A DNA stretch of 54,727 nucleotides, from assembly GCA_026984935.1 (NCBI GenBank), contig JALSRD010000058.1, positions 1 through 54,727 of the forward strand, in the 5' to 3' direction. The notes below the pieces were generated by a model. It ran no database searches. It was given only the letters and a program-made list of their open reading frames with translations, and was not told the DNA's origin. This document shows, piece by piece, positions 1 through 54,727 of the stretch. The position numbers were made by a program, and so were the translations under genes. Numbering within the stretch: position 1 is the first letter of the stretch; the number at the start of each line of letters is the position of its first letter. The DNA comes from Desulfobacterales bacterium. Its GTDB lineage: Bacteria > Desulfobacterota > Desulfobacteria > Desulfobacterales > JALSRD01.

Positions 1-90
1 CGGTAGACGGCGAAACCGAGGCGGGCATCACCCCCCCCACAGCTTTCCATCGATCATCATCGCAGGATTTTAGAAAAAATCAAAGACAAC

Positions 91-1116
91 GTGCCATCGA
101 CCGAATTACAATCGCAGATGTCAGACGACGATCTGCAAGCATATCTGCTGGCAGGTGTTTCGCGCACCTTCGCGCTGACCATCCCCCAGCTGCCGCCGGA
201 GCTCAATTCCGTGGTGGCAAATGCCTACCTGCTCTGCCGCATCGTGGATACCATCGAGGACGAAACCGCCCTGACCGCAGATGAAAAGCGTTCCTTTGGC
301 AGCGGTTTTATCGAAGTGCTGAAAAACGGCGCCGATGCCGGCAGATTCGCCCGCAGCCTTGCGCCGCGGCTTTCGGCCCAGACCATACCGGCCGAACACC
401 AGATGGTGCGCAGCATTCCCCGCATCCTGGAGGTGACCCGGCGTTTCGATACCGATCAGCAGGCCGCCCTGGCGCGCTGTATCGACACCATGGCCACCGG
501 CATGTCGCACTTCCAGACCCAGGATCTCAAGGGCGGGCTTGCAGACATCCGTGCCCTGGACCGTTACTGCTATCATGTCGCCGGATGTGTGGGAGAGATG
601 CTCACCGCGCTCTTCTGCCACTACAGCCCACAAATCGAACGCCACGCCAAGGGGTTGTTCGCGCGTGCCGTTTCCTTCGGCCAGGGCCTGCAGATGACCA
701 ATATTCTAAAGGACATCTGGGACGATCACCAGCGCGGCGTGTGCTGGCTGCCCCGCGACGTTTTCGACCGCAGCGGCTACAACCTGGCCGATCTGGCGCC
801 CGGCCGCACCGACGGCTCTTTCCAGGCCGGCCTGCTGCAGCTGGTCCACATCGCCCATGGACACCTGAAAGACGCCCTGGACTACACCCTGCTGATCCCG
901 GCCACCGAAACCGGTATCCGCCATTTCTGCCTGTGGGCCCTGGGCATGGCCGTACTCACGCTGCAGAAAATCCGCCGGCATCCGGGGTTCAGCCGATCCG
1001 CACAGGTCAAGATTTCACGCCGCAGTGTGCAGGCCACCATCCTGGCCTCCAAGATAGGTGTTTCCCATGACAACCTGCTGCGCCTGTTTTTCAAAGCCGC
1101 CAGCCGCGGTCTGTAA
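91..1116 (+). CDS. squalene/phytoene synthase family protein
   Basis: This enzyme is expected to condense two prenyl diphosphates head to head (farnesyl-PP to squalene, or a hopanoid/carotenoid precursor). Both aspartate-rich motifs that bind Mg-diphosphate are visible: DTIED at residues 53-57 and DIWDD at 208-212, the latter inside the family block NILKDIWDD. The 341-aa length fits bacterial squalene synthases better than the shorter HpnC/HpnD proteins (about 280-300 aa). The start shown is GTG at 91; an in-frame ATG at 118 is equally possible, and neither has a strong Shine-Dalgarno. No hopanoid genes lie downstream, so squalene versus phytoene as product cannot be settled here. Confidence 0.88.
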   Translation: MPSTELQSQMSDDDLQAYLLAGVSRTFALTIPQLPPELNSVVANAYLLCRIVDTIEDETALTADEKRSFGSGFIEVLKNGADAGRFARSLAPRLSAQTIPAEHQMVRSIPRILEVTRRFDTDQQAALARCIDTMATGMSHFQTQDLKGGLADIRALDRYCYHVAGCVGEMLTALFCHYSPQIERHAKGLFARAVSFGQGLQMTNILKDIWDDHQRGVCWLPRDVFDRSGYNLADLAPGRTDGSFQAGLLQLVHIAHGHLKDALDYTLLIPATETGIRHFCLWALGMAVLTLQKIRRHPGFSRSAQVKISRRSVQATILASKIGVSHDNLLRLFFKAASRGL

Positions 1117-1160
1117 AACCGACGTCTCCCGCATTGCCAGCATGTCCGCACGGCCGGTAC

Positions 1161-1766
1161 CTACTGTGCTTCGGCCACCTTCAGGCACACCTCGGATCGT
1201 CTGGTCAGCAACGTGTTGAGTTTCCGGGCATCCACCGCCGCGCCGTTAAAAATTATCCGTCGACAGCCGGACCAGAAAGATGCCGGCAACGTGTCAAAAA
1301 ATTCGGATAAACATGGCCCCGGCAGGCAGACACCCCGTTTCAGAAAAAAGGGCCCGATCTCACGGGCCACCAGGTTGAAAAGCTTGAGGGTCAGCCAGCC
1401 TGTTTTTTCTTCCTGTCTCGCTCCACCGGCAGCCGGAGAAACCCGGCAGCGCAACGGTGCGTAGCGCCCCCCCTTTCGGAAAATGGCCCCCACCACGCCG
1501 GGCATGGCCGCCGACAGCGCCAACGTGGCCCCGTCGCTGATGCAGGCGGTCTGCACGTCATCCACGGCCACGCCGTTTAAAAAAATGGTCTGTACCTTTT
1601 CTGTCAGATAGCCGGCCGGAAGCTCCGGGTAACGGTCATACCATTGGGCGATACTCACGCCGGTGGGCGTTGATATCGAAAAGCCGTAGCCCAGCAGCGG
1701 AAACAGCTTTGAAACCTGGCCCTTATCCAGTGCCATTTCCAGACCGGCGCTGTTTCTGGTTGTCAT
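1161..1766 (-). CDS. conserved hypothetical protein next to AOR
   Basis: This 201-aa protein has no recognised catalytic motif. It lies 79 bp downstream of the aldehyde oxidoreductase gene on the same strand and is probably co-transcribed with it. Residues about 60-105 contain a short beta-rich stretch with the pattern IFLNG..VDD...DGATLALSAAMPGVVGA, which recalls ubiquitin-like sulfur carriers (MoaD/ThiS) sometimes encoded beside tungsten enzymes. The protein is too long and lacks a C-terminal Gly-Gly, so this is only a resemblance. A G-rich Shine-Dalgarno (GGGGGCG) lies 4 nt before the ATG. Confidence 0.6.
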   Translation of the reverse strand: MTTRNSAGLEMALDKGQVSKLFPLLGYGFSISTPTGVSIAQWYDRYPELPAGYLTEKVQTIFLNGVAVDDVQTACISDGATLALSAAMPGVVGAIFRKGGRYAPLRCRVSPAAGGARQEEKTGWLTLKLFNLVAREIGPFFLKRGVCLPGPCLSEFFDTLPASFWSGCRRIIFNGAAVDARKLNTLLTRRSEVCLKVAEAQ

Positions 1767-1845
1767 TTGACGCCCCCTTCAGAAAAACGGGGCGATCCGT
1801 CGCCGGATCCCCCCGTCACAGTATATCATCGCTGCGGCGGCGCTG

Positions 1846-3588
1846 CTACCAGTTGAATACCTGGTCCAGGTCTTCGTCGCTGACTGCAAAGGTCACGTTG
1901 TGCGGCGGCAGGGCCTCCTTTTTGAAGTAGGCCGGCAGCCGGTCGTCTTTGGCGGTGAAACCGGCGCGGGCGTTAAAATCACGCTCCTTTTCCAGAATCG
2001 CCTTGCCCAAAGCGTTGACATCGTCGGCCGAAAGGGGGCTTCCCGTGAAAGCGCCCAGCAGGTCGAGCAGCGCCTGGAAGGTCTCGGCCTGATCCAGGAT
2101 GGCAAAGGCGATAAACAGGCACATGCCGGTGGAATCGATGGCCGCCGTCGCGATCTGCAGGTTCCGCGAAAGCTCGATCTGGCCCTCGGGCTTCAGGGGA
2201 TCGACACTGCCGCCGACGCCCAGGATGTTGGCCGTCACCGCATAGCCGGCGGTGTGGTCGGCGCCCATGGGGCTGGTGGCATAGGTGACACCCTGCCCCT
2301 GCACCCCGCGGGGGTCATAGGCCGGCATGGACTGTCCCTTGACCACGGGCACGCGCTCGACACCGAACACCCTGCCGGTCACGGCAGCGCCGTTGCCGAG
2401 GATGCGGCCCAGCGGCGTGCCTTTGCCCACTTCCTTGAGCAGGTCGATGGCGGCCTGGGCATCGCCGAACTTGGCAAGTCCGGCCTCCATGGCAACGCCG
2501 ATGGTGGCCCCCATCTCGATGGTGTCGAGACCGAAGTCATCATCTAAGCGGTCCAGTGTGGCGATGGCATCCAGATCGTCGATGCCGCAGTTGGGTCCGT
2601 GGGCCCAGACCGTCTCGTACTCGGGCTGCTTGGTCACATAGTTGCCGTCCTTGTCGTAATAGGTGCCCGAGCAGCGGATGACACAGCCGCGGTGGCATCC
2701 GCGCGTGGCCGAACCTTCACCGCCGCGCGTATTTTCCGTTTCGGCCTGGGTTTCGCCGCTGACCTTGGAAGCACCGTCGAAACGCCCCCAGGTAAAATTG
2801 TGGGTGGGCAGCGCCCCGGCCTCGTTGACGATGTTGGTCAGCACGTTGGTGCCGTATGCCGGCAGGCCCTGCCCGGTGACCGCGTGCTGCCGCAGTCCGG
2901 CCACAAAGGCCTTGTTGGCCGCCTTGAACTTTTCGACATCGGCGGGCGAACGCGTCTGGGTGCCACTGTCGTCGAGAACGATCACTTTGACCCCCTTGGC
3001 GCCCATGACAGCCCCCACACCGCCGCGGCCGGCATGCCGCGTGGGACGAAGCTCCGTATCACTGAAGGCAATCGATGCCGCCGCCAGTTTCATCTCCCCG
3101 GCAGGACCGATGGAGATGCAGGCGATCTTGTCCCCGTAAGAGGCTTTCATCTTTTCGACCAGATCGTAGTTTCCCAGCATCTTGAGGCTGTCATCCGCCG
3201 CGATCTGCACCCCCTGCCGGTTGATGAAAACGCGGTACAGGCTGTCGTTTTTGGGCTTTCCCTCCAGGATGATGGCGGCATACCCCAGCCGCGCCAAGAC
3301 CTGCGAAGGCTGCCCGCCGGAATTGGCCTCTTTGATGCCGCCGGTCAGCGGACTCTTGCAACCCACCGAAATGCGGCCCGACATGGCGGCGGCCGATCCG
3401 CTCAAAAGGCCGGGTGCAATGACGAGTTTGTTCTCCCCGGAAAGCGGGTGGCACAGGGGCGGCACCTCCTTGGCGACGATGCTCGAGGTCAGCGCCCGTC
3501 CCCCCAGTCCGGCGTATTCCCCGATGGGCACTTCCGTCGCCTTGGGCCCGGGATCCGCACTCATATCGATCCTCAAGATCTTGTCCAT
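1846..3588 (-). CDS. aor: aldehyde:ferredoxin oxidoreductase, tungsten-dependent family
   Basis: This enzyme oxidises aldehydes to carboxylic acids (or the reverse) with ferredoxin, using a tungsten bis-pyranopterin and one [4Fe-4S] cluster in the cytoplasm. The cluster ligands are visible as C298-x3-C302-x3-C306 and a late C490 in a DSTGMC motif. The N-terminal IDMS...GGRAL and AMSGR blocks match the family's pterin-binding domain. The upstream frame extends to 3651, but the ATG at 3588 has a strong AGGAGG 6 nt before it. This gives 580 aa, normal for AOR. It leads a probable two-gene unit with the 201-aa unknown. The actual substrate, and tungsten versus molybdenum, cannot be read from sequence. 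Confidence 0.93.
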   Translation of the reverse strand: MDKILRIDMSADPGPKATEVPIGEYAGLGGRALTSSIVAKEVPPLCHPLSGENKLVIAPGLLSGSAAAMSGRISVGCKSPLTGGIKEANSGGQPSQVLARLGYAAIILEGKPKNDSLYRVFINRQGVQIAADDSLKMLGNYDLVEKMKASYGDKIACISIGPAGEMKLAAASIAFSDTELRPTRHAGRGGVGAVMGAKGVKVIVLDDSGTQTRSPADVEKFKAANKAFVAGLRQHAVTGQGLPAYGTNVLTNIVNEAGALPTHNFTWGRFDGASKVSGETQAETENTRGGEGSATRGCHRGCVIRCSGTYYDKDGNYVTKQPEYETVWAHGPNCGIDDLDAIATLDRLDDDFGLDTIEMGATIGVAMEAGLAKFGDAQAAIDLLKEVGKGTPLGRILGNGAAVTGRVFGVERVPVVKGQSMPAYDPRGVQGQGVTYATSPMGADHTAGYAVTANILGVGGSVDPLKPEGQIELSRNLQIATAAIDSTGMCLFIAFAILDQAETFQALLDLLGAFTGSPLSADDVNALGKAILEKERDFNARAGFTAKDDRLPAYFKKEALPPHNVTFAVSDEDLDQVFNW

Positions 3589-3718
3589 TTCCGGCCTCCT
3601 TTTCTGTTTTGGTGTTTCCAAAAGCACCTCATCGACGTTTTTTGCTTCCATCTTCGGTTAATAATTGGTAAAAATCCGCCATGTCAAGAAAAACCGTATC
3701 GCCTACACCGGAGAAGGT

Positions 3719-4495
3719 TTGAAAATCGCCAGTTTCAACGCCAACGGCATCCGTGCCCGCATGCCGCTGCTTTTAAAATGGCTCGCGCAAAACCGGCCGG
3801 ACGTACTCTGCATTCAGGAGACCAAGGTCCAGGACCCCGATTTTCCGGTCCCGCCGCTGGCCGATGCCGGCTATTTCTGCGCGTTCAAAGGAGAAAAAAG
3901 CTACAACGGGGTGGCGCTGCTGAGCCGGATGGAACCGCACCGGGTACGCATGGGCTTTGATGCGGCCGACGGCCCGGAAGACACCCGCCTGATCGCGGCG
4001 CGCTTCGGCGGCCTGCAGGTCGTCAACACCTACATCCCCCAGGGGCGGGATCCGGCATCGGAAAAATTCCGGTATAAGCTGGACTGGTTCCGGCGCCTGA
4101 AGCACTATTTCGAGGAGCACTTCGATCCGTGCGACCTGTTGTTGTGGGCCGGCGACTTCAATGTGGCGCCGGCCGCGGCCGATGTCTACGACCCCGTGCG
4201 TCTGGCCGGCCATGTGGGCTTCCACCCCGCCGAACACGAGGCCCTTGCAAGCGTCATGCAGTGGGGTTTCGTGGATCTCTACCGCCACCGGCATCCTGAT
4301 GAAAAGGCCTACACCTTCTGGGACTACCGGCTGCCGAATGCTGTCGCCCGCGGCCTGGGCTGGCGCATCGACCACCTCTGCGGCACGCTCCCGCTGGCCG
4401 AGCGCTTAGCCGATATCTGGATCGATGTGGCCGCGCGCCGCGCGCCGCGTCCTTCGGACCACACCTTCATCGTGGCCGAATTCGATCTGCCGTAA
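3719..4495 (+). CDS. xthA: exodeoxyribonuclease III (AP endonuclease)
   Basis: This base-excision repair nuclease cleaves 5' of abasic sites and has 3'-5' exonuclease activity. The exonuclease-endonuclease-phosphatase signatures appear in order: ASFNANGIR near the N-terminus, IQETK (metal-binding Glu), YIPQG, GDFNVAP (Asp/Asn), WRIDH and SDH (catalytic His) at the C-terminus. The frame is open from a TTG at 3665, but a TTG at 3719 preceded by GGAGAAGG gives 258 aa, the usual size, and begins exactly where the family begins (LKIASFNANG). It is divergent from AOR and convergent with serC, whose stop is 8 bp away. Confidence 0.93.
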   Translation: MKIASFNANGIRARMPLLLKWLAQNRPDVLCIQETKVQDPDFPVPPLADAGYFCAFKGEKSYNGVALLSRMEPHRVRMGFDAADGPEDTRLIAARFGGLQVVNTYIPQGRDPASEKFRYKLDWFRRLKHYFEEHFDPCDLLLWAGDFNVAPAAADVYDPVRLAGHVGFHPAEHEALASVMQWGFVDLYRHRHPDEKAYTFWDYRLPNAVARGLGWRIDHLCGTLPLAERLADIWIDVAARRAPRPSDHTFIVAEFDLP

Positions 4496-4503
4496 AACTT
4501 GCG

Positions 4504-5592
4504 CTACCCGTAGGTGCGCTCGAACTCTTCCATGAAGGCGGTCAGGGCCTTTACCGCGTCCACGCCAGTGGCGTTGTAAATGGACGCCCGGCAGCCGCCC
4601 ACCGAACGGTGCCCTTTGAGGCCGCCGAAACCGGCTGCCAGGGCCTCTTTCACAAAGCGCGCCTCGAGATCTTCGTCGGGAAGGCGGAAGGTCACGTTCA
4701 TGCGGGAGCGGCTGCCGGGTTCCGCCGTGGCGCGGTAGAACCCGCTGCGCTCGATGCACCCGTAGAGAATCTGCGCCTTTTCGGCGTTGATCGCGGCCAT
4801 GCGCTCCAGTCCGCCGATGGTTTCCTCGAGCCACTTGAGCACCAGCTGCACGCTGTAGATGGCAAAGCAGGGCGGCGTGTTGTAGAGCGAGTTTTTCGCC
4901 GCGTAGGTGGTATACTTCAGCATGGACGGCAGCGCCTCGGGCACGCGTTCCAGAAAGTCTGCGCGGATAATGACCATGCAGACGCCGGCAGGGCCGATGT
5001 TTTTCTGGGCACCGGCATATATTATACCGAATTTCTGCACGTCAAATGGTCGGCTCATGATGTCCGAGGACATATCGGCGGCCAGCGGCACACCGTCGGT
5101 GTCGGGGAATTCGGCGAACTGGGTGCCCTTGATGGTGTTGTTGGAGGTGATGTGGGCGAACACCGCCCCGGAATTGAAGGCGATCTGCTCCGGGATATAG
5201 GCGAAGCCGCGGTCTTCCGACGAGGCCACGACATCGATGTGCCTGCCCAGGATGCGCGCCTCGGCAATGGCCTTGGTGGACCAGGTGCCGGTATTGACAT
5301 AGTCCGCACGATCGCCGGCGCCCAACAGGTTCATGGGCAGCATGCAAAACTGCAGGCTGGCGCCGCCCTGGATGAAGAGCACATGGTAGTCGTCACCGAG
5401 GCCCAGCAGACGCTTGGTGCGTGCGACGGCATCGTTGATGATCTCGTCGAACCACCGGGAGCGGTGGCTGATCTCGGTGATCGACATGCCGGAATCGGCA
5501 TAGCTCAGAAAGTCCTGGCGGATCTGCGCGAGCACTTCCAGGGGAAGCGCCGCCGGGCCGGGGTTGAAATTGTAAATGCGATTCTGCGCCAC
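4504..5592 (-). CDS. serC: phosphoserine aminotransferase
   Basis: SerC makes 3-phosphoserine from phosphohydroxypyruvate and glutamate (serine biosynthesis; a side role in pyridoxal phosphate synthesis in some bacteria). The N-terminal YNFNPGPAALP block, the FIQGGAS loop and the PLP-binding lysine in YAGAQKNIGPAG are clear. The start chosen is GTG at 5592 with GGGAGG just upstream, giving 362 aa, the standard SerC length. The longer frame to 5652 would add a non-homologous 20-residue leader. It stands alone, convergent with xthA. Confidence 0.95.
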   Translation of the reverse strand: MAQNRIYNFNPGPAALPLEVLAQIRQDFLSYADSGMSITEISHRSRWFDEIINDAVARTKRLLGLGDDYHVLFIQGGASLQFCMLPMNLLGAGDRADYVNTGTWSTKAIAEARILGRHIDVVASSEDRGFAYIPEQIAFNSGAVFAHITSNNTIKGTQFAEFPDTDGVPLAADMSSDIMSRPFDVQKFGIIYAGAQKNIGPAGVCMVIIRADFLERVPEALPSMLKYTTYAAKNSLYNTPPCFAIYSVQLVLKWLEETIGGLERMAAINAEKAQILYGCIERSGFYRATAEPGSRSRMNVTFRLPDEDLEARFVKEALAAGFGGLKGHRSVGGCRASIYNATGVDAVKALTAFMEEFERTYG

Positions 5593-5833
5593 GATACCCT
5601 CCCTTTGTCCTGCTGCAAAAATACCGGTCTGAAGAAAAAGGGCCGCCGTCACGGATGTTGCTGCCCAACATCTGGTATCTGCACAGATCGGTGGCCAGAA
5701 GTCAAATAAAAATCAGCGCCGCGGCGTGCCGGCCGGCGTCACCTGCAAAGAAATCCTCCAGCCGGACGTATCGTTTCGCATGCTCCGGATTCCGGCCGGC
5801 GGGTTGCCCGCCGCTGCTGCCAAACGGCACCCA

Positions 5834-5857
5834 TTGACAAGCCGCCGCCATCTGGCG
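5834..5857 (+). promoter_or_regulatory. possible sigma-70 promoter for hisD
   Basis: A perfect TTGACA at 5834-5839 lies about 75-95 bp before hisD. The best -10 at 17-18 bp spacing (TAAGCT, 5858 region) is weak, so this is only a candidate. Confidence 0.3.
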
Positions 5858-5929
5858 TAAGCTCAACTTCCCGGAAGAAACGACGAGATCGCAGGATGCA
5901 AACAGGCAGGCATGCCGGAAAGACCGCCC

Positions 5930-7240
5930 ATGCAGATTTTTAATTACCCTTCCGAAGCCGCCCGCAGGCGGCTTGAAGCCATCGTCAACCGCGGCCTGGA
6001 GTTCAAAAAAAAGGACATGCTGGCGGTGAGCCGCATCGTAGAAGATGTGCGCAAGAACGGCGATGCCGCCCTGCTCGAGTACATCCGGCGCTTTGACTGT
6101 CCAGACATGCCGGCCGATTCGCTGGCCGTCACCGAAGACGAATTTGCAGCCGCCGCCAAACAGGTCAGCCGCAGATTCGTTTCCGCCCTGAACCGCGCGG
6201 CGCGGCATATCGAGGCTTTTCACAAGAAGCAGCGGCAGCGTTCCTGGATCAGCGCCGACAGGCCGGGAACCCTGCTGGGGCAGTTGGTACGGCCCGTCCG
6301 TGCGGCCGGCATCTATGTGCCGGGCGGCCGGGGCGGCAAAACACCGCTGGTTTCATCGGTGCTCATGGGTGCCATTCCCGCCCGCGTGGCCGGCGTTAAG
6401 CGCATCTGCATCACCACGCCGCCCACCGCCGCGGGAACCGTCGATGCACATCTGCTGGTGGCGGCCAGAAAGGCGGGCGTCGACATGGTCTACAAGGCCG
6501 GCAGCGCCTGGGCCATTGCCGCGCTGGCCTACGGTACCGAGCGTATCGGCCGGGTGGATGTCATCGTCGGACCCGGCAACATCTACGTGACCTTGGCCAA
6601 AAAAATCGTCGCCGGCACGGTGGGCATCGACATGGTCGCCGGCCCTTCCGAGATCCTGGTGATCGCCGACCGGCACGCGGATGCGCGCTACGTTGCCGCC
6701 GACATGCTCTCCCAGGCCGAGCACGACCCCCTGGCCTCCGCCATCCTGGCCACCGATTCCAAGCCTCTGGCGTCGGCCGTGGCCGGGGAGATCGAGCACC
6801 AGTTGCAGGGGCTTATCCGCAGGGAAATCGCCGCCCGCTCCATGGCGCGCTATGGCGCCATTTTCTGCGTCGAAAGCATTCCGGCTGCCATTGCACTGGC
6901 CAACAGCGTTGCGCCCGAACACCTGGAGCTGCAGGTCAAAGCACCTTTCGAGCATCTGGCGGCCATCGAACACGCCGGGGCCGTGTTTCTGGGTGCACAC
7001 ACCCCCGAGCCGGTGGGGGACTACATGGCCGGTCCCAACCACGTGCTGCCCACGGCGGCCACGGCACGCTTTTCTTCGGCGCTTTCGGTGGACCACTTTC
7101 TGAAAAAAACCAGCCTGGTGTATTACAGCGAGGGTACGTTTAGGCGCGAGGCCGCGGACATCATCCGCCTGGCGGAAACCGAGGGACTCCAGGCACACGC
7201 CCGCGCAGTGCGCATCCGGATGTCGAAGAAAGGCGGCTGA
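5930..7240 (+). CDS. hisD: histidinol dehydrogenase
   Basis: HisD catalyses the last two steps of histidine biosynthesis: histidinol to histidinal to histidine with NAD+ and a zinc ion. Family signatures are present: GGRGGKTPLVSSVLMG, VYKAGSAWAIAALAYGTE, the GPGN(I)YVT NAD-site block, SQAEHDP (zinc ligands Gln/His), APEHLEL (catalytic Glu-His) and GDYMAGPNHVLPT. The frame opens at an ATG at 5912, but the ATG at 5930 has GGAAAG 8 nt upstream and matches the usual start (MQIFNYPS...), giving 436 aa. No other his genes are adjacent. Confidence 0.95.
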   Translation: MQIFNYPSEAARRRLEAIVNRGLEFKKKDMLAVSRIVEDVRKNGDAALLEYIRRFDCPDMPADSLAVTEDEFAAAAKQVSRRFVSALNRAARHIEAFHKKQRQRSWISADRPGTLLGQLVRPVRAAGIYVPGGRGGKTPLVSSVLMGAIPARVAGVKRICITTPPTAAGTVDAHLLVAARKAGVDMVYKAGSAWAIAALAYGTERIGRVDVIVGPGNIYVTLAKKIVAGTVGIDMVAGPSEILVIADRHADARYVAADMLSQAEHDPLASAILATDSKPLASAVAGEIEHQLQGLIRREIAARSMARYGAIFCVESIPAAIALANSVAPEHLELQVKAPFEHLAAIEHAGAVFLGAHTPEPVGDYMAGPNHVLPTAATARFSSALSVDHFLKKTSLVYYSEGTFRREAADIIRLAETEGLQAHARAVRIRMSKKGG

Positions 7241-7302
7241 CGGTTCAAATCCGGGATGCGGCGCTTGTTTTCCAAGGATCGGCGCGCCGCCGGGATATGG
7301 GA

Positions 7303-7569
7303 CTATTCCTCATCGTCATCCAGGACCACTTCATCCTGATCGTCGGGACAGATTCTTTCGAGGGGGGGATACATGGGCTTTTTTTGTTCGGCAAGCCGCA
7401 GCTTGGCGATTTCCACATGCTGGCGGGCCAGATTTTCCCCGCCGATCTCAAGATAAACGCACATCATCCTGAGCAAATGGGAATCATCGCGAAGCTCGGA
7501 CGGAACGCAGGCCAAAAGGCGCTTGAAGGCTGCCTGCAGATTTTCGGGAATCGTCAGCTCTTTTTCCAT
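7303..7569 (-). CDS. small acidic-tailed hypothetical protein
   Basis: This 88-aa protein starts at the ATG at 7569, with AGGAG 7 nt upstream. The frame is open further upstream but without ribosome-binding sites. It is mostly predicted helix, with a very acidic C-terminus (DDQDEVVLDDDEE). No signal peptide or membrane segment is seen. It is not a family I recognise. It is convergent with hisD (62-bp gap) and divergent from tag. Confidence 0.65.
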   Translation of the reverse strand: MEKELTIPENLQAAFKRLLACVPSELRDDSHLLRMMCVYLEIGGENLARQHVEIAKLRLAEQKKPMYPPLERICPDDQDEVVLDDDEE

Positions 7570-7744
7570 TCGGTGGCTCCTGAAACGCTCGGAAATATTT
7601 TCATCAGAAAATAAGTCATGTCTGGAGATTGTAAAGTGCTTCGCAAAAACCGGATGCCGTCGACGGCGGCGGTCGATTTCGCAGCCCGTCCCGCGCAGCG
7701 GAAGTCTTGCAGGTGCCGCGCGCAACTGCCGGGAAAGCGGCGGC

Positions 7745-8338
7745 ATGCCTGAACGCTGCCCATGGGCGGGTACGGATCCGCTTTATATCCGATACCATGA
7801 CAGCGAATGGGGCGTGCCGCTGCACGATGACCGGACACTTTTCGAGTTTCTGATCCTGGAGGGCGCCCAGGCCGGCCTGAGCTGGCTGACCGTACTGAAA
7901 AAACGCGCGCACTACCGGCGTGCTTTCGACGGGTTCGACGCCCGCAAGATGGCGGCCTACGACGAACGCAAGATCGCATACCTGGCGCGCCACGCGCCGA
8001 TTATCCGCAACCGGCTGAAAATCCGGGCGGCAGTCGCAAACGCCCGCGCCTTTCTGGCCGTGTGCAGCAGATTCGGCAGTTTCGATGCCTACATCTGGCG
8101 ATTCGTGGGCGGCCGGCCGATGGTCAACACCTGGCGCCGGATGGAGCAGGTACCGGCGCACACCCCGGTTTCCGAAGCCATGGCCAAAGACCTGAAGCAG
8201 AGGGGATTCAAATTCGTGGGCCCCACCATCTGTTATGCCTTCATGCAGGCGGTGGGCATGGTCAACGATCATCTGGTGGAATGCTTCCGGCACATCGAAG
8301 TCCAGTCCGTACCGCGTGCCGGCCATCCCACGGGATGA
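7745..8338 (+). CDS. tag: DNA-3-methyladenine glycosylase I
   Basis: Tag removes 3-methyladenine from alkylated DNA as the first step of base-excision repair. The zinc-binding N-terminus (ERCPWAGTDPLYIRYHDSEWG) and C-terminal zinc ligands (NDHLVECFRH) follow the family pattern of Cys, His, His, Cys. The central EGAQAGLSW block carries the catalytic Glu region. The start at ATG 7745 gives 197 aa, close to E. coli Tag. The larger frame from 7523 runs antisense through the upstream small gene and is not credible. The DHH phosphoesterase gene follows after 27 bp. Confidence 0.93.
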   Translation: MPERCPWAGTDPLYIRYHDSEWGVPLHDDRTLFEFLILEGAQAGLSWLTVLKKRAHYRRAFDGFDARKMAAYDERKIAYLARHAPIIRNRLKIRAAVANARAFLAVCSRFGSFDAYIWRFVGGRPMVNTWRRMEQVPAHTPVSEAMAKDLKQRGFKFVGPTICYAFMQAVGMVNDHLVECFRHIEVQSVPRAGHPTG

Positions 8339-8365
8339 GCACCCTGTCGCCGGAGGAGACGCCCT

Positions 8366-9292
8366 ATGAGAATTGTTACGCGACCGGATTTTGACGGCAT
8401 CGTCTGCGCGGCTTTGCTCAGCGAAGCGGAAACCATCGATGTCCCCGTTAAATGGGTTCAGCCCAGCCATGTCCAGCAGGGCCGCGTTGAAATCCGCAGC
8501 GGCGATATCCTGGCCAACCTGCCCTTTCATCCGGCCTGCAGTCTGTGGTTCGACCACCACCTGACCAACCGCATCCAGCGGCCATTTAAAGGTTGCTTCG
8601 AGATCGCCCCCTCGGCGGCCGGCATCGTCTACCGCTACTACCGCGGCCGTTTTACGCGCAGCTACGACGAACTGGTGGCCTGGGCCGATCGCATCGATGC
8701 CGCCCGGCTCAGCATGCAGCAGGTCCGCGCGCCTGAAAAGTACCCCTACCTGCTGCTTTCCATGACCGTCAACGGCAGCGATCCCCAAGGCGAACCCTAC
8801 TGGAATCACCTGGTCGACCGTCTGCGGCAGGCATCCATCGGCAGCGTCATGCAGGATGAAAAAGTCAGGCGGCACTGCCGCCGGACACTGGCGGACAACC
8901 GCGCCTTTGAAAAGCTGCTGCGGACCCACACGCGGGTCGAAGACCACGTCGCCGTCACCGACCTGCGCAGTGTACCGCACGCGCCTTCCGGAAATCGTTT
9001 CCTGGTCTACGCGTTGTTTCCCGAGGCGCATGTCAGCGTTAAAATCCGCCCCGACAGCGATGACCCCGGCATGCTGGCGGTCAGCGTCGGCCACAGCATC
9101 TTCAACCCCGGCTGCCGCGTCAATGCCGGTCTGCTGCTGGCCGCTTTCGGCGGCGGCGGGCACCGCGGCGCCGCCGCCTGCCGCTTTCCGGAAAATCTGG
9201 CCGATGACTACCTGCCCAAGATTATCGACAGCCTGCGCGCCAACCTCCCCAATGAACCCGATGGATCGCTCAGCGGGCCGCCCGCTGCTTGA
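8366..9292 (+). CDS. DHH-family phosphoesterase
   Basis: This 308-aa member of the DHH superfamily carries the Asp motif DFDGIVCAALL at residues 8-18, the name-giving DHH (WFDHHLTN, about 62-69) and a C-terminal DHHA1-type loop GGGGHRGAA near residue 270. The family hydrolyses phosphodiesters (nano-RNA, cyclic dinucleotides, pAp) or polyphosphate with Mn/Mg. The substrate is not predictable here. The start has GGAGGAGA about 8 nt upstream. The gene follows tag closely, and its last 23 bp overlap the 3' end of the opposing radical-SAM gene. Confidence 0.85.
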   Translation: MRIVTRPDFDGIVCAALLSEAETIDVPVKWVQPSHVQQGRVEIRSGDILANLPFHPACSLWFDHHLTNRIQRPFKGCFEIAPSAAGIVYRYYRGRFTRSYDELVAWADRIDAARLSMQQVRAPEKYPYLLLSMTVNGSDPQGEPYWNHLVDRLRQASIGSVMQDEKVRRHCRRTLADNRAFEKLLRTHTRVEDHVAVTDLRSVPHAPSGNRFLVYALFPEAHVSVKIRPDSDDPGMLAVSVGHSIFNPGCRVNAGLLLAAFGGGGHRGAAACRFPENLADDYLPKIIDSLRANLPNEPDGSLSGPPAA

Positions 9293-10613
9293 GCGCCGAA
9301 AGCGCCTCCCAGGAGAATTCCTCCGGCTGGCAGGGCGCGATGGCGTTGTTGCAAAAAAGCGGATCGGCGGCCAGGTCGTAGCGTGAGGCACGCACGGCCG
9401 CCGGCCACAGGGCCGTGTGCGGAATGGGTGTATAATGGGCGATCACCGGTGTGATCCCGCTTTGGCGCACGGTTTCGATGGACCGCAGGATTTCTTCCCG
9501 CGACTGCCCCGGCAGACCGGCCAGCAGGTAGGCCCCCACCTGCTCTTTCCTGAACCCGGCGGCCCTGAGGTTCTCTACGGCCCGCGCAAACTCTTTTGCG
9601 GTCACCTTGCGGTCCAGCCTTTCGCGCTCCCCGAAAGCGGCTGTTTCCAGCCCCAGGCGCAGGGTTTCAAACCCGGCCCGCATCATGAGCCGGGCCATGC
9701 GCGGGCTGATTTCGCGCACGTGCACGGCGTTGGGGGTGTGCAGGCGCAATTTCAGCCCGCGGCGACAGATGCCCTCAAACAGCGGAAAGGCCAGCCGGGG
9801 GGCGTCCACCAGCAGCGCGTCATCGTAAAAGACAAAATCGCGAACGCCGTAGCGCGCATGCCAGTAGCGCATCTCTTCCAGCACCGCCACAGGATCCCGC
9901 ACACGCCGGCGCGGCTCCAGAAACCCCGAGGCGCAGTAGGCACAGTCATAGGGGCACCCCCGCGACGTCAGGATGGGGACGAAGGGGATACAGCGCTGCA
10001 GGTCCAGGGCCGGATAAGGAATGCTGTCCAAGTCTGTGGGATCGAAGCTCGCTTCGATGTCGGCACCGGTGTATTCGGCAACCAGTGCCAGGACCTGCGG
10101 TTCCCCCGGCCCGCCCACCACCTGGTCGGCGCCACAGCAGTCCAGGGCGTGCTGCCGGCACAAACTGGCGTAAATTCCACCCAGAACCACCGGGGCATGC
10201 GGGAAGCGGTCACGCAGGTGGCGGATCGTCTCCCGGACGCCGGGATACCAGTAGGTCATCATCGAGGTGACCATCACCAGGTCGGGCGCCGGCATCCGCG
10301 CCAGGTCCTGCTGCAGCCATCCCGGTTCGATACCGTAGCGCGAATAGCGGCGCGGCAGGTGCGCCAGCGCAGCCGGCCGTGCAATGGGCGTCTTATGGTA
10401 AGGCCCGCGGCCGCAGCGCGCATGCGGATCGGCGGGCGCGGCGGCGGGGTGGAAACGGTCCAGGCAGTCCAGGTAGCCGACACGCAGCTTGTGCCGCCGC
10501 AGTACCGACGCCAGGTAAAGGAGCCCCAGCGGACGGGCCCAGAAATCGTAGGCCGCGAAGTCGTGGATCCAGGGATTGACCAGCAGGACAAAAGGCGCGT
10601 TTCGCTCTTTCAA
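9270..10613 (-). CDS. B12-binding domain radical SAM protein
   Basis: This is a 447-aa enzyme of the B12-radical SAM class. The N-terminal half is a cobalamin-binding-like Rossmann region (VLLVNPW..., VLGGIYASL). It is followed by the cluster motif SRGCPYDCAYC (C-x3-C-x2-C) around residue 230 and a TIM-barrel with GLETAAFGER. Such proteins perform methylations or rearrangements; the substrate is unknown. The start is TTG at 10613, 9 bp after the AhbB stop codon, so it is the third gene of an mtnA-ahbB-radical SAM operon. It lacks the C-terminal SPASM-type cysteine cluster and is not AhbC or AhbD. Confidence 0.82.
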   Translation of the reverse strand: MKERNAPFVLLVNPWIHDFAAYDFWARPLGLLYLASVLRRHKLRVGYLDCLDRFHPAAAPADPHARCGRGPYHKTPIARPAALAHLPRRYSRYGIEPGWLQQDLARMPAPDLVMVTSMMTYWYPGVRETIRHLRDRFPHAPVVLGGIYASLCRQHALDCCGADQVVGGPGEPQVLALVAEYTGADIEASFDPTDLDSIPYPALDLQRCIPFVPILTSRGCPYDCAYCASGFLEPRRRVRDPVAVLEEMRYWHARYGVRDFVFYDDALLVDAPRLAFPLFEGICRRGLKLRLHTPNAVHVREISPRMARLMMRAGFETLRLGLETAAFGERERLDRKVTAKEFARAVENLRAAGFRKEQVGAYLLAGLPGQSREEILRSIETVRQSGITPVIAHYTPIPHTALWPAAVRASRYDLAADPLFCNNAIAPCQPEEFSWEALSALKQRAAR

Positions 10614-10622
10614 GGCAGGCGG

Positions 10623-11105
10623 TCAGTCTTCATCATCGAAGGCAAAGTATGCCATGGATGTTTTCTTGAGTTCACGACGGCTGAACAGCAGCGCATAGGT
10701 GTCCACACCGGTGGCTGCGGCGATGCGACGGGCAATGCGCCGTAGAGACGATTCATCGGCGCCATGGATCATCGTGTACAGGTTATAGGGCCAGTGGCGG
10801 TTGGGGTCGCGGTGGTAGCAGTGTGTGACCTGCTCGAAAGCCGCCATCTGCATGCCCACCGAATCGATACGCGCCTCGTCCACCCGCCAGGCCACCATGG
10901 CATTGGCCGTAAAGCCCGACTTCTGGTGTCGCAGGGTGGCGCCGAAACGCCGGATCACGCCCCGCTCGCAGAGACGCTGCAGGATCTCTATAAAGGCCTT
11001 CTCGGAAATGTCCACACGGGCGGCAAGCTCGCGGTAAGGCTGCGGCACCAGTGGCAGATCGCCCTGCACCTGGGCAACGACTTTTTTTTCAAGTTCGGTC
11101 AGCAT
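10623..11105 (-). CDS. ahbB: siroheme decarboxylase subunit beta (AhbB-like, Lrp/AsnC fold)
   Basis: AhbA/AhbB convert siroheme to 12,18-didecarboxysiroheme in the alternative heme pathway of sulfate reducers and archaea. The protein has an N-terminal winged-helix (PYRELAARVDISEKAFIEIL) and then the family blocks RRFGATLRHQKSGF, NAMVAWRV, PYNLYTMIHG and LFSRRELKKTSM. These fit the beta subunit better than the alpha. The start is ATG at 11105; a TTG at 11117 is an alternative. It sits 16 bp after mtnA. The expected AhbA partner, AhbC and AhbD are not in this window. Confidence 0.85.
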   Translation of the reverse strand: MLTELEKKVVAQVQGDLPLVPQPYRELAARVDISEKAFIEILQRLCERGVIRRFGATLRHQKSGFTANAMVAWRVDEARIDSVGMQMAAFEQVTHCYHRDPNRHWPYNLYTMIHGADESSLRRIARRIAAATGVDTYALLFSRRELKKTSMAYFAFDDED

Positions 11106-11121
11106 GGAGTCTTTCAAGAGT

Positions 11122-12255
<1,134 letters not shown>

Positions 12256-12272
12256 GCACGCCTCCTCTTACG

Positions 12273-12532
12273 ATCTGAATCCTGCACGGACAATCTTGAA
12301 AATCCATAAAAATGTAAGTCTCATCTCATGGTTGTCTGTGAATTACGGCCGGTGTTTTTCTGCTCAATGGGTATGTTCGAAAACCTTCCATTTTTGCTTC
12401 AAAACGGTCTGCCCTGTGGAAGCGCCGACTCCGCCACATCTACCGCGTGGCAGGGCATTTGCGGTGGCTCACCACAGCTGCATGCCCGGCGCCTTGCATA
12501 CGCGGCAAACGCGACGCTTGAAAAATTCAGGT
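12273..12532 (+). repeat. MITE-like repeat, copy A (full length, diverged)
   Basis: This 260-bp copy has degenerate terminal inverted repeats (left ATCTGAATCCTGCA, right end ATTCAGGT) and internal similarity along its length to 31248-31506 in inverse orientation. Flanking triplets are ACG/ACT, an imperfect target duplication. It occupies nearly all of the gap between the TPR lipoprotein gene and mtnA. Its open frames are conserved only as repeat sequence. Confidence 0.85.
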
Positions 12533-12544
12533 ACTACCCGGAAG

Positions 12545-13339
12545 CTACTGCGCCTTCAAGCGCCTGATGTTTTCCCTTTCCAGCGCCGCGCGCCGTGACA
12601 GTTCGCTGCCGGGCTGCAGTTCGATGGCTTTGGTAAAAGCATAATCGGCCTGATCGTATTTTTTCTGCCGGGCATAAATCCGGCCCAGATCGAAGTAGAG
12701 ATCGGCGAAACGGGGTGCCAGGTGAACGGTTTCTTCCAGCGTTTTTTCCGCTGCCGTCACCCTGCCGGTGGCCAGGTAGGTCAGTCCGAGGCCCTGCAGC
12801 GCCAGGATGTAGATGCGGTCTTTTCTGAGCCCGTCCTCATAGTACTGCAGCGCCGCTTTGAGGTTCTTTTCCGCCTGGACGTATTCCTTCTTGTTGTAGT
12901 AGGCCAGTCCCAGGCCGAAACGCGGGTACTGCGGCGTGGCGTAGAGCAGGTCGCCGGTCAGCGACTTGAAGGTTGCAATCGCCGCGTCCCATTTCTTGGC
13001 GGCGATATAGGTCATGCCCAGGTTGTTCCTGGCCGGCGCATAGCCGGGCTTCATCTCCAGCGCTTTCTTGAAGCGCGCAATGGCCAGGTCCAGTTTGCCC
13101 TTGGAACGATACACCAGCCCGAGGTCATTTTGAAGCACCGGGTCGTAGGGGAACATTTTCTCGGCGTTCAAAAGCTCCCGCAGCGCCGCCGTATAGTTGC
13201 GCCCGGCAATGTAGGCTTCGCCCACCTTGCGGGTGGCCTCGGACTTCTTTTTGACGGCCTCCTGGTCGGTGGCGCATCCGGCGGCCAATATCAGCGCCAG
13301 GCACAGAACGGCCAGCTTGGTGACGCGTCTTTTCGTCAT
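12545..13339 (-). CDS. TPR-repeat lipoprotein (PilF/PilW-like)
   Basis: This 264-aa protein has a lipoprotein signal peptide with lipobox LAAGC (Cys22), so it is probably anchored to a membrane on the periplasmic side. It is followed by about five to six tetratricopeptide repeats (residues about 38-255, e.g. ALRELLNAEKMFPYDP, AIARFKKALEMKPG). The layout matches PilF/PilW-type pilotins that help assemble type IV pilus secretins, but many TPR lipoproteins look alike and no pilus genes are nearby. Its ATG overlaps the thrC stop by 4 nt, so it is translationally coupled to thrC. Confidence 0.8.
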   Translation of the reverse strand: MTKRRVTKLAVLCLALILAAGCATDQEAVKKKSEATRKVGEAYIAGRNYTAALRELLNAEKMFPYDPVLQNDLGLVYRSKGKLDLAIARFKKALEMKPGYAPARNNLGMTYIAAKKWDAAIATFKSLTGDLLYATPQYPRFGLGLAYYNKKEYVQAEKNLKAALQYYEDGLRKDRIYILALQGLGLTYLATGRVTAAEKTLEETVHLAPRFADLYFDLGRIYARQKKYDQADYAFTKAIELQPGSELSRRAALERENIRRLKAQ

Positions 13340-14859
13340 TGCATTCTCCCGCTTGCACTTTCGTTTTTCAGTCCGAGCGTCTCTGCGATGCGCCCGGCGA
13401 CCCGACGCACAAAAAGCGCCAGCGCTTCGTGGTCGTCCGGGTTGCCGGCATCCGGCAATTTACCGGCCACCGGCGAGGCAACGCGTATCGGCGAGTTGGT
13501 GAGATCCGGCCGCGGAACCACTTCGAATTCCGGCGGAAAACTATCGCTGAAGTACATCTGCTGGAAGCCGGAAAACTTCAGCGCATGGGCGGTGGAGTCC
13601 ACCACGGCGGTTTCATCTGCTGCAATCAGACGGCGTTTGCGCGCGGCAACCAGTCCGGCCAGCGACTCACCCCCATGGGTGCAGGCGATGTGCCCGTTGC
13701 GGTTGGCCGTCAGCTGCCAGTCCATGATCTGCTGTTCGGACACCTGCACGAAAAAGACCCTCTCGCACCCCGCCAGGCGATTGTATGCCGCGGTCAGGTG
13801 GATTACCCGCGGCATGGAAACCGGATTGCCGATCATGGCGGCCTGGGCCACACTCGGTTGCACCGAGAGCGGCGCGAATTTGCGCTTTTCAGGCGGACTC
13901 TGGGCATAGTATCGGTACACCGGATCGGCATGCGCGGACTGCACCCCCACGATTTTCGGGAGTTCGTCCACCACGCCGGCACGATAAAATTTCATGAAAC
14001 CGTTCATGACGGCGGTGATGTTGCCGGCATTGCCGACGGGCACCACCACCACCTTGCCGGTGAGATCGTATTCGAAATCCTGCGCGATTTCATATGCGTA
14101 TGACTCCTGTCCCAGGATGCGCCACGCGTTCTTGGAGTTGAGCAGGGCCACGGGATAGCTTTCGGAAAGCGCTTCAACGACCTTCATGCAGTGATCGAAC
14201 ACACCCGGGATTTCGAAAACCGTGGCGCCGCTGCCAAGCGGCTGGGAAAGCTGCTGGGGGGTCACCTTGCCCTGGGGCAGCAGCACCGCGGACTTTACCA
14301 CCGGCTGGAGGTAGGCCGCATAGAGCGCCGCCGCCGCCGAAGTGTCACCGGTAGATGCACATACGGCCAGCACGTGGCGCAGTTTTCCGCTGTTTAGCAG
14401 ATAGTGGATGTAGCTCAGGGCGCTGGCCATGCCCCGGTCCTTAAAGGAAGCGCTGGGATTCTGGCCGTCGTTCTTAAAGTAAAAACGCAATCCCGCCCGC
14501 GCTTGCAGGTTCGCGTTGGCCTCCACCATGGGGGTGTGGCCTTCTCCCAGATAGAGGACGGCATCCAGCGGTATCGTCGGGCCGATAAACTCGTGGTAGC
14601 GGTAGATGCCCCTGAGCGCCGGTATCGTCAGCATCTTGCGGTAATCGAAAATCTGGCGCCAGCGTGCGCCGGGAACGGCTTTGAGGCGCTCGAAAGCCAG
14701 GTCGTCGATGAGCAGCACCGAATGACAAAACGGACAGGTGTACAGCAGTTCCCCGATGCCGTACTGCCGGCCGCAGCCGATACAGCGGTAGACGAGTTCA
14801 CCGCCGGGCGCGGGAATCAGCAGGGAACGAATGAACGCGGGAAAGTCTTGCGGTTTCAC
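13336..14859 (-). CDS. thrC: threonine synthase
   Basis: ThrC converts O-phosphohomoserine to threonine with PLP. The 507-aa protein has an N-terminal zinc-ribbon-like element (CIGC...CPFC, residues about 20-45) as in long class II-type synthases. The PLP lysine is in SASFKDRG, the phosphate loop is ASTGDTSAA, and PVGNAGN is also present. The start is GTG at 14859, overlapping the serS stop by 4 nt with GGAGAGGAG upstream. A longer open frame to 15168 is only the antisense-free shadow of serS. An ordered unit serS-thrC-TPR lipoprotein with 4-nt overlaps at both junctions implies tight co-expression. Confidence 0.93.
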
Positions 14860-16130
14860 ACGCTGATGATCTCCTCTCCGCCCATGTAAGGCACCAGCAC
14901 CGGCGGGATCCGGATGCTGCCGTCGGCCTGCTGGCCGTTTTCCAGGATAGCGGCCACACAACGCCCCACAGCCAGACCGGAGCCGTTCAAAGTGTGTACG
15001 AACTCTGTCTTTTTTCGGTTGCGCCGCCGGAAGCGGATGCCGCCGCGCCGTGCCTGGAAGTCCTCGAAATTGCTGCAGGAGGAAATCTCGCGGTACACCC
15101 CCTGGGCCGGCATCCAGACCTCGATGTCGTAGGTCTTGGCCGCCGAAAATCCCAGATCGCCGGTGCACAGTTCGACCACCTGATAGGGCAGCTCCAGGCG
15201 CTGGAGAATGCTTTCCGCGTCCGCCAGCAGCTTTTCGAGCTCTCCGTAGGATGTTTCAGGGCATGTAAACTTGACCAGTTCGACCTTGTTGAACTGGTGC
15301 TGGCGAATCAGGCCGCGCGTGTCCTTGCCGTAGGATCCGGCCTCCGAACGGAAACAGGGGGTATAGGCTGTGTAGCGGATGGGGAGCCGCTCTTCGTCCA
15401 GAATTTCTCCCTGGTGAATATTGGTCACCGGTACTTCGGCGGTGGGAATCAGGAAATAGTCCCATCCCTTCAGGGCAAAGAGATCTTCCTCGAACTTGGG
15501 GAGCTGCCCGGTATGGGTCATGCTATCGCGGTTGACGAGAAAGGGCGGCAGCACCTCCAGGTAGCCGTGCTCGCGGGTATGAACGTCGAGCATGAAGTTG
15601 ATCAGCGACCGTTCCAGCCGCGCGCCGGCGCCCAGATAGAGCGGAAAACGCGCGCCGGCGATTTTGGCGGCCTTTTCAAAATCGAAAATCCCCAGCCGAG
15701 TGCCCAACGTCCAATGCGGCCGCACCGTAAAATCGAACTGCGGCGGCTGCCCGACCTGCCGCACCACCGGATTTTGCGTGCTGTCCCTTCCCGCAGGAAC
15801 GGAAGGGTGCGGCATATTCGGCAGTTGCATCATCAGGTCATGGATACGGGTTTCCATTTCGCCGCGGTCTTTTTCCAAAGCTTTGATCTGCGCTGAGACC
15901 TGCCGCATTTCCAGTATCTGCGGCGATGCATCCCGGCCTTTCTGCTTGTCTGCGGCGATCCGGCCCGAGACCACGTTACGCTGGTGGCGCAGGGTCTCCA
16001 ACCGGTGCAGCACGCTGCGATGCTGCTTGTCGAGGCGCTCGAAAGCCTCCAGGTCCACCTCGGCGCCCCGTTTTTCAAGCATTTTCCGTACATCCGCCAG
16101 ATTGCTGCGCACATATCGAATATCGAGCAT
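14856..16130 (-). CDS. serS: seryl-tRNA synthetase
   Basis: SerS charges tRNA-Ser (and tRNA-Sec, relevant because this genome appears to use selenocysteine). The protein has 424 aa. The N-terminal coiled-coil arm (residues about 30-100) is followed by class II motifs: motif 2 [21 protein letters not shown] and motif 3 [15 protein letters not shown]. The ATG at 16130 begins [10 protein letters not shown], the normal SerS start. It is the first gene of the serS-thrC-TPR operon and is driven from the 16.17-16.20 kb promoter. Confidence 0.96.
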
Positions 16131-16171
16131 CGGGTTTCCTTCCTGTCCCTTGTGATCTATTCAAATTTGGA

Positions 16172-16200
16172 AATTTAGCAATCCAGCATACATTAGTCAA
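16172..16200 (-). promoter_or_regulatory. sigma-70 promoter for serS operon
   Basis: Read on the minus strand, TTGACT (16200-16195) is followed after 17 bp by TAAATT (16177-16172), about 42 bp before the serS start. It is back to back with the fau promoter, the two -35 boxes being 10 bp apart. Confidence 0.55.
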
Positions 16201-16210
16201 CGGTTATCTA

Positions 16211-16239
16211 TTGACATTTTCGTCAAAACCCTATATATT
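16211..16239 (+). promoter_or_regulatory. sigma-70 promoter for the 5-formyl-THF cyclo-ligase gene
   Basis: A perfect TTGACA (16211-16216), 17-bp spacer and TATATT (16234-16239) lie about 40 bp before the ATG at 16279. Confidence 0.7.
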
Positions 16240-16278
16240 TAAAAGGTTGTGAAATAATAATCAACGTGGGGGACCGCA

Positions 16279-16866
16279 ATGGACGAATTGCAGGAAAACA
16301 AACACGAAATCCGCTCACAAATTCTGGAAATCCTCAAGGGTTTTTCCGAAGAGACCCATAGCGCCAAAACCCGCGCCATCGAGCAGCGGCTCTTTACTTT
16401 TGCCAATTTCCTGGAGGCCGCCATCGCCCTTCTCTATATTCCCATCGGCCGCCAGGTGAGTACACGTGCCATCATCGAGCGCGCCTTAAAATACGATAAA
16501 ATCGTGGCGTTGCCGGCTTTCAAACCCGGCGATTTCAACATGACCCTTTATAAAGTCGATTCCCTCGCATCCGATCTTGTCGACGGTCCGCGCAAAATCC
16601 CCCAGCCGGATCCGGCGCGCTGCAAGGTCATCCCGCTGCAGCGCATCGACATCGCCATTGTGCCGGGCATTGCCTTTGACACCAAGGGGGGCCGCATCGG
16701 TACCGGCAGGGGCTATTATGACCGTCTGATTCCAAAACTGCCTGCCACCACGCGCAAGGTTTCCATCGCTTTTGAAGAACAGATCGTGCCGCAGGTCCCC
16801 ATGGAAGCCCATGACCGCTACGTTGACATCATCATCACGGAAAAACGCATCATTTACAAGATTTAA
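16279..16866 (+). CDS. fau: 5-formyltetrahydrofolate cyclo-ligase
   Basis: This enzyme converts 5-formyl-THF to 5,10-methenyl-THF with ATP, returning the stored folate to one-carbon metabolism. The family signature GGRIGTGRGYYDRLIPK is near residue 135-150, and an N-terminal K..R basic region and IPIGRQVSTR are also present. The 195-aa length is normal. The ATG at 16279 follows a GGGGGA purine stretch. In E. coli the homologue (ygfA) lies downstream of 6S RNA; no such RNA was seen here. Confidence 0.9.
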   Translation: MDELQENKHEIRSQILEILKGFSEETHSAKTRAIEQRLFTFANFLEAAIALLYIPIGRQVSTRAIIERALKYDKIVALPAFKPGDFNMTLYKVDSLASDLVDGPRKIPQPDPARCKVIPLQRIDIAIVPGIAFDTKGGRIGTGRGYYDRLIPKLPATTRKVSIAFEEQIVPQVPMEAHDRYVDIIITEKRIIYKI

Positions 16867-16995
16867 ACCCGTACTGTACGTTCAGCGGCACACAGTGGAA
16901 TGCCTCAAAAAGCCGCTAAATCCCGTCAAATAGAACACGGCCGGTATTGACGCCCAGAGCCTGCGTCCATCTTCGAAAAGAGCCGGCCGGTCCGC

Positions 16996-17994
16996 TCAGG
17001 GATTCAGATAGCGGGCAAAGCGGGCCAGGTTTTCGGTTTCACCCACGGCAATCAGCATATTACCGGCTGCCAGGCGCGTTTCAAAAGAGGGGTTGAAAAT
17101 CATATCCCCGTCGGCCTTTCGAATGGCGATGATAATCAGGTTGAACTGCTGGCGGATGCCGGAATCTTTCAGTGTGACCCCCACCAACGGTGACGTGTCC
17201 CCGACGGAGATCTCTTCCATTTGGATGTCCTTGCGGGCGTTGGCAAAAGCCAGCTCCAGGAAGTTCGTCACCGCCGGCCGCATGATTTTCTGGGCCATGC
17301 TCACGGCGCCCATTTCATAGGGCGATTCAACGACATTGGCCCCGGCTGCCTTGAGCTTGGCATCCACGTCTTTGCTGCCTGCGCGGGCCGTAATGAAAAG
17401 CTCCGATTGCAGCTGGCGGGCGGTCAATACCAGAAAGACGTTGTCGATGTCCGACCCCAGCACGGCGATCAGCCCCCGGCTGCGTTCAATTCCGGCCAGC
17501 TGCAGGGCCGCTTCGTCGACGGCGTCGGCGGCCACATAGACCACCCGGTCTTCTTCCATGACGGGAATGCGGGCCTCGTTTTTTTCGACCGCCACGACGT
17601 CCAGGCCGTTGTCAGACAGGCTGCGGCACAGCACACGGCCGATGCGGCCGTACCCACAAACGATATAATGATTCTTCATGTGCTTGATTTTGCGGTCCAA
17701 TCGCCTTCTCCCCAGGATGCTGCGGATGCGTCCCTCAATCATGAACTGCACGATGGCACCGGCAATATAGAGCGTAAACATGATGCCGAAGAAAACCAGT
17801 GCCATGGTAAAAAAACGGCCGGCGTTACTGATTCGGTGGACTTCCCTGAAACCAACGGTTGAAATTGTGATCACCGTCATGTAAAGGGCATCCATGAAAT
17901 TCCATCCCTCGATGCTCATGTAGCCCCAAGTTCCGAGGGAGAGAATAAAAATTGTAATTGCAACGGAAATGATCAAATGGCGGGTGCTTTTCAT
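16996..17994 (-). CDS. potassium channel with RCK (TrkA-N/TrkA-C) domain
   Basis: This two-transmembrane ion channel (332 aa) has a first helix at residues about 8-28, a pore loop with selectivity filter TISTVGF (about 43-49), and a second helix at about 61-88. The cytoplasmic RCK part begins YIVCGYGRIGRVLC (Rossmann nucleotide-binding, about 110-125) and ends in a TrkA-C domain (about 245-330). The filter reads TVGFRE rather than the usual TVGYGD, seen in some bacterial channels. It is convergent with fau and monocistronic. Confidence 0.88.
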   Translation of the reverse strand: MKSTRHLIISVAITIFILSLGTWGYMSIEGWNFMDALYMTVITISTVGFREVHRISNAGRFFTMALVFFGIMFTLYIAGAIVQFMIEGRIRSILGRRRLDRKIKHMKNHYIVCGYGRIGRVLCRSLSDNGLDVVAVEKNEARIPVMEEDRVVYVAADAVDEAALQLAGIERSRGLIAVLGSDIDNVFLVLTARQLQSELFITARAGSKDVDAKLKAAGANVVESPYEMGAVSMAQKIMRPAVTNFLELAFANARKDIQMEEISVGDTSPLVGVTLKDSGIRQQFNLIIIAIRKADGDMIFNPSFETRLAAGNMLIAVGETENLARFARYLNP

Positions 17995-18447
17995 GATCCT
18001 TTCGTCAGGGCCCGTTTTCGGCTGACAGGCTTTGATGATCTCGTAAAAAGTCCGGATTTTCCGTTTCCGCAGGCTTTTTCGGGAGCTGTGCGCCGGTGCG
18101 CCAAATCTCAGGAGCCCGTTGCAGGCTCCTCGAACAGCTTGGGATTTTGAATGCTCAACCGTGCACCGCGCTTTTCGACGAAAAGTCTTGCAATCGCCTC
18201 GAAACCGGCTTTTTACGCGTCTGTCAGGTTTTCGCAGTCTGAATTTTTCTGTTTTGCATTATGAACGATTTTGGGCTTCAGGCAAGTTGTTTTTCATGCG
18301 GCTGCAGAGGCATCCGGCCCGCGCCGCTTAAACCGGCGCCTTAGGGCTTCCGCAGGGCGTCAACGCACGCGCCGCATCTTACCGGCGCCCGGCCGGAAGG
18401 TTTGGGGCGACCCCAAAGCCGTATTGCCAACACAAAAAGGACCCTGC
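17995..18447. other. intergenic region between K+ channel and pcm genes
   Basis: This 453-bp stretch is between divergent genes. It contains repeat family 2 copy E (18042-18217). I see no convincing gene in the rest. The long frame from 18271 into pcm has no start support. Confidence 0.6.
18042..18217 (+). repeat. dispersed repeat family 2, copy E
   Basis: This 176-bp element is bounded by inverted ends CGTAAAAAGTC and GGCTTTTTACG. It aligns along its length, in inverse orientation, with 31063-31239 (for example the shared blocks TGCGCCAAATC and GAAAAGTCT). No coding potential is evident. Confidence 0.75.
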
Positions 18448-19089
18448 ATGCGTTTTGAACGACAACGAGAAGAGATGGTGTCCCGGCAGATCGAAAGCCG
18501 CGGCATCGAAAACCCCCGCGTACTGGAGGCCATGCGCAGGGTACCGCGCCATTTATTCGTCAGCGAAGCCCTGCGGGACCAAGCCTATGGAGACTACCCC
18601 CTGCCCATCGGCGAACAGCAGACCATCTCCCAACCCTACATCGTGGCGGAGATGACCGCCGCGCTCGATCTGACCCCCGACGACCGTGTCCTGGAATTGG
18701 GGACCGGCTCCGGCTACCAGGCGGCGGTATTGGCGGAAATCGCCTTCCGGGTGTATACGATCGAACGGATCTACGCCCTGTATGCCAGAGCTCGTAAAAT
18801 TTTCGACCAGCTGCATTACCACAACATCGTTACCCGCTACGGCGACGGAACCACCGGCTGGCCGGAAGAAGCGCCTTTTGACGCCATCATCGTCACGGCG
18901 GGTGCTCCGCAGCTCCCGAAACCGCTGCTCGACCAGCTGGCCGTCGGCGGCCGCATGGTGCTGCCCATCGGCGACCGGCGCACCCAGGACCTGGTCAAAG
19001 TGGTCCGGGAAAAGGAGGGCTTCCGCCAGATCAGCCTCGGCGGATGCCGGTTCGTCAAGCTTATGGGAGAGTATGGCTGGAAGTATTAG
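18448..19089 (+). CDS. pcm: protein-L-isoaspartate O-methyltransferase
   Basis: This SAM-dependent enzyme methylates isoaspartyl residues to start repair of aged proteins. The 213-aa protein shows the SAM motif VLELGTGSGYQAAVLAE, the pre-motif ISQPYIVAEMT, the post-motif FDAIIVTAGAPQLP and the C-terminal GGRMVLPIG. The start at ATG 18448 (AAAAAGG upstream) gives the usual length. It is convergent with coaD. Confidence 0.95.
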   Translation: MRFERQREEMVSRQIESRGIENPRVLEAMRRVPRHLFVSEALRDQAYGDYPLPIGEQQTISQPYIVAEMTAALDLTPDDRVLELGTGSGYQAAVLAEIAFRVYTIERIYALYARARKIFDQLHYHNIVTRYGDGTTGWPEEAPFDAIIVTAGAPQLPKPLLDQLAVGGRMVLPIGDRRTQDLVKVVREKEGFRQISLGGCRFVKLMGEYGWKY

Positions 19090-19171
19090 GCTGCAACAGC
19101 CGCCGAAGTACAGCTCCGGTCTTTTTTTAAACGGCGGATGCTTGATGCCGCAAAGCCCGTAAAAGAAACGT

Positions 19172-19684
19172 TCAGGCCTGCCGCCGGGGTGGATCTGCAT
19201 TTTTGCTGCCGAACTTCTCTTTCAACTTGCGGTTGACGATCGGCGGCACCATACCGTTGATATTGCCGCCGAAGCGGGCGGCTTCCTTGATAATGGAGGA
19301 ACTGGTAAAAATCCAGCGCAGCCCGGTCATTAAGAAGACGGTCTGAACCCGCCGGTTCAGCCGGCGGTTCATCAGCGCCAGCTGAAATTCGTACTCGAAG
19401 TCGGAGACGGCGCGCATGCCCCGCAGAATTGCGATGGCCTTGCGCTGGGCGGCATAATCCACCAGCAGCCCGTCGAAGGTGTCGATTTCGATATTTTCCA
19501 CATCCGCCAGGCTGGTTTTGAGCATTTCAATGCGTTCATCGATACTGAACAGCACCTTCTTGGCCGGATTGTGCAAAATGGCCACAATGATGCGGTCAAA
19601 AAGCGTCAGGCCTCTTTTGAGAATGTCGATGTGACCGTTGGTCACCGGATCAAAGGAGCCCGGATAAATGGCGATTCTGGTCAT
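19172..19684 (-). CDS. coaD: phosphopantetheine adenylyltransferase
   Basis: CoaD makes dephospho-CoA from 4'-phosphopantetheine and ATP. The 170-aa protein begins MTRIAIYPGSFDPVTNGHIDI, containing the nucleotidyltransferase motif T/HxGH (here TNGH). RGMRAVSDFEYEFQLALMNR is equally characteristic. GGAAGAG precedes the ATG. It lies 51 bp after rsmD, a very common bacterial pairing. Confidence 0.95.
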   Translation of the reverse strand: MTRIAIYPGSFDPVTNGHIDILKRGLTLFDRIIVAILHNPAKKVLFSIDERIEMLKTSLADVENIEIDTFDGLLVDYAAQRKAIAILRGMRAVSDFEYEFQLALMNRRLNRRVQTVFLMTGLRWIFTSSSIIKEAARFGGNINGMVPPIVNRKLKEKFGSKNADPPRRQA

Positions 19685-19735
19685 TGCTCTTCCCGTTGCG
19701 TCATCAACACCGTTGGCTGCACACCTGGTGCGCCG

Positions 19736-20290
19736 CTACACCCGCCAGCCCATCAAAGATATCTTGCTTGTGCCATAGCGGCGCTGCTGCAGCGTATAAA
19801 AACCGTCACCGCCGGCCGGGAGTTCCTCCCGGGGGCTGTGTTCAATCAGCACCAGCGCCCCGTCGTTCAAACAGCGGCTCTGCGCCAGATTCGCCAGTGA
19901 CGGTCCAAGCATGCCTTTATTGTATGGCGGGTCCATAAATGCAAGATCAAATTTACATTCGGCCCCTGCCAGGCAGTTCAAATTCCGGCAGATATCCCAG
20001 CGCATCGTACGGGCGCGTGATTGAACACCGCACAGGTGCAGGTTGCGCACCATCAGCGACAATGCGCCCCGGCTGTTGTCGATCAAAAGCGCCCGACGCG
20101 CATCCCGGCTCAAAGCTTCGATGGCCATCGCCCCCGTGCCGGCAAAAAGGTCCAGGACGCAGGCACCGGCAACGCGTCCGGCGATGATGTTGAACAGGGT
20201 TTCACGCAGCCGGTCGGACGTCGGCCGGATGCCGGCGCTCTTCACGGGGTGCAGTTTTCTCCCCCGCAGCCGGCCGCCTATGATCCGCAT
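19736..20290 (-). CDS. rsmD: 16S rRNA (guanine966-N2)-methyltransferase
   Basis: RsmD methylates G966 of 16S rRNA. The 184-aa protein starts MRIIGGRLRGRKL and carries the SAM motif LDLFAGTGAMAIEALSRDA and the catalytic DPPY (FMDPPYNKG). It is upstream of and co-directional with coaD. Confidence 0.93.
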   Translation of the reverse strand: MRIIGGRLRGRKLHPVKSAGIRPTSDRLRETLFNIIAGRVAGACVLDLFAGTGAMAIEALSRDARRALLIDNSRGALSLMVRNLHLCGVQSRARTMRWDICRNLNCLAGAECKFDLAFMDPPYNKGMLGPSLANLAQSRCLNDGALVLIEHSPREELPAGGDGFYTLQQRRYGTSKISLMGWRV

Positions 20291-20377
20291 ACCCTGTTAC
20301 CGGCGGGTTCCGCACACCCCGGCGCCCGTTTATCGTACGCACCACAGTGCCGTACAAGATGCCCGCCTGGGGCGGGA

Positions 20378-21742
20378 TTAATTCTGCGCATTGAAATTCT
20401 TCAGTTTTTTATACAGGTAGCTGCGCTCAACACCGATGGTCTCCGCCGTGCGCGCGATGTTGTTTCCGTGCTCCCGCAGCTTCGAACGGATGAACTCGCG
20501 CTCAAAGGCCCGCTTGGCCTCCTTAAGCGAGTTCATCAGGAAAAACGGCGTACTTTCCGCATCGATGGAGCCGGCCCCACCGGGATTGTACGGCGGCGGG
20601 ATATCTGCAGCGCGGATAAAATCCGTCTCCACCATAATGGCCAGACGCTCGATAAGATTCTTCAACTCGCGGACATTTCCAGGCCAGGGGTAATTGTAGA
20701 GCAGTTTGAGCGCCGGTGGCCGGATCGTCTTTTGGGCGCTGCGGTTCTGCCGCGCACTTTCCGCCAGAAAGGTGTCGACCAGCAGCGGGAAATCTTCGAG
20801 ACGCTGGCGCAGCGGCGGAACGCTGATGGGAATCACATTCAAACGATAGTATAGATCCTCCCGAAAGCGCCCCTCGGCGATTTCGACCTCCAGGTTCTTG
20901 TTGCTGGCGGCGATGACGCGCACATCGACACTCAACGTCCGGCTGCCGCCCACCCGCTGGAAGGTCTTTTCCTGCAGCGCCCGCAGGATCTTGGCCTGGG
21001 TCTTTAAACTCATATCTCCGATTTCATCTAGGAATATGGTCCCCTTGCTGGCCAGTTCGAACTTGCCGCGTTTCTTGCTGGTCGCTCCGGTGAAAGCCCC
21101 CTTTTCATGGCCGAAAAGCTCACTTTCGATCAGTTCCTCGGGAATGGCGGCACAGTTCACCTCGACCATCGGGGCCTCCGCCCGCCGGCTCAGCTGGTGA
21201 ATGGTGCGCGCCACGAGTTCCTTGCCGGCGCCATTTTCACCGGTGATCAGAATCCAGGCGTCGGTGGGCGCGGCCATCGCGATCTGCTTGCGCAGTTCCT
21301 GCACGGCCGGACTGTTACCGGTAAGCGAGTGCCGTTCAAGGGTTTTTTTGCGCAGGTATTTGTTTTCTTCCTCCAGGCGCCTGAAATTCAGGGCATTGTT
21401 GATGGCCACGATGACTTTGTCAAAGGAAATCGGTTTCTCGATAAAGTCAAAGGCACCCAGTTTGGTGGCCTGTACAGCAGTTTCGATAGTGCCATGTCCG
21501 GTAATGATAACCACTTGGATATAGGGCGTTTCCTTCTTGATCGCCTTCAGCGTTTCGATGCCGTCCATGCCCGGCATCCAGATATCGAGCAGCACCAGAT
21601 CGGGCGATTCCGCACCAATGACCTGCAGGGCTTCATACCCGTTGGAGGCCTCAATGACCTCAAATCCTTCATCCGCCAGCAGGCCGCTCAGCGACTGCCG
21701 GATCGAAGGTTCATCATCCACAACCAGAATCGTTGAATACAT
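20378..21742 (-). CDS. ntrX: sigma-54-dependent response regulator, NtrX-like
   Basis: This is the transcription activator partner of the adjacent NtrY-like kinase. The receiver domain (about 1-118) has phospho-acceptor Asp53 and the conserved KP Lys. The AAA+ domain has Walker A GENGAGKE (about 168-175), GAFTGA (about 215-220, contact with sigma-54) and Walker B IFLDEIG. The C-terminus is a Fis-type helix-turn-helix (NNIARTAETIGVERSYLYKKLK). The ATG at 21742 with GGAAAG is preferred to the TTG at 21754. The gene is third in DUF4390-ntrY-ntrX. Nitrogen or redox control is the family's usual role; targets are unknown here. Confidence 0.9.
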   Translation of the reverse strand: MYSTILVVDDEPSIRQSLSGLLADEGFEVIEASNGYEALQVIGAESPDLVLLDIWMPGMDGIETLKAIKKETPYIQVVIITGHGTIETAVQATKLGAFDFIEKPISFDKVIVAINNALNFRRLEEENKYLRKKTLERHSLTGNSPAVQELRKQIAMAAPTDAWILITGENGAGKELVARTIHQLSRRAEAPMVEVNCAAIPEELIESELFGHEKGAFTGATSKKRGKFELASKGTIFLDEIGDMSLKTQAKILRALQEKTFQRVGGSRTLSVDVRVIAASNKNLEVEIAEGRFREDLYYRLNVIPISVPPLRQRLEDFPLLVDTFLAESARQNRSAQKTIRPPALKLLYNYPWPGNVRELKNLIERLAIMVETDFIRAADIPPPYNPGGAGSIDAESTPFFLMNSLKEAKRAFEREFIRSKLREHGNNIARTAETIGVERSYLYKKLKNFNAQN

Positions 21743-21870
21743 CGATCTTTCCAAGTTTGGGGTAAAATGTTATGCCAGCCCGCTGCCGGAATTCAGAATC
21801 ATACCCCCCGGCGGCAAATCCATTTCGGATCCGGCGTCGCCGATGCCGTGAAAGGGTTTGGCCCGCAAGG

Positions 21871-24147
21871 TCATATCACTTTCCCGCTGCCGGCTGAATC
21901 GGAAAGTTCCACCGGCAGTTCGATAATGAATTTTGCACCCCGGGGGTGGTTGTCCTGCACCCGTATCATACCGTTGTGATCCAGGACAATGGAATTCACA
22001 ATGGTCAGGCCGAGCCCCATGCCCGATTTCTTGGTGGAAAAATTGGGCTCGAACAACCGCGTTTTGTCTTCATCGGATATGCCGCTGCCGTCGTCGGCAA
22101 TTTCCATGCGCACCAGCTTCAGGATATTGTCACAGGAAACCGTAATCCATATATGGCCCTCGGCGCGCATGGCGGCAATGGCGTTGTCCACCAGGTTGAT
22201 CAGCGCCTGCTTGATCTGCTGACGGTCGAGTTTGAGCAGTGGGATTTCATCGGCAATGGAAATTTCAAACGCAATCTGCGGATGCCCTTCCCGGTACAGC
22301 GCCACGGTCTCTTCGATGATGGGCGGCAGGTCCAGCGTCATCAGGTTGGCCGTGGGGAAACGGGCAAAAGCGGAAAATTCGTTGACCAGATTGCGGATCA
22401 GTTCCACATGATCGATGATCATGCGCGTGCACTCTTCAAAAACCGGTTCATTCAGGCGCTGCGAATAGCGCCGTTTGAGCCGCTGGGCCGACAGGCTGAT
22501 GGGTGTCAGCGGATTCTTCACCTCGTGGGCGATGCGGCGTGCGACTTCGCGCCAGGCCGCCATGCGTTGGGCCTTCTCCAGTTCGGTAAGGTCGTCGAAC
22601 ACCATGACCATGCCCATGTTGCGGCCGGCATCATCCTTCAAAACATTGATGCTCAACAGAAACGTCCGCGGACTGCCGTCGATGGTCAGGCGCAGGGTCC
22701 ATTCAGCCGTGTTCCCCACCGTTGTACTGAGGCTCTCGAGCACCTCTTCCGCCAGGTTCAGGTGCTGGCCTTTCAGCAACGTCTGGTAATCCTTGCCCAG
22801 AACATCATCGGCCCTCAGATTCAGCAGTTTTTCCGCTGATTTGTTAATAGTGCTGATGCTGCCGCCGGCATCCAGGGTAATGACACCGGCGGAAACGTTC
22901 TTCAAGACGATCTCCATGTAGCGCCGGCGTTCTTCGATTTCGATATTCTGCTGCTGGAGCATTTTGGAAGAATGCTCCAGCTGCTGGCGGCTGGCCTGCA
23001 GGTCCGCCGTCATTTTGTTGAACGACTCGACCAGGCTCCCTACTTCGTCATCGCTCACCGGATTAATCCTGAAGCTCAAATCGCCCTCGGCCACCCGGCG
23101 GGTGCCTTCGGCCAGCAACTGTATGGGAATACTGATCGACTTGGCAAGATAAAATCCGAACCAGATGGCGCAGAACACCACCAGCAGTGCGACGATGGAA
23201 AGGGTTATATAGTAAGTGCTCTGGATGGGCTTTTTGAGCAGCTTCATCTGTTGGTACTGCTCGAAGCCCCGTGAAATGGAGGACATGGAATTGGACAGGT
23301 CCGACGGAATCATTACGCCCAGTGTCACGATGGCCTTGGCTTTGGCAACGGACACACCGAACGGCACCGTCCCGATGGAGCGTACCAATTCGCCATTGGG
23401 CAGGCTTCTAATGCTGGGTTTCAAACTCTTCAGACTTGGATTGCCGAGCAGGGAACCGGCGTTGACCATCCCCGCCGGCGTCTCTGACAGCGACGCAGAG
23501 GACGCCATGGCCAGTCGCTTCGCATCGGGCCTGTATATTTCGATAAGGTCGAGATTAAACGCCCGCTGCACCACATGGATATAGTTGTTCAGCGCTTTGC
23601 GCTTGCGCATATCCAGTAGTTTCTTGGTCCGGATCTGGTAGGCAATGCGCCGCAGGAAAAATTTGTTGTTTTCCTCGATATGCGCATACAGCTGCCGGCC
23701 GACCTGCAGCGAGTTTTCCAGCGCCTGTTCAACGGGCACGTTGAACCAGAATTCGATGCTGGTGGTAATAAAGTTGATCGAGAAGAAAAACAGCACGATC
23801 GTCGGCAAAAGGGACAGCGCGATAAAGGCCACCACCAGTTTGGTGCGCAGTTTGGCACCGGTGACGTTGCGGCGACGCTCGAAAAACAGTTTGACCAGAT
23901 TGCGGAAAACCAGAAATATCAGTAAAATCAGTAAGAGGAGGTTGATGTTGATCAAGATGAACATCAAAATGGTGTTGGAAATCGGAAAATCGGCGCCGAA
24001 ATGAATGACACGGCTCTCGGTGTAGGTCAGGATTCCCACCACCGCCAGGATCACGAAAATCAGGATGGTTTCGCGCCGGCGGCGCCTGAGGTCTTTTTCC
24101 GAAGAGAGCGGGGAGGGTTTTCTGGATTTAAAACGGTTGATTTTCAT
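21871..24147 (-). CDS. ntrY: sensor histidine kinase, NtrY-like
   Basis: This 758-aa membrane kinase has about three N-terminal transmembrane helices (about 28-45, 58-82, 104-126), an extracytoplasmic sensor region (about 130-308) and another helix (about 310-333). These are followed by HAMP (about 334-387), PAS (about 405-520), a HisKA domain with phospho-acceptor His541 in HEVKNPLTPI, and a C-terminal HATPase ending near GMGLGLTIV. This is the NtrY architecture. The ntrX stop-to-stop order and 128-bp spacing support one operon. Confidence 0.9.
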   Translation of the reverse strand: MKINRFKSRKPSPLSSEKDLRRRRRETILIFVILAVVGILTYTESRVIHFGADFPISNTILMFILININLLLLILLIFLVFRNLVKLFFERRRNVTGAKLRTKLVVAFIALSLLPTIVLFFFSINFITTSIEFWFNVPVEQALENSLQVGRQLYAHIEENNKFFLRRIAYQIRTKKLLDMRKRKALNNYIHVVQRAFNLDLIEIYRPDAKRLAMASSASLSETPAGMVNAGSLLGNPSLKSLKPSIRSLPNGELVRSIGTVPFGVSVAKAKAIVTLGVMIPSDLSNSMSSISRGFEQYQQMKLLKKPIQSTYYITLSIVALLVVFCAIWFGFYLAKSISIPIQLLAEGTRRVAEGDLSFRINPVSDDEVGSLVESFNKMTADLQASRQQLEHSSKMLQQQNIEIEERRRYMEIVLKNVSAGVITLDAGGSISTINKSAEKLLNLRADDVLGKDYQTLLKGQHLNLAEEVLESLSTTVGNTAEWTLRLTIDGSPRTFLLSINVLKDDAGRNMGMVMVFDDLTELEKAQRMAAWREVARRIAHEVKNPLTPISLSAQRLKRRYSQRLNEPVFEECTRMIIDHVELIRNLVNEFSAFARFPTANLMTLDLPPIIEETVALYREGHPQIAFEISIADEIPLLKLDRQQIKQALINLVDNAIAAMRAEGHIWITVSCDNILKLVRMEIADDGSGISDEDKTRLFEPNFSTKKSGMGLGLTIVNSIVLDHNGMIRVQDNHPRGAKFIIELPVELSDSAGSGKVI

Positions 24148-24284
24148 GACAGACGCGTCGATGGGAGAGCCTGAAAACAGGGTTGCCAGGCGGTTTCACA
24201 CAGGGCGGTTCGATGTCAGCACACTCTTTTCATAAAGCTGCACCCAAGGGACCGGCAGCGCGCCTTACATCCCGTACGCTGGCT

Positions 24285-24860
24285 TTAGTAAATAAAATCA
24301 ATCGTATACCAGTCGGTTTCAAAATTCCACAAAGAGACAAAGAACAGCACATAGTGCAGATAAAACGGAAGCTTGCGTCGGCGAAGTTCGGCTTTTGCCC
24401 GCAGCTGATAGTGCGTGCCCCTTTTGAGAATGTTGAGAGAAGCAACCTTCAGGCTGTCAACATCGGTCATCAGTTTCTGGGCTTTGCGAAAGGATTTGAC
24501 CACCTGCGGTGTTTCGTGCATCCAGGGTCGGATGACCGTAAATTCTTTTTTCAAATTGTCGTATTTAACCGTGTGGGTCAGTTTCAGATCGGCAATTTTC
24601 TTGTCAAACCACAGGTCGCGCACCCGGTAAAGGGTGATGAAAAAGGAAAAAGTGGTCGGAACCCCCGATAAAATGACTTTTTTGATTTTTTCGGTAAAAG
24701 CACCCTGTACCTTGAGGTAAACGATCAGGTCATCGCGCGTATTGGTGATAATGATGTTTTTCAGGGATGCACCCCGGCCAGCGGCGGCCGGACAGGAAAC
24801 CAGCATCATTGCCAGCAGCAGAAAAAGGATTTTGCTCCCCGTATATCGTATACGGTTCAT
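24285..24860 (-). CDS. DUF4390 domain-containing exported protein
   Basis: This 191-aa protein has an N-terminal signal sequence (hydrophobic residues about 9-26, cleavage near AAAGRG) and a single extracytoplasmic domain of beta strands matching the DUF4390 pattern (VRDLWFDKKI...HTVKYDNL..EF, ending in a hydrophobic FYLHYVLFFVSLW segment). In related bacteria it is regularly encoded just before ntrY. A sensory or envelope accessory role for the kinase is an inference. Confidence 0.82.
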   Translation of the reverse strand: MNRIRYTGSKILFLLLAMMLVSCPAAAGRGASLKNIIITNTRDDLIVYLKVQGAFTEKIKKVILSGVPTTFSFFITLYRVRDLWFDKKIADLKLTHTVKYDNLKKEFTVIRPWMHETPQVVKSFRKAQKLMTDVDSLKVASLNILKRGTHYQLRAKAELRRRKLPFYLHYVLFFVSLWNFETDWYTIDFIY

Positions 24861-25154
24861 CGGTCATCCAGAATTTTCCCGGAAAAAATTGGAGTTGGCC
24901 TCTCAGGCGCCGCACGGTAAAAAGCCGCATTTTTTTGTCGCGGCTTCCGTCCGGCACGGTGCGCAAGTGCAGCCCTATCCCGCATACCTTAAACCCGCAA
25001 TACAGCCGCACGTTCTAACAGTGTCGCGAGGTGGGGCTGTTTGTCTGCGAGCCCTTACTTTCCCCAGAAGTTTTCGGTTTTACGGCAATCCGGCTTTTGC
25101 AGAAGGCATCGCCGGGGCGTTACGATTCTGGAAAAAAGCATAATGGATAGGCAC
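24861..25154. other. intergenic region lpxC to DUF4390
   Basis: This 294-bp stretch between co-directional genes holds nothing I can support as a gene, repeat or terminator. Confidence 0.4.
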
Positions 25155-26072
25155 TTAAATGGCAAGTGATTTCGCCCGGGAGGCTGGCTGGCGGGTCAAA
25201 TCCAGAGATGTACCGTGCAGAAAGCGGGTTTCCCACGACTCCCTCTGGTTGAAGAATTTTTTTAAAAACTGGTGGTTGAAGGCGTGGCCGGATTTTTCTA
25301 CCACGATATGGCCCATGATCGGCAGGCCCAGCAGTGAAAAATCTCCCAGGCAATCCAATATCTTGTGCCGCACGAACTCGTCCGGATACCGCAGCCCGTC
25401 CGTATTCAGGATATCATCCTGATCAAGCACGATGGCGTTGTCGAGCGACCCGCCCTTGGCAAATCCATAATGCTTCAAGTATTCGATTTCCTGTATAAAA
25501 CCGAATGTTCTGGCCCAGCTGATCTCCTTTTCAAAAGTATCTTCCGAAATGGTCAGTGAGTAGGTCTGCTCTTTGATCAGCGGATGCGGGTAGGCAATGG
25601 AGTAAGTGACTTTAAACTCCGGCGAGGGATAGACACAGACCGCTTTGCCGTTTTCTTTCAGCATGATGGGCTTTTTTACAATAAAAACACACCTGGATTC
25701 AGCCTGTTTGACAATGCCTGCCGAACGGATCATCTTGGCAAACGGTCCGGCGCTGCCGTCCATGATGGGCATCTCATAGGCATCCAGTTCCACGAGTGCG
25801 TTATCGATGGAAAGGCCGGCAAAACAGGCCATCAGGTGCTCGATGGTCGATACGATGAAACCGTTGTAGCCGATCACGGTTGCCAGGCTGGTATCGACAA
25901 CCATGTTTAAATGCGCCGAGATGCCGGGGCTGTCCGGAAGGTCCGTACGAATGAATTTGATGCCGTGGTTGACAGGTGCCGGTCTGATGGTCAGCTGGAC
26001 TTGTTTGCCCGAATGGACGCCGATGCCTGAACAGGTCACAGGCTGGGCAACGGTTCGCTGTTGAAAATACAT
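25155..26072 (-). CDS. lpxC: UDP-3-O-acyl-N-acetylglucosamine deacetylase
   Basis: LpxC catalyses the committed step of lipid A synthesis with a zinc ion. The 305-aa protein has the zinc-site motif STIEHLMAC (His) and the C-terminal HKILDCLGDF (His...Asp zinc ligands) and SGHAFNHQF. YEMPIMDGSAGPF is a family block. It shows that the organism makes LPS. It is monocistronic, from a strong promoter at 26120-26147. Confidence 0.95.
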   Translation of the reverse strand: MYFQQRTVAQPVTCSGIGVHSGKQVQLTIRPAPVNHGIKFIRTDLPDSPGISAHLNMVVDTSLATVIGYNGFIVSTIEHLMACFAGLSIDNALVELDAYEMPIMDGSAGPFAKMIRSAGIVKQAESRCVFIVKKPIMLKENGKAVCVYPSPEFKVTYSIAYPHPLIKEQTYSLTISEDTFEKEISWARTFGFIQEIEYLKHYGFAKGGSLDNAIVLDQDDILNTDGLRYPDEFVRHKILDCLGDFSLLGLPIMGHIVVEKSGHAFNHQFLKKFFNQRESWETRFLHGTSLDLTRQPASRAKSLAI

Positions 26073-26119
26073 AAGGTGCTTTTTCCCGCTCCGCTAAGAA
26101 AACCAGTTCGTGTTTCCGG

Positions 26120-26147
26120 ATTATAATGCCTAATAATGCCTTTGCAA
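26120..26147 (-). promoter_or_regulatory. sigma-70 promoter for lpxC
   Basis: Read on the minus strand, TTGCAA (26147-26142), a 16-bp spacer and a perfect TATAAT (26125-26120) lie about 48 bp before the lpxC start. The spacer includes a GGCATTAT/GGCATTAT direct duplication. Confidence 0.7.
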
Positions 26148-26447
26148 GAAATTTGCAACACCGAACTTGGAAAGTAGCGGTTGTTTCCCAGGCGCTGGTT
26201 TGATAGTAGCTGAATCAGTCGATCAACCAGCGGAACAAGCAGAAAGACTCCCCTGACCACGCCGGCCCTTGCCGCCGCAGTCCGGTGGACCGACCTGCAT
26301 GCACGACTTCGTCTCACCCGCAGCGAATGGCAGGCACGGTCATCCATCCACGGCCAAACCCGGTATCTTGTCTTCGGCGGCATAAAGGGGGGCTTTCAGG
26401 CAAGGACAGCGCTTCGCATACTGAAACCCGAACTGGAGATAAGTGTC
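26148..26447. other. lpxC-yifB divergent intergenic region
   Basis: Beyond the lpxC promoter, this 300-bp stretch carries a frame that is open into yifB from about 26211 but has no ATG, GTG or TTG before 26448. I find no independent gene here. Confidence 0.45.
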
Positions 26448-27977
26448 TTGCTGGCAAGAGTGCTGAGCAGCGCCGTCATTGGAATTGAAGCCCACCTTGT
26501 CGAAGTGGAGGTGGACATCTCCACCGGTCTGCCGGTATTTACGACAGTGGGCCTGCCGGAAACGGCCGTCAAAGAGAGCCGCGAACGGGTCAAGTCGGCC
26601 ATCAACAATTCCGGCTATGGCTTCCCGGATGACCGTATTACCGTCAATCTGGCCCCGGCCAACATCAAAAAAGAGGGAACCGGATTCGACCTGCCCATTG
26701 CCCTGGGCATTCTGGCCGCCACCGGAACCATTGCCGCCGGCACACTGGCGCAGTACCTGATCGCCGGCGAACTTTCGCTGGACGGCCGCATCAAGCCCGT
26801 CAAAGGGTCCCTGCCCATGGCGCTTGCCGCAAGGGATGCCGGTTTCCGTGGAATCATCGTGCCTCATCCGAACCGCCTGGAAGCCGCCGTGGTGCGCGGC
26901 ATCGATGTGCTGCCGGCCAAAACGCTGGCCCAGGTGGTTGAGCACTGCCGCGGGGTCTCGCCCATGGAACCGGTTACCGGCGATTTTTCACCGTTGGCTG
27001 AAGATGGCACGCCGCCGGGCATGGATTACAGTGAAGTCGTCGGCCAGGAACACGCCAAAAGAGCTCTGGAAATCGCGGCGGCCGGAGCGCATAACCTGCT
27101 GATGATCGGGCCGCCGGGATCCGGCAAAACCATGCTGGCCAAGCGGCTTTTCACCATTTTACCCCCGATTTCCTTTGAAGAAAGCCTGGAAACGACCAAG
27201 ATATACAGCGTCGTGGGAGCGTTGCAGCCTGACCAGGCGCTGGTGGGCCTGCGTCCATTCCGTTCCCCGCACCATACCATTTCCGATGCGGGGCTGATCG
27301 GCGGCGGGCACGTACCGCGCCCCGGTGAAGTGAGCCTGGCCCACAACGGAGTCCTTTTCCTGGATGAATTGCCGGAGTTTAAAAAGCACGTGCTGGAGGT
27401 GCTGCGCCAGCCCATTGAAGACCTGAAGGTGACCATCTCACGGGCCACCATGGCCGTGACTTATCCCGCTGCTTTCATGCTGATCGCGGCCATGAACCCA
27501 TGCCCCTGCGGCCATCTGTCCGATCCGCGGCACGCCTGCCGCTGCAGCCCCAGTCAGATCGAAAGGTACCGCGCGAGGATTTCCGGTCCGCTCCTGGACA
27601 GAATCGACATTCACGTGGACGTGCCGGCGGTCGCCTACCGCGACCTGGCAGGAAAAAGCGCCGCCGAGCCATCGGCGGCCATCCGCCGGCGGGTGGTGTC
27701 CGCCCGCCGCATCCAGAACGAGAGGTTCGCGGCAGATCGTATCAGCTGCAACGCGCAAATGGCCAGCCGGCACTTGAAAAGACACTGCACCACCGATGCC
27801 GCCTGCAACCGCCTGCTGGAAAATGCCGTGGACAAACTGGGCCTGTCAGCACGCGCCTACAGCCGTATCCTCAAAATCGCGCGCACCATTGCCGACCTGG
27901 AAAACCGCACCGCCCTCGAACCGCCACACATTGCCGAAGCCATACAATACCGCACCCTGGAACGTTTTTCCCTCTAA
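26448..27977 (+). CDS. comM: YifB/ComM family Mg-chelatase-like AAA ATPase
   Basis: This 509-aa ATPase related to Mg-chelatase subunits is, in naturally transformable bacteria, the ComM helicase that drives branch migration. The N-terminal ChlI domain (LARVLSSAVIGIEA..., GLPVFTTVGLPETAVKES) is followed by Walker A GPPGSGKTML (about 222), Walker B GVLFLDELPEF and the Mg-chelatase C-terminal domain. The cysteine block MNPCPCGHLSDPRHACRC is typical. The start is TTG at 26448, with GGAG 11 nt upstream; homologues start at the same place. Confidence 0.93.
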   Translation: MLARVLSSAVIGIEAHLVEVEVDISTGLPVFTTVGLPETAVKESRERVKSAINNSGYGFPDDRITVNLAPANIKKEGTGFDLPIALGILAATGTIAAGTLAQYLIAGELSLDGRIKPVKGSLPMALAARDAGFRGIIVPHPNRLEAAVVRGIDVLPAKTLAQVVEHCRGVSPMEPVTGDFSPLAEDGTPPGMDYSEVVGQEHAKRALEIAAAGAHNLLMIGPPGSGKTMLAKRLFTILPPISFEESLETTKIYSVVGALQPDQALVGLRPFRSPHHTISDAGLIGGGHVPRPGEVSLAHNGVLFLDELPEFKKHVLEVLRQPIEDLKVTISRATMAVTYPAAFMLIAAMNPCPCGHLSDPRHACRCSPSQIERYRARISGPLLDRIDIHVDVPAVAYRDLAGKSAAEPSAAIRRRVVSARRIQNERFAADRISCNAQMASRHLKRHCTTDAACNRLLENAVDKLGLSARAYSRILKIARTIADLENRTALEPPHIAEAIQYRTLERFSL

Positions 27978-27984
27978 AAACCGC

Positions 27985-29127
27985 CTACCGCCGCCTTTTC
28001 CGGAGCCTTTCAATGGAAAGGCGGATGCTGTCCTGCATGCGCGTAATGGCCTCCCCCAACGCGCCGATTTCATCGTCTGAATGGACATCCAGCTCCGCGT
28101 CGAGTTCACCCACGCTGATGCGCTCGGCGTGCTCGGTGAGGGCCTTGATCTTGCCGGTCAGCCGGTTGCTGTATATCAACACGATCAGCCCCACCAGCAG
28201 CAGCGTACCGGCCAGGATACCGGCGATCATGTTTCTCGCCTGTGTGGTGAGCCTGCGTGAACGCGTTTTGATGAGCTGCAGCGGACGCGTAAAATCATCA
28301 AGGCGCGTGGTGGCGGCAATAACGTAGGGCGTTCCCATTATGGGTGTACAGACCATATATTTTTCACGCACTTTTCCGGACTGATCCCGCCATTTGTAGT
28401 ATCCTTGTGAAGCGGCATCCTCTTTTACACCCGCATAAATCCTCCAGAAGTCCGGGAGCTTATTTTTCAGCCGGCTCATATCAATGCCGATGATTTTCGG
28501 GTTCACATGCGCCCATGTCCGCCAAATGCCGTCCTTCCCCGGCCTTTCGTAGAGCGCTGTATAACCGGTCATCCCCAGCTTTTGCACGGCGATCCGCCTA
28601 AAGTCCATGTTCGTGTTGAAGGCTTCCTTTTTCAGCTCCGGATGGCTGTCGAGATAGATCTTGCACTGTTTGGCAGTCGACCTGGAGGCCTCGGCGATAA
28701 TTTTCTCACCGAGCTGCTGAATAACCCTGGCGCTCTCTCCCGTAACCAGCTTCGACAACGCGTTCAATTGCCACAAATAGAGTACGCTTGAAATGGCCAT
28801 GACGATAATCGGGAAGACAAAAAACAGGAAAAACATTTTGCTCTTCAAACTCATACCGCGCAATTTGCCCGTTTCATCGGCAGCCGCTTTCATGTCCGGA
28901 ACCGTGGCACTCGTTTGCCCTTTCGTGCCGCCCGTGTCATCCGGTTCCACGCGGCCGGCAGGCGCTGCGGCCGTCCGGTCCGGCTCGGAACTACTTGACA
29001 CTTCACCGGGTTTGGTTACCAGAATCGGATGGTTGCACGCTTTGCAATTAAACTTTACAGAGTTGCCAATGATGTGCACCGGGTTTATTTTGTATTTTTT
29101 CCCACACTCTTCGCAAATAACAATCAT
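27985..29127 (-). CDS. zinc-ribbon, Cache-like, HAMP membrane receptor without output domain
   Basis: This 380-aa protein has an N-terminal MJ0042-type zinc ribbon (CEECGKKYKIN...CKACNHPI; Cys5, Cys8, Cys31, Cys34) and a low-complexity linker. It then has a transmembrane helix (about 97-120), a periplasmic sensor resembling a single Cache domain (about 125-290; NMDFRRIAVQKLG, TGYTALYE, TPIMGTPYVIAATT), a second helix (about 300-322) and a HAMP domain (about 323-375). It ends there. No kinase, cyclase or methyl-accepting domain follows. The SBP gene 201 bp upstream on the same strand may supply the ligand-bound partner. The zinc ribbon would be cytoplasmic. Confidence 0.75.
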   Translation of the reverse strand: MIVICEECGKKYKINPVHIIGNSVKFNCKACNHPILVTKPGEVSSSSEPDRTAAAPAGRVEPDDTGGTKGQTSATVPDMKAAADETGKLRGMSLKSKMFFLFFVFPIIVMAISSVLYLWQLNALSKLVTGESARVIQQLGEKIIAEASRSTAKQCKIYLDSHPELKKEAFNTNMDFRRIAVQKLGMTGYTALYERPGKDGIWRTWAHVNPKIIGIDMSRLKNKLPDFWRIYAGVKEDAASQGYYKWRDQSGKVREKYMVCTPIMGTPYVIAATTRLDDFTRPLQLIKTRSRRLTTQARNMIAGILAGTLLLVGLIVLIYSNRLTGKIKALTEHAERISVGELDAELDVHSDDEIGALGEAITRMQDSIRLSIERLRKRRR

Positions 29128-29328
29128 CGAGGCTCTCCTTGTCAGGTTTTCAAGCTTATTGCGAATCGCTCTTTTTCCTCAACCATACCTCTTGCAACCG
29201 CAAACGTTTATTTTCCCGGCTATTTTTCATATTCATGAATCAACGCATCGGCCCGTATGGGCGGCAAAATTCCCGGAAAAAATTCGTGCGCATCACGATT
29301 CATACCATCCCGGGATTCTGAATCGTCT

Positions 29329-30597
29329 TCAAAGTGGTTCCAGGAATACCGGATTTTCCTCCCGGCTTCGCACCACCGCCGAACCTTTTTTCTGACCGAC
29401 AATCTTCAAAAGGTCCCATTCACCTTGCGCCGCCTTCCTGGATTTTCCGGTGACGATATATACCGAGCTGACGGCCTGATGATCCCATGAGCGCCATTGC
29501 TCCTCATCTTTCAACAGGGTGAACTTATGCCCTTCAAGTGCTTTTATGACGGCACCGGCATCAAAGCTCGCGGCTCTTTTTACGGCCGAAACCCATTCAT
29601 GCACTGCAACCCAGGCCGCTGCCGCCGAAGAGCCGGGCGCTTTTCCATATTTTGCCCTGAAAGCACTCACAAACGCTTTGCTCCCCGCATACCGATCCGC
29701 CAGTCCCCAATACCAGTTGACGGTTGAATATACACCGTCCAGGGCATCAAAACCGACACCGTGGGCCATATTGAGCTCCATGAGCGGAACCACGATTTTG
29801 GTCTCTTTTTTAATCTGCAGTGTATCAGCCTGCTTCAAAGCCGTGATCAGATCCTGTCCAAAGAGGGAAAGGACCAGAACATCGGGTTTTCTTTTCTTGA
29901 CTTTCAGAAGCTCATTGGTGAAATCTTTTTGCCCCAATGGTGTGCGCAGGACACCCACTGTATCACATTCCGCGGCCTCCGTGGCCAATCGCAGGGATTC
30001 CTCCAAGGAATGCCCCCATGTATAATCTGCCGTAATATAGAAATATTCGGCTCCTTTGCCAAACCGCTTGACGAGGAAAGGCCCCAGGGCCTTTCCGGTC
30101 ATCCAGGCATTAAAATACCACCTGAAGGTGTGCCGATGGGCTTTTTGGATGACGAATCCGGCTTTGGTCACCAGGTAACCGGTTGTTGCGTTGGAATGGG
30201 TCAGGGCCGCCATGAAAATCCGGTCATATTTTTGGCAGACATCACTTTGAGCGACAGCAACGGCGCTGCTCGAACCTCCGGTTACCATGACGGCATTGTA
30301 TTTCTTAATCAATTCAAGGGCGTTTTTTTTGGCAATTTGCGGATTTGTATGCGTATCTCTGATTACATAGGAAATTTTTTTTCCTAAGACCCCCCCAGCG
30401 GCATTGATCTGTTCAACGGCCAGTTTATAGGCACCCTCTTCATCTTTGCCCTGCATCCTGTAGGAACCGCTCAAGGGAACATTAACTCCAATGACCACTT
30501 CAGAATCCTGGGCACCGGCGATCTGGCCAACGAGGAAAAAGCACCATAAACAACAGACGAGTACTACCGTGGTTTTCCTGGCTGTTTCGATCATCAT
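29329..30597 (-). CDS. periplasmic binding protein, branched-chain amino acid (LivK) type
   Basis: This 422-aa protein has a Sec signal peptide (hydrophobic about 9-27, cleavage near AGAQD) and a type I periplasmic binding fold starting VVIGVNVPLSGSYRMQG and containing AVEQINAAGGVLGKKI, GGSSSAVA and a TWGHSLEES hinge. This group binds branched-chain amino acids, amides or aromatic acids. No LivHMGF permease or ATPase genes are nearby, so it may feed the adjacent Cache-HAMP receptor rather than a transporter. AGGAAGG precedes the first ATG. Confidence 0.85.
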   Translation of the reverse strand: MMIETARKTTVVLVCCLWCFFLVGQIAGAQDSEVVIGVNVPLSGSYRMQGKDEEGAYKLAVEQINAAGGVLGKKISYVIRDTHTNPQIAKKNALELIKKYNAVMVTGGSSSAVAVAQSDVCQKYDRIFMAALTHSNATTGYLVTKAGFVIQKAHRHTFRWYFNAWMTGKALGPFLVKRFGKGAEYFYITADYTWGHSLEESLRLATEAAECDTVGVLRTPLGQKDFTNELLKVKKRKPDVLVLSLFGQDLITALKQADTLQIKKETKIVVPLMELNMAHGVGFDALDGVYSTVNWYWGLADRYAGSKAFVSAFRAKYGKAPGSSAAAAWVAVHEWVSAVKRAASFDAGAVIKALEGHKFTLLKDEEQWRSWDHQAVSSVYIVTGKSRKAAQGEWDLLKIVGQKKGSAVVRSREENPVFLEPL

Positions 30598-31062
30598 ACG
30601 CCTTCCTTGCTTGCATCGGTTTAAAGGCTGTCAATCAAACGTTCATTTCACCTTTTCAGCGGGTCTGCCCTGCTGATGCGAAGCACATGACAGACCTCTA
30701 TTGGTGCGCCTGCAATATGGATGCCATCACAACTTTGGCTTTGCAAGTTTTCTTGACTATTGATTTACAATAATAATCGGACGGTTACGGTTTAACGCCC
30801 ACATTGTTTCCCGGCCGGTAATTCATTTTGACCGGGCCACCTTGAACTATACCGGCTCCCACAAAACGCCGCGCAGCGAATGGCCCGATAACCCCTGCAG
30901 GTGGCTCCCTCTTGATGTGACCCCACGCAATGCTTATGGTTATGGGAACTTAGCCTGGACAAGTAAGTCCTCTTCCGCCGTGCCGGCGGTTTCACAAAGA
31001 ATCCCGGGAAAGGCTATCCGGATCAGACGGAGGCCATGATCGGAAGGCAAGATAGGCAGACT

Positions 31063-31239
31063 CGTAAAAAGTCGGTTTCGGGCGGATCGCGAGACTTTTC
31101 ACCGAAAAACACGGCGCGGGGTTGGCCCTTAAAAATTCCAATCTGTTTGAGGAGCTTGTGACAACGTTCTTGGGATTTGGCGCAACGACGCACAGTCTAC
31201 GAAAGGCTTTTAGCAAGCGAGAAGTCCGGACTTTTTACG
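31063..31239 (-). repeat. dispersed repeat family 2, copy F
   Basis: This 177-bp element has ends CGTAAAAAGTC and GACTTTTTACG, an exact 11-bp inverted pair. Its reverse complement aligns end to end with 18042-18217. Confidence 0.75.
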
Positions 31240-31247
31240 AAATTATC

Positions 31248-31506
31248 ACCTGAATTTTGCAAGCGTCGCGTTTGCCGCCTATACAAGGCGCAGGGCATGC
31301 AGCTGTCGTATACAGACGCAACTGCCCTGCAACACAGTAGAGGCGGTAAAATCGGCGCTCCCGCAGGGCAGACAATTTTGAAGTCAAAATGGAAGGTTTC
31401 CGAACATACCAATGACACTATAAAATATCGCGCTGCATCCATAGACAACCATGAGATAACATTACAATTTTATAAGTTTTCAAAATTGTCTGTGCATGAT
31501 TCAGGT
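31248..31506 (-). repeat. MITE-like repeat, copy B (full length)
   Basis: This 259-bp copy is in inverse orientation to copies A, C and D. Its ends are ACCTGAATTTTGCA and TGCATGATTCAGGT. It is flanked on both sides by ATC, a perfect 3-bp target duplication. It is the best reference for the undeleted interior. Confidence 0.88.
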
Positions 31507-31595
31507 ATCAAGACCATCAATACCGACAATCAGCCCGGCGTCCGGCCGGCAGAGGGGTCTGGGGCCCGCATGGGACCGTCTGCAAGGAGGAAATC

Positions 31596-32075
31596 ATGAA
31601 TCATATCGTGCACCAGTCGCGCATCACCATCACCCGCGAAAAAGGACCCACACGCATTGCTGAAATCGAGGGGTTTGCCGAGCCCGTTTATTACGGCGTA
31701 CACGGGGGCATTAAGGATTTTTACGGCGTTACCCCCGATGAAGAACATGCCGCCACCCTGGATCATATCGTGGGTGCGGTGGGCGGCTGAATGATGGGGA
31801 CACTGGCCATGGTACTGGCCGGCAAGAAAATCCGCACATTCAGGGACCGTTTCAGGGCCACCGTGACCGGGGATATCGAGGACGTGGACGGGACGCTGAA
31901 GATCACGCGCATCCAGGTTCACTACCACCTCAAGGTGGAAGCAGAAAAACGTACGGCCGCACGCGAAGCCCTGGGGAAATACCTGCCGCTCTGCCCGGGC
32001 GCGCAGAGCGTCATCGGCTGTATCGACATCCACCACACGCTCACGCTGGAAGACCTGCCGAATCCGCACGCATAA
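31596..32075 (+). CDS. OsmC-family selenoprotein (TGA-encoded Sec65)
   Basis: OsmC/Ohr proteins reduce organic peroxides through a peroxidatic and a resolving cysteine. Here the frame reads from ATG 31596 (AGGAGG 5 nt upstream) to a TGA at 31788-31790 and continues in the same frame to 32075, 159 residues in all. The TGA stands exactly where the family has its catalytic Cys, after AVGG and before MMGTLAM. A second conserved Cys (about residue 133, LPLCPG) remains. A hairpin fitting the bacterial SECIS pattern begins 12 nt after the TGA. Read naively it would be split into 64-aa and 94-aa pieces. A nonsense mutation is the alternative, but it would have had to hit the catalytic codon by chance. 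Confidence 0.88.
31803..31822 (+). promoter_or_regulatory. bacterial SECIS-like hairpin
   Basis: A 7-bp stem (CTGGCCA/TGGCCGG, one G-U pair) closes a 6-nt loop TGGTAC. The loop begins 19 nt after the TGA and has G at its second position. Known bacterial SECIS elements have the apical loop about 16-37 nt from the UGA with a G among its first two bases. Confidence 0.75.
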
Positions 32076-32294
32076 TCAGTCCGGATGGGGCCATTGCCTG
32101 TCCTTTTGCTCTGCAAAGTAACAGAAACGGTTCCAGGTATATGCTTTTTGCGAAATCGGACAGCGCAGGGTGACCTTGCGCTCATCGACCGCAACGACCT
32201 CCCAGTCTCCCTTGCGCGGCCCCGAGGCGATATTAATCTTCTGTCCCACACGAAAGGGATAGGGTTTAAAAACGCTGATGTTTTGTTTGGGCAT
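32076..32294 (-). CDS. small conserved hypothetical protein
   Basis: This 72-aa basic protein starts at ATG 32294 with GGGAGG 6 nt upstream; the frame is open to 32351 without support. It reads as a compact beta-rich domain (FRVGQKINIASGPRKGDWEVV..., KVTLRCPISQKAYTW), reminiscent of KOW/SH3-like folds. The stop codon abuts the OsmC stop (convergent, no gap). Function unknown. Confidence 0.65.
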   Translation of the reverse strand: MPKQNISVFKPYPFRVGQKINIASGPRKGDWEVVAVDERKVTLRCPISQKAYTWNRFCYFAEQKDRQWPHPD

Positions 32295-32375
32295 CCTGTT
32301 CCTCCCATGATTCCCGGTGCCAACGCACACCGTACACCACATATCAAACATGTATCAAAATTTGGAAAAAAACGC

Positions 32376-32403
32376 TTGACATATCACAAAGTGATACTAT
32401 AGT
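32376..32403 (+). promoter_or_regulatory. sigma-70 promoter with operator-like palindrome in the spacer
   Basis: TTGACA (32376-32381), a 16-bp spacer and TATAGT (32398-32403) form a promoter. The spacer is almost exactly filled by the perfect inverted repeat TATCAC-AAA-GTGATA (32382-32396), the typical position of a repressor operator. A start site near 32410 would serve the small RNA candidate. Confidence 0.6.
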
Positions 32404-32409
32404 CATAAT

Positions 32410-32490
32410 AAGCAGTAAAATTTTTTCATTCATTCTCTCCTTTCAACCCGGGATGGCCTTTCCCCCAAAAGGCCATCCCAATCTTTTTTT
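32410..32490 (+). ncRNA. candidate small regulatory RNA, about 80 nt
   Basis: Promoter and strong terminator bracket about 80 nt with no open frame on this strand. The unpaired middle contains CTCTCCTTTC (32435-32444), complementary to a Shine-Dalgarno core (AAAGGAGA), a common seed in translation-repressing RNAs. On the opposite strand the same bases make a Shine-Dalgarno for a 29-codon frame, a less likely reading. Expression is not shown by sequence alone. Confidence 0.5.
32450..32490 (+). terminator. rho-independent terminator
   Basis: A perfect 12-bp stem GGGATGGCCTTT/AAAGGCCATCCC (32450-32461/32468-32479) with a 6-nt C-rich loop is followed by AATC and seven T. There is no T-run on the other strand, so it acts rightward. 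Confidence 0.85.
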
Positions 32491-32523
32491 GCCGGCAGCC
32501 ATGCAGCCATTTACGGTTTTTTT

Positions 32524-32690
32524 ACCTGAATCTTGCACAGACAATTTTGAAAACTTATAAAATTGTCTGCCCTGCGGGAGCGCCGATTTTACCCCATCTA
32601 CTGTGTTGCAGGGCATTTGCGTCTGTATACTACAGCTGCATGCCCTGCGCCTTGTATAGGCGGCAAACGCGACGCTTGCAAGATTCAGGT
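32524..32690 (+). repeat. MITE-like repeat, copy C (internally deleted)
   Basis: This 167-bp copy has perfect 14-bp terminal inverted repeats (ACCTGAATCTTGCA / TGCAAGATTCAGGT) and TTT on both flanks. Relative to copy B it lacks about 92 bp between two AAAATTGT direct repeats and keeps one of them at the junction. Confidence 0.88.
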
Positions 32691-32743
32691 TTTACATGGC
32701 GTAATGTCCGGTTGGCCCCATCACATCATCCGCAACGCTTCCG

Positions 32744-33673
32744 CTAACTGCCTCCCGGGTCGATAGTTTTTGGCGGAGCCAGGCGCCGGGGGCTTTTGCG
32801 TTGCTGGCTGATGAATACCCCGATAAAAACCAGCGCCGAGGCCGGGTACTGCATGGGCGTGAAGCGTTCGGCCAGCACGATCCATCCCAGAATGAGGGCG
32901 AAAACCGGGATCAGATTGACAAACGCCGATGCCTGGCTGGCCGGCATGCGGCTGACCCCGTAGTTGTACGCACCGTAGGCGCCCAGCGTCACGAAAACAC
33001 CCAGGTACAGGATGCTCGACAGCGGCACGACCTCGATTTTCAGAGACCCCAGGGGCGGGCCCATGAAAAGCAGCGGCAGGTAGAAAAAACTCCCGATGAA
33101 GCTCTGCAGAGCGGCGAGGAAAAACGGATGGTAACGGGCGGAAAGGCGTTTCAGGCTGACGGTGTAGCCCGTTGCGCAGACCATGGCGGAAAACTCCAGA
33201 AAATTACCCAGCAGCGGACGTGGCGCATCGAACGAAGGTTCGGCACCCAGGCTCAGCCAGCAGACGCCGGCAATGGCGACGGCAAAGCCGAAATAGGTTC
33301 TGCCGCCCACGCGCTCCTTGAGCACCAGGCCGGCGCACAGCGCTACCAGCAGCGGCAGCAGCGCCGTGATCATGCCCGCCTGAGTGGCCGTCGTATTCTT
33401 CAGCGCCTGGGCTTCGAATAGAAAGTACAGGCAGGGCTCACAAAGGGTCATGAACAAAATGAGTTTGAGATCTTTTTTGCGGATGGCGGCGGGCTTGACG
33501 CCCCTGAAGATCAGCAGGAAACAGCAGGCGGCCACGGCCATGCGGCCGAAAATCACCAGCATGGGATCATAGGCCCGGAAGGCCAGCTTCAGGGCGATGA
33601 AAGAGCTGGCCCACAGCAGCACGGCCACCAGGAGACTGGCGATGGGCCGCCATTCGGATAGAATGGTTGTCAA
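32744..33673 (-). CDS. EamA/DMT-family transporter
   Basis: This 309-aa integral membrane protein has about ten hydrophobic helices in two homologous halves (each an EamA domain; first half from LLVAVLLWASSFIALK, second from FLEFSAMVCATGYTVS). RhaT/YdcZ-like DMT carriers export amino acids or other metabolites. The C-terminal tail is positively charged. The substrate cannot be read. It lies downstream of tesB on the same strand with a 55-bp gap. Confidence 0.85.
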   Translation of the reverse strand: MTTILSEWRPIASLLVAVLLWASSFIALKLAFRAYDPMLVIFGRMAVAACCFLLIFRGVKPAAIRKKDLKLILFMTLCEPCLYFLFEAQALKNTTATQAGMITALLPLLVALCAGLVLKERVGGRTYFGFAVAIAGVCWLSLGAEPSFDAPRPLLGNFLEFSAMVCATGYTVSLKRLSARYHPFFLAALQSFIGSFFYLPLLFMGPPLGSLKIEVVPLSSILYLGVFVTLGAYGAYNYGVSRMPASQASAFVNLIPVFALILGWIVLAERFTPMQYPASALVFIGVFISQQRKSPRRLAPPKTIDPGGS

Positions 33674-33728
33674 ATGTTTTTCTCCTTATGGGGCTCGGCG
33701 CACCTGCCGCATGTTGCAACGCCGGACA

Positions 33729-34607
33729 TCACGCCCGGCAACGGATGAGGCCTTCCTGGACCACCGAAGCCACCAGTTTCCCGTCGCGCGTGAAGATCTG
33801 CCCGCTGTTCAAGCCCCGCGCACCGCTGGCACTGGGGCTGCGCATGGTGTACAGCAGCCAGTCGTCCATGCGAAAATCCCGGTGAAACCACATGGCATGG
33901 TCCAGGCTGGCCACCTGCATCTGCGGATCCCAGAAAGAACGTCCGTGAGGGTACAGGGCCGTGCTGACCAACCCGAAATCCGAGGCGTAGGCCAGCAGGC
34001 ACTGATGCAGCGTCTCATCATCCGGCAGCCTGCCACGGGCTTTAAGCCAGGTGAATCGCAGCGGTTCCTGCTTTTGCAAAGATTCCGGCTGCATGGGGTT
34101 GATGGGCCGGACCTCGATGGGATGGCGGCAGAAAAAGCGTGTGCGCACTTCCCGCGGGAGCCGGCTGGATGCCCGCAAGGCGATTTCCCTCTGGGATGCG
34201 ATCCCTTCCGGGCCGGGAACTTTGGGTGCCGGGTCCTGGTGTTCAAGCCCGCTCTCGGGGACCTGAAACGACACAGACATGTTAAAAATCGCACGCCCCT
34301 CCTGGCTGGCCACGATCCTGCGGGTGGTGAAACTGTGCCCGTCCCGGATACAGTCCACCGCGTAATCGATGGGCCGGGCGGCATCTCCCCGGCGCAGGAA
34401 GTAGGCATGCAGGCTGTGCGCCCGCCGCCGGTCCGCCGGCACGCTTGCGGCTGCCGCGGAAAGCGCCTGGCCCAGCACCTGGCCGCCAAACAGATTGCCG
34501 AAGCCCAGATCCTGGCTTTGGCCGCGAAAACGGCCGGGACCGGTTTTTTCCAGCCGCAGCAGGCCGACCAGTTCCTCAAGCACACTTTTCGGCGGACACT
34601 TTTTCAC
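33729..34607 (-). CDS. tesB: acyl-CoA thioesterase II
   Basis: TesB hydrolyses medium/long acyl-CoA to free acid. The 292-aa protein carries the double hotdog fold signature blocks: GNLFGGQVLGQAL, LHAYFLRRGD, RDGHSFTTRRI, FNMSVSFQ in the first half and LDHAMWFHRDFRMDDWLLY in the second (catalytic Asp). The start is GTG at 34607, giving the standard length; the Shine-Dalgarno is weak. It is probably co-transcribed with the DMT gene. Confidence 0.92.
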   Translation of the reverse strand: MKKCPPKSVLEELVGLLRLEKTGPGRFRGQSQDLGFGNLFGGQVLGQALSAAAASVPADRRRAHSLHAYFLRRGDAARPIDYAVDCIRDGHSFTTRRIVASQEGRAIFNMSVSFQVPESGLEHQDPAPKVPGPEGIASQREIALRASSRLPREVRTRFFCRHPIEVRPINPMQPESLQKQEPLRFTWLKARGRLPDDETLHQCLLAYASDFGLVSTALYPHGRSFWDPQMQVASLDHAMWFHRDFRMDDWLLYTMRSPSASGARGLNSGQIFTRDGKLVASVVQEGLIRCRA

Positions 34608-34771
34608 CGCAAAACCCGTCCGTGCAAAGGCGATGGCATCCTACCGGGCCGGCGCTTGGTTCCGGGGCTAAGATTCGGCGCGCCCACCGGTACCGGGGAA
34701 AGGATTGTCGCTGAAACCAGATCCGTCACAGGGCGCGCCTCCGGCGACTGTCGGCAAATCATGCCACCAGG

Positions 34772-35485
34772 TCAGCGACTTTCGATCCACTGGTCCGAAC
34801 CGGCCAGTTTGACGGCCACATGCGTAAAGTATACGCGGAACTTTCCGCCTGCGCTGCGGTGGTCCAGTGCAATGGTCAGCGGCCCGAACTGGCGGTAGTT
34901 TTCCCAGGTGGTGATCCGCGACGGCTTCCGGGCCCCGCCGCGGCGGTAGATCCACTGGATAATACGGTAATTGCCGCCCATGAACAGCTCGTAGACGTCG
35001 CCGGGCGTGTAACCGCCCGCAGACGGGTAGCTGGCCACGATACGCCGCGCTTTTCCCGTACCGATGGGCAGCGGCTGCATACCCTTGTCCTCAAGCTTGA
35101 CCTGGGCATCCCAGGACAGGTGCAGCGGGAAGAGCAACCAGTAGTTGTCGTTAATGAAGCGTGCATCGATTTTCTTGAGTTGCCCATCGCCCCCGCGCGG
35201 CATTGCCTTCCGGCTGTATGTCACCGGCTCCTGCTGGCCGCCGGGGATAAAGGTCACACGATCGCTGCGCGGTTCCCAAACCCATTTTCGGCTGACCCGC
35301 TTGGCGTCCTTTTGCACGTTGAAGGTGTACCGTATCTTTTCAACCTTGTTGAAATCCGCCGCACCGTATGCGGCCGCCAAATGCTGCCGCACACCATCCT
35401 GGGCCATGGCCGCCAGGGTGCCGCAAAAGAAAAACACGCCCGTCAGGGCACAAAGGGTCATCAAACGTCTGCTGAAAGGCTGCAT
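34772..35485 (-). CDS. exported conserved hypothetical protein
   Basis: This 237-aa protein has an N-terminal signal peptide (hydrophobic about 8-26, cleavage near AAMAQD). The mature part looks like a lipoprotein-carrier-like or outer-membrane-lipid-binding beta fold (RYTFNVQKDAKRVSRKWVWEPRSD, YELFMGGNYRIIQWIYRRGG, TTWENYRQFGPLTIALDH), but I do not recognise the family. It is likely periplasmic and is flanked by short non-coding gaps. Confidence 0.65.
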   Translation of the reverse strand: MQPFSRRLMTLCALTGVFFFCGTLAAMAQDGVRQHLAAAYGAADFNKVEKIRYTFNVQKDAKRVSRKWVWEPRSDRVTFIPGGQQEPVTYSRKAMPRGGDGQLKKIDARFINDNYWLLFPLHLSWDAQVKLEDKGMQPLPIGTGKARRIVASYPSAGGYTPGDVYELFMGGNYRIIQWIYRRGGARKPSRITTWENYRQFGPLTIALDHRSAGGKFRVYFTHVAVKLAGSDQWIESR

Positions 35486-35826
35486 AGCTCCCCCCTTTAC
35501 CGTTGCCGAAATACGCCTGCCGGAATGCAGCTGCGCACAACAAAAGGTTTACGCAAAAACAACTTCACATTTTACCGCGAATCCCGCCCGGCTGGGCTGC
35601 AAAAGCGTGGAAGGCTCCAGATTATCCTGCACTTTCGCACCTTGCCGGCCACACCTGCGGCATGGCCGGCCACCGGTGCAAAAACGCCAAAAATTAAGCA
35701 CATGCTCCTGTGCAAACCCTGAAGCACCCCCACAGACATCTGGGACCGTCCGGACGTAAACGGTTGAGTCCCATCGCGGCATGTGCCGCAGATTATCTGC
35801 CGGGGCTGCTTTTGGGCCTGCCGCAA

Positions 35827-36159
35827 CTACTGGCCCTGGCCGGGAACGATGATCCGCGAATCCTCCTTCTTTTTGGCCTTTTGGGCTTCGGTGATCATTC
35901 TTTCGACTTCCTGTTTCAGCGCCGCGGGAAATTTTTCGATGGCTTCCGGCAGCGTCTTGGCGTCGATCATGCAGGTTACCGGAAACGGGCCGTCGGGGGA
36001 CATCAGCTGCGTTTGTCCCATGAAAAGCGAATCCCGGCTGTCATCCACCGCGCCGTCTGCGGTCACCGGTGTCAGTCTGCGGATGGCGCCGACCTTCAAA
36101 TCGTTGAAAGAATCCTCGCGATACAAGTTGTCTGCATTCAGATTGAGATTAAGATCCAC
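35827..36159 (-). CDS. conserved hypothetical cytoplasmic protein
   Basis: This 110-aa protein starts with GTG at 36159, with AGGAGG 6 nt upstream. The N-terminal half is beta-rich (MDLNLNLNADNLYREDSF, VGAIRRLTPVTADG). The C-terminal part is a charged helix (LPEAIEKFPAALKQEVERMITEAQKAKKKED). Its pattern of a polypeptide with a cytoplasmic helix tail is found in related deltaproteobacteria without an assigned role. No membrane segment. Confidence 0.6.
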   Translation of the reverse strand: MDLNLNLNADNLYREDSFNDLKVGAIRRLTPVTADGAVDDSRDSLFMGQTQLMSPDGPFPVTCMIDAKTLPEAIEKFPAALKQEVERMITEAQKAKKKEDSRIIVPGQGQ

Positions 36160-36209
36160 CCAGTGCCTCCTTAAAAGCAGGTGTCTGTGTCGGCCTGCAC
36201 CTTGCCCGT

Positions 36210-36244
36210 AAAAAATGAAAAAAACAGGGCTCCGACGGCCCTGT
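36210..36244 (-). terminator. rho-independent terminator for the OYE gene
   Basis: On the minus strand a 7-bp stem ACAGGGC/GCCCTGT with a 7-nt loop (36224-36244) is followed by a run of T broken once by CA (36210-36223). It lies about 150 bp beyond the stop of the oxidoreductase gene. Confidence 0.7.
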
Positions 36245-36389
36245 CCCGAAATGATGGATTAAGAAGTCGGGAAAACGCGGAAACAGCCCTTAAACGAAGT
36301 GCAACGTCTTGAAACGACGTTATCCAACGCAGCCCTGAATGTCAACAGGCAGACCTTGAAGGCTGCTGCCCCTGCCGCCGCATGCCCGG

Positions 36390-37460
36390 TCAGGGCAGGG
36401 GCGTTTGCGTGTAGGCGACATTGGCCTCTTCGGAGGCAGGCAGCGCCAGCGCTTTGCCCTCACGCACATCAGCAACCCAGTCGGGGTTCAGCAAAATGGC
36501 CTTTGCACTGAGTACGATGTCGGCATCCTGCAGCGCATTTTCGGCACTCCGGCGATCGTATATTTTGCCGCAGATCATGATGGGCAGGTCAGTGGCCTCG
36601 CGGGTCAGCTGAGCCATGTTGCGTCGGGTGCCGAAAGCAGGATCGCTGTAACTGTATGTGGAAACCGAAAGGGCGTCGATGGGTTCGCGGGATAGAATCC
36701 GGACGGCTTGCCGGTACTCATCCTGATCGACAAACAGCGAAACATCCGGGTCCGCTACACCCCAGTTGGAGATCCGAAAGGTCAGCAGGCGGTCTGCGGG
36801 CAGCCGGGCTTTGACTGCCTGAATCACCTCGCGGGCAAAACGGCAGCGCTTTTCCACCGTGCCGCCGTAAGCATCGTGGCGCTGGTTGGAATAGGCTGAC
36901 AGGAAGTTGCAGATCAGGTAGCCGTGCGCGCCATGGATCTCAATGCCGTCAAAACCGGCCTCCACCGCACCCGCGGCGCTTTCGGCAAATCCCCGGATCA
37001 CATGACGGATATCGAAAAGGCTCATCTCGTCAGGCACAGGGTATGGTTTTCCGGTCATAGGGTTGGCCTGACGGGGGGAAATCGGGCTGGGAGCGATGAC
37101 CCGCCGGGCCGGATTGATTTCCGGCCAGGCCATGCGCCCACAGTGAAACAACTGCATGACGGCCACGGCTCCGGCGGCCTTTATTCCCTGCACCACCGGT
37201 TTCCAGGCGTCGATCTGGCGCTGGGTGAGGATGCGCGACTGGCCGGGATAACCCTGGGCGCTCTCGTAATCGGTAACGATGGCTTCCGTATAAACGATAG
37301 CAGCGCCGTTTCGCGCCCGGCGCACGAGAAAGTCGAGGACATCCCGGCGTGGAATGCCGTCCTCGGACGAGGACATGCGGGTCATGGGTGCCACGCCGAT
37401 GCGGTTTTTGATCGTGTGACTTTTCAGTTTATATGCTGAAAACAGCTTATCGGTGGTCAT
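36390..37460 (-). CDS. NADH:flavin oxidoreductase, old yellow enzyme family
   Basis: This 356-aa FMN-dependent TIM-barrel enzyme reduces alpha,beta-unsaturated carbonyls or other electrophiles. Family marks are NRIGVAPMTRMSS near the N-terminus, MQLFHCGRM, GFDGIEIHGAHGYLICNFLS (substrate-binding His), YGGTVEKRCRFAREV and the C-terminal phosphate-binding MICGKIYDRRSAENAL. It lacks the cysteine-rich C-terminal extension of 2,4-dienoyl-CoA reductase. The start ATG 37460 has GAGAGG 6 nt upstream; the frame to 37493 is unsupported. Confidence 0.9.
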   Translation of the reverse strand: MTTDKLFSAYKLKSHTIKNRIGVAPMTRMSSSEDGIPRRDVLDFLVRRARNGAAIVYTEAIVTDYESAQGYPGQSRILTQRQIDAWKPVVQGIKAAGAVAVMQLFHCGRMAWPEINPARRVIAPSPISPRQANPMTGKPYPVPDEMSLFDIRHVIRGFAESAAGAVEAGFDGIEIHGAHGYLICNFLSAYSNQRHDAYGGTVEKRCRFAREVIQAVKARLPADRLLTFRISNWGVADPDVSLFVDQDEYRQAVRILSREPIDALSVSTYSYSDPAFGTRRNMAQLTREATDLPIMICGKIYDRRSAENALQDADIVLSAKAILLNPDWVADVREGKALALPASEEANVAYTQTPLP

Positions 37461-37608
37461 GGACGCACCTCTCTGCCCGCCGCCGGCCGTCACGCCGGCG
37501 GCATTCTTTTCACGACCGCCGGGTATCTTCTCAATACATTGCAGCGAGACCGTTCACGATGTGTTCGGATTCCCGCTCCCGCTGTCCATTCGGCGCGCCG
37601 TCGGAACT

Positions 37609-38850
37609 TTAAAATTGGAAGCGCAGGCCAACGCCGAAGCGGCCGTATTTGCTGAGATCATCGAATTCATCAAAAGCCGAGCGGCCCTCGATGTAAAGCG
37701 ACGTATTGAAGGCTTCCGGATCGCCGAAAACGCGGACACCGACATTGGCAACCAAATCCACCTGGCTGTCTTCCGCATCCAGATCCTGGTCACCGCCGGT
37801 AATCCACCCGCCGATGCCGATGCCGGCGAAAAAGCGCTGCATCCAGCGGTAATTGACCAGACCGTCGATGGTAAAGGCGCTGGCCCCCTGGTTGCCCTGC
37901 ACCTGGGGGAAACCGCCGATCAGGCCGACCAGAGAAAGGGATTCGGACAAGCGGTATTCGTAGCCGATGCGCAGAGCAACGTAGTTTCCGGGATCAAACT
38001 GCCTGAAAAAGCCGACATCGGCCAGCGGAAAACCGCGCCGCAACGCCCGCACGGATTTTTCACAGGCAGACGAAGTCACCTGGGCGCCGGCATTGTCGGT
38101 GACCGTGGCCCGAAGGCGGTAGGTGCCTTGGGCCGGAAGGACCATTTGCGCGACAAAAGGCGGCTTGTCGACGGTTTTCTGATCCACGCGCTGGCCCTTG
38201 TCATCCAGCATGACAAAGGTCACCGACGCGATGCTGCCGTCGGGATCGTTGGAGTCGCCCGCGTCTGCCGCAACCTGCTGGCCGCTGAAAACCCGTTCCG
38301 CAGACAGCTGCAGGCGGCACACCGGCGGCTGGTTGGGCACCGGTGCCGGCGGGGGCGGTGGTGCCTGGGCCGCTTGCGGCGCGGGAGGCACGGCGCCGAC
38401 TCCCTTTAAACCCAGATTGCCGCAGATCAACGGCACAACGAAAGTATAGCGCCGGCCGTCTTTTTCAATGGCGAATTGATAAGCCTTAAATGGCTTTTTG
38501 CCGCCCCAGGTCACATCCTTGAGCACCCGGACTTTTTTGGCCCTCCGGTAGAGCATCCACTGCAGGCGTTCGCCCGGTTGGAATTCGACGCTATTGATCT
38601 GAACCGTGGGGAACTGCTGCTGGAAGGCCTCAAACAGGGACGCTTCGCCGGCCATCGCAAATCCGGATGACAGGTCCGCCTGATGCGCCGCGACCATATC
38701 CTGCAAGTCTTGCACACTGTTTAAAGAAGGTTTGTAAAACGGGTGGGCACCCAGCTTCTTCAACGTGGTTGCCGCCGCCGCGCTGCCGGCGCTGCTGAGC
38801 AAAACCCCCAATGCCATCAACAGAACAAGCTTTCCTCTCATGGTTTTCAC
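37609..38850 (-). CDS. exported protein with PKD-like domain and C-terminal beta-barrel
   Basis: This protein of about 413 aa has a signal peptide (VLLMALGVLLSSAGSAAAA), an N-terminal domain (about 30-150), a Pro/Ala-rich linker (PPAPQAAQAPPPPPAPVPNQPP), a PKD/Ig-like domain (about 180-270; DSNDPDGSIASVTFVM) and a C-terminal set of amphipathic strands (about 290-413) ending in an aromatic residue (GVGLRFQF). This ending is the typical outer-membrane insertion signal. The overall plan resembles OmpA-like or surface porin-like proteins of the delta group. The start is ambiguous: GTG 38850 sits 4 nt after GGAGGA, ATG 38841 and ATG 38865 are alternatives. Confidence 0.65.
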   Translation of the reverse strand: MKTMRGKLVLLMALGVLLSSAGSAAAATTLKKLGAHPFYKPSLNSVQDLQDMVAAHQADLSSGFAMAGEASLFEAFQQQFPTVQINSVEFQPGERLQWMLYRRAKKVRVLKDVTWGGKKPFKAYQFAIEKDGRRYTFVVPLICGNLGLKGVGAVPPAPQAAQAPPPPPAPVPNQPPVCRLQLSAERVFSGQQVAADAGDSNDPDGSIASVTFVMLDDKGQRVDQKTVDKPPFVAQMVLPAQGTYRLRATVTDNAGAQVTSSACEKSVRALRRGFPLADVGFFRQFDPGNYVALRIGYEYRLSESLSLVGLIGGFPQVQGNQGASAFTIDGLVNYRWMQRFFAGIGIGGWITGGDQDLDAEDSQVDLVANVGVRVFGDPEAFNTSLYIEGRSAFDEFDDLSKYGRFGVGLRFQF

Positions 38851-39007
38851 CGCTCCTCCTTTCAAAGCATTTTTCCTGTCTCGATACCATTAAAAGCATT
38901 AGGCTTCAACAGCAAAAGCAATTTGCCTGAATTGGAGCATGCGCGGCCGTTGGAAAACGCTGCGCGGTCGGCACCGGTGCATGCATCGGTATGTCTGCCG
39001 CTTAGGA

Positions 39008-39655
39008 TCATGGAGCCCGCGGCAAACCGCTTCGATCGTGCCCGCAGAGGCTGGCGTTGATTTCATACCAGGCCAGGCCGACGCTCATGGGCGTGCGCGT
39101 GCAGGGACTGATGATCCCGAAAGCGACGAAGCGGTCAATTACAGCGTGAAGGTCCAGGCGGGTATCCTGGCCGCGCAGGATGGCGGCCATCAGGCCGGCT
39201 TCCAGAACACGTGCAGCCGCATGGCGCCTGATCTCACCAAAAAAGCGCGCCAGATCGTCGGCTTGCGCCGAATCTTTTTCAAGAAAGCAATCCCGAACGG
39301 CTCTGTCCGGATCCAGTCGGCCGTTTATCATGGCATCGTCGAGAAGCTTGCGCACCACGGCGGGCATGAGGTAGATTTCCCCGGGGCATAGCCGCAGTAT
39401 GCGGTCTTCCCATGCCGAACTGCAGCCGCACACCGCCGGAATCAGCATGCGCTCTTCGAAAGCGGCCAGGATACAGTCCTGTTTCAGGCCGTCGGGCAGA
39501 TCGATGCGCTCGAAAGCGATACCGCCGGTTTTAAGGCTGGTTCGCAAAAGTTCCGCCAACGGCCCGGCCTCTTTTTCAGGGAAACGCTCCGCCAGGGCGG
39601 CTTCGAGGTGTGGCGCCCTTTTCATCTCCCCGTATGGCGGTTCGTGCCGTCGCAT
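39008..39655 (-). CDS. conserved hypothetical protein, tandem paralogue 2
   Basis: This 215-aa soluble protein overlaps the stop of the preceding paralogue by one base (TGATG). It shares with it the blocks W-E/D-DR, LCPGEIYLMP, GIISP and WYEIN near the C-terminus, with overall low but clear similarity. Two or more conserved Cys residues (CGC, SLCG) are present. There is no known domain. Translational coupling implies joint function, perhaps as a heterodimer. Confidence 0.65.
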   Translation of the reverse strand: MRRHEPPYGEMKRAPHLEAALAERFPEKEAGPLAELLRTSLKTGGIAFERIDLPDGLKQDCILAAFEERMLIPAVCGCSSAWEDRILRLCPGEIYLMPAVVRKLLDDAMINGRLDPDRAVRDCFLEKDSAQADDLARFFGEIRRHAAARVLEAGLMAAILRGQDTRLDLHAVIDRFVAFGIISPCTRTPMSVGLAWYEINASLCGHDRSGLPRAP

Positions 39656-40278
39656 CACCTGCCGCCGCCACTGCCCGGACATGCACAGGGATTCACCTCG
39701 TAGAGCGGCACGGCGGCTTTGATCACCGGCCCCAAGGGTCTCAGTTTCGGGCTGACAATGCCACCGCCCTTCAAAATCGCAATCAGCGCGCCGGTCCTGC
39801 CGCAGACCCCCGCCCGGGTACAGGCGGCAGCGATGGCCGGGGCACTGATCGCACCATTAACGGCATGCCCACAGATTTCATCCACAACGTCCGGCATCTT
39901 TTTCCATTCCGCCTCTCCCATATCCCGGTAAAGGGCGCCCACGGCTGCCCGGACATCCCATTTCGCACCCGCCATGGCGAATTTCACCAGATAGCGGGAG
40001 ATATTCGGCATCTCGTAGATCTCTCCCGGTACGATACCTACGACCCGGTCATCCCATTCGCTGCAACGGGAAAATTTCCTGGGTAGTAGAAGTTTCTGAC
40101 TCCAGGCAAACAGCAGCAGCTCCCCGGCAGCGCCGCCGGCAATGGACTGCACGTCCTCAAAAGCGACCGTTTCGCGGCCGCAGGCGGCCAACAAGACGGC
40201 GGCCAGCATCGGCGGCATCTCCTCACCGTATACCGTGCTTAAAGCGCTGCGCAAATTCTCCAACTGGTCTTCCGGCAA
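39655..40278 (-). CDS. conserved hypothetical protein, tandem paralogue 1
   Basis: This 207-aa protein starts with TTG at 40278, preceded by AAAGGAG 8 nt upstream; the frame extends to a GTG at 40341 without support. It contains WDDRVVGIVPGEIYEMP, GGIVSPKLRP and YEVNPCACPG, the blocks shared with the following gene. It is helical in the middle (VDEICGHAVNGAISAPAIAAACTRAGVCG). Family not recognised; likely a lineage-restricted regulator or metal-binding protein, but no motif proves it. Confidence 0.65.
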   Translation of the reverse strand: MPEDQLENLRSALSTVYGEEMPPMLAAVLLAACGRETVAFEDVQSIAGGAAGELLLFAWSQKLLLPRKFSRCSEWDDRVVGIVPGEIYEMPNISRYLVKFAMAGAKWDVRAAVGALYRDMGEAEWKKMPDVVDEICGHAVNGAISAPAIAAACTRAGVCGRTGALIAILKGGGIVSPKLRPLGPVIKAAVPLYEVNPCACPGSGGGR

Positions 40279-41000
40279 GGAATCTGCTCCTTTGGCGATG
40301 AAACTCCCGGGCCGATCCGCAGCGCGACCCGCCTGCGACACCGTACATGCGTTGCGGCGTTTTTCGGATGCCCGGCATGGCCCTACAGTTCGTCAAGCCA
40401 TGGTTTACCTCTCTTTACACTATTTTGGCCCAAAAGCACAGCTTGCCGAACCGCAATTTCAGAATTAACTTGCTTATGGCGGAGCTGGAGGCCCAGCTCA
40501 CATGGACGGCCGCCACGGCCGAAACCCTCCTTGCCATGTCGCCGGCGCCGCTTGCGAAATAGATGACGCTTAACTACCCACCTTGAATTGCCGCCGGGCA
40601 GAAGATCGCGACTAAGTCAATCGTCACCCAGGAGGAGGGGATTGCCCAACATGGGTGCCAAAATGCTGACCACGCGCGCGGTGCGCATCCACACCCTGAT
40701 GATCGATTACTGGAACCACCATGCGAACACGGACCGGCGCCTGCGCCGGAAACTGGGCCTGGCCGTTGACCGAGGCACCGCATGCCGCCGGTTCGACTTC
40801 GAATCCAGCACCAATTTGCTTCAGGCGATTCCGCGCGCGTATGGGCACTGTCCGGAAAAATCAGCCCCGGCCTTTCCGTGTATGCTGCAAAAGACGGCGT
40901 GCACTGCGGCAGCACACATGGTCCGCCATTTGCCCCGCCTTTTCAGGCATGAAGAAAACAGCGGGCACACGATTCCCCCATCAATGCAGGACACCTGCTG
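40279..41000. other. degenerate-looking region without a secure gene
   Basis: This 722-bp stretch is between paralogue 1 and the exported 444-aa gene. A plus-strand frame from TTG at 40642 (GGAGGAGG just upstream) to 41076 would give about 145 aa, but it overlaps the 3' end of the exported gene and its composition is poor (few hydrophobic cores, many His/Arg). A short plus-strand stretch at about 40475-40562 resembles the start of a WTxEAE-type domain. It is probably gene remnants. Confidence 0.35.
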
Positions 41001-42335
41001 CTATGGCATGTTGGGCCCTCGAACGGCGACTTCACGTTTGTGCTCCCCGCCGGCGCTGGAGCGCACGGTGATGTAGGCAGGAGGTACGACAAGCCCGGTT
41101 ATCGTCAGTTCTCCCGCCGCTCCAGGTGAAAAAGACCCCAGAGAATTGCCCTGCGGGTCAAAAGCCTGCAACCCTCCGGCTGGCACCTGGCCGTCACTGG
41201 TTGTCGCTCTTACGGTGAGTGCCTGGGTGCCGGTGTCGTATGTCGCCCGCGTGATGGTGACGCGATCGGTGAGGCCGCGCGTGACGGCCGTAGCCGGTCC
41301 GTCGCCGATGTTGGTCACCGTGATACTCTCGGGAAGCGCGTTGTTGCCGGTGTTAAATCCGGTGCGGGCAAAGTAGCGCGCACCATCGACATTCATGGCC
41401 ACCACCTTGGCGCCGATGCCGGTGACTTCCAGGTTTTGGTTTTCAGCCGATTCGGCGAACACGTTCACCTTTCCATTGCCGGTTGCGGCATTGCGGTTGT
41501 AGTTGGCCAGGTTAACGGTAACGCCGAAAACGGTGGCAATCTTGCCGGATACCGAGAAAAGATCGGTTTCGATGCAGTCCTTGGCAGAAACTCCGGCCGG
41601 TGGATTCTGGCACTGATTGGGAGATCCGTCGCCGATCTCGGGACCGATCACGCGGAAAAAATTGTTCCCGGCAGGGCTTCCGGCCACCTTGTGCTCAACA
41701 CCAGGATCGCCCACAAATCCCGGGGGTGCATCGGCAATGGGATCCCACGTCAGAAAGGGGCCGATACGGCTGGCCAGTGCACCGCTGAAGTCTCCTGGAG
41801 CCCCGATGCCGATATCTTGGGTGGAGTTGATGCCGCGCTTGCCGTCGTCTTCGGCCACGAAAGTGTCCTGCCCAAAGGGGTGGATCACCGTGTAGATCTC
41901 TCCCTTCACCAGGTTGTCGATGCGGATGCGCACGCGGGCAAAGGAGATCTGGTCGCCGTCGATGGGGTCGTCCGCGGCAAAGGCGGCTTCCAGGGCCAGT
42001 ACCAGCAGCGCCCTGCCGCCGTCGCGGGTCTCCATGATGGCATCGGCGCTCCACCAGAAGGCTTCACCACCAAAGTTTTCCGGAAAGGAGATGGGTTGGC
42101 CCGGAAAGGGGTTTTCCAGCAGGCACAACCCGTTCTGATCCAGGCAAAGTTCCAGCTTCAGTCCGTTTTCATCCTCGTACCAAAGGGGAAATCCGTTCTG
42201 CACCGGTGCACCGCCCACGGTGACCGGCACCACCGGTCCCACGCGCGCCAGCTGTGCCTGGGCAGATACGGGAATGGATATCAGGGCGATCAAGGCGACC
42301 GCGATGGTCAAGGACTGCAAATATCTTTTTTCCAT
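41001..42335 (-). CDS. secreted hypothetical protein with Ig-like C-terminal domain
   Basis: This 444-aa protein has a clear signal peptide (hydrophobic about 8-24, cleavage near AQAQL) and a beta-rich mature part. An N-terminal block NGFPLWYEDENGLKLELCLD with a further Cys and ALLVLALEAAFAADDP is followed by NLVKGEIYTVIHPFGQDTF. The C-terminus (about 340-430) resembles an immunoglobulin/IPT-like domain (LTVRATTSDG, SFSPGAAGELTITGLVVPP). It is the last gene after the ABC-hydrolase and could be the exported product handled by it; the 78-bp gap allows co-transcription. Confidence 0.65.
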   Translation of the reverse strand: MEKRYLQSLTIAVALIALISIPVSAQAQLARVGPVVPVTVGGAPVQNGFPLWYEDENGLKLELCLDQNGLCLLENPFPGQPISFPENFGGEAFWWSADAIMETRDGGRALLVLALEAAFAADDPIDGDQISFARVRIRIDNLVKGEIYTVIHPFGQDTFVAEDDGKRGINSTQDIGIGAPGDFSGALASRIGPFLTWDPIADAPPGFVGDPGVEHKVAGSPAGNNFFRVIGPEIGDGSPNQCQNPPAGVSAKDCIETDLFSVSGKIATVFGVTVNLANYNRNAATGNGKVNVFAESAENQNLEVTGIGAKVVAMNVDGARYFARTGFNTGNNALPESITVTNIGDGPATAVTRGLTDRVTITRATYDTGTQALTVRATTSDGQVPAGGLQAFDPQGNSLGSFSPGAAGELTITGLVVPPAYITVRSSAGGEHKREVAVRGPNMP

Positions 42336-42413
42336 GGTGTACCTCGCTTTCGCTGTTCTTGGGGTTTTCTTCTTTCTATGATCTTGTATGGCGTCCGGCC
42401 CGTGACAGGGCGG

Positions 42414-44966
42414 TCACGTCACTCCCGGAACCGCCCGATCCGGTTCCCGAGAGATTATCGTTTGTTCTCTACCGGGTCCGAACAGAAACGCGAAAACACG
42501 CGCCCCCATGTTTCCCTTGCACATGCACTGGGAAAAGGAATGGCCGCAGCCGGGCATAATTTCAAATCGAAACGGCGTATCCAACCGCCGTGCTGCCGCG
42601 GCTGACGACATGGCCCGGACCCAGCGGCCGGCACGTTCGACGCGCGTAGCACCCTGTCGGCGGTTGATTTTTTCGGACTGCCGCAGATTGGGGTCCATGG
42701 CGGTGTCTTCGGCGCCGACCAGCACGCAGGCCGGGACACGCAAAATTTTTTTGAGATCGAAGCGCAGGTCATCCAGGCGTGGATGGGGCTGCAGCCCCAT
42801 GGGAAACCGCCGGTGCGCATCGGGAAGCGTGTACCAGCCGGCGGCCGCCGCTGCCAGCCGATCCACCCGCGCAGGGTACGCCATGGCAAAACGGTGCGCA
42901 AACTGGGCACCGCCGGAATAGCCGAAGATATGGAAGCGCGGAAAGGTGCCGCCGCGGAGTCTCTCTACCTCGGCCAGGATGTGCTCCAGAACCCTATCGG
43001 CACGCTCACCGCGCAAACCGCCCAGCCGCTGGTAGCCGGCAAACCGTACGGCATCGTAAACCGGCGCCACAAGCATGCAGCCCTGCGCTTCGGCATGCGC
43101 GGAAAACATCCGCACCTGTTCTTTTGCGCGTCGCGATATCCCGTGCACGAGCACTAGCAGTGGCATGGGTTCAGCGGGCTGCAGCGGCATGTAAACAAAA
43201 TATGCACTGCGGCCGTCGCCGGACAGGATGCGGTGCTGGATGCGCCCCGGAACTAGCGGTGCGGCCTTACCCGACCTAGCTTCGCCGGCACCGACCAGCT
43301 TCAGGTTCGGGCGGACGACGGGGTCAGGCGCCTCCTCCGTCAGGCGGCCGTTTTCGATCCGCCAGACCACGTCGGCAGAGGCCAGACGCTTGGGGTCATG
43401 GGTGACCATCAACACGGTGCCGCGGTAGGCGGCCAATACGCTGTCCAGGATCTGTCCGGCCGAGGTATCCAGGTGGGCGTCGGCTTCATCCAAAAGCAGC
43501 AGACGCGGCTCCCCCAGCAGCGCCCGCGCCAGAGCGATACGCTGGCGCTGACCCAGCGACAGGTTCAAGCCCTCTTCGATGATGCGGGTCTGTTCGCCCC
43601 GGGGAAGCACGTCGATGACATCGTCTACGGCGCACATCTGCCTGACGCGTGCCAATTCCTCTTCCGGGGCATCCGGCCAGCGGTAACGCAAGTTCTTGAG
43701 AAGCTTGCCGCGCAGCAACGGCAGGTCGGGGCTGACCATGCCCACCGCGCGTCGCAGCGAATCCAAGCGGCAGCCGGCAAGGTCCTGGCCGTCGATACGG
43801 ATAAGGCCCTTGTCGGGGTCGATCAGGCGCGCCGCCAGCCACAGCAATGTAGATTTGCCGCTGCCGTTGCGTCCGGTCACTGCCACCCGCGTTCCTGCCT
43901 CGGCAGTCACTGACACCGCCTCAAGGATGTCTCCCAGACCGACGTTCAGAAACTCGAGGCGCCCCGGCCCCGGAGCCAGTTCGACAGCCTGCGGCCGCTG
44001 CTGCACCAGTTCGTGGGAGTCGAGGAACTGGCGGATCTTTTCGATGGAGACGTGCGCATCCTGGCGGTACTCCTGCACCCTGCCCAGACTGCGCAGCGAG
44101 CTCACCAGCAGGTGGACCATGGTCATGGCCGCGGCCACCGTACCTGCTGTGGCGGTGCCCGCCGCCACCTGGGCAGCGCCCAGCAGCAGCACGGTTGCCG
44201 TTGCCAGAATAGCGGTGCCGTGTGTGATGGCGCGCAGCTGGCCGATTTTTTCGGCACGCAGCACCATGGCGTCGGACAGCCGCCGGCTTTGCCGTCTCAC
44301 CCGCCGGCGCTCGCGCGCGGACTGCCCGAAGATCTGCACCACTGCAATGGTTGCGACCTTCTCGTTCATGTTGGCAGCCAGGTAGGAACGGCGGCGGCGG
44401 CCCTCGCGTGCACTTTCGCGCAGCTGCCCGCCCAGGCACAGAAACGCCAGCGCTGCAGCCCCGATGGCACCCGCCGCACCCAGTGTCAGCACTGGATTGA
44501 TGACGGCCAAGACGCCCAGTGCGCCGACCGTGGTAAACCCTGCCACGGTTAGCCGTGAAAGCCCCAGGCTGATCCAGCGCTTGAGCGCATTGAGGTCTCC
44601 CACGAAGCGCAGCACCACTGCGCCGCGGCTGCGCTGCTGCAGGGAGCGCGGCGCCAGCCGACTTAGGTGATCAAAAAGCCGCAGGCGCACGTGGTGCGCA
44701 TAGCTCTGGCCCATTCTTTCAGCATCAATGCGTTCGCGCAGGCGCAACGCTGCACCTGCGGCGGCGGCGGCAAGAAAACCGGCCGCGATGGCAAGGCCTT
44801 CCCAGCGGCCATGGGAGCGCCCGTGCCGGATCAGTACATCAAAAGTTTCACGCACCAGCAGGGCCACGGCAACTGCCGCAGCAGCCTGACCCAGGCCGTT
44901 GGCCACCAAGCGCAGAAACAGGCATTTGCGCAGCCGGCTGGTAAAGACGGACAGCCGTCCGTTCAT
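42414..44966 (-). CDS. ABC exporter (permease-ATPase) fused to an alpha/beta hydrolase
   Basis: This 850-aa fusion has three parts. Residues 1-320 are a six-helix-type ABC exporter domain with a coupling-like region. Residues 335-545 are the nucleotide-binding domain: Walker A GRNGSGKS (365-372), signature LSLGQ (469-473), Walker B RLLLLDEAD with Glu494, and H-loop His523. The Q-loop glutamine is replaced (VSPD, about 411-414). Residues 570-830 are an alpha/beta hydrolase resembling PHB-depolymerase-type esterases: oxyanion LVHG, nucleophile Ser684 in GYSGG, acid Asp754 and His809 in GCGHSF. Its ATG overlaps the NTPase stop by 4 nt. Confidence 0.82.
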   Translation of the reverse strand: MNGRLSVFTSRLRKCLFLRLVANGLGQAAAAVAVALLVRETFDVLIRHGRSHGRWEGLAIAAGFLAAAAAGAALRLRERIDAERMGQSYAHHVRLRLFDHLSRLAPRSLQQRSRGAVVLRFVGDLNALKRWISLGLSRLTVAGFTTVGALGVLAVINPVLTLGAAGAIGAAALAFLCLGGQLRESAREGRRRRSYLAANMNEKVATIAVVQIFGQSARERRRVRRQSRRLSDAMVLRAEKIGQLRAITHGTAILATATVLLLGAAQVAAGTATAGTVAAAMTMVHLLVSSLRSLGRVQEYRQDAHVSIEKIRQFLDSHELVQQRPQAVELAPGPGRLEFLNVGLGDILEAVSVTAEAGTRVAVTGRNGSGKSTLLWLAARLIDPDKGLIRIDGQDLAGCRLDSLRRAVGMVSPDLPLLRGKLLKNLRYRWPDAPEEELARVRQMCAVDDVIDVLPRGEQTRIIEEGLNLSLGQRQRIALARALLGEPRLLLLDEADAHLDTSAGQILDSVLAAYRGTVLMVTHDPKRLASADVVWRIENGRLTEEAPDPVVRPNLKLVGAGEARSGKAAPLVPGRIQHRILSGDGRSAYFVYMPLQPAEPMPLLVLVHGISRRAKEQVRMFSAHAEAQGCMLVAPVYDAVRFAGYQRLGGLRGERADRVLEHILAEVERLRGGTFPRFHIFGYSGGAQFAHRFAMAYPARVDRLAAAAAGWYTLPDAHRRFPMGLQPHPRLDDLRFDLKKILRVPACVLVGAEDTAMDPNLRQSEKINRRQGATRVERAGRWVRAMSSAAAARRLDTPFRFEIMPGCGHSFSQCMCKGNMGARVFAFLFGPGREQTIISREPDRAVPGVT

Positions 44967-46078
44967 GTAACACCAGCGGCCATAACAGGCTCGATATTGT
45001 ACAAGCCGTGGCGGGAATCGCCGGCTAGGGCGGCGGCAAAGCCGTTCTGGATGGCGGCCGGATCCAGCACGGCAAGGCCGGTGGCCTCCCGTGCTTCACG
45101 CGCAGCCAGCGGCGAACGTGCCACCTGACCGCTTAAGGCCATTACGGCTAGGCCGCTCGCACGCAGCGCCTGAACCCCGGCCACGGCGCCCAGTGCATCC
45201 CTGGCGGCAAAAAGCGTGCCGTCGATTTGCGTCTGCAGCCCCGACAGACAGGACACTGCAGGCAGGTGGTGCAGGCAGGCCAGTTCGGCGGTTTCTCGTT
45301 GAAAGAGTCCGTCAGCAATCTCGATCACGATGGCATCCACACCGGTTTCTGTCAGATGGTCCATGAGGCGCATGAAGATCTCATGTACCTCCCCGGCCGT
45401 GAGACGGTATGTGGAAACGAAGCCGGCATCGATAAAATCGAATACCGGATCTGCGCCGGCATCCTGAAAGAGCCACAAGTCGCCGCCGGCACCGGTTCCG
45501 GTCACTTTGGCCGCCCCTACCCGGATACCGGCACGCACCAACCCTTTGATCAGGGATGCCGCAACCGTGGTTTTGCCTGAATTCATGGAGGTGCCGAAAA
45601 CCGCCAGAGTCCTGGGCCGCGGCCTTTGAACCTGGATTGCCGGCAGACCGAACTGCGACAGGTTCAACGGCCGCGGCTGCCGGTCACCGACGATGCCCAG
45701 CGGAAACAACTGCGTGGCGTTGTTCACGCGCTGGTGCCGGGAGACCACGCGGGCCGCGATGCCCCCGGCGGCAACCAGGTGGCAGGGCTCCAGGTCATCG
45801 GGTACCAAGGCCTCAAACTGGTCGGGGGCGTAACGGTTGCCGAAGACCACCAGCACATCGTCACCCGGGAAAAGACGCGCTTTGCGCCCGTCGGTAAGTT
45901 CCAGTCGCTTGTGGTGGCCGATCTCACCCACCCGGCACAACGCAAGGTCGCCTGCACGGGGGGTCATGTGCGTACACATCAGTGTCGACATTTTCGCCAG
46001 AGGTGCGCGCCGCGTGGTGTAAGCTTTCTTGACCTGTTTCAGCCATTGACGGTTCAGGGGAATATATTTTCTCGCCAT
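44963..46078 (-). CDS. P-loop NTPase (DUF1611/MobB-like ATPase)
   Basis: This 371-aa protein starts at ATG 46078 with AGGAGG 5 nt upstream. The N-terminal about 140 residues form a beta-rich accessory domain. Then come Walker A FGTSMNSGKTT (161-171), AAKVTGTGAGGD (189-200), DFIDAGFVSTYRL and IVIEIADGLFQRET (about 250-263, Walker B region). It is closest to DUF1611/MobB-like ATPases that act on amino-acid or cofactor substrates; the exact substrate is unknown. It overlaps the ABC-hydrolase gene by 4 nt. Confidence 0.75.
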   Translation of the reverse strand: MARKYIPLNRQWLKQVKKAYTTRRAPLAKMSTLMCTHMTPRAGDLALCRVGEIGHHKRLELTDGRKARLFPGDDVLVVFGNRYAPDQFEALVPDDLEPCHLVAAGGIAARVVSRHQRVNNATQLFPLGIVGDRQPRPLNLSQFGLPAIQVQRPRPRTLAVFGTSMNSGKTTVAASLIKGLVRAGIRVGAAKVTGTGAGGDLWLFQDAGADPVFDFIDAGFVSTYRLTAGEVHEIFMRLMDHLTETGVDAIVIEIADGLFQRETAELACLHHLPAVSCLSGLQTQIDGTLFAARDALGAVAGVQALRASGLAVMALSGQVARSPLAAREAREATGLAVLDPAAIQNGFAAALAGDSRHGLYNIEPVMAAGVT

Positions 46079-46445
46079 GGTTGCCTCCTTGCGTGCAGGT
46101 TTTTCGTCGGGCGGTATAAAGGAACACTGCATAATAATACCACAATGTAGGCTTGTTACTTATCCCCTACGCCGGCTGGCCGGGTTTGGATCTCTTTTTG
46201 TTGCGGCACACCGAAGTGGGTGTCGGCATGGCCTGCCGTCAAAACGGCATGAAAAGGGGCGGCGAACCATGCGGCAATCCGGCCGTATTCTCAACATCCG
46301 ATCAGCCGTGAAAACTGCGGGCAAAGGATTTTTTCCGAGGAAATTTGCCCGAAGTTCAGGGCGGTCCGGGCAGGGAGGTCGACATCCGGCTGACAAAGGC
46401 CAATGGCACGGAGATCTGGCAACCGGTACCACGGCGCACAAAAGG
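46079..46445. other. intergenic region between anti-sigma and NTPase genes
   Basis: This 367-bp gap lies within the same-strand cluster. A minus-strand TATTAT near 46135 could be a -10 for the NTPase operon, without a convincing -35. No gene is supported here. Confidence 0.35.
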
Positions 46446-47183
46446 TTACAGGCTGGACAGGACCTTTTCGCCGGTGGGCGCAGGGCTGCCGCCAGCCGGC
46501 TCGATGGTAATGCCGAAGGCAGTGTAGCTATCCAGCGGCTGTTGGCTGTAAACGATAAAGCGGGCATAGCCATTGGGCTCCACCCAGAAAGAACCGCCGC
46601 TGGTGCGTGTGCTGTTTTTAATCAGCCACAGCTGGTATTGCCGTTGTTTTTCGAGGGCCGGCAGGTCGCTGACCACCAGCACGCCCTCGTGCTGGCCGGG
46701 CAGATAGATCAGGGTGCCGTCGGCAATAGGCGCCGCTGCGGTGCCCTCCATCACCACCATTTGCAGTGAGGCCGGACTGCGGCTGTTTTCCAGGCCGGTG
46801 CGCTGCCAAAGAAACAGCTTGCCGACGGACAGCACGCAGACCAGCACCAGGCCGGCCAGGACCCAGGCCGGTGCCGGCCGCAGCCAGGAGAAAAATCCGC
46901 CGCGTCGGTGGGATGCGCCGGCAACATGCCCCGCAATACCTGTTGGGCGGTTGATGCGCCGCATCAGTTCGGATTTCAATCCCGGCGGTGGTTCCGCCTG
47001 AGGGGCTGCCAGCGCCAGGTGGCCGACGGTGCACTCCCAGGCGTCCAGCTGTCGGTGGCAGTCTTCACAGTGGGCAAGGTGCTGCGACAGCGCCACTTCA
47101 TCTTCTGCATCCAGGCAGCCCAGCACCAAGCCAGCCAGGAGTTTTCGGACTTGTTCGCAGTTCATGGCTACAAATGCCTCCAT
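46446..47183 (-). CDS. RskA-type zinc anti-sigma factor
   Basis: This 245-aa anti-sigma factor has an N-terminal zinc-finger anti-sigma domain with the motif HLAHCEDC (His-x3-Cys-x2-Cys, about residues 31-38), which binds the ECF sigma factor. A single transmembrane helix (about 104-123) is followed by a C-terminal anti-sigma-K domain (about 140-245; QYQLWLIKN, GGSFWVEPNGYARF) on the outside. It lies 47 bp after the sigma gene. The start is ATG 47183, or MNCEQ at 47165, which has GGAGG 12 nt upstream. Confidence 0.88.
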   Translation of the reverse strand: MEAFVAMNCEQVRKLLAGLVLGCLDAEDEVALSQHLAHCEDCHRQLDAWECTVGHLALAAPQAEPPPGLKSELMRRINRPTGIAGHVAGASHRRGGFFSWLRPAPAWVLAGLVLVCVLSVGKLFLWQRTGLENSRSPASLQMVVMEGTAAAPIADGTLIYLPGQHEGVLVVSDLPALEKQRQYQLWLIKNSTRTSGGSFWVEPNGYARFIVYSQQPLDSYTAFGITIEPAGGSPAPTGEKVLSSL

Positions 47184-47230
47184 CTTCAGTCGTCTATTCT
47201 CCCTTACGTAGCATATGACGATTTGGATCT

Positions 47231-47806
47231 TTACCGAGGCTTTTTATGGCTGTCGAAAATGTGTCGCAGTTTGTCCATGGCCAGCCGGATACGGGTTTTG
47301 ACCGTACCCAGCGGCAGATCGAGTTCGCCGGCAATCTGGCGGTGGCTGTAGCCCTGGAAATAGGCCAGTGCCAACACCTCGCGCTGTTCGCCCGGGAGTT
47401 TGGCGACCGCGGCCGTTACCTGTCGCTGCAGTATGGCCAGTTCGGTGGGCTCGGCTCCCCGCCGGCTGTCGGCCAGCATGTCCAGAGGAACGTCCGTCCA
47501 TTTGGGGCTGTGCCCTTCGAGACGCCTCTTGCGCCTGCGCAGAACATCGATGGCCCGGTTGCGGCAGATGGTGACGATCCAGCGCTTGACAGTGGCCTTG
47601 CGCACATCGTAGCTGACCGCCCTTTCCCAGATCCGCGTAAAAACGTCCAGCGTGATCTCTTCAGCGCTTTCAGGGTTGCCCACCATGTTGCGCACCAGGG
47701 AGAAAACCAGACGGCTGTATCGATCATACAGGGCAGCCAACGCTTCGGCATCGGAGTGCGCGATGCGACGGATCAATTGTTCATCGCTCGGGTTGAAAGC
47801 ATGCAT
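47231..47806 (-). CDS. ECF RNA polymerase sigma factor (SigK/RpoE type)
   Basis: This 191-aa ECF factor shows region 2 (YDRYSRLVFSLVRNMVGNPESAEEITLDVFTRIWERA) and region 4 (LPGEQREVLALAYFQGYSHRQIAGELDLPLGTVKTR), together with the usual ICRNRAID linker. It pairs with the following RskA-type factor, as in the SigK-RskA class, and would be released when the anti-sigma is degraded. ATG 47806 is preferred to GTG 47842. Its targets may include the NTPase-ABC-hydrolase genes downstream; no shared promoter motif could be shown. Confidence 0.9.
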   Translation of the reverse strand: MHAFNPSDEQLIRRIAHSDAEALAALYDRYSRLVFSLVRNMVGNPESAEEITLDVFTRIWERAVSYDVRKATVKRWIVTICRNRAIDVLRRRKRRLEGHSPKWTDVPLDMLADSRRGAEPTELAILQRQVTAAVAKLPGEQREVLALAYFQGYSHRQIAGELDLPLGTVKTRIRLAMDKLRHIFDSHKKPR

Positions 47807-48042
47807 GTGCGTTTCCGACCCTCCTCGCCAGCTGAAAATCACGACAGCATCAGCATGGTAAAATCAGCATTTGAAATCAATCTTGATTTATGCTCTGATA
47901 GCAGTGTGTACAGCCCGTGACGCACCGCCGGTGTCCATCGCACCCAGTTGGGGCTGCCTTGCAGCGAACAGTCCCTTCATTTACCCACGCTGACACAAAA
48001 ACATACCCAACAGTGCAATAAAGCATGGCGGCAGCCACACCG

Positions 48043-48075
48043 CTGCTGCCGGCTGTTATACGCTGCCGGCGGCAG
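48043..48075 (+). promoter_or_regulatory. 5'-leader hairpin abutting the ribosome-binding site
   Basis: CTGCTGCCGGC (48043-48053) and GCCGGCGGCAG (48065-48075) form an 11-bp stem with one non-Watson-Crick pair. Its 3' arm runs into the Shine-Dalgarno GGCAGGAG of the Crp/Fnr gene. It could modulate its translation. Confidence 0.35.
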
Positions 48076-48086
48076 GAGCCAGGCCC

Positions 48087-48716
48087 ATGGATACCGACCA
48101 GTTCCAGCATCTATTTCCAGCATTTCGCACGGCTCCACAAGCGGCCCGCGAGATCATGACCGCCGGGTCGGTCGTGTCGTTTCCCGCGGACAAACTGCTG
48201 TACCGCGACGGGGACGTCTGCGAGGGCATCGGCCTGCTGCTTGCCGGCGAAATCCGTGTCTACAAGGTCTCTGCCAGCGGCCGGGAAATCACCTTGTACG
48301 ATATTTTTCCCGGCGAAAGCTGCATCTTGAACGCCAGCAGCATCCTATCCCACCGCCGTTACCCGGCCCAGGCCCTGTCCACGGTGGCGGGACGTATGCT
48401 CTACCTGCCGCAATCGGCCTTCCGGCGCTTAATGGACCGCAGCGATGTGCTGCGCGCCTTTATTTTCGGTCTGTTCAGCCAACGCCTGGCCGAGGTAATC
48501 GAACTGGTGGAAGCGGTTGCCTTCGGCCGTCTCGACCAGCGTCTCGCCGATTATCTGCTGGAAAAGTCAGAAAACGGCCGGCTTGAAACTACGCACCAAA
48601 AAATCGCCAACGATCTGGGCAGTTCTCGCGAGGTCATCAGCCGCCTACTAAAAGACCTGCAGCGGCGCGGTGAGATCGCCCTGGCGCGCAACCGCATCCG
48701 GTTACTCACCTTCTAG
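48087..48716 (+). CDS. Crp/Fnr family transcriptional regulator
   Basis: This 209-aa regulator has an N-terminal cyclic-nucleotide-binding-type domain (about 15-130; LLLAGEIRVYKVSASGREITLYDIFPGESC) and a C-terminal winged helix with the recognition part TTHQKIANDLGSSREVISRLLKDLQRRGEI. It lacks the Fnr-type N-terminal cysteine cluster. Such regulators respond to NO, heme, CO or redox signals. A perfect TGTGA/TCACA palindrome lies downstream before the hemoglobin gene, a plausible target. It is divergent from the sigma gene. Confidence 0.88.
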   Translation: MDTDQFQHLFPAFRTAPQAAREIMTAGSVVSFPADKLLYRDGDVCEGIGLLLAGEIRVYKVSASGREITLYDIFPGESCILNASSILSHRRYPAQALSTVAGRMLYLPQSAFRRLMDRSDVLRAFIFGLFSQRLAEVIELVEAVAFGRLDQRLADYLLEKSENGRLETTHQKIANDLGSSREVISRLLKDLQRRGEIALARNRIRLLTF

Positions 48717-48902
48717 CCTTTCAGCCCTAGCCAGCTTTTCACGGCTACGAACCCCTGCGGTCCTGCCTGTGCAACCTCGGTTCAGGAGCGTGGTACCAGC
48801 GCAGGGTATCGGACATCGGTCAACCGCACTTTTTCGGCTATTCGAAATCCGCCTCCGGCAACGGCACGCTTTGCATTTCTATCACGGCGGCACGTCTTTT
48901 TC

Positions 48903-48917
48903 TGTGACAATGTCACA
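48903..48917 (+). promoter_or_regulatory. Crp/Fnr-type operator upstream of the hemoglobin gene
   Basis: TGTGACAATGTCACA is a perfect 15-bp palindrome with Crp/Fnr half-sites, but the gap is 5 bp rather than the usual 6. With a -10 TATGGT at 48939-48944, the start would be near 48951, placing the dyad centre at about -41, the class II activator position. The regulator is likely the one encoded immediately upstream. Confidence 0.6.
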
Positions 48918-48994
48918 TACACGCCTCCAAAAAAAGATTATGGTTTGCGCTGCAATTTTCTTTTACCCAAACCGTTTGCCGAAAGGAGCCTGCC

Positions 48995-49453
48995 ATGTCT
49001 CGAAAAACATTGACATACCTTGCCGTACTGCTGCTGGCGGCCGCCGCTGTCGCCGGTTGTGCGCAGATGAAACCAACCGCCCGCGAAGCGAGCCTTTACC
49101 AGCGGCTGGGCGGATACGACGCCGTGGCCGCGGTGGTCGATGATTTCATGGCGCGTATGGCCGCCGATCCGCAGCTCAAACGTTTTTTCGAAGGCGCCGA
49201 CCCAGCTGGACTGCGGCGTACACGTCAGCTGATCGTCGATTTCGTGTGCAACGCCACGGGAGGCCCCTGCTTTTACACCGGACGCAGCATGAAAGCTACC
49301 CACGCCGGCATGGGCATCGCCGAAAGCGATTGGAAAGCCGCCGTCGGCCACCTACGGGCCACGCTGGCCAAATTCAAGGTACCCGCAAAAGAGGCCGGCG
49401 AAGTGATGGCTCTGGTAGGCAGCCTTAAAAAAGACATCGTCGAATCCTCGTGA
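48995..49453 (+). CDS. lipoprotein-anchored group 1 truncated hemoglobin
   Basis: This 152-aa protein has a lipoprotein signal (hydrophobic about 7-20; lipobox AVAGC, Cys22) followed by a truncated-hemoglobin domain. The start SLYQRLGGYDAV, DDFMARMAADPQLKRFF and MKATHAGMGI (proximal heme His103) are typical of group 1 (TrHbN). Globins of this class bind O2 and NO and are usually cytoplasmic, so export to the periplasm is unusual. GAAAGGAG precedes the ATG. It is a likely NO or O2 defence protein under the upstream Crp/Fnr factor. Confidence 0.88.
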   Translation: MSRKTLTYLAVLLLAAAAVAGCAQMKPTAREASLYQRLGGYDAVAAVVDDFMARMAADPQLKRFFEGADPAGLRRTRQLIVDFVCNATGGPCFYTGRSMKATHAGMGIAESDWKAAVGHLRATLAKFKVPAKEAGEVMALVGSLKKDIVESS

Positions 49454-49655
49454 GCGCCAGGCGGCACACCCGGCAGGACGGCGATTTCCCCGGGGATGCA
49501 TCCGGATGCAGGATTGTATGTAAGCTGTTGATAAAAGATTTCTGCCCGGTCCTCGGGAGCCGCAGCACGGCAGCCAGACGGTGCGGTTCCTGTCGGGAAC
49601 AGGAGCTCCTTTGACCGAGAAACAGACATGCCCGTCAAGGGCGAAGGAGGCAGCC

Positions 49656-49877
49656 ATGCAGAAAAACGTTGGCACCATAGACAGATATGTGCGCATTATC
49701 ATCGGGACCTCGGCCATCGCGGTCGGCGTCTACCTTCCCAGCTGGTGGGGAGCGCTGGGCATCATCCCGCTGTTGACGGCTTTTGTCGGCTGGTGTCCGG
49801 CATATTCATTCTTCGGCATGAATTCCTGCCGGCTTTTCAGCTCCCGGGATACGTGCCGGGCGGATGGCGCCCCGTAA
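49656..49877 (+). CDS. DUF2892 (YgaP-like) membrane protein
   Basis: This 73-aa protein starts at ATG 49656 with AAGGAGG 5 nt upstream. It has two short hydrophobic helices (RIIIGTSAIAVGVYLP, WWGALGIIPLLTAFVGWCPAYSFFG) and the CP motif with a second Cys (NSCRLF) typical of DUF2892. Such domains are often fused to rhodanese in sulfur metabolism. It may be transcribed with the hemoglobin gene (202-bp gap). Confidence 0.85.
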   Translation: MQKNVGTIDRYVRIIIGTSAIAVGVYLPSWWGALGIIPLLTAFVGWCPAYSFFGMNSCRLFSSRDTCRADGAP

Positions 49878-50237
49878 CTGCCGGCGACCGGACTGCCTTA
49901 TCCCGGGAACCGGATCCGCAAAAGGGCGATCTCCACACGCGGGTATCGCTCTTTCTTTCCAGAGAAGGTACAGTGAACGATTGTCAGGCATGACCCTCGA
50001 ATGCCGCTGCTGGCGCCTCTGATACGGCAAAACAACGGAGACTAACTTGCGGCGGCACTATTCCACGGCCGATAAAAGTATGGCTGCAACACCTGTACCG
50101 GCTTGTCCACGGCCGGTTTCACGGGATGGCACGAGAGCCGCCTGCCGGCGCCGCTGCGGCGGTCCGAACCGCCTGGCCCAAGGCCCCCCCCGTGCACCGG
50201 TGGCCGTTTATTGGCCATGCCACTATTTTGCGCCGCT
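49878..50237. other. intergenic region
   Basis: This 360-bp region is between the DUF2892 gene and the 3' end of the opposing unknown gene. I see no gene, terminator or repeat that I can support. Confidence 0.4.
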
Positions 50238-50573
50238 TCAGGGCGCAAGCAGTACCTGGCCGCCGAAGTGCTGTCCGAGCGCGACATTCAGGCCTTCCGC
50301 GGCCGTTTCGTCTGTCAGTTCCACCATCAGCTCCCCTTTTTCCCCGACAACCAGCCGGCCGTACGCCTCGACGATCTCGGCCACCTCCGAGGGATCCACC
50401 GTCCACCACCCCCTGGTTTTCAACAGCAGCTGCCGCCCGCTGAAACGCCGCGGTGTCACCAGATCGATGGTCCGGAACCAGGCATCCCATCCGATTTCCG
50501 CCGGCTGTTTGAGCACCGGGCTGACCGGGTCGTGGTAGATGCGGCAGCGGCCGAACAACCGCAGCCGGATCAC
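50238..50573 (-). CDS. hypothetical protein, second of a coupled pair
   Basis: This 111-aa protein starts with GTG at 50573, overlapping the upstream stop by 4 nt (GTGA). It contains a WDAWFRTIDLVTP block and an acidic C-terminal half. No signal peptide or membrane helix. The family is unknown to me. Coupling suggests that it works with the 114-aa partner. Confidence 0.6.
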   Translation of the reverse strand: MIRLRLFGRCRIYHDPVSPVLKQPAEIGWDAWFRTIDLVTPRRFSGRQLLLKTRGWWTVDPSEVAEIVEAYGRLVVGEKGELMVELTDETAAEGLNVALGQHFGGQVLLAP

Positions 50574-50914
50574 GGCGCCACCTCTTCGAACAGCCGGCGA
50601 AGGTTGCCATCGGCGGGCAGCATGTTGTCGGCAACCGCATACCCCTGCAATGTCAGTACACGCGCCAGGCACAGCGCGTAAAAGTCAGCCATGGCAGATG
50701 CGCCCTCAGGCAGTCCGCGCCCGCGGGCCAGCCCGTAGCGACGCTCGAACAGGTGCAGCGCCATCTTCTGCAAGCGGGCCCGCAGCGGGTCCCGCCAGCC
50801 GACGCCGGTCCGGTCGAAAAGTGCATCATGCACCCTTTCCATACGGGAAAACGCCTGCCGCATGGCCTGCACCCCGGGGTCCTGCCCCCACTCGTCCAGT
50901 AAAACATGACCCAT
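50570..50914 (-). CDS. hypothetical protein, first of a coupled pair
   Basis: This 114-aa mostly helical protein starts at ATG 50914, with GGAGG 8 nt upstream; ATG 50929 is an alternative. Residues about 20-100 show amphipathic helices (QAMRQAFSRMERVHDALFDR, LQKMALHLFERRYGLARGRG). No known motif. It is overlapped by the following 111-aa gene. Confidence 0.6.
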   Translation of the reverse strand: MGHVLLDEWGQDPGVQAMRQAFSRMERVHDALFDRTGVGWRDPLRARLQKMALHLFERRYGLARGRGLPEGASAMADFYALCLARVLTLQGYAVADNMLPADGNLRRLFEEVAP

Positions 50915-51129
50915 AACGCGGTCCTCCATAAAGCAGATCGAAGCTTTCAGATGCCGTATTGCAACCGGAAAAGAACGCTTCTGTCAATGCCTGTTTTGCG
51001 GCCAATACGCTGCACCGGCACTTTATTCGCTTGCCGGCGGCATGAATCGGCCGCGCCTGGGAGCCACCATGCCAGCGGGTGTCCCGGTGCGCTGCATATA
51101 TTCAGCAACATATTGTATTTACATAGCCC

Positions 51130-51158
51130 TTGACACACAAAGAGCGATTTGAAATACT
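51130..51158 (+). promoter_or_regulatory. sigma-70 promoter for the ABC importer operon
   Basis: TTGACA (51130-51135), 17-bp spacer and AATACT (51153-51158, 4 of 6 matches) lie 48 bp before the ATPase ATG. Confidence 0.5.
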
Positions 51159-51206
51159 CATTTATGCCAAAACAACCGCGGCCTGTGTGCCTCTGCGGGG
51201 AAACCT

Positions 51207-51899
51207 ATGCTGCTTGAGTGCCGGAATCTTGCGTTCAAATATCCCGGTTCGAAATTCGATGTGCTTACCGGTATGAACTGCCGGCTTGCAGGGCCCGGAT
51301 TCCATGCCCTGTTCGGCCCGTCCGGTGTGGGGAAAACCACCCTGGCCAAGATGATCTGCGGCCAGCTCGACGCCTTTTCCGGTGAAATTACCCGCCGCAA
51401 GATCCGGCAGGTCCTGTACACCTACAACATGGAGCGGCTGCCCGGGTGGTCCAGCGTCGGCGAGCATCTCGAACTGAACATACCGCATGCCAGCCGGCAC
51501 ATCGTGGATGACCTGGTGCGGCTTTTCGGACTTGCGGAATGCATGGATTCACGCTTCGCCCAGCTCTCTTTGGGCCAGCAGAACCGCACCAACCTGGCGC
51601 GCTACCTGCTGCAGGACTTCGACCTGCTGGTCATGGACGAAAGCCTGGCCAACGTGGACGAAGCCACCAAGGAAAAAATCATTCTGCAGATGAAAGCGAT
51701 GTTCCCGCAACGCTTTTTCCTGTACATTTCCCATAACGTGGTAGAAGTGGCCCGGTTCTGCCGGCAGATCCTCGTACTGCGAACTCCCCGCAAGCTCCCC
51801 CAGGCAGTGGTGATTTCCGGCCTGGACCACCGCCATGGGCAACATCCGGACCAAAGCCGACTGGAGCACACCATGCTGGAGATCGTCAATGCTGCATAA
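51207..51899 (+). CDS. ABC importer ATP-binding protein
   Basis: This 230-aa ATPase has Walker A FGPSGVGKTT (about 36-45), signature LSLGQQNRTNLAR (about 121), Walker B LLVMDESLANVD and the switch His in SHN. The Q-loop Gln is not obvious (VLYTYNMERLPGW). The nearest relatives are the nitrate/sulfonate/taurine-type ATPases (SsuB, TauB, ThiZ). It is first in a three-gene operon with permease and binding protein; the permease ATG lies 11 nt inside its 3' end. Confidence 0.88.
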   Translation: MLLECRNLAFKYPGSKFDVLTGMNCRLAGPGFHALFGPSGVGKTTLAKMICGQLDAFSGEITRRKIRQVLYTYNMERLPGWSSVGEHLELNIPHASRHIVDDLVRLFGLAECMDSRFAQLSLGQQNRTNLARYLLQDFDLLVMDESLANVDEATKEKIILQMKAMFPQRFFLYISHNVVEVARFCRQILVLRTPRKLPQAVVISGLDHRHGQHPDQSRLEHTMLEIVNAA

Positions 51900-52647
51900 A
51901 CGCCTGTCCCAGTTCTTCCTCATCTACTTCCTGGGGTTGGGTTTTTTGATGCTCGTCAAGTACGCTATGGGCCTGTCCGACTATGTCATCCCGGGCCCCG
52001 CGGAGATCGGCCAAACCGGACGGCAGGTTCTGAACGGCTACCTGCTCGACGTGCTCAATACGCTGGCCGTGGCCGTGCTGGGGCACATTTTGTCCATCGT
52101 GCTGGCCACCTGCGTGGCGATTATCGGCCGGCTGACCGCCTGGATCGGATCCATGATCCGGGTGGCGGCCTACAACATCCAGGCGTATCCCATCGTGGCT
52201 GTGGCACCCATTATTTTCATCCTGCTGGGTGACGGACTGTCTTCCAGGCTGCTGATTACTGCCATGATCTGCTATTTCCCGCTGCTTTTGTCCTTTATCG
52301 GGATCTTTTCCGAGCCTGTGCCGGAAATCGAGCACTTCTTCGAATCCACGCACCGCATGAACTGGCGTCTGCAGGTGAAAATCCGGGCCTTCGAAAATAT
52401 GCACAAGCTGATTACGGTGGTTGTGGGCAGTGCCACGCTGGCCATGGTGGGCACCATCGTGGCCGAATTCATCGCCGCCGATTCAGGCATCGGCTACAGT
52501 ATCCGCATTGCGCTGTACCAAAGCGACCTGGCCAGAATCCTGGTGGCGCTGTTTTTAATCGGCACTTGCAATTCGCTGTACCTGGTCTTTCTGGAATGGG
52601 TCGGCCGCCGGATCAGCCGTCGTTGGGCCATACCCGCTGGAGTGTAA
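51889..52647 (+). CDS. ABC importer permease
   Basis: This 252-aa binding-protein-dependent permease of the SsuC/TauC type has about six transmembrane helices and the cytoplasmic loop (AFENMHKLITVVVGSATLAMVG) in place of the usual EAA motif. The ATG at 51889 follows the ATPase frame; the longer frame to 51835 is not supported. It overlaps the ATPase stop by 11 nt, so translation is coupled. Confidence 0.88.
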   Translation: MLHKRLSQFFLIYFLGLGFLMLVKYAMGLSDYVIPGPAEIGQTGRQVLNGYLLDVLNTLAVAVLGHILSIVLATCVAIIGRLTAWIGSMIRVAAYNIQAYPIVAVAPIIFILLGDGLSSRLLITAMICYFPLLLSFIGIFSEPVPEIEHFFESTHRMNWRLQVKIRAFENMHKLITVVVGSATLAMVGTIVAEFIAADSGIGYSIRIALYQSDLARILVALFLIGTCNSLYLVFLEWVGRRISRRWAIPAGV

Positions 52648-52650
52648 CGC

Positions 52651-53676
52651 ATGAGGTGCGCCGTGAAACCCAAAAAGCCCCGTTTCTTTTTCGTCCTGGT
52701 GCTGGCCGCCGCGCTGTCCGCCCGAACGTCGATCGCTGCAAGCAACAGCAGCGCACACCTTGCCAAGGTCCATGTTACCTACCGCCTGAAGTGGCTGTTC
52801 AACGTCAGCGTGGTGGGTGACCTGTATGCCAAAACACAGGGGATTTTTTCCCGCAACGGGCTCGATGTCACCATCTTGCCCGGCGGACCGGAACGTGACG
52901 CCATCCGGGAGCTCGAACTGGGCCGCGCCCAGTTCGGTGTTGCATCGGCGGACCAGATCATCCGGGCGGCATCCAGAGGTGCATCCGTGCGGGTGCTCGC
53001 CCAGCTCTTCCAGGTCAACCCTCTGCACTGGATCTACCGCCCGCACCAAACGCCCTTTTCCGGGCCAGAAGACCTCAGAGGCAGAACCGTGGGCATCACA
53101 TACGGCGGCAACGACGAAGCCATCATGCGCGCACTGCTATCCAGATACCGTATCCCTGAAAACGAGCTGCGCTTTTTCAGCGTGCGCTACGACTATACGC
53201 CGTTTTACCGCGGGCAGGTGGATTTCTGGCCGCTTTACATCAACGCCCAGGCCCCCATCATCGGCGGCAGGCTGGCGGCGGCCGGTGAACGCTACAGCTT
53301 TCTGAATCCGGCGGACTTCGGCATTCGCTTCGTGGCCAACTCGGTGATCACCAGCCGGCACATGCTGGAAAAACATGCCGGCACCGTCAGACGCTTCATG
53401 GCGGCGCTGCTGGAGGGCTGGCGCCGGGCCCTGGACCCGGAAAACCGCGACAAGGCCGTTGCCGTGGTGCTGCGCTTCAACCGCCGGACGCCGGCCGCCA
53501 TCGTCAGAAAGCAGCTTCCTGTAACCCGCCGGTTGATGATGCCCGGACCCGGCGCGGTTTTGGGCAGGATCGATTTGGCCGCCTGGAAGCAGACGGAAGC
53601 GATCATGCTGTCGCAGAAACTGATTGCGGCTCCCATACACGTGGAAAAGCTGCTGGTGGATCCGGTCAAATACTAG
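52651..53676 (+). CDS. ABC importer substrate-binding protein, NMT1/SsuA-like
   Basis: This 341-aa periplasmic protein has an N-terminal signal (FFFVLVLAAALSARTSIAA). The NMT1/THI5-like fold is marked by VTYRLKWLFNVSVVGDLYAKTQGIF..GLDVTILPGG and FGVASADQIIRAASRG. Relatives bind taurine, sulfonates or pyrimidine precursors of thiamine (ThiY). The ligand is not predictable. It starts 3 bp after the permease stop. Confidence 0.88.
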   Translation: MRCAVKPKKPRFFFVLVLAAALSARTSIAASNSSAHLAKVHVTYRLKWLFNVSVVGDLYAKTQGIFSRNGLDVTILPGGPERDAIRELELGRAQFGVASADQIIRAASRGASVRVLAQLFQVNPLHWIYRPHQTPFSGPEDLRGRTVGITYGGNDEAIMRALLSRYRIPENELRFFSVRYDYTPFYRGQVDFWPLYINAQAPIIGGRLAAAGERYSFLNPADFGIRFVANSVITSRHMLEKHAGTVRRFMAALLEGWRRALDPENRDKAVAVVLRFNRRTPAAIVRKQLPVTRRLMMPGPGAVLGRIDLAAWKQTEAIMLSQKLIAAPIHVEKLLVDPVKY

Positions 53677-53690
53677 CCGGGGAGGTGTGC

Positions 53691-53867
53691 ATGGAAGCAA
53701 TCGGACTGGTCGCCCAGCTGATGGCCATGTCGGCCGTCACGGCGCCCAAAAACAAAGGTGAAAATTTCGTGATTATCGCCATCGTAGACTTCCCCTCTAC
53801 GTCCTGGGCGGCTCATACCTGGCCAGAAATTTTTCCCGTTGTATCCGCATATTCCAGACAACCATAA
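53691..53867 (+). pseudogene. truncated DUF2148-like gene
   Basis: A Shine-Dalgarno (GGGGAGG) precedes ATG 53691, 14 bp after the binding-protein stop. Residues 1-33 (MEAIGLVAQLMAMSAVTAPK, then KGENFVIIAIVD) match the N-terminus of DUF2148 ferredoxin-domain proteins. Homology then ends abruptly and the frame stops at 53867. The expected cysteine cluster region is missing. The MITE-like copy D lies 42 bp further on, so the gene was cut off in a rearrangement. Confidence 0.55.
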
Positions 53868-53908
53868 AACCCATATTCCGGAGTCAAAACAAACGAGCCA
53901 ATTGTTAT

Positions 53909-54094
53909 ACCTGAATCTTGCACAGACAATTTTGAAAACTTATAAAATTGTAATGTTATCTCATGGTTGTCTATGGATGCAGCGCGATATTTTTTAGCGT
54001 CATTGGTATGTTCGGAAACCTTCCATTTTGACTTCAAAATTGTCTACCCTGCGCCTTATATGTGCGGCAAACGCGACGCTTGCAAAATTCAGGT
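53909..54094 (+). repeat. MITE-like repeat, copy D (internally deleted)
   Basis: This 186-bp copy has left end ACCTGAATCTTGCA and right end TGCAAAATTCAGGT (one mismatch), with TAT on both flanks. It keeps the segment missing from copy C and lacks about 75 bp between the two CCCTGC direct repeats seen in copy B. Confidence 0.88.
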
Positions 54095-54601
54095 TATAGA
54101 TGGTTATAAGTCGCCATGCTGAGACTACAATGCTGGCGCCATATAAGAATTAAATGTAAATTCTGGCTGTCATGAAAAACCTTCCCAGAATAGGGGATAC
54201 AAGGTGAATACAGGTCGACCAGATTTTCAAGCTGCAGCTTCACACCACGCTCTGACCTACACCGACAGCGCCTTTTCCCTCAGCCACCTTGACCTGTCGA
54301 GAACCGACGATCCGTTCATTGCCGTCGTGACAAAACTGTTGGCGCAAAATTTTCACTGCCAGTCCAGGGTGCAGACTAAAAAAACGACTGCCATACAAAC
54401 TGTTGGTGCATAAATTCAATCTGGGACATGTCCAAAACCTGTGATTTTCGTTCTGGAATTCGATCACGGGCATCCGCGGTGATGATGATTCTCAACCTGC
54501 TTAAAAAAAATTTTGAACCTTTTGCAGGCCCACGGCAACCAATAAGCAGAATATTGAATGATCCGAGAGGAAGAGATGCAAAAATTAAGGCTGGCACGAT
54601 C
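54095..54601. other. right-edge intergenic region
   Basis: This stretch of about 500 bp after repeat copy D has no gene I can support. A plus-strand frame at 54204-54413 (69 aa) lacks family features. The frame of the edge gene is open upstream of 54602, so its true start could lie further left. Confidence 0.4.
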
Positions 54602-54727
54602 ATGTCAGAGGCGACAGGGATGAACGCCGGGCGCAGGAAACTGCTGCTTGAGGCACTTGGACAAGATGAAAAAATTCTCTGGTCCGGGCAGCCGGTGCCG
54701 CGTTTTTTTTCGCCGCTCACCACAGGC
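54602..54727 (+). CDS. partial CDS at the right edge, possible PH-domain membrane protein
   Basis: The frame runs off the window. The visible part (LLLEALGQDEKILWSGQPVP) resembles the lead-in of small membrane proteins with a PH-like domain, which typically have ...DE..LWSGRP. Only 42 codons are seen. The start is uncertain: ATG 54602 or ATG 54620. Confidence 0.4.
   Translation, partial: MSEATGMNAGRRKLLLEALGQDEKILWSGQPVPRFFSPLTTG

Follow-up and report, generated by a model that had tools for sequence, protein, structure and literature searches.

The DNA analysed here, called the window throughout, is a stretch of 54,727 nucleotides from a Desulfobacterales bacterium (contig JALSRD010000058.1). 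On its forward strand, positions 31596-32075 hold an OsmC-domain (PF02566) gene that starts with ATG, ends with TAA (included in these coordinates) and contains a sole in-frame TGA, at codon 65 (31788-31790); with this codon read through as selenocysteine (Sec), the product has 159 residues, and the extent of the gene is supported by its translation and by 59 distinct homologues. A Shine-Dalgarno sequence, AAGGAGG (31584-31590), can be read 5 nt upstream of the ATG at 31596, and AGGAGG-type sites are also found upstream of the starts of most homologues. Downstream of the TGA lie a hairpin resembling a bacterial SECIS element (31803-31822) and, at 31992-31994, the TGC codon of C133 in the motif LPLCPG. 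The gene is solitary in the window, flanked by genes on the opposite strand. A preliminary description had seen here two halves of an OsmC protein in one frame, separated by a single TGA, and a hairpin beginning 12 nt after it with a G at the second loop position; the coordinates of both are exact, the translation agrees, and the 7-bp stem folds.

The surroundings of the gene contain several repeats. On either side of the gene lies a dispersed non-coding repeat, about 261 bp long, at 31247-31507 and, as a partial inverted copy, at 32509-32690; further copies in the window are at 12275-12532 and 53907-54098. There are at least 41 matches to this repeat in the 3.9 Mb genome, most of them 93-98% identical, and its terminal inverted repeats, TACCTGAAT(T/C)TTGCA, together with a TA at both ends, suggest a young MITE of the IS630/Tc1-mariner type. 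Another intergenic repeat, about 190 bp long, adjoins it directly (31057-31248, and 18033-18223 on the opposite strand; 74% identical). In the segment 32376-32479, a near-consensus promoter (TTGACA-16-TATAGT) overlaps an inverted repeat, TATCACAAAGTGATA; a strong terminator hairpin of 12 bp (32450-32479) comes next, with no clear open reading frame in between. The segment is possibly a small RNA or an attenuator, and a comparison of the segment with Rfam gave no match.

The read-through product scores 38.5 bits against the Pfam OsmC family PF02566 (cut-off 27.5). A phmmer search of the PDB with the single window sequence gave no OsmC match, while a profile built from 19 homologues did reach the solved OsmC structures, namely those of Thermus thermophilus (1ukk) and Escherichia coli (1nye and 1qwi). 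In all three, Sec65 falls on the peroxidatic Cys and C133-P134 on the second catalytic Cys-Pro, in line with the preliminary description, which had placed the TGA at the catalytic Cys of the family and had taken the Cys of LPLCPG for an intact resolving residue. As in the superfamily at large, the two catalytic positions lie about 65 residues apart, the second being followed by Pro; U65, C133 and P134 do not vary in any of the 59 distinct full-length sequences, and R20 is likewise invariant. For the AlphaFold2 model (pLDDT 87), the best PDB match is E. coli OsmC 1nye (Foldseek E 5e-7), and the top Foldseek matches listed are OsmC/Ohr proteins, although the superposition on solved OsmC is only moderate (TM 0.45-0.54, normalised by query length). 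In their solved structures, OsmC/Ohr proteins form intertwined dimers. The window protein thus shares with OsmC/Ohr (1nye, 1ukk) the fold and the two catalytic positions, but it has Sec where they have the peroxidatic Cys, and Asp56/His57 stand in the alignment at the position of a Glu that we take to be the catalytic Glu of OsmC/Ohr. Identity to characterised OsmC/Ohr proteins is 11-19%.

A single in-frame stop is typical of a sequencing error or of a young pseudogene, and a genome of the same genus (G001) lacks the gene. The searches were unbiased for TGA: all stops were read through, and the sole back-translated query peptide spanning the site, used in the search of one-genome-per-species contigs, carried Cys rather than TGA. 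The family was found at 40 loci in that search, in 26 of 146 genomes of relatives and in 35 of the 395 genomes that sample the phylum; plasmids yielded no relative. Cultured carriers include Desulfosarcina cetonica (L045) and Desulfacinum infernum (L054). In every retrieved homologue that covers the site, the aligned codon is TGA, even at identities as low as 35%. Among them are two loci in other phyla, in records under the names Nitrospinota and Planctomycetaceae; both genomes have selB. The only matches lacking TGA are five to distant Cys-OsmC domains, at 45-46 bits, and a fragment of 44 residues ending before the site; no Cys form of the window family, nor any other sense codon at the site, appears among the homologues retrieved from the contigs, the 146 relatives and the 395 phylum genomes. 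The remaining codons of the frame are conserved at 35-79% identity among homologues from independent assemblies, and the ribosome-binding sites are intact. Since the TGA is invariant across independent assemblies, we regard a sequencing error, or a pseudogene with a nonsense mutation, as excluded, with a vanishingly small probability left to this reading. Second in-frame stops in three homologues (L053, L062 and L088) were considered as second Sec codons and rejected; these stops lie at gene ends, where the match overruns the true stop.

The same alignment bears on the view that the gene makes two polypeptides, with termination at the UGA and a restart at the ATG directly after it. The main clade indeed has ATG ATG following the TGA, the usual layout for such a stop-restart arrangement, but L070 and L034 have CTG as the first codon after the TGA, and the distant clade reads CTG-ACC/ACG or CTG-CTC (CTC-ACG in L060), with no ATG or GTG there and the TGA kept. 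Retention of the TGA without an adjoining start codon excludes the stop-restart arrangement, which we rate as very improbable; a split would moreover separate both catalytic residues and cut through the helix predicted at residues 55-76 of the AlphaFold2 model, and it leaves the constraint on the downstream hairpin, described below, unexplained.

The source genome (99% complete, 3.9 Mb) encodes the complete Sec system: selA (614 bits), selB (387 bits), a tRNA-Sec with anticodon UCA (selC, 76 bits) and selD, itself a selenoprotein gene, whose in-frame TGA lies within the classical motif KTCGUAAKV. Across the phylum selA is listed for 34 of the 35 carrier genomes, yet also for 355 of the 395 sampled, which makes the co-occurrence uninformative. 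Read-through would restore the frame whichever residue were inserted, and the UGA could in principle be read as another amino acid, through a reassigned code or simple read-through. However, TGA serves as the normal stop of many homologues of the same gene, which excludes a reassigned code, and the complete Sec system with its classical Sec-containing SelD, the coincidence of the position with the catalytic Cys of OsmC and the bSECIS-like hairpin downstream all speak against insertion of a residue other than Sec, to which we assign next to no probability. Decoding of UGA65 as Sec is thus strongly supported by the comparative sequence evidence.

The hairpin consists of a 7-bp stem (31803-31809 paired with 31816-31822) and a 6-nt loop, UGGUAC (31810-31815), with gaps of 12 nt from the UGA to the stem and 19 nt from the UGA to the loop. 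The bSECIS model allows a stem of 4-16 bp and a loop of 3-9 nt with G in its first two positions, located 16-37 nt from the UGA (PMC13188914); the window hairpin lies within all of these limits. The folding energy of 31785-31840 as a single sequence is ordinary (z -1.3), and against synonymous recoding the single-sequence z values are weak as well (mean -0.69; distant clade -0.97), so that the case for function rests on comparative tests. Third-base entropy at four-fold sites drops to 0.67 bits in codons 68-77 versus 1.64 bits in the gene's other codons (p=2e-4), and within the hairpin region this drop is borne by codons 69-76. In the 41 distinct sequences of the main clade, 96% of the cells of the stem are paired, compared to 3-53% with slid partners. 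Pair 16-35 at the stem base occurs as C-G (27 sequences) and as U-A (10), pair 18-33 inside the stem as G-C (36), C-G (two) and A-U (one), and the number of cells with compensatory changes in this clade was equalled by no shuffle. The distant clade has a different hairpin, displaced downstream by 6 nt; its loop is UGG(A/C)N, 100% of its cells are paired, and it shows compensatory changes of its own. G occupies loop position 2 in 40/41 distinct sequences of the main clade and 11/11 of the distant clade. Rfam gave no SECIS at the locus, nor any match in the window. The synonymous constraint and the compensatory pairs support the hairpin at 31803-31822 as a functional element of the bSECIS kind.

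OsmC-like selenoproteins were first seen in Sargasso Sea data in 2005, as three sequences with the motif UXXT (PMC1088965); the GOS survey contained five, again UxxT (PMC2398784), and an inventory of 2026 with 119 families and subfamilies, which counts different Sec motifs within one domain as distinct subfamilies, lists the OsmC-like group once, as UxxT (PMC13188914). We infer from its name and motif that the NCBIfam model NF041052 (OsmC_like_Se) covers these published proteins. Its Sec-bearing members read FULLTQL or FUMFSQL, i.e. UxxT/S; they share with the window family an OsmC domain, a single Sec encoded by an in-frame TGA and the same active-site helix, but differ from it in motif, the window family having GU(M/L)(M/T/L)GT, or UxxG (GUMMGT in the window protein). 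The window protein scores only 14.4 bits against NF041052 (E 0.028), far under the curated cut-off of 95. From this score and the motif, we place the window family, by its sequences, as a separate Sec-OsmC subfamily of the known kind. Where the preliminary description had called the locus an OsmC-like selenoprotein of the reported type, the Sec reading is thus borne out and membership in the published group is not. In the phylum the family is the commoner of the two, with 35/395 genomes versus 4/395 for NF041052, and it is widespread among relatives of sulfate reducers. The UxxG subfamily was not found in the 2026 inventory (PMC13188914) and appears to be unlisted within the open-access literature; an earlier mention elsewhere is possible.

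The nearest Cys relatives found are five proteins from the phylum with a Cys-OsmC domain (L123-L127; 48-52 bits), three of which lie in longer open frames of 468-720 residues; they differ from the window family in having Cys at the site and an aligned second Cys without the following Pro. In the tree they group with the window family (support 97/92), and NF041052 is placed further from that family than the Cys-OsmC domains are. A tree forced to a single clade of all Sec proteins is nonetheless not rejected (p-AU 0.138), and we therefore do not claim that the two subfamilies acquired Sec independently. We put forward tentatively, a little short of an even chance, a fuller picture in which GUxxGT defines a second OsmC selenoprotein subfamily with obligatory Sec, which may have acquired its Sec, at the same catalytic position, separately from the UxxT proteins and may use a dedicated module of AhpF-like reductase and rubrerythrin in anaerobes.

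The genes next to the family in some relatives belong to redox metabolism. Several Desulfobacterales have it grouped with the genes of an ECF-type sigma factor and of redox proteins, namely rubrerythrin, flavodoxin, a ferredoxin-like protein, a rubredoxin-domain membrane protein and an AhpF/thioredoxin-reductase-like flavoprotein; in other relatives it directly follows an Rrf2 regulator, and the redox neighbourhood is limited to some relatives. A conserved redox-stress cluster surrounds the gene on six Desulfobacterales contigs (L028, L029, L030, L031, L032 and L035), with the ECF-type sigma factor accompanied at some loci by a small Cys-bearing protein, possibly its anti-sigma partner; this cluster may be a regulated peroxide-response unit.

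Ohr/OsmC proteins use a pair of Cys to reduce hydroperoxides, and dithiols of the lipoyl or AhpD type regenerate them (PMC8945050). Judging by its family and by the conservation of the Sec/Cys pair, the window protein probably has peroxidase chemistry as well. With Sec at the peroxidatic position and the resolving Cys intact, an Ohr/OsmC-like cycle through an Se-S bond is the most likely. SelB carrying Sec-tRNA(Sec) would bind the hairpin 12 nt past the UGA and deliver Sec at that codon; the selenolate of Sec65 would then attack the hydroperoxide, C133 would resolve the selenenic acid as an Se-S bond, and the enzyme would return to its starting state with the help of a dithiol reductant. Our guess for this reductant is either a lipoyl-type dithiol as in Ohr/OsmC or an AhpF/thioredoxin-reductase-like partner, the latter encoded near the gene in some relatives. 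A selenoprotein that is no peroxidase, being YhfA-like or using the Sec-Cys pair in a carrier or binding role such as sulfur, selenium or metal transfer, is an unlikely reading but one that we take seriously, given that the function of several OsmC-fold groups is not known (PMC8945050), that the family is distant from characterised Ohr/OsmC at the low identity given above, and that Asp56/His57 replace the usual Glu. Against it stand the retention of both catalytic positions, as Sec and Cys, the peroxide-stress genes adjoining the gene in relatives, and the invariant R20, the putative equivalent of the Arg beside the peroxidatic Cys, which YhfA does not have (PMC8945050). We consider it highly probable that the gene product is an OsmC-type thiol/selenol peroxidase, with Sec inserted at UGA65.

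The sequence evidence strongly supports the window case as a genuine selenoprotein with ordinary Sec biology. As the window protein and its relatives score below NCBI's OsmC selenoprotein model, the annotation of many anaerobe genomes probably presents them as broken or truncated genes. To our knowledge, Cys homologues exist for nearly all selenoproteins, and a family with catalytic Sec for which no Cys form was found is thus unusual. The UxxG family offers a clean system for testing why certain peroxidases retain selenium, and would add a likely peroxide defence to the relatives of sulfate reducers.
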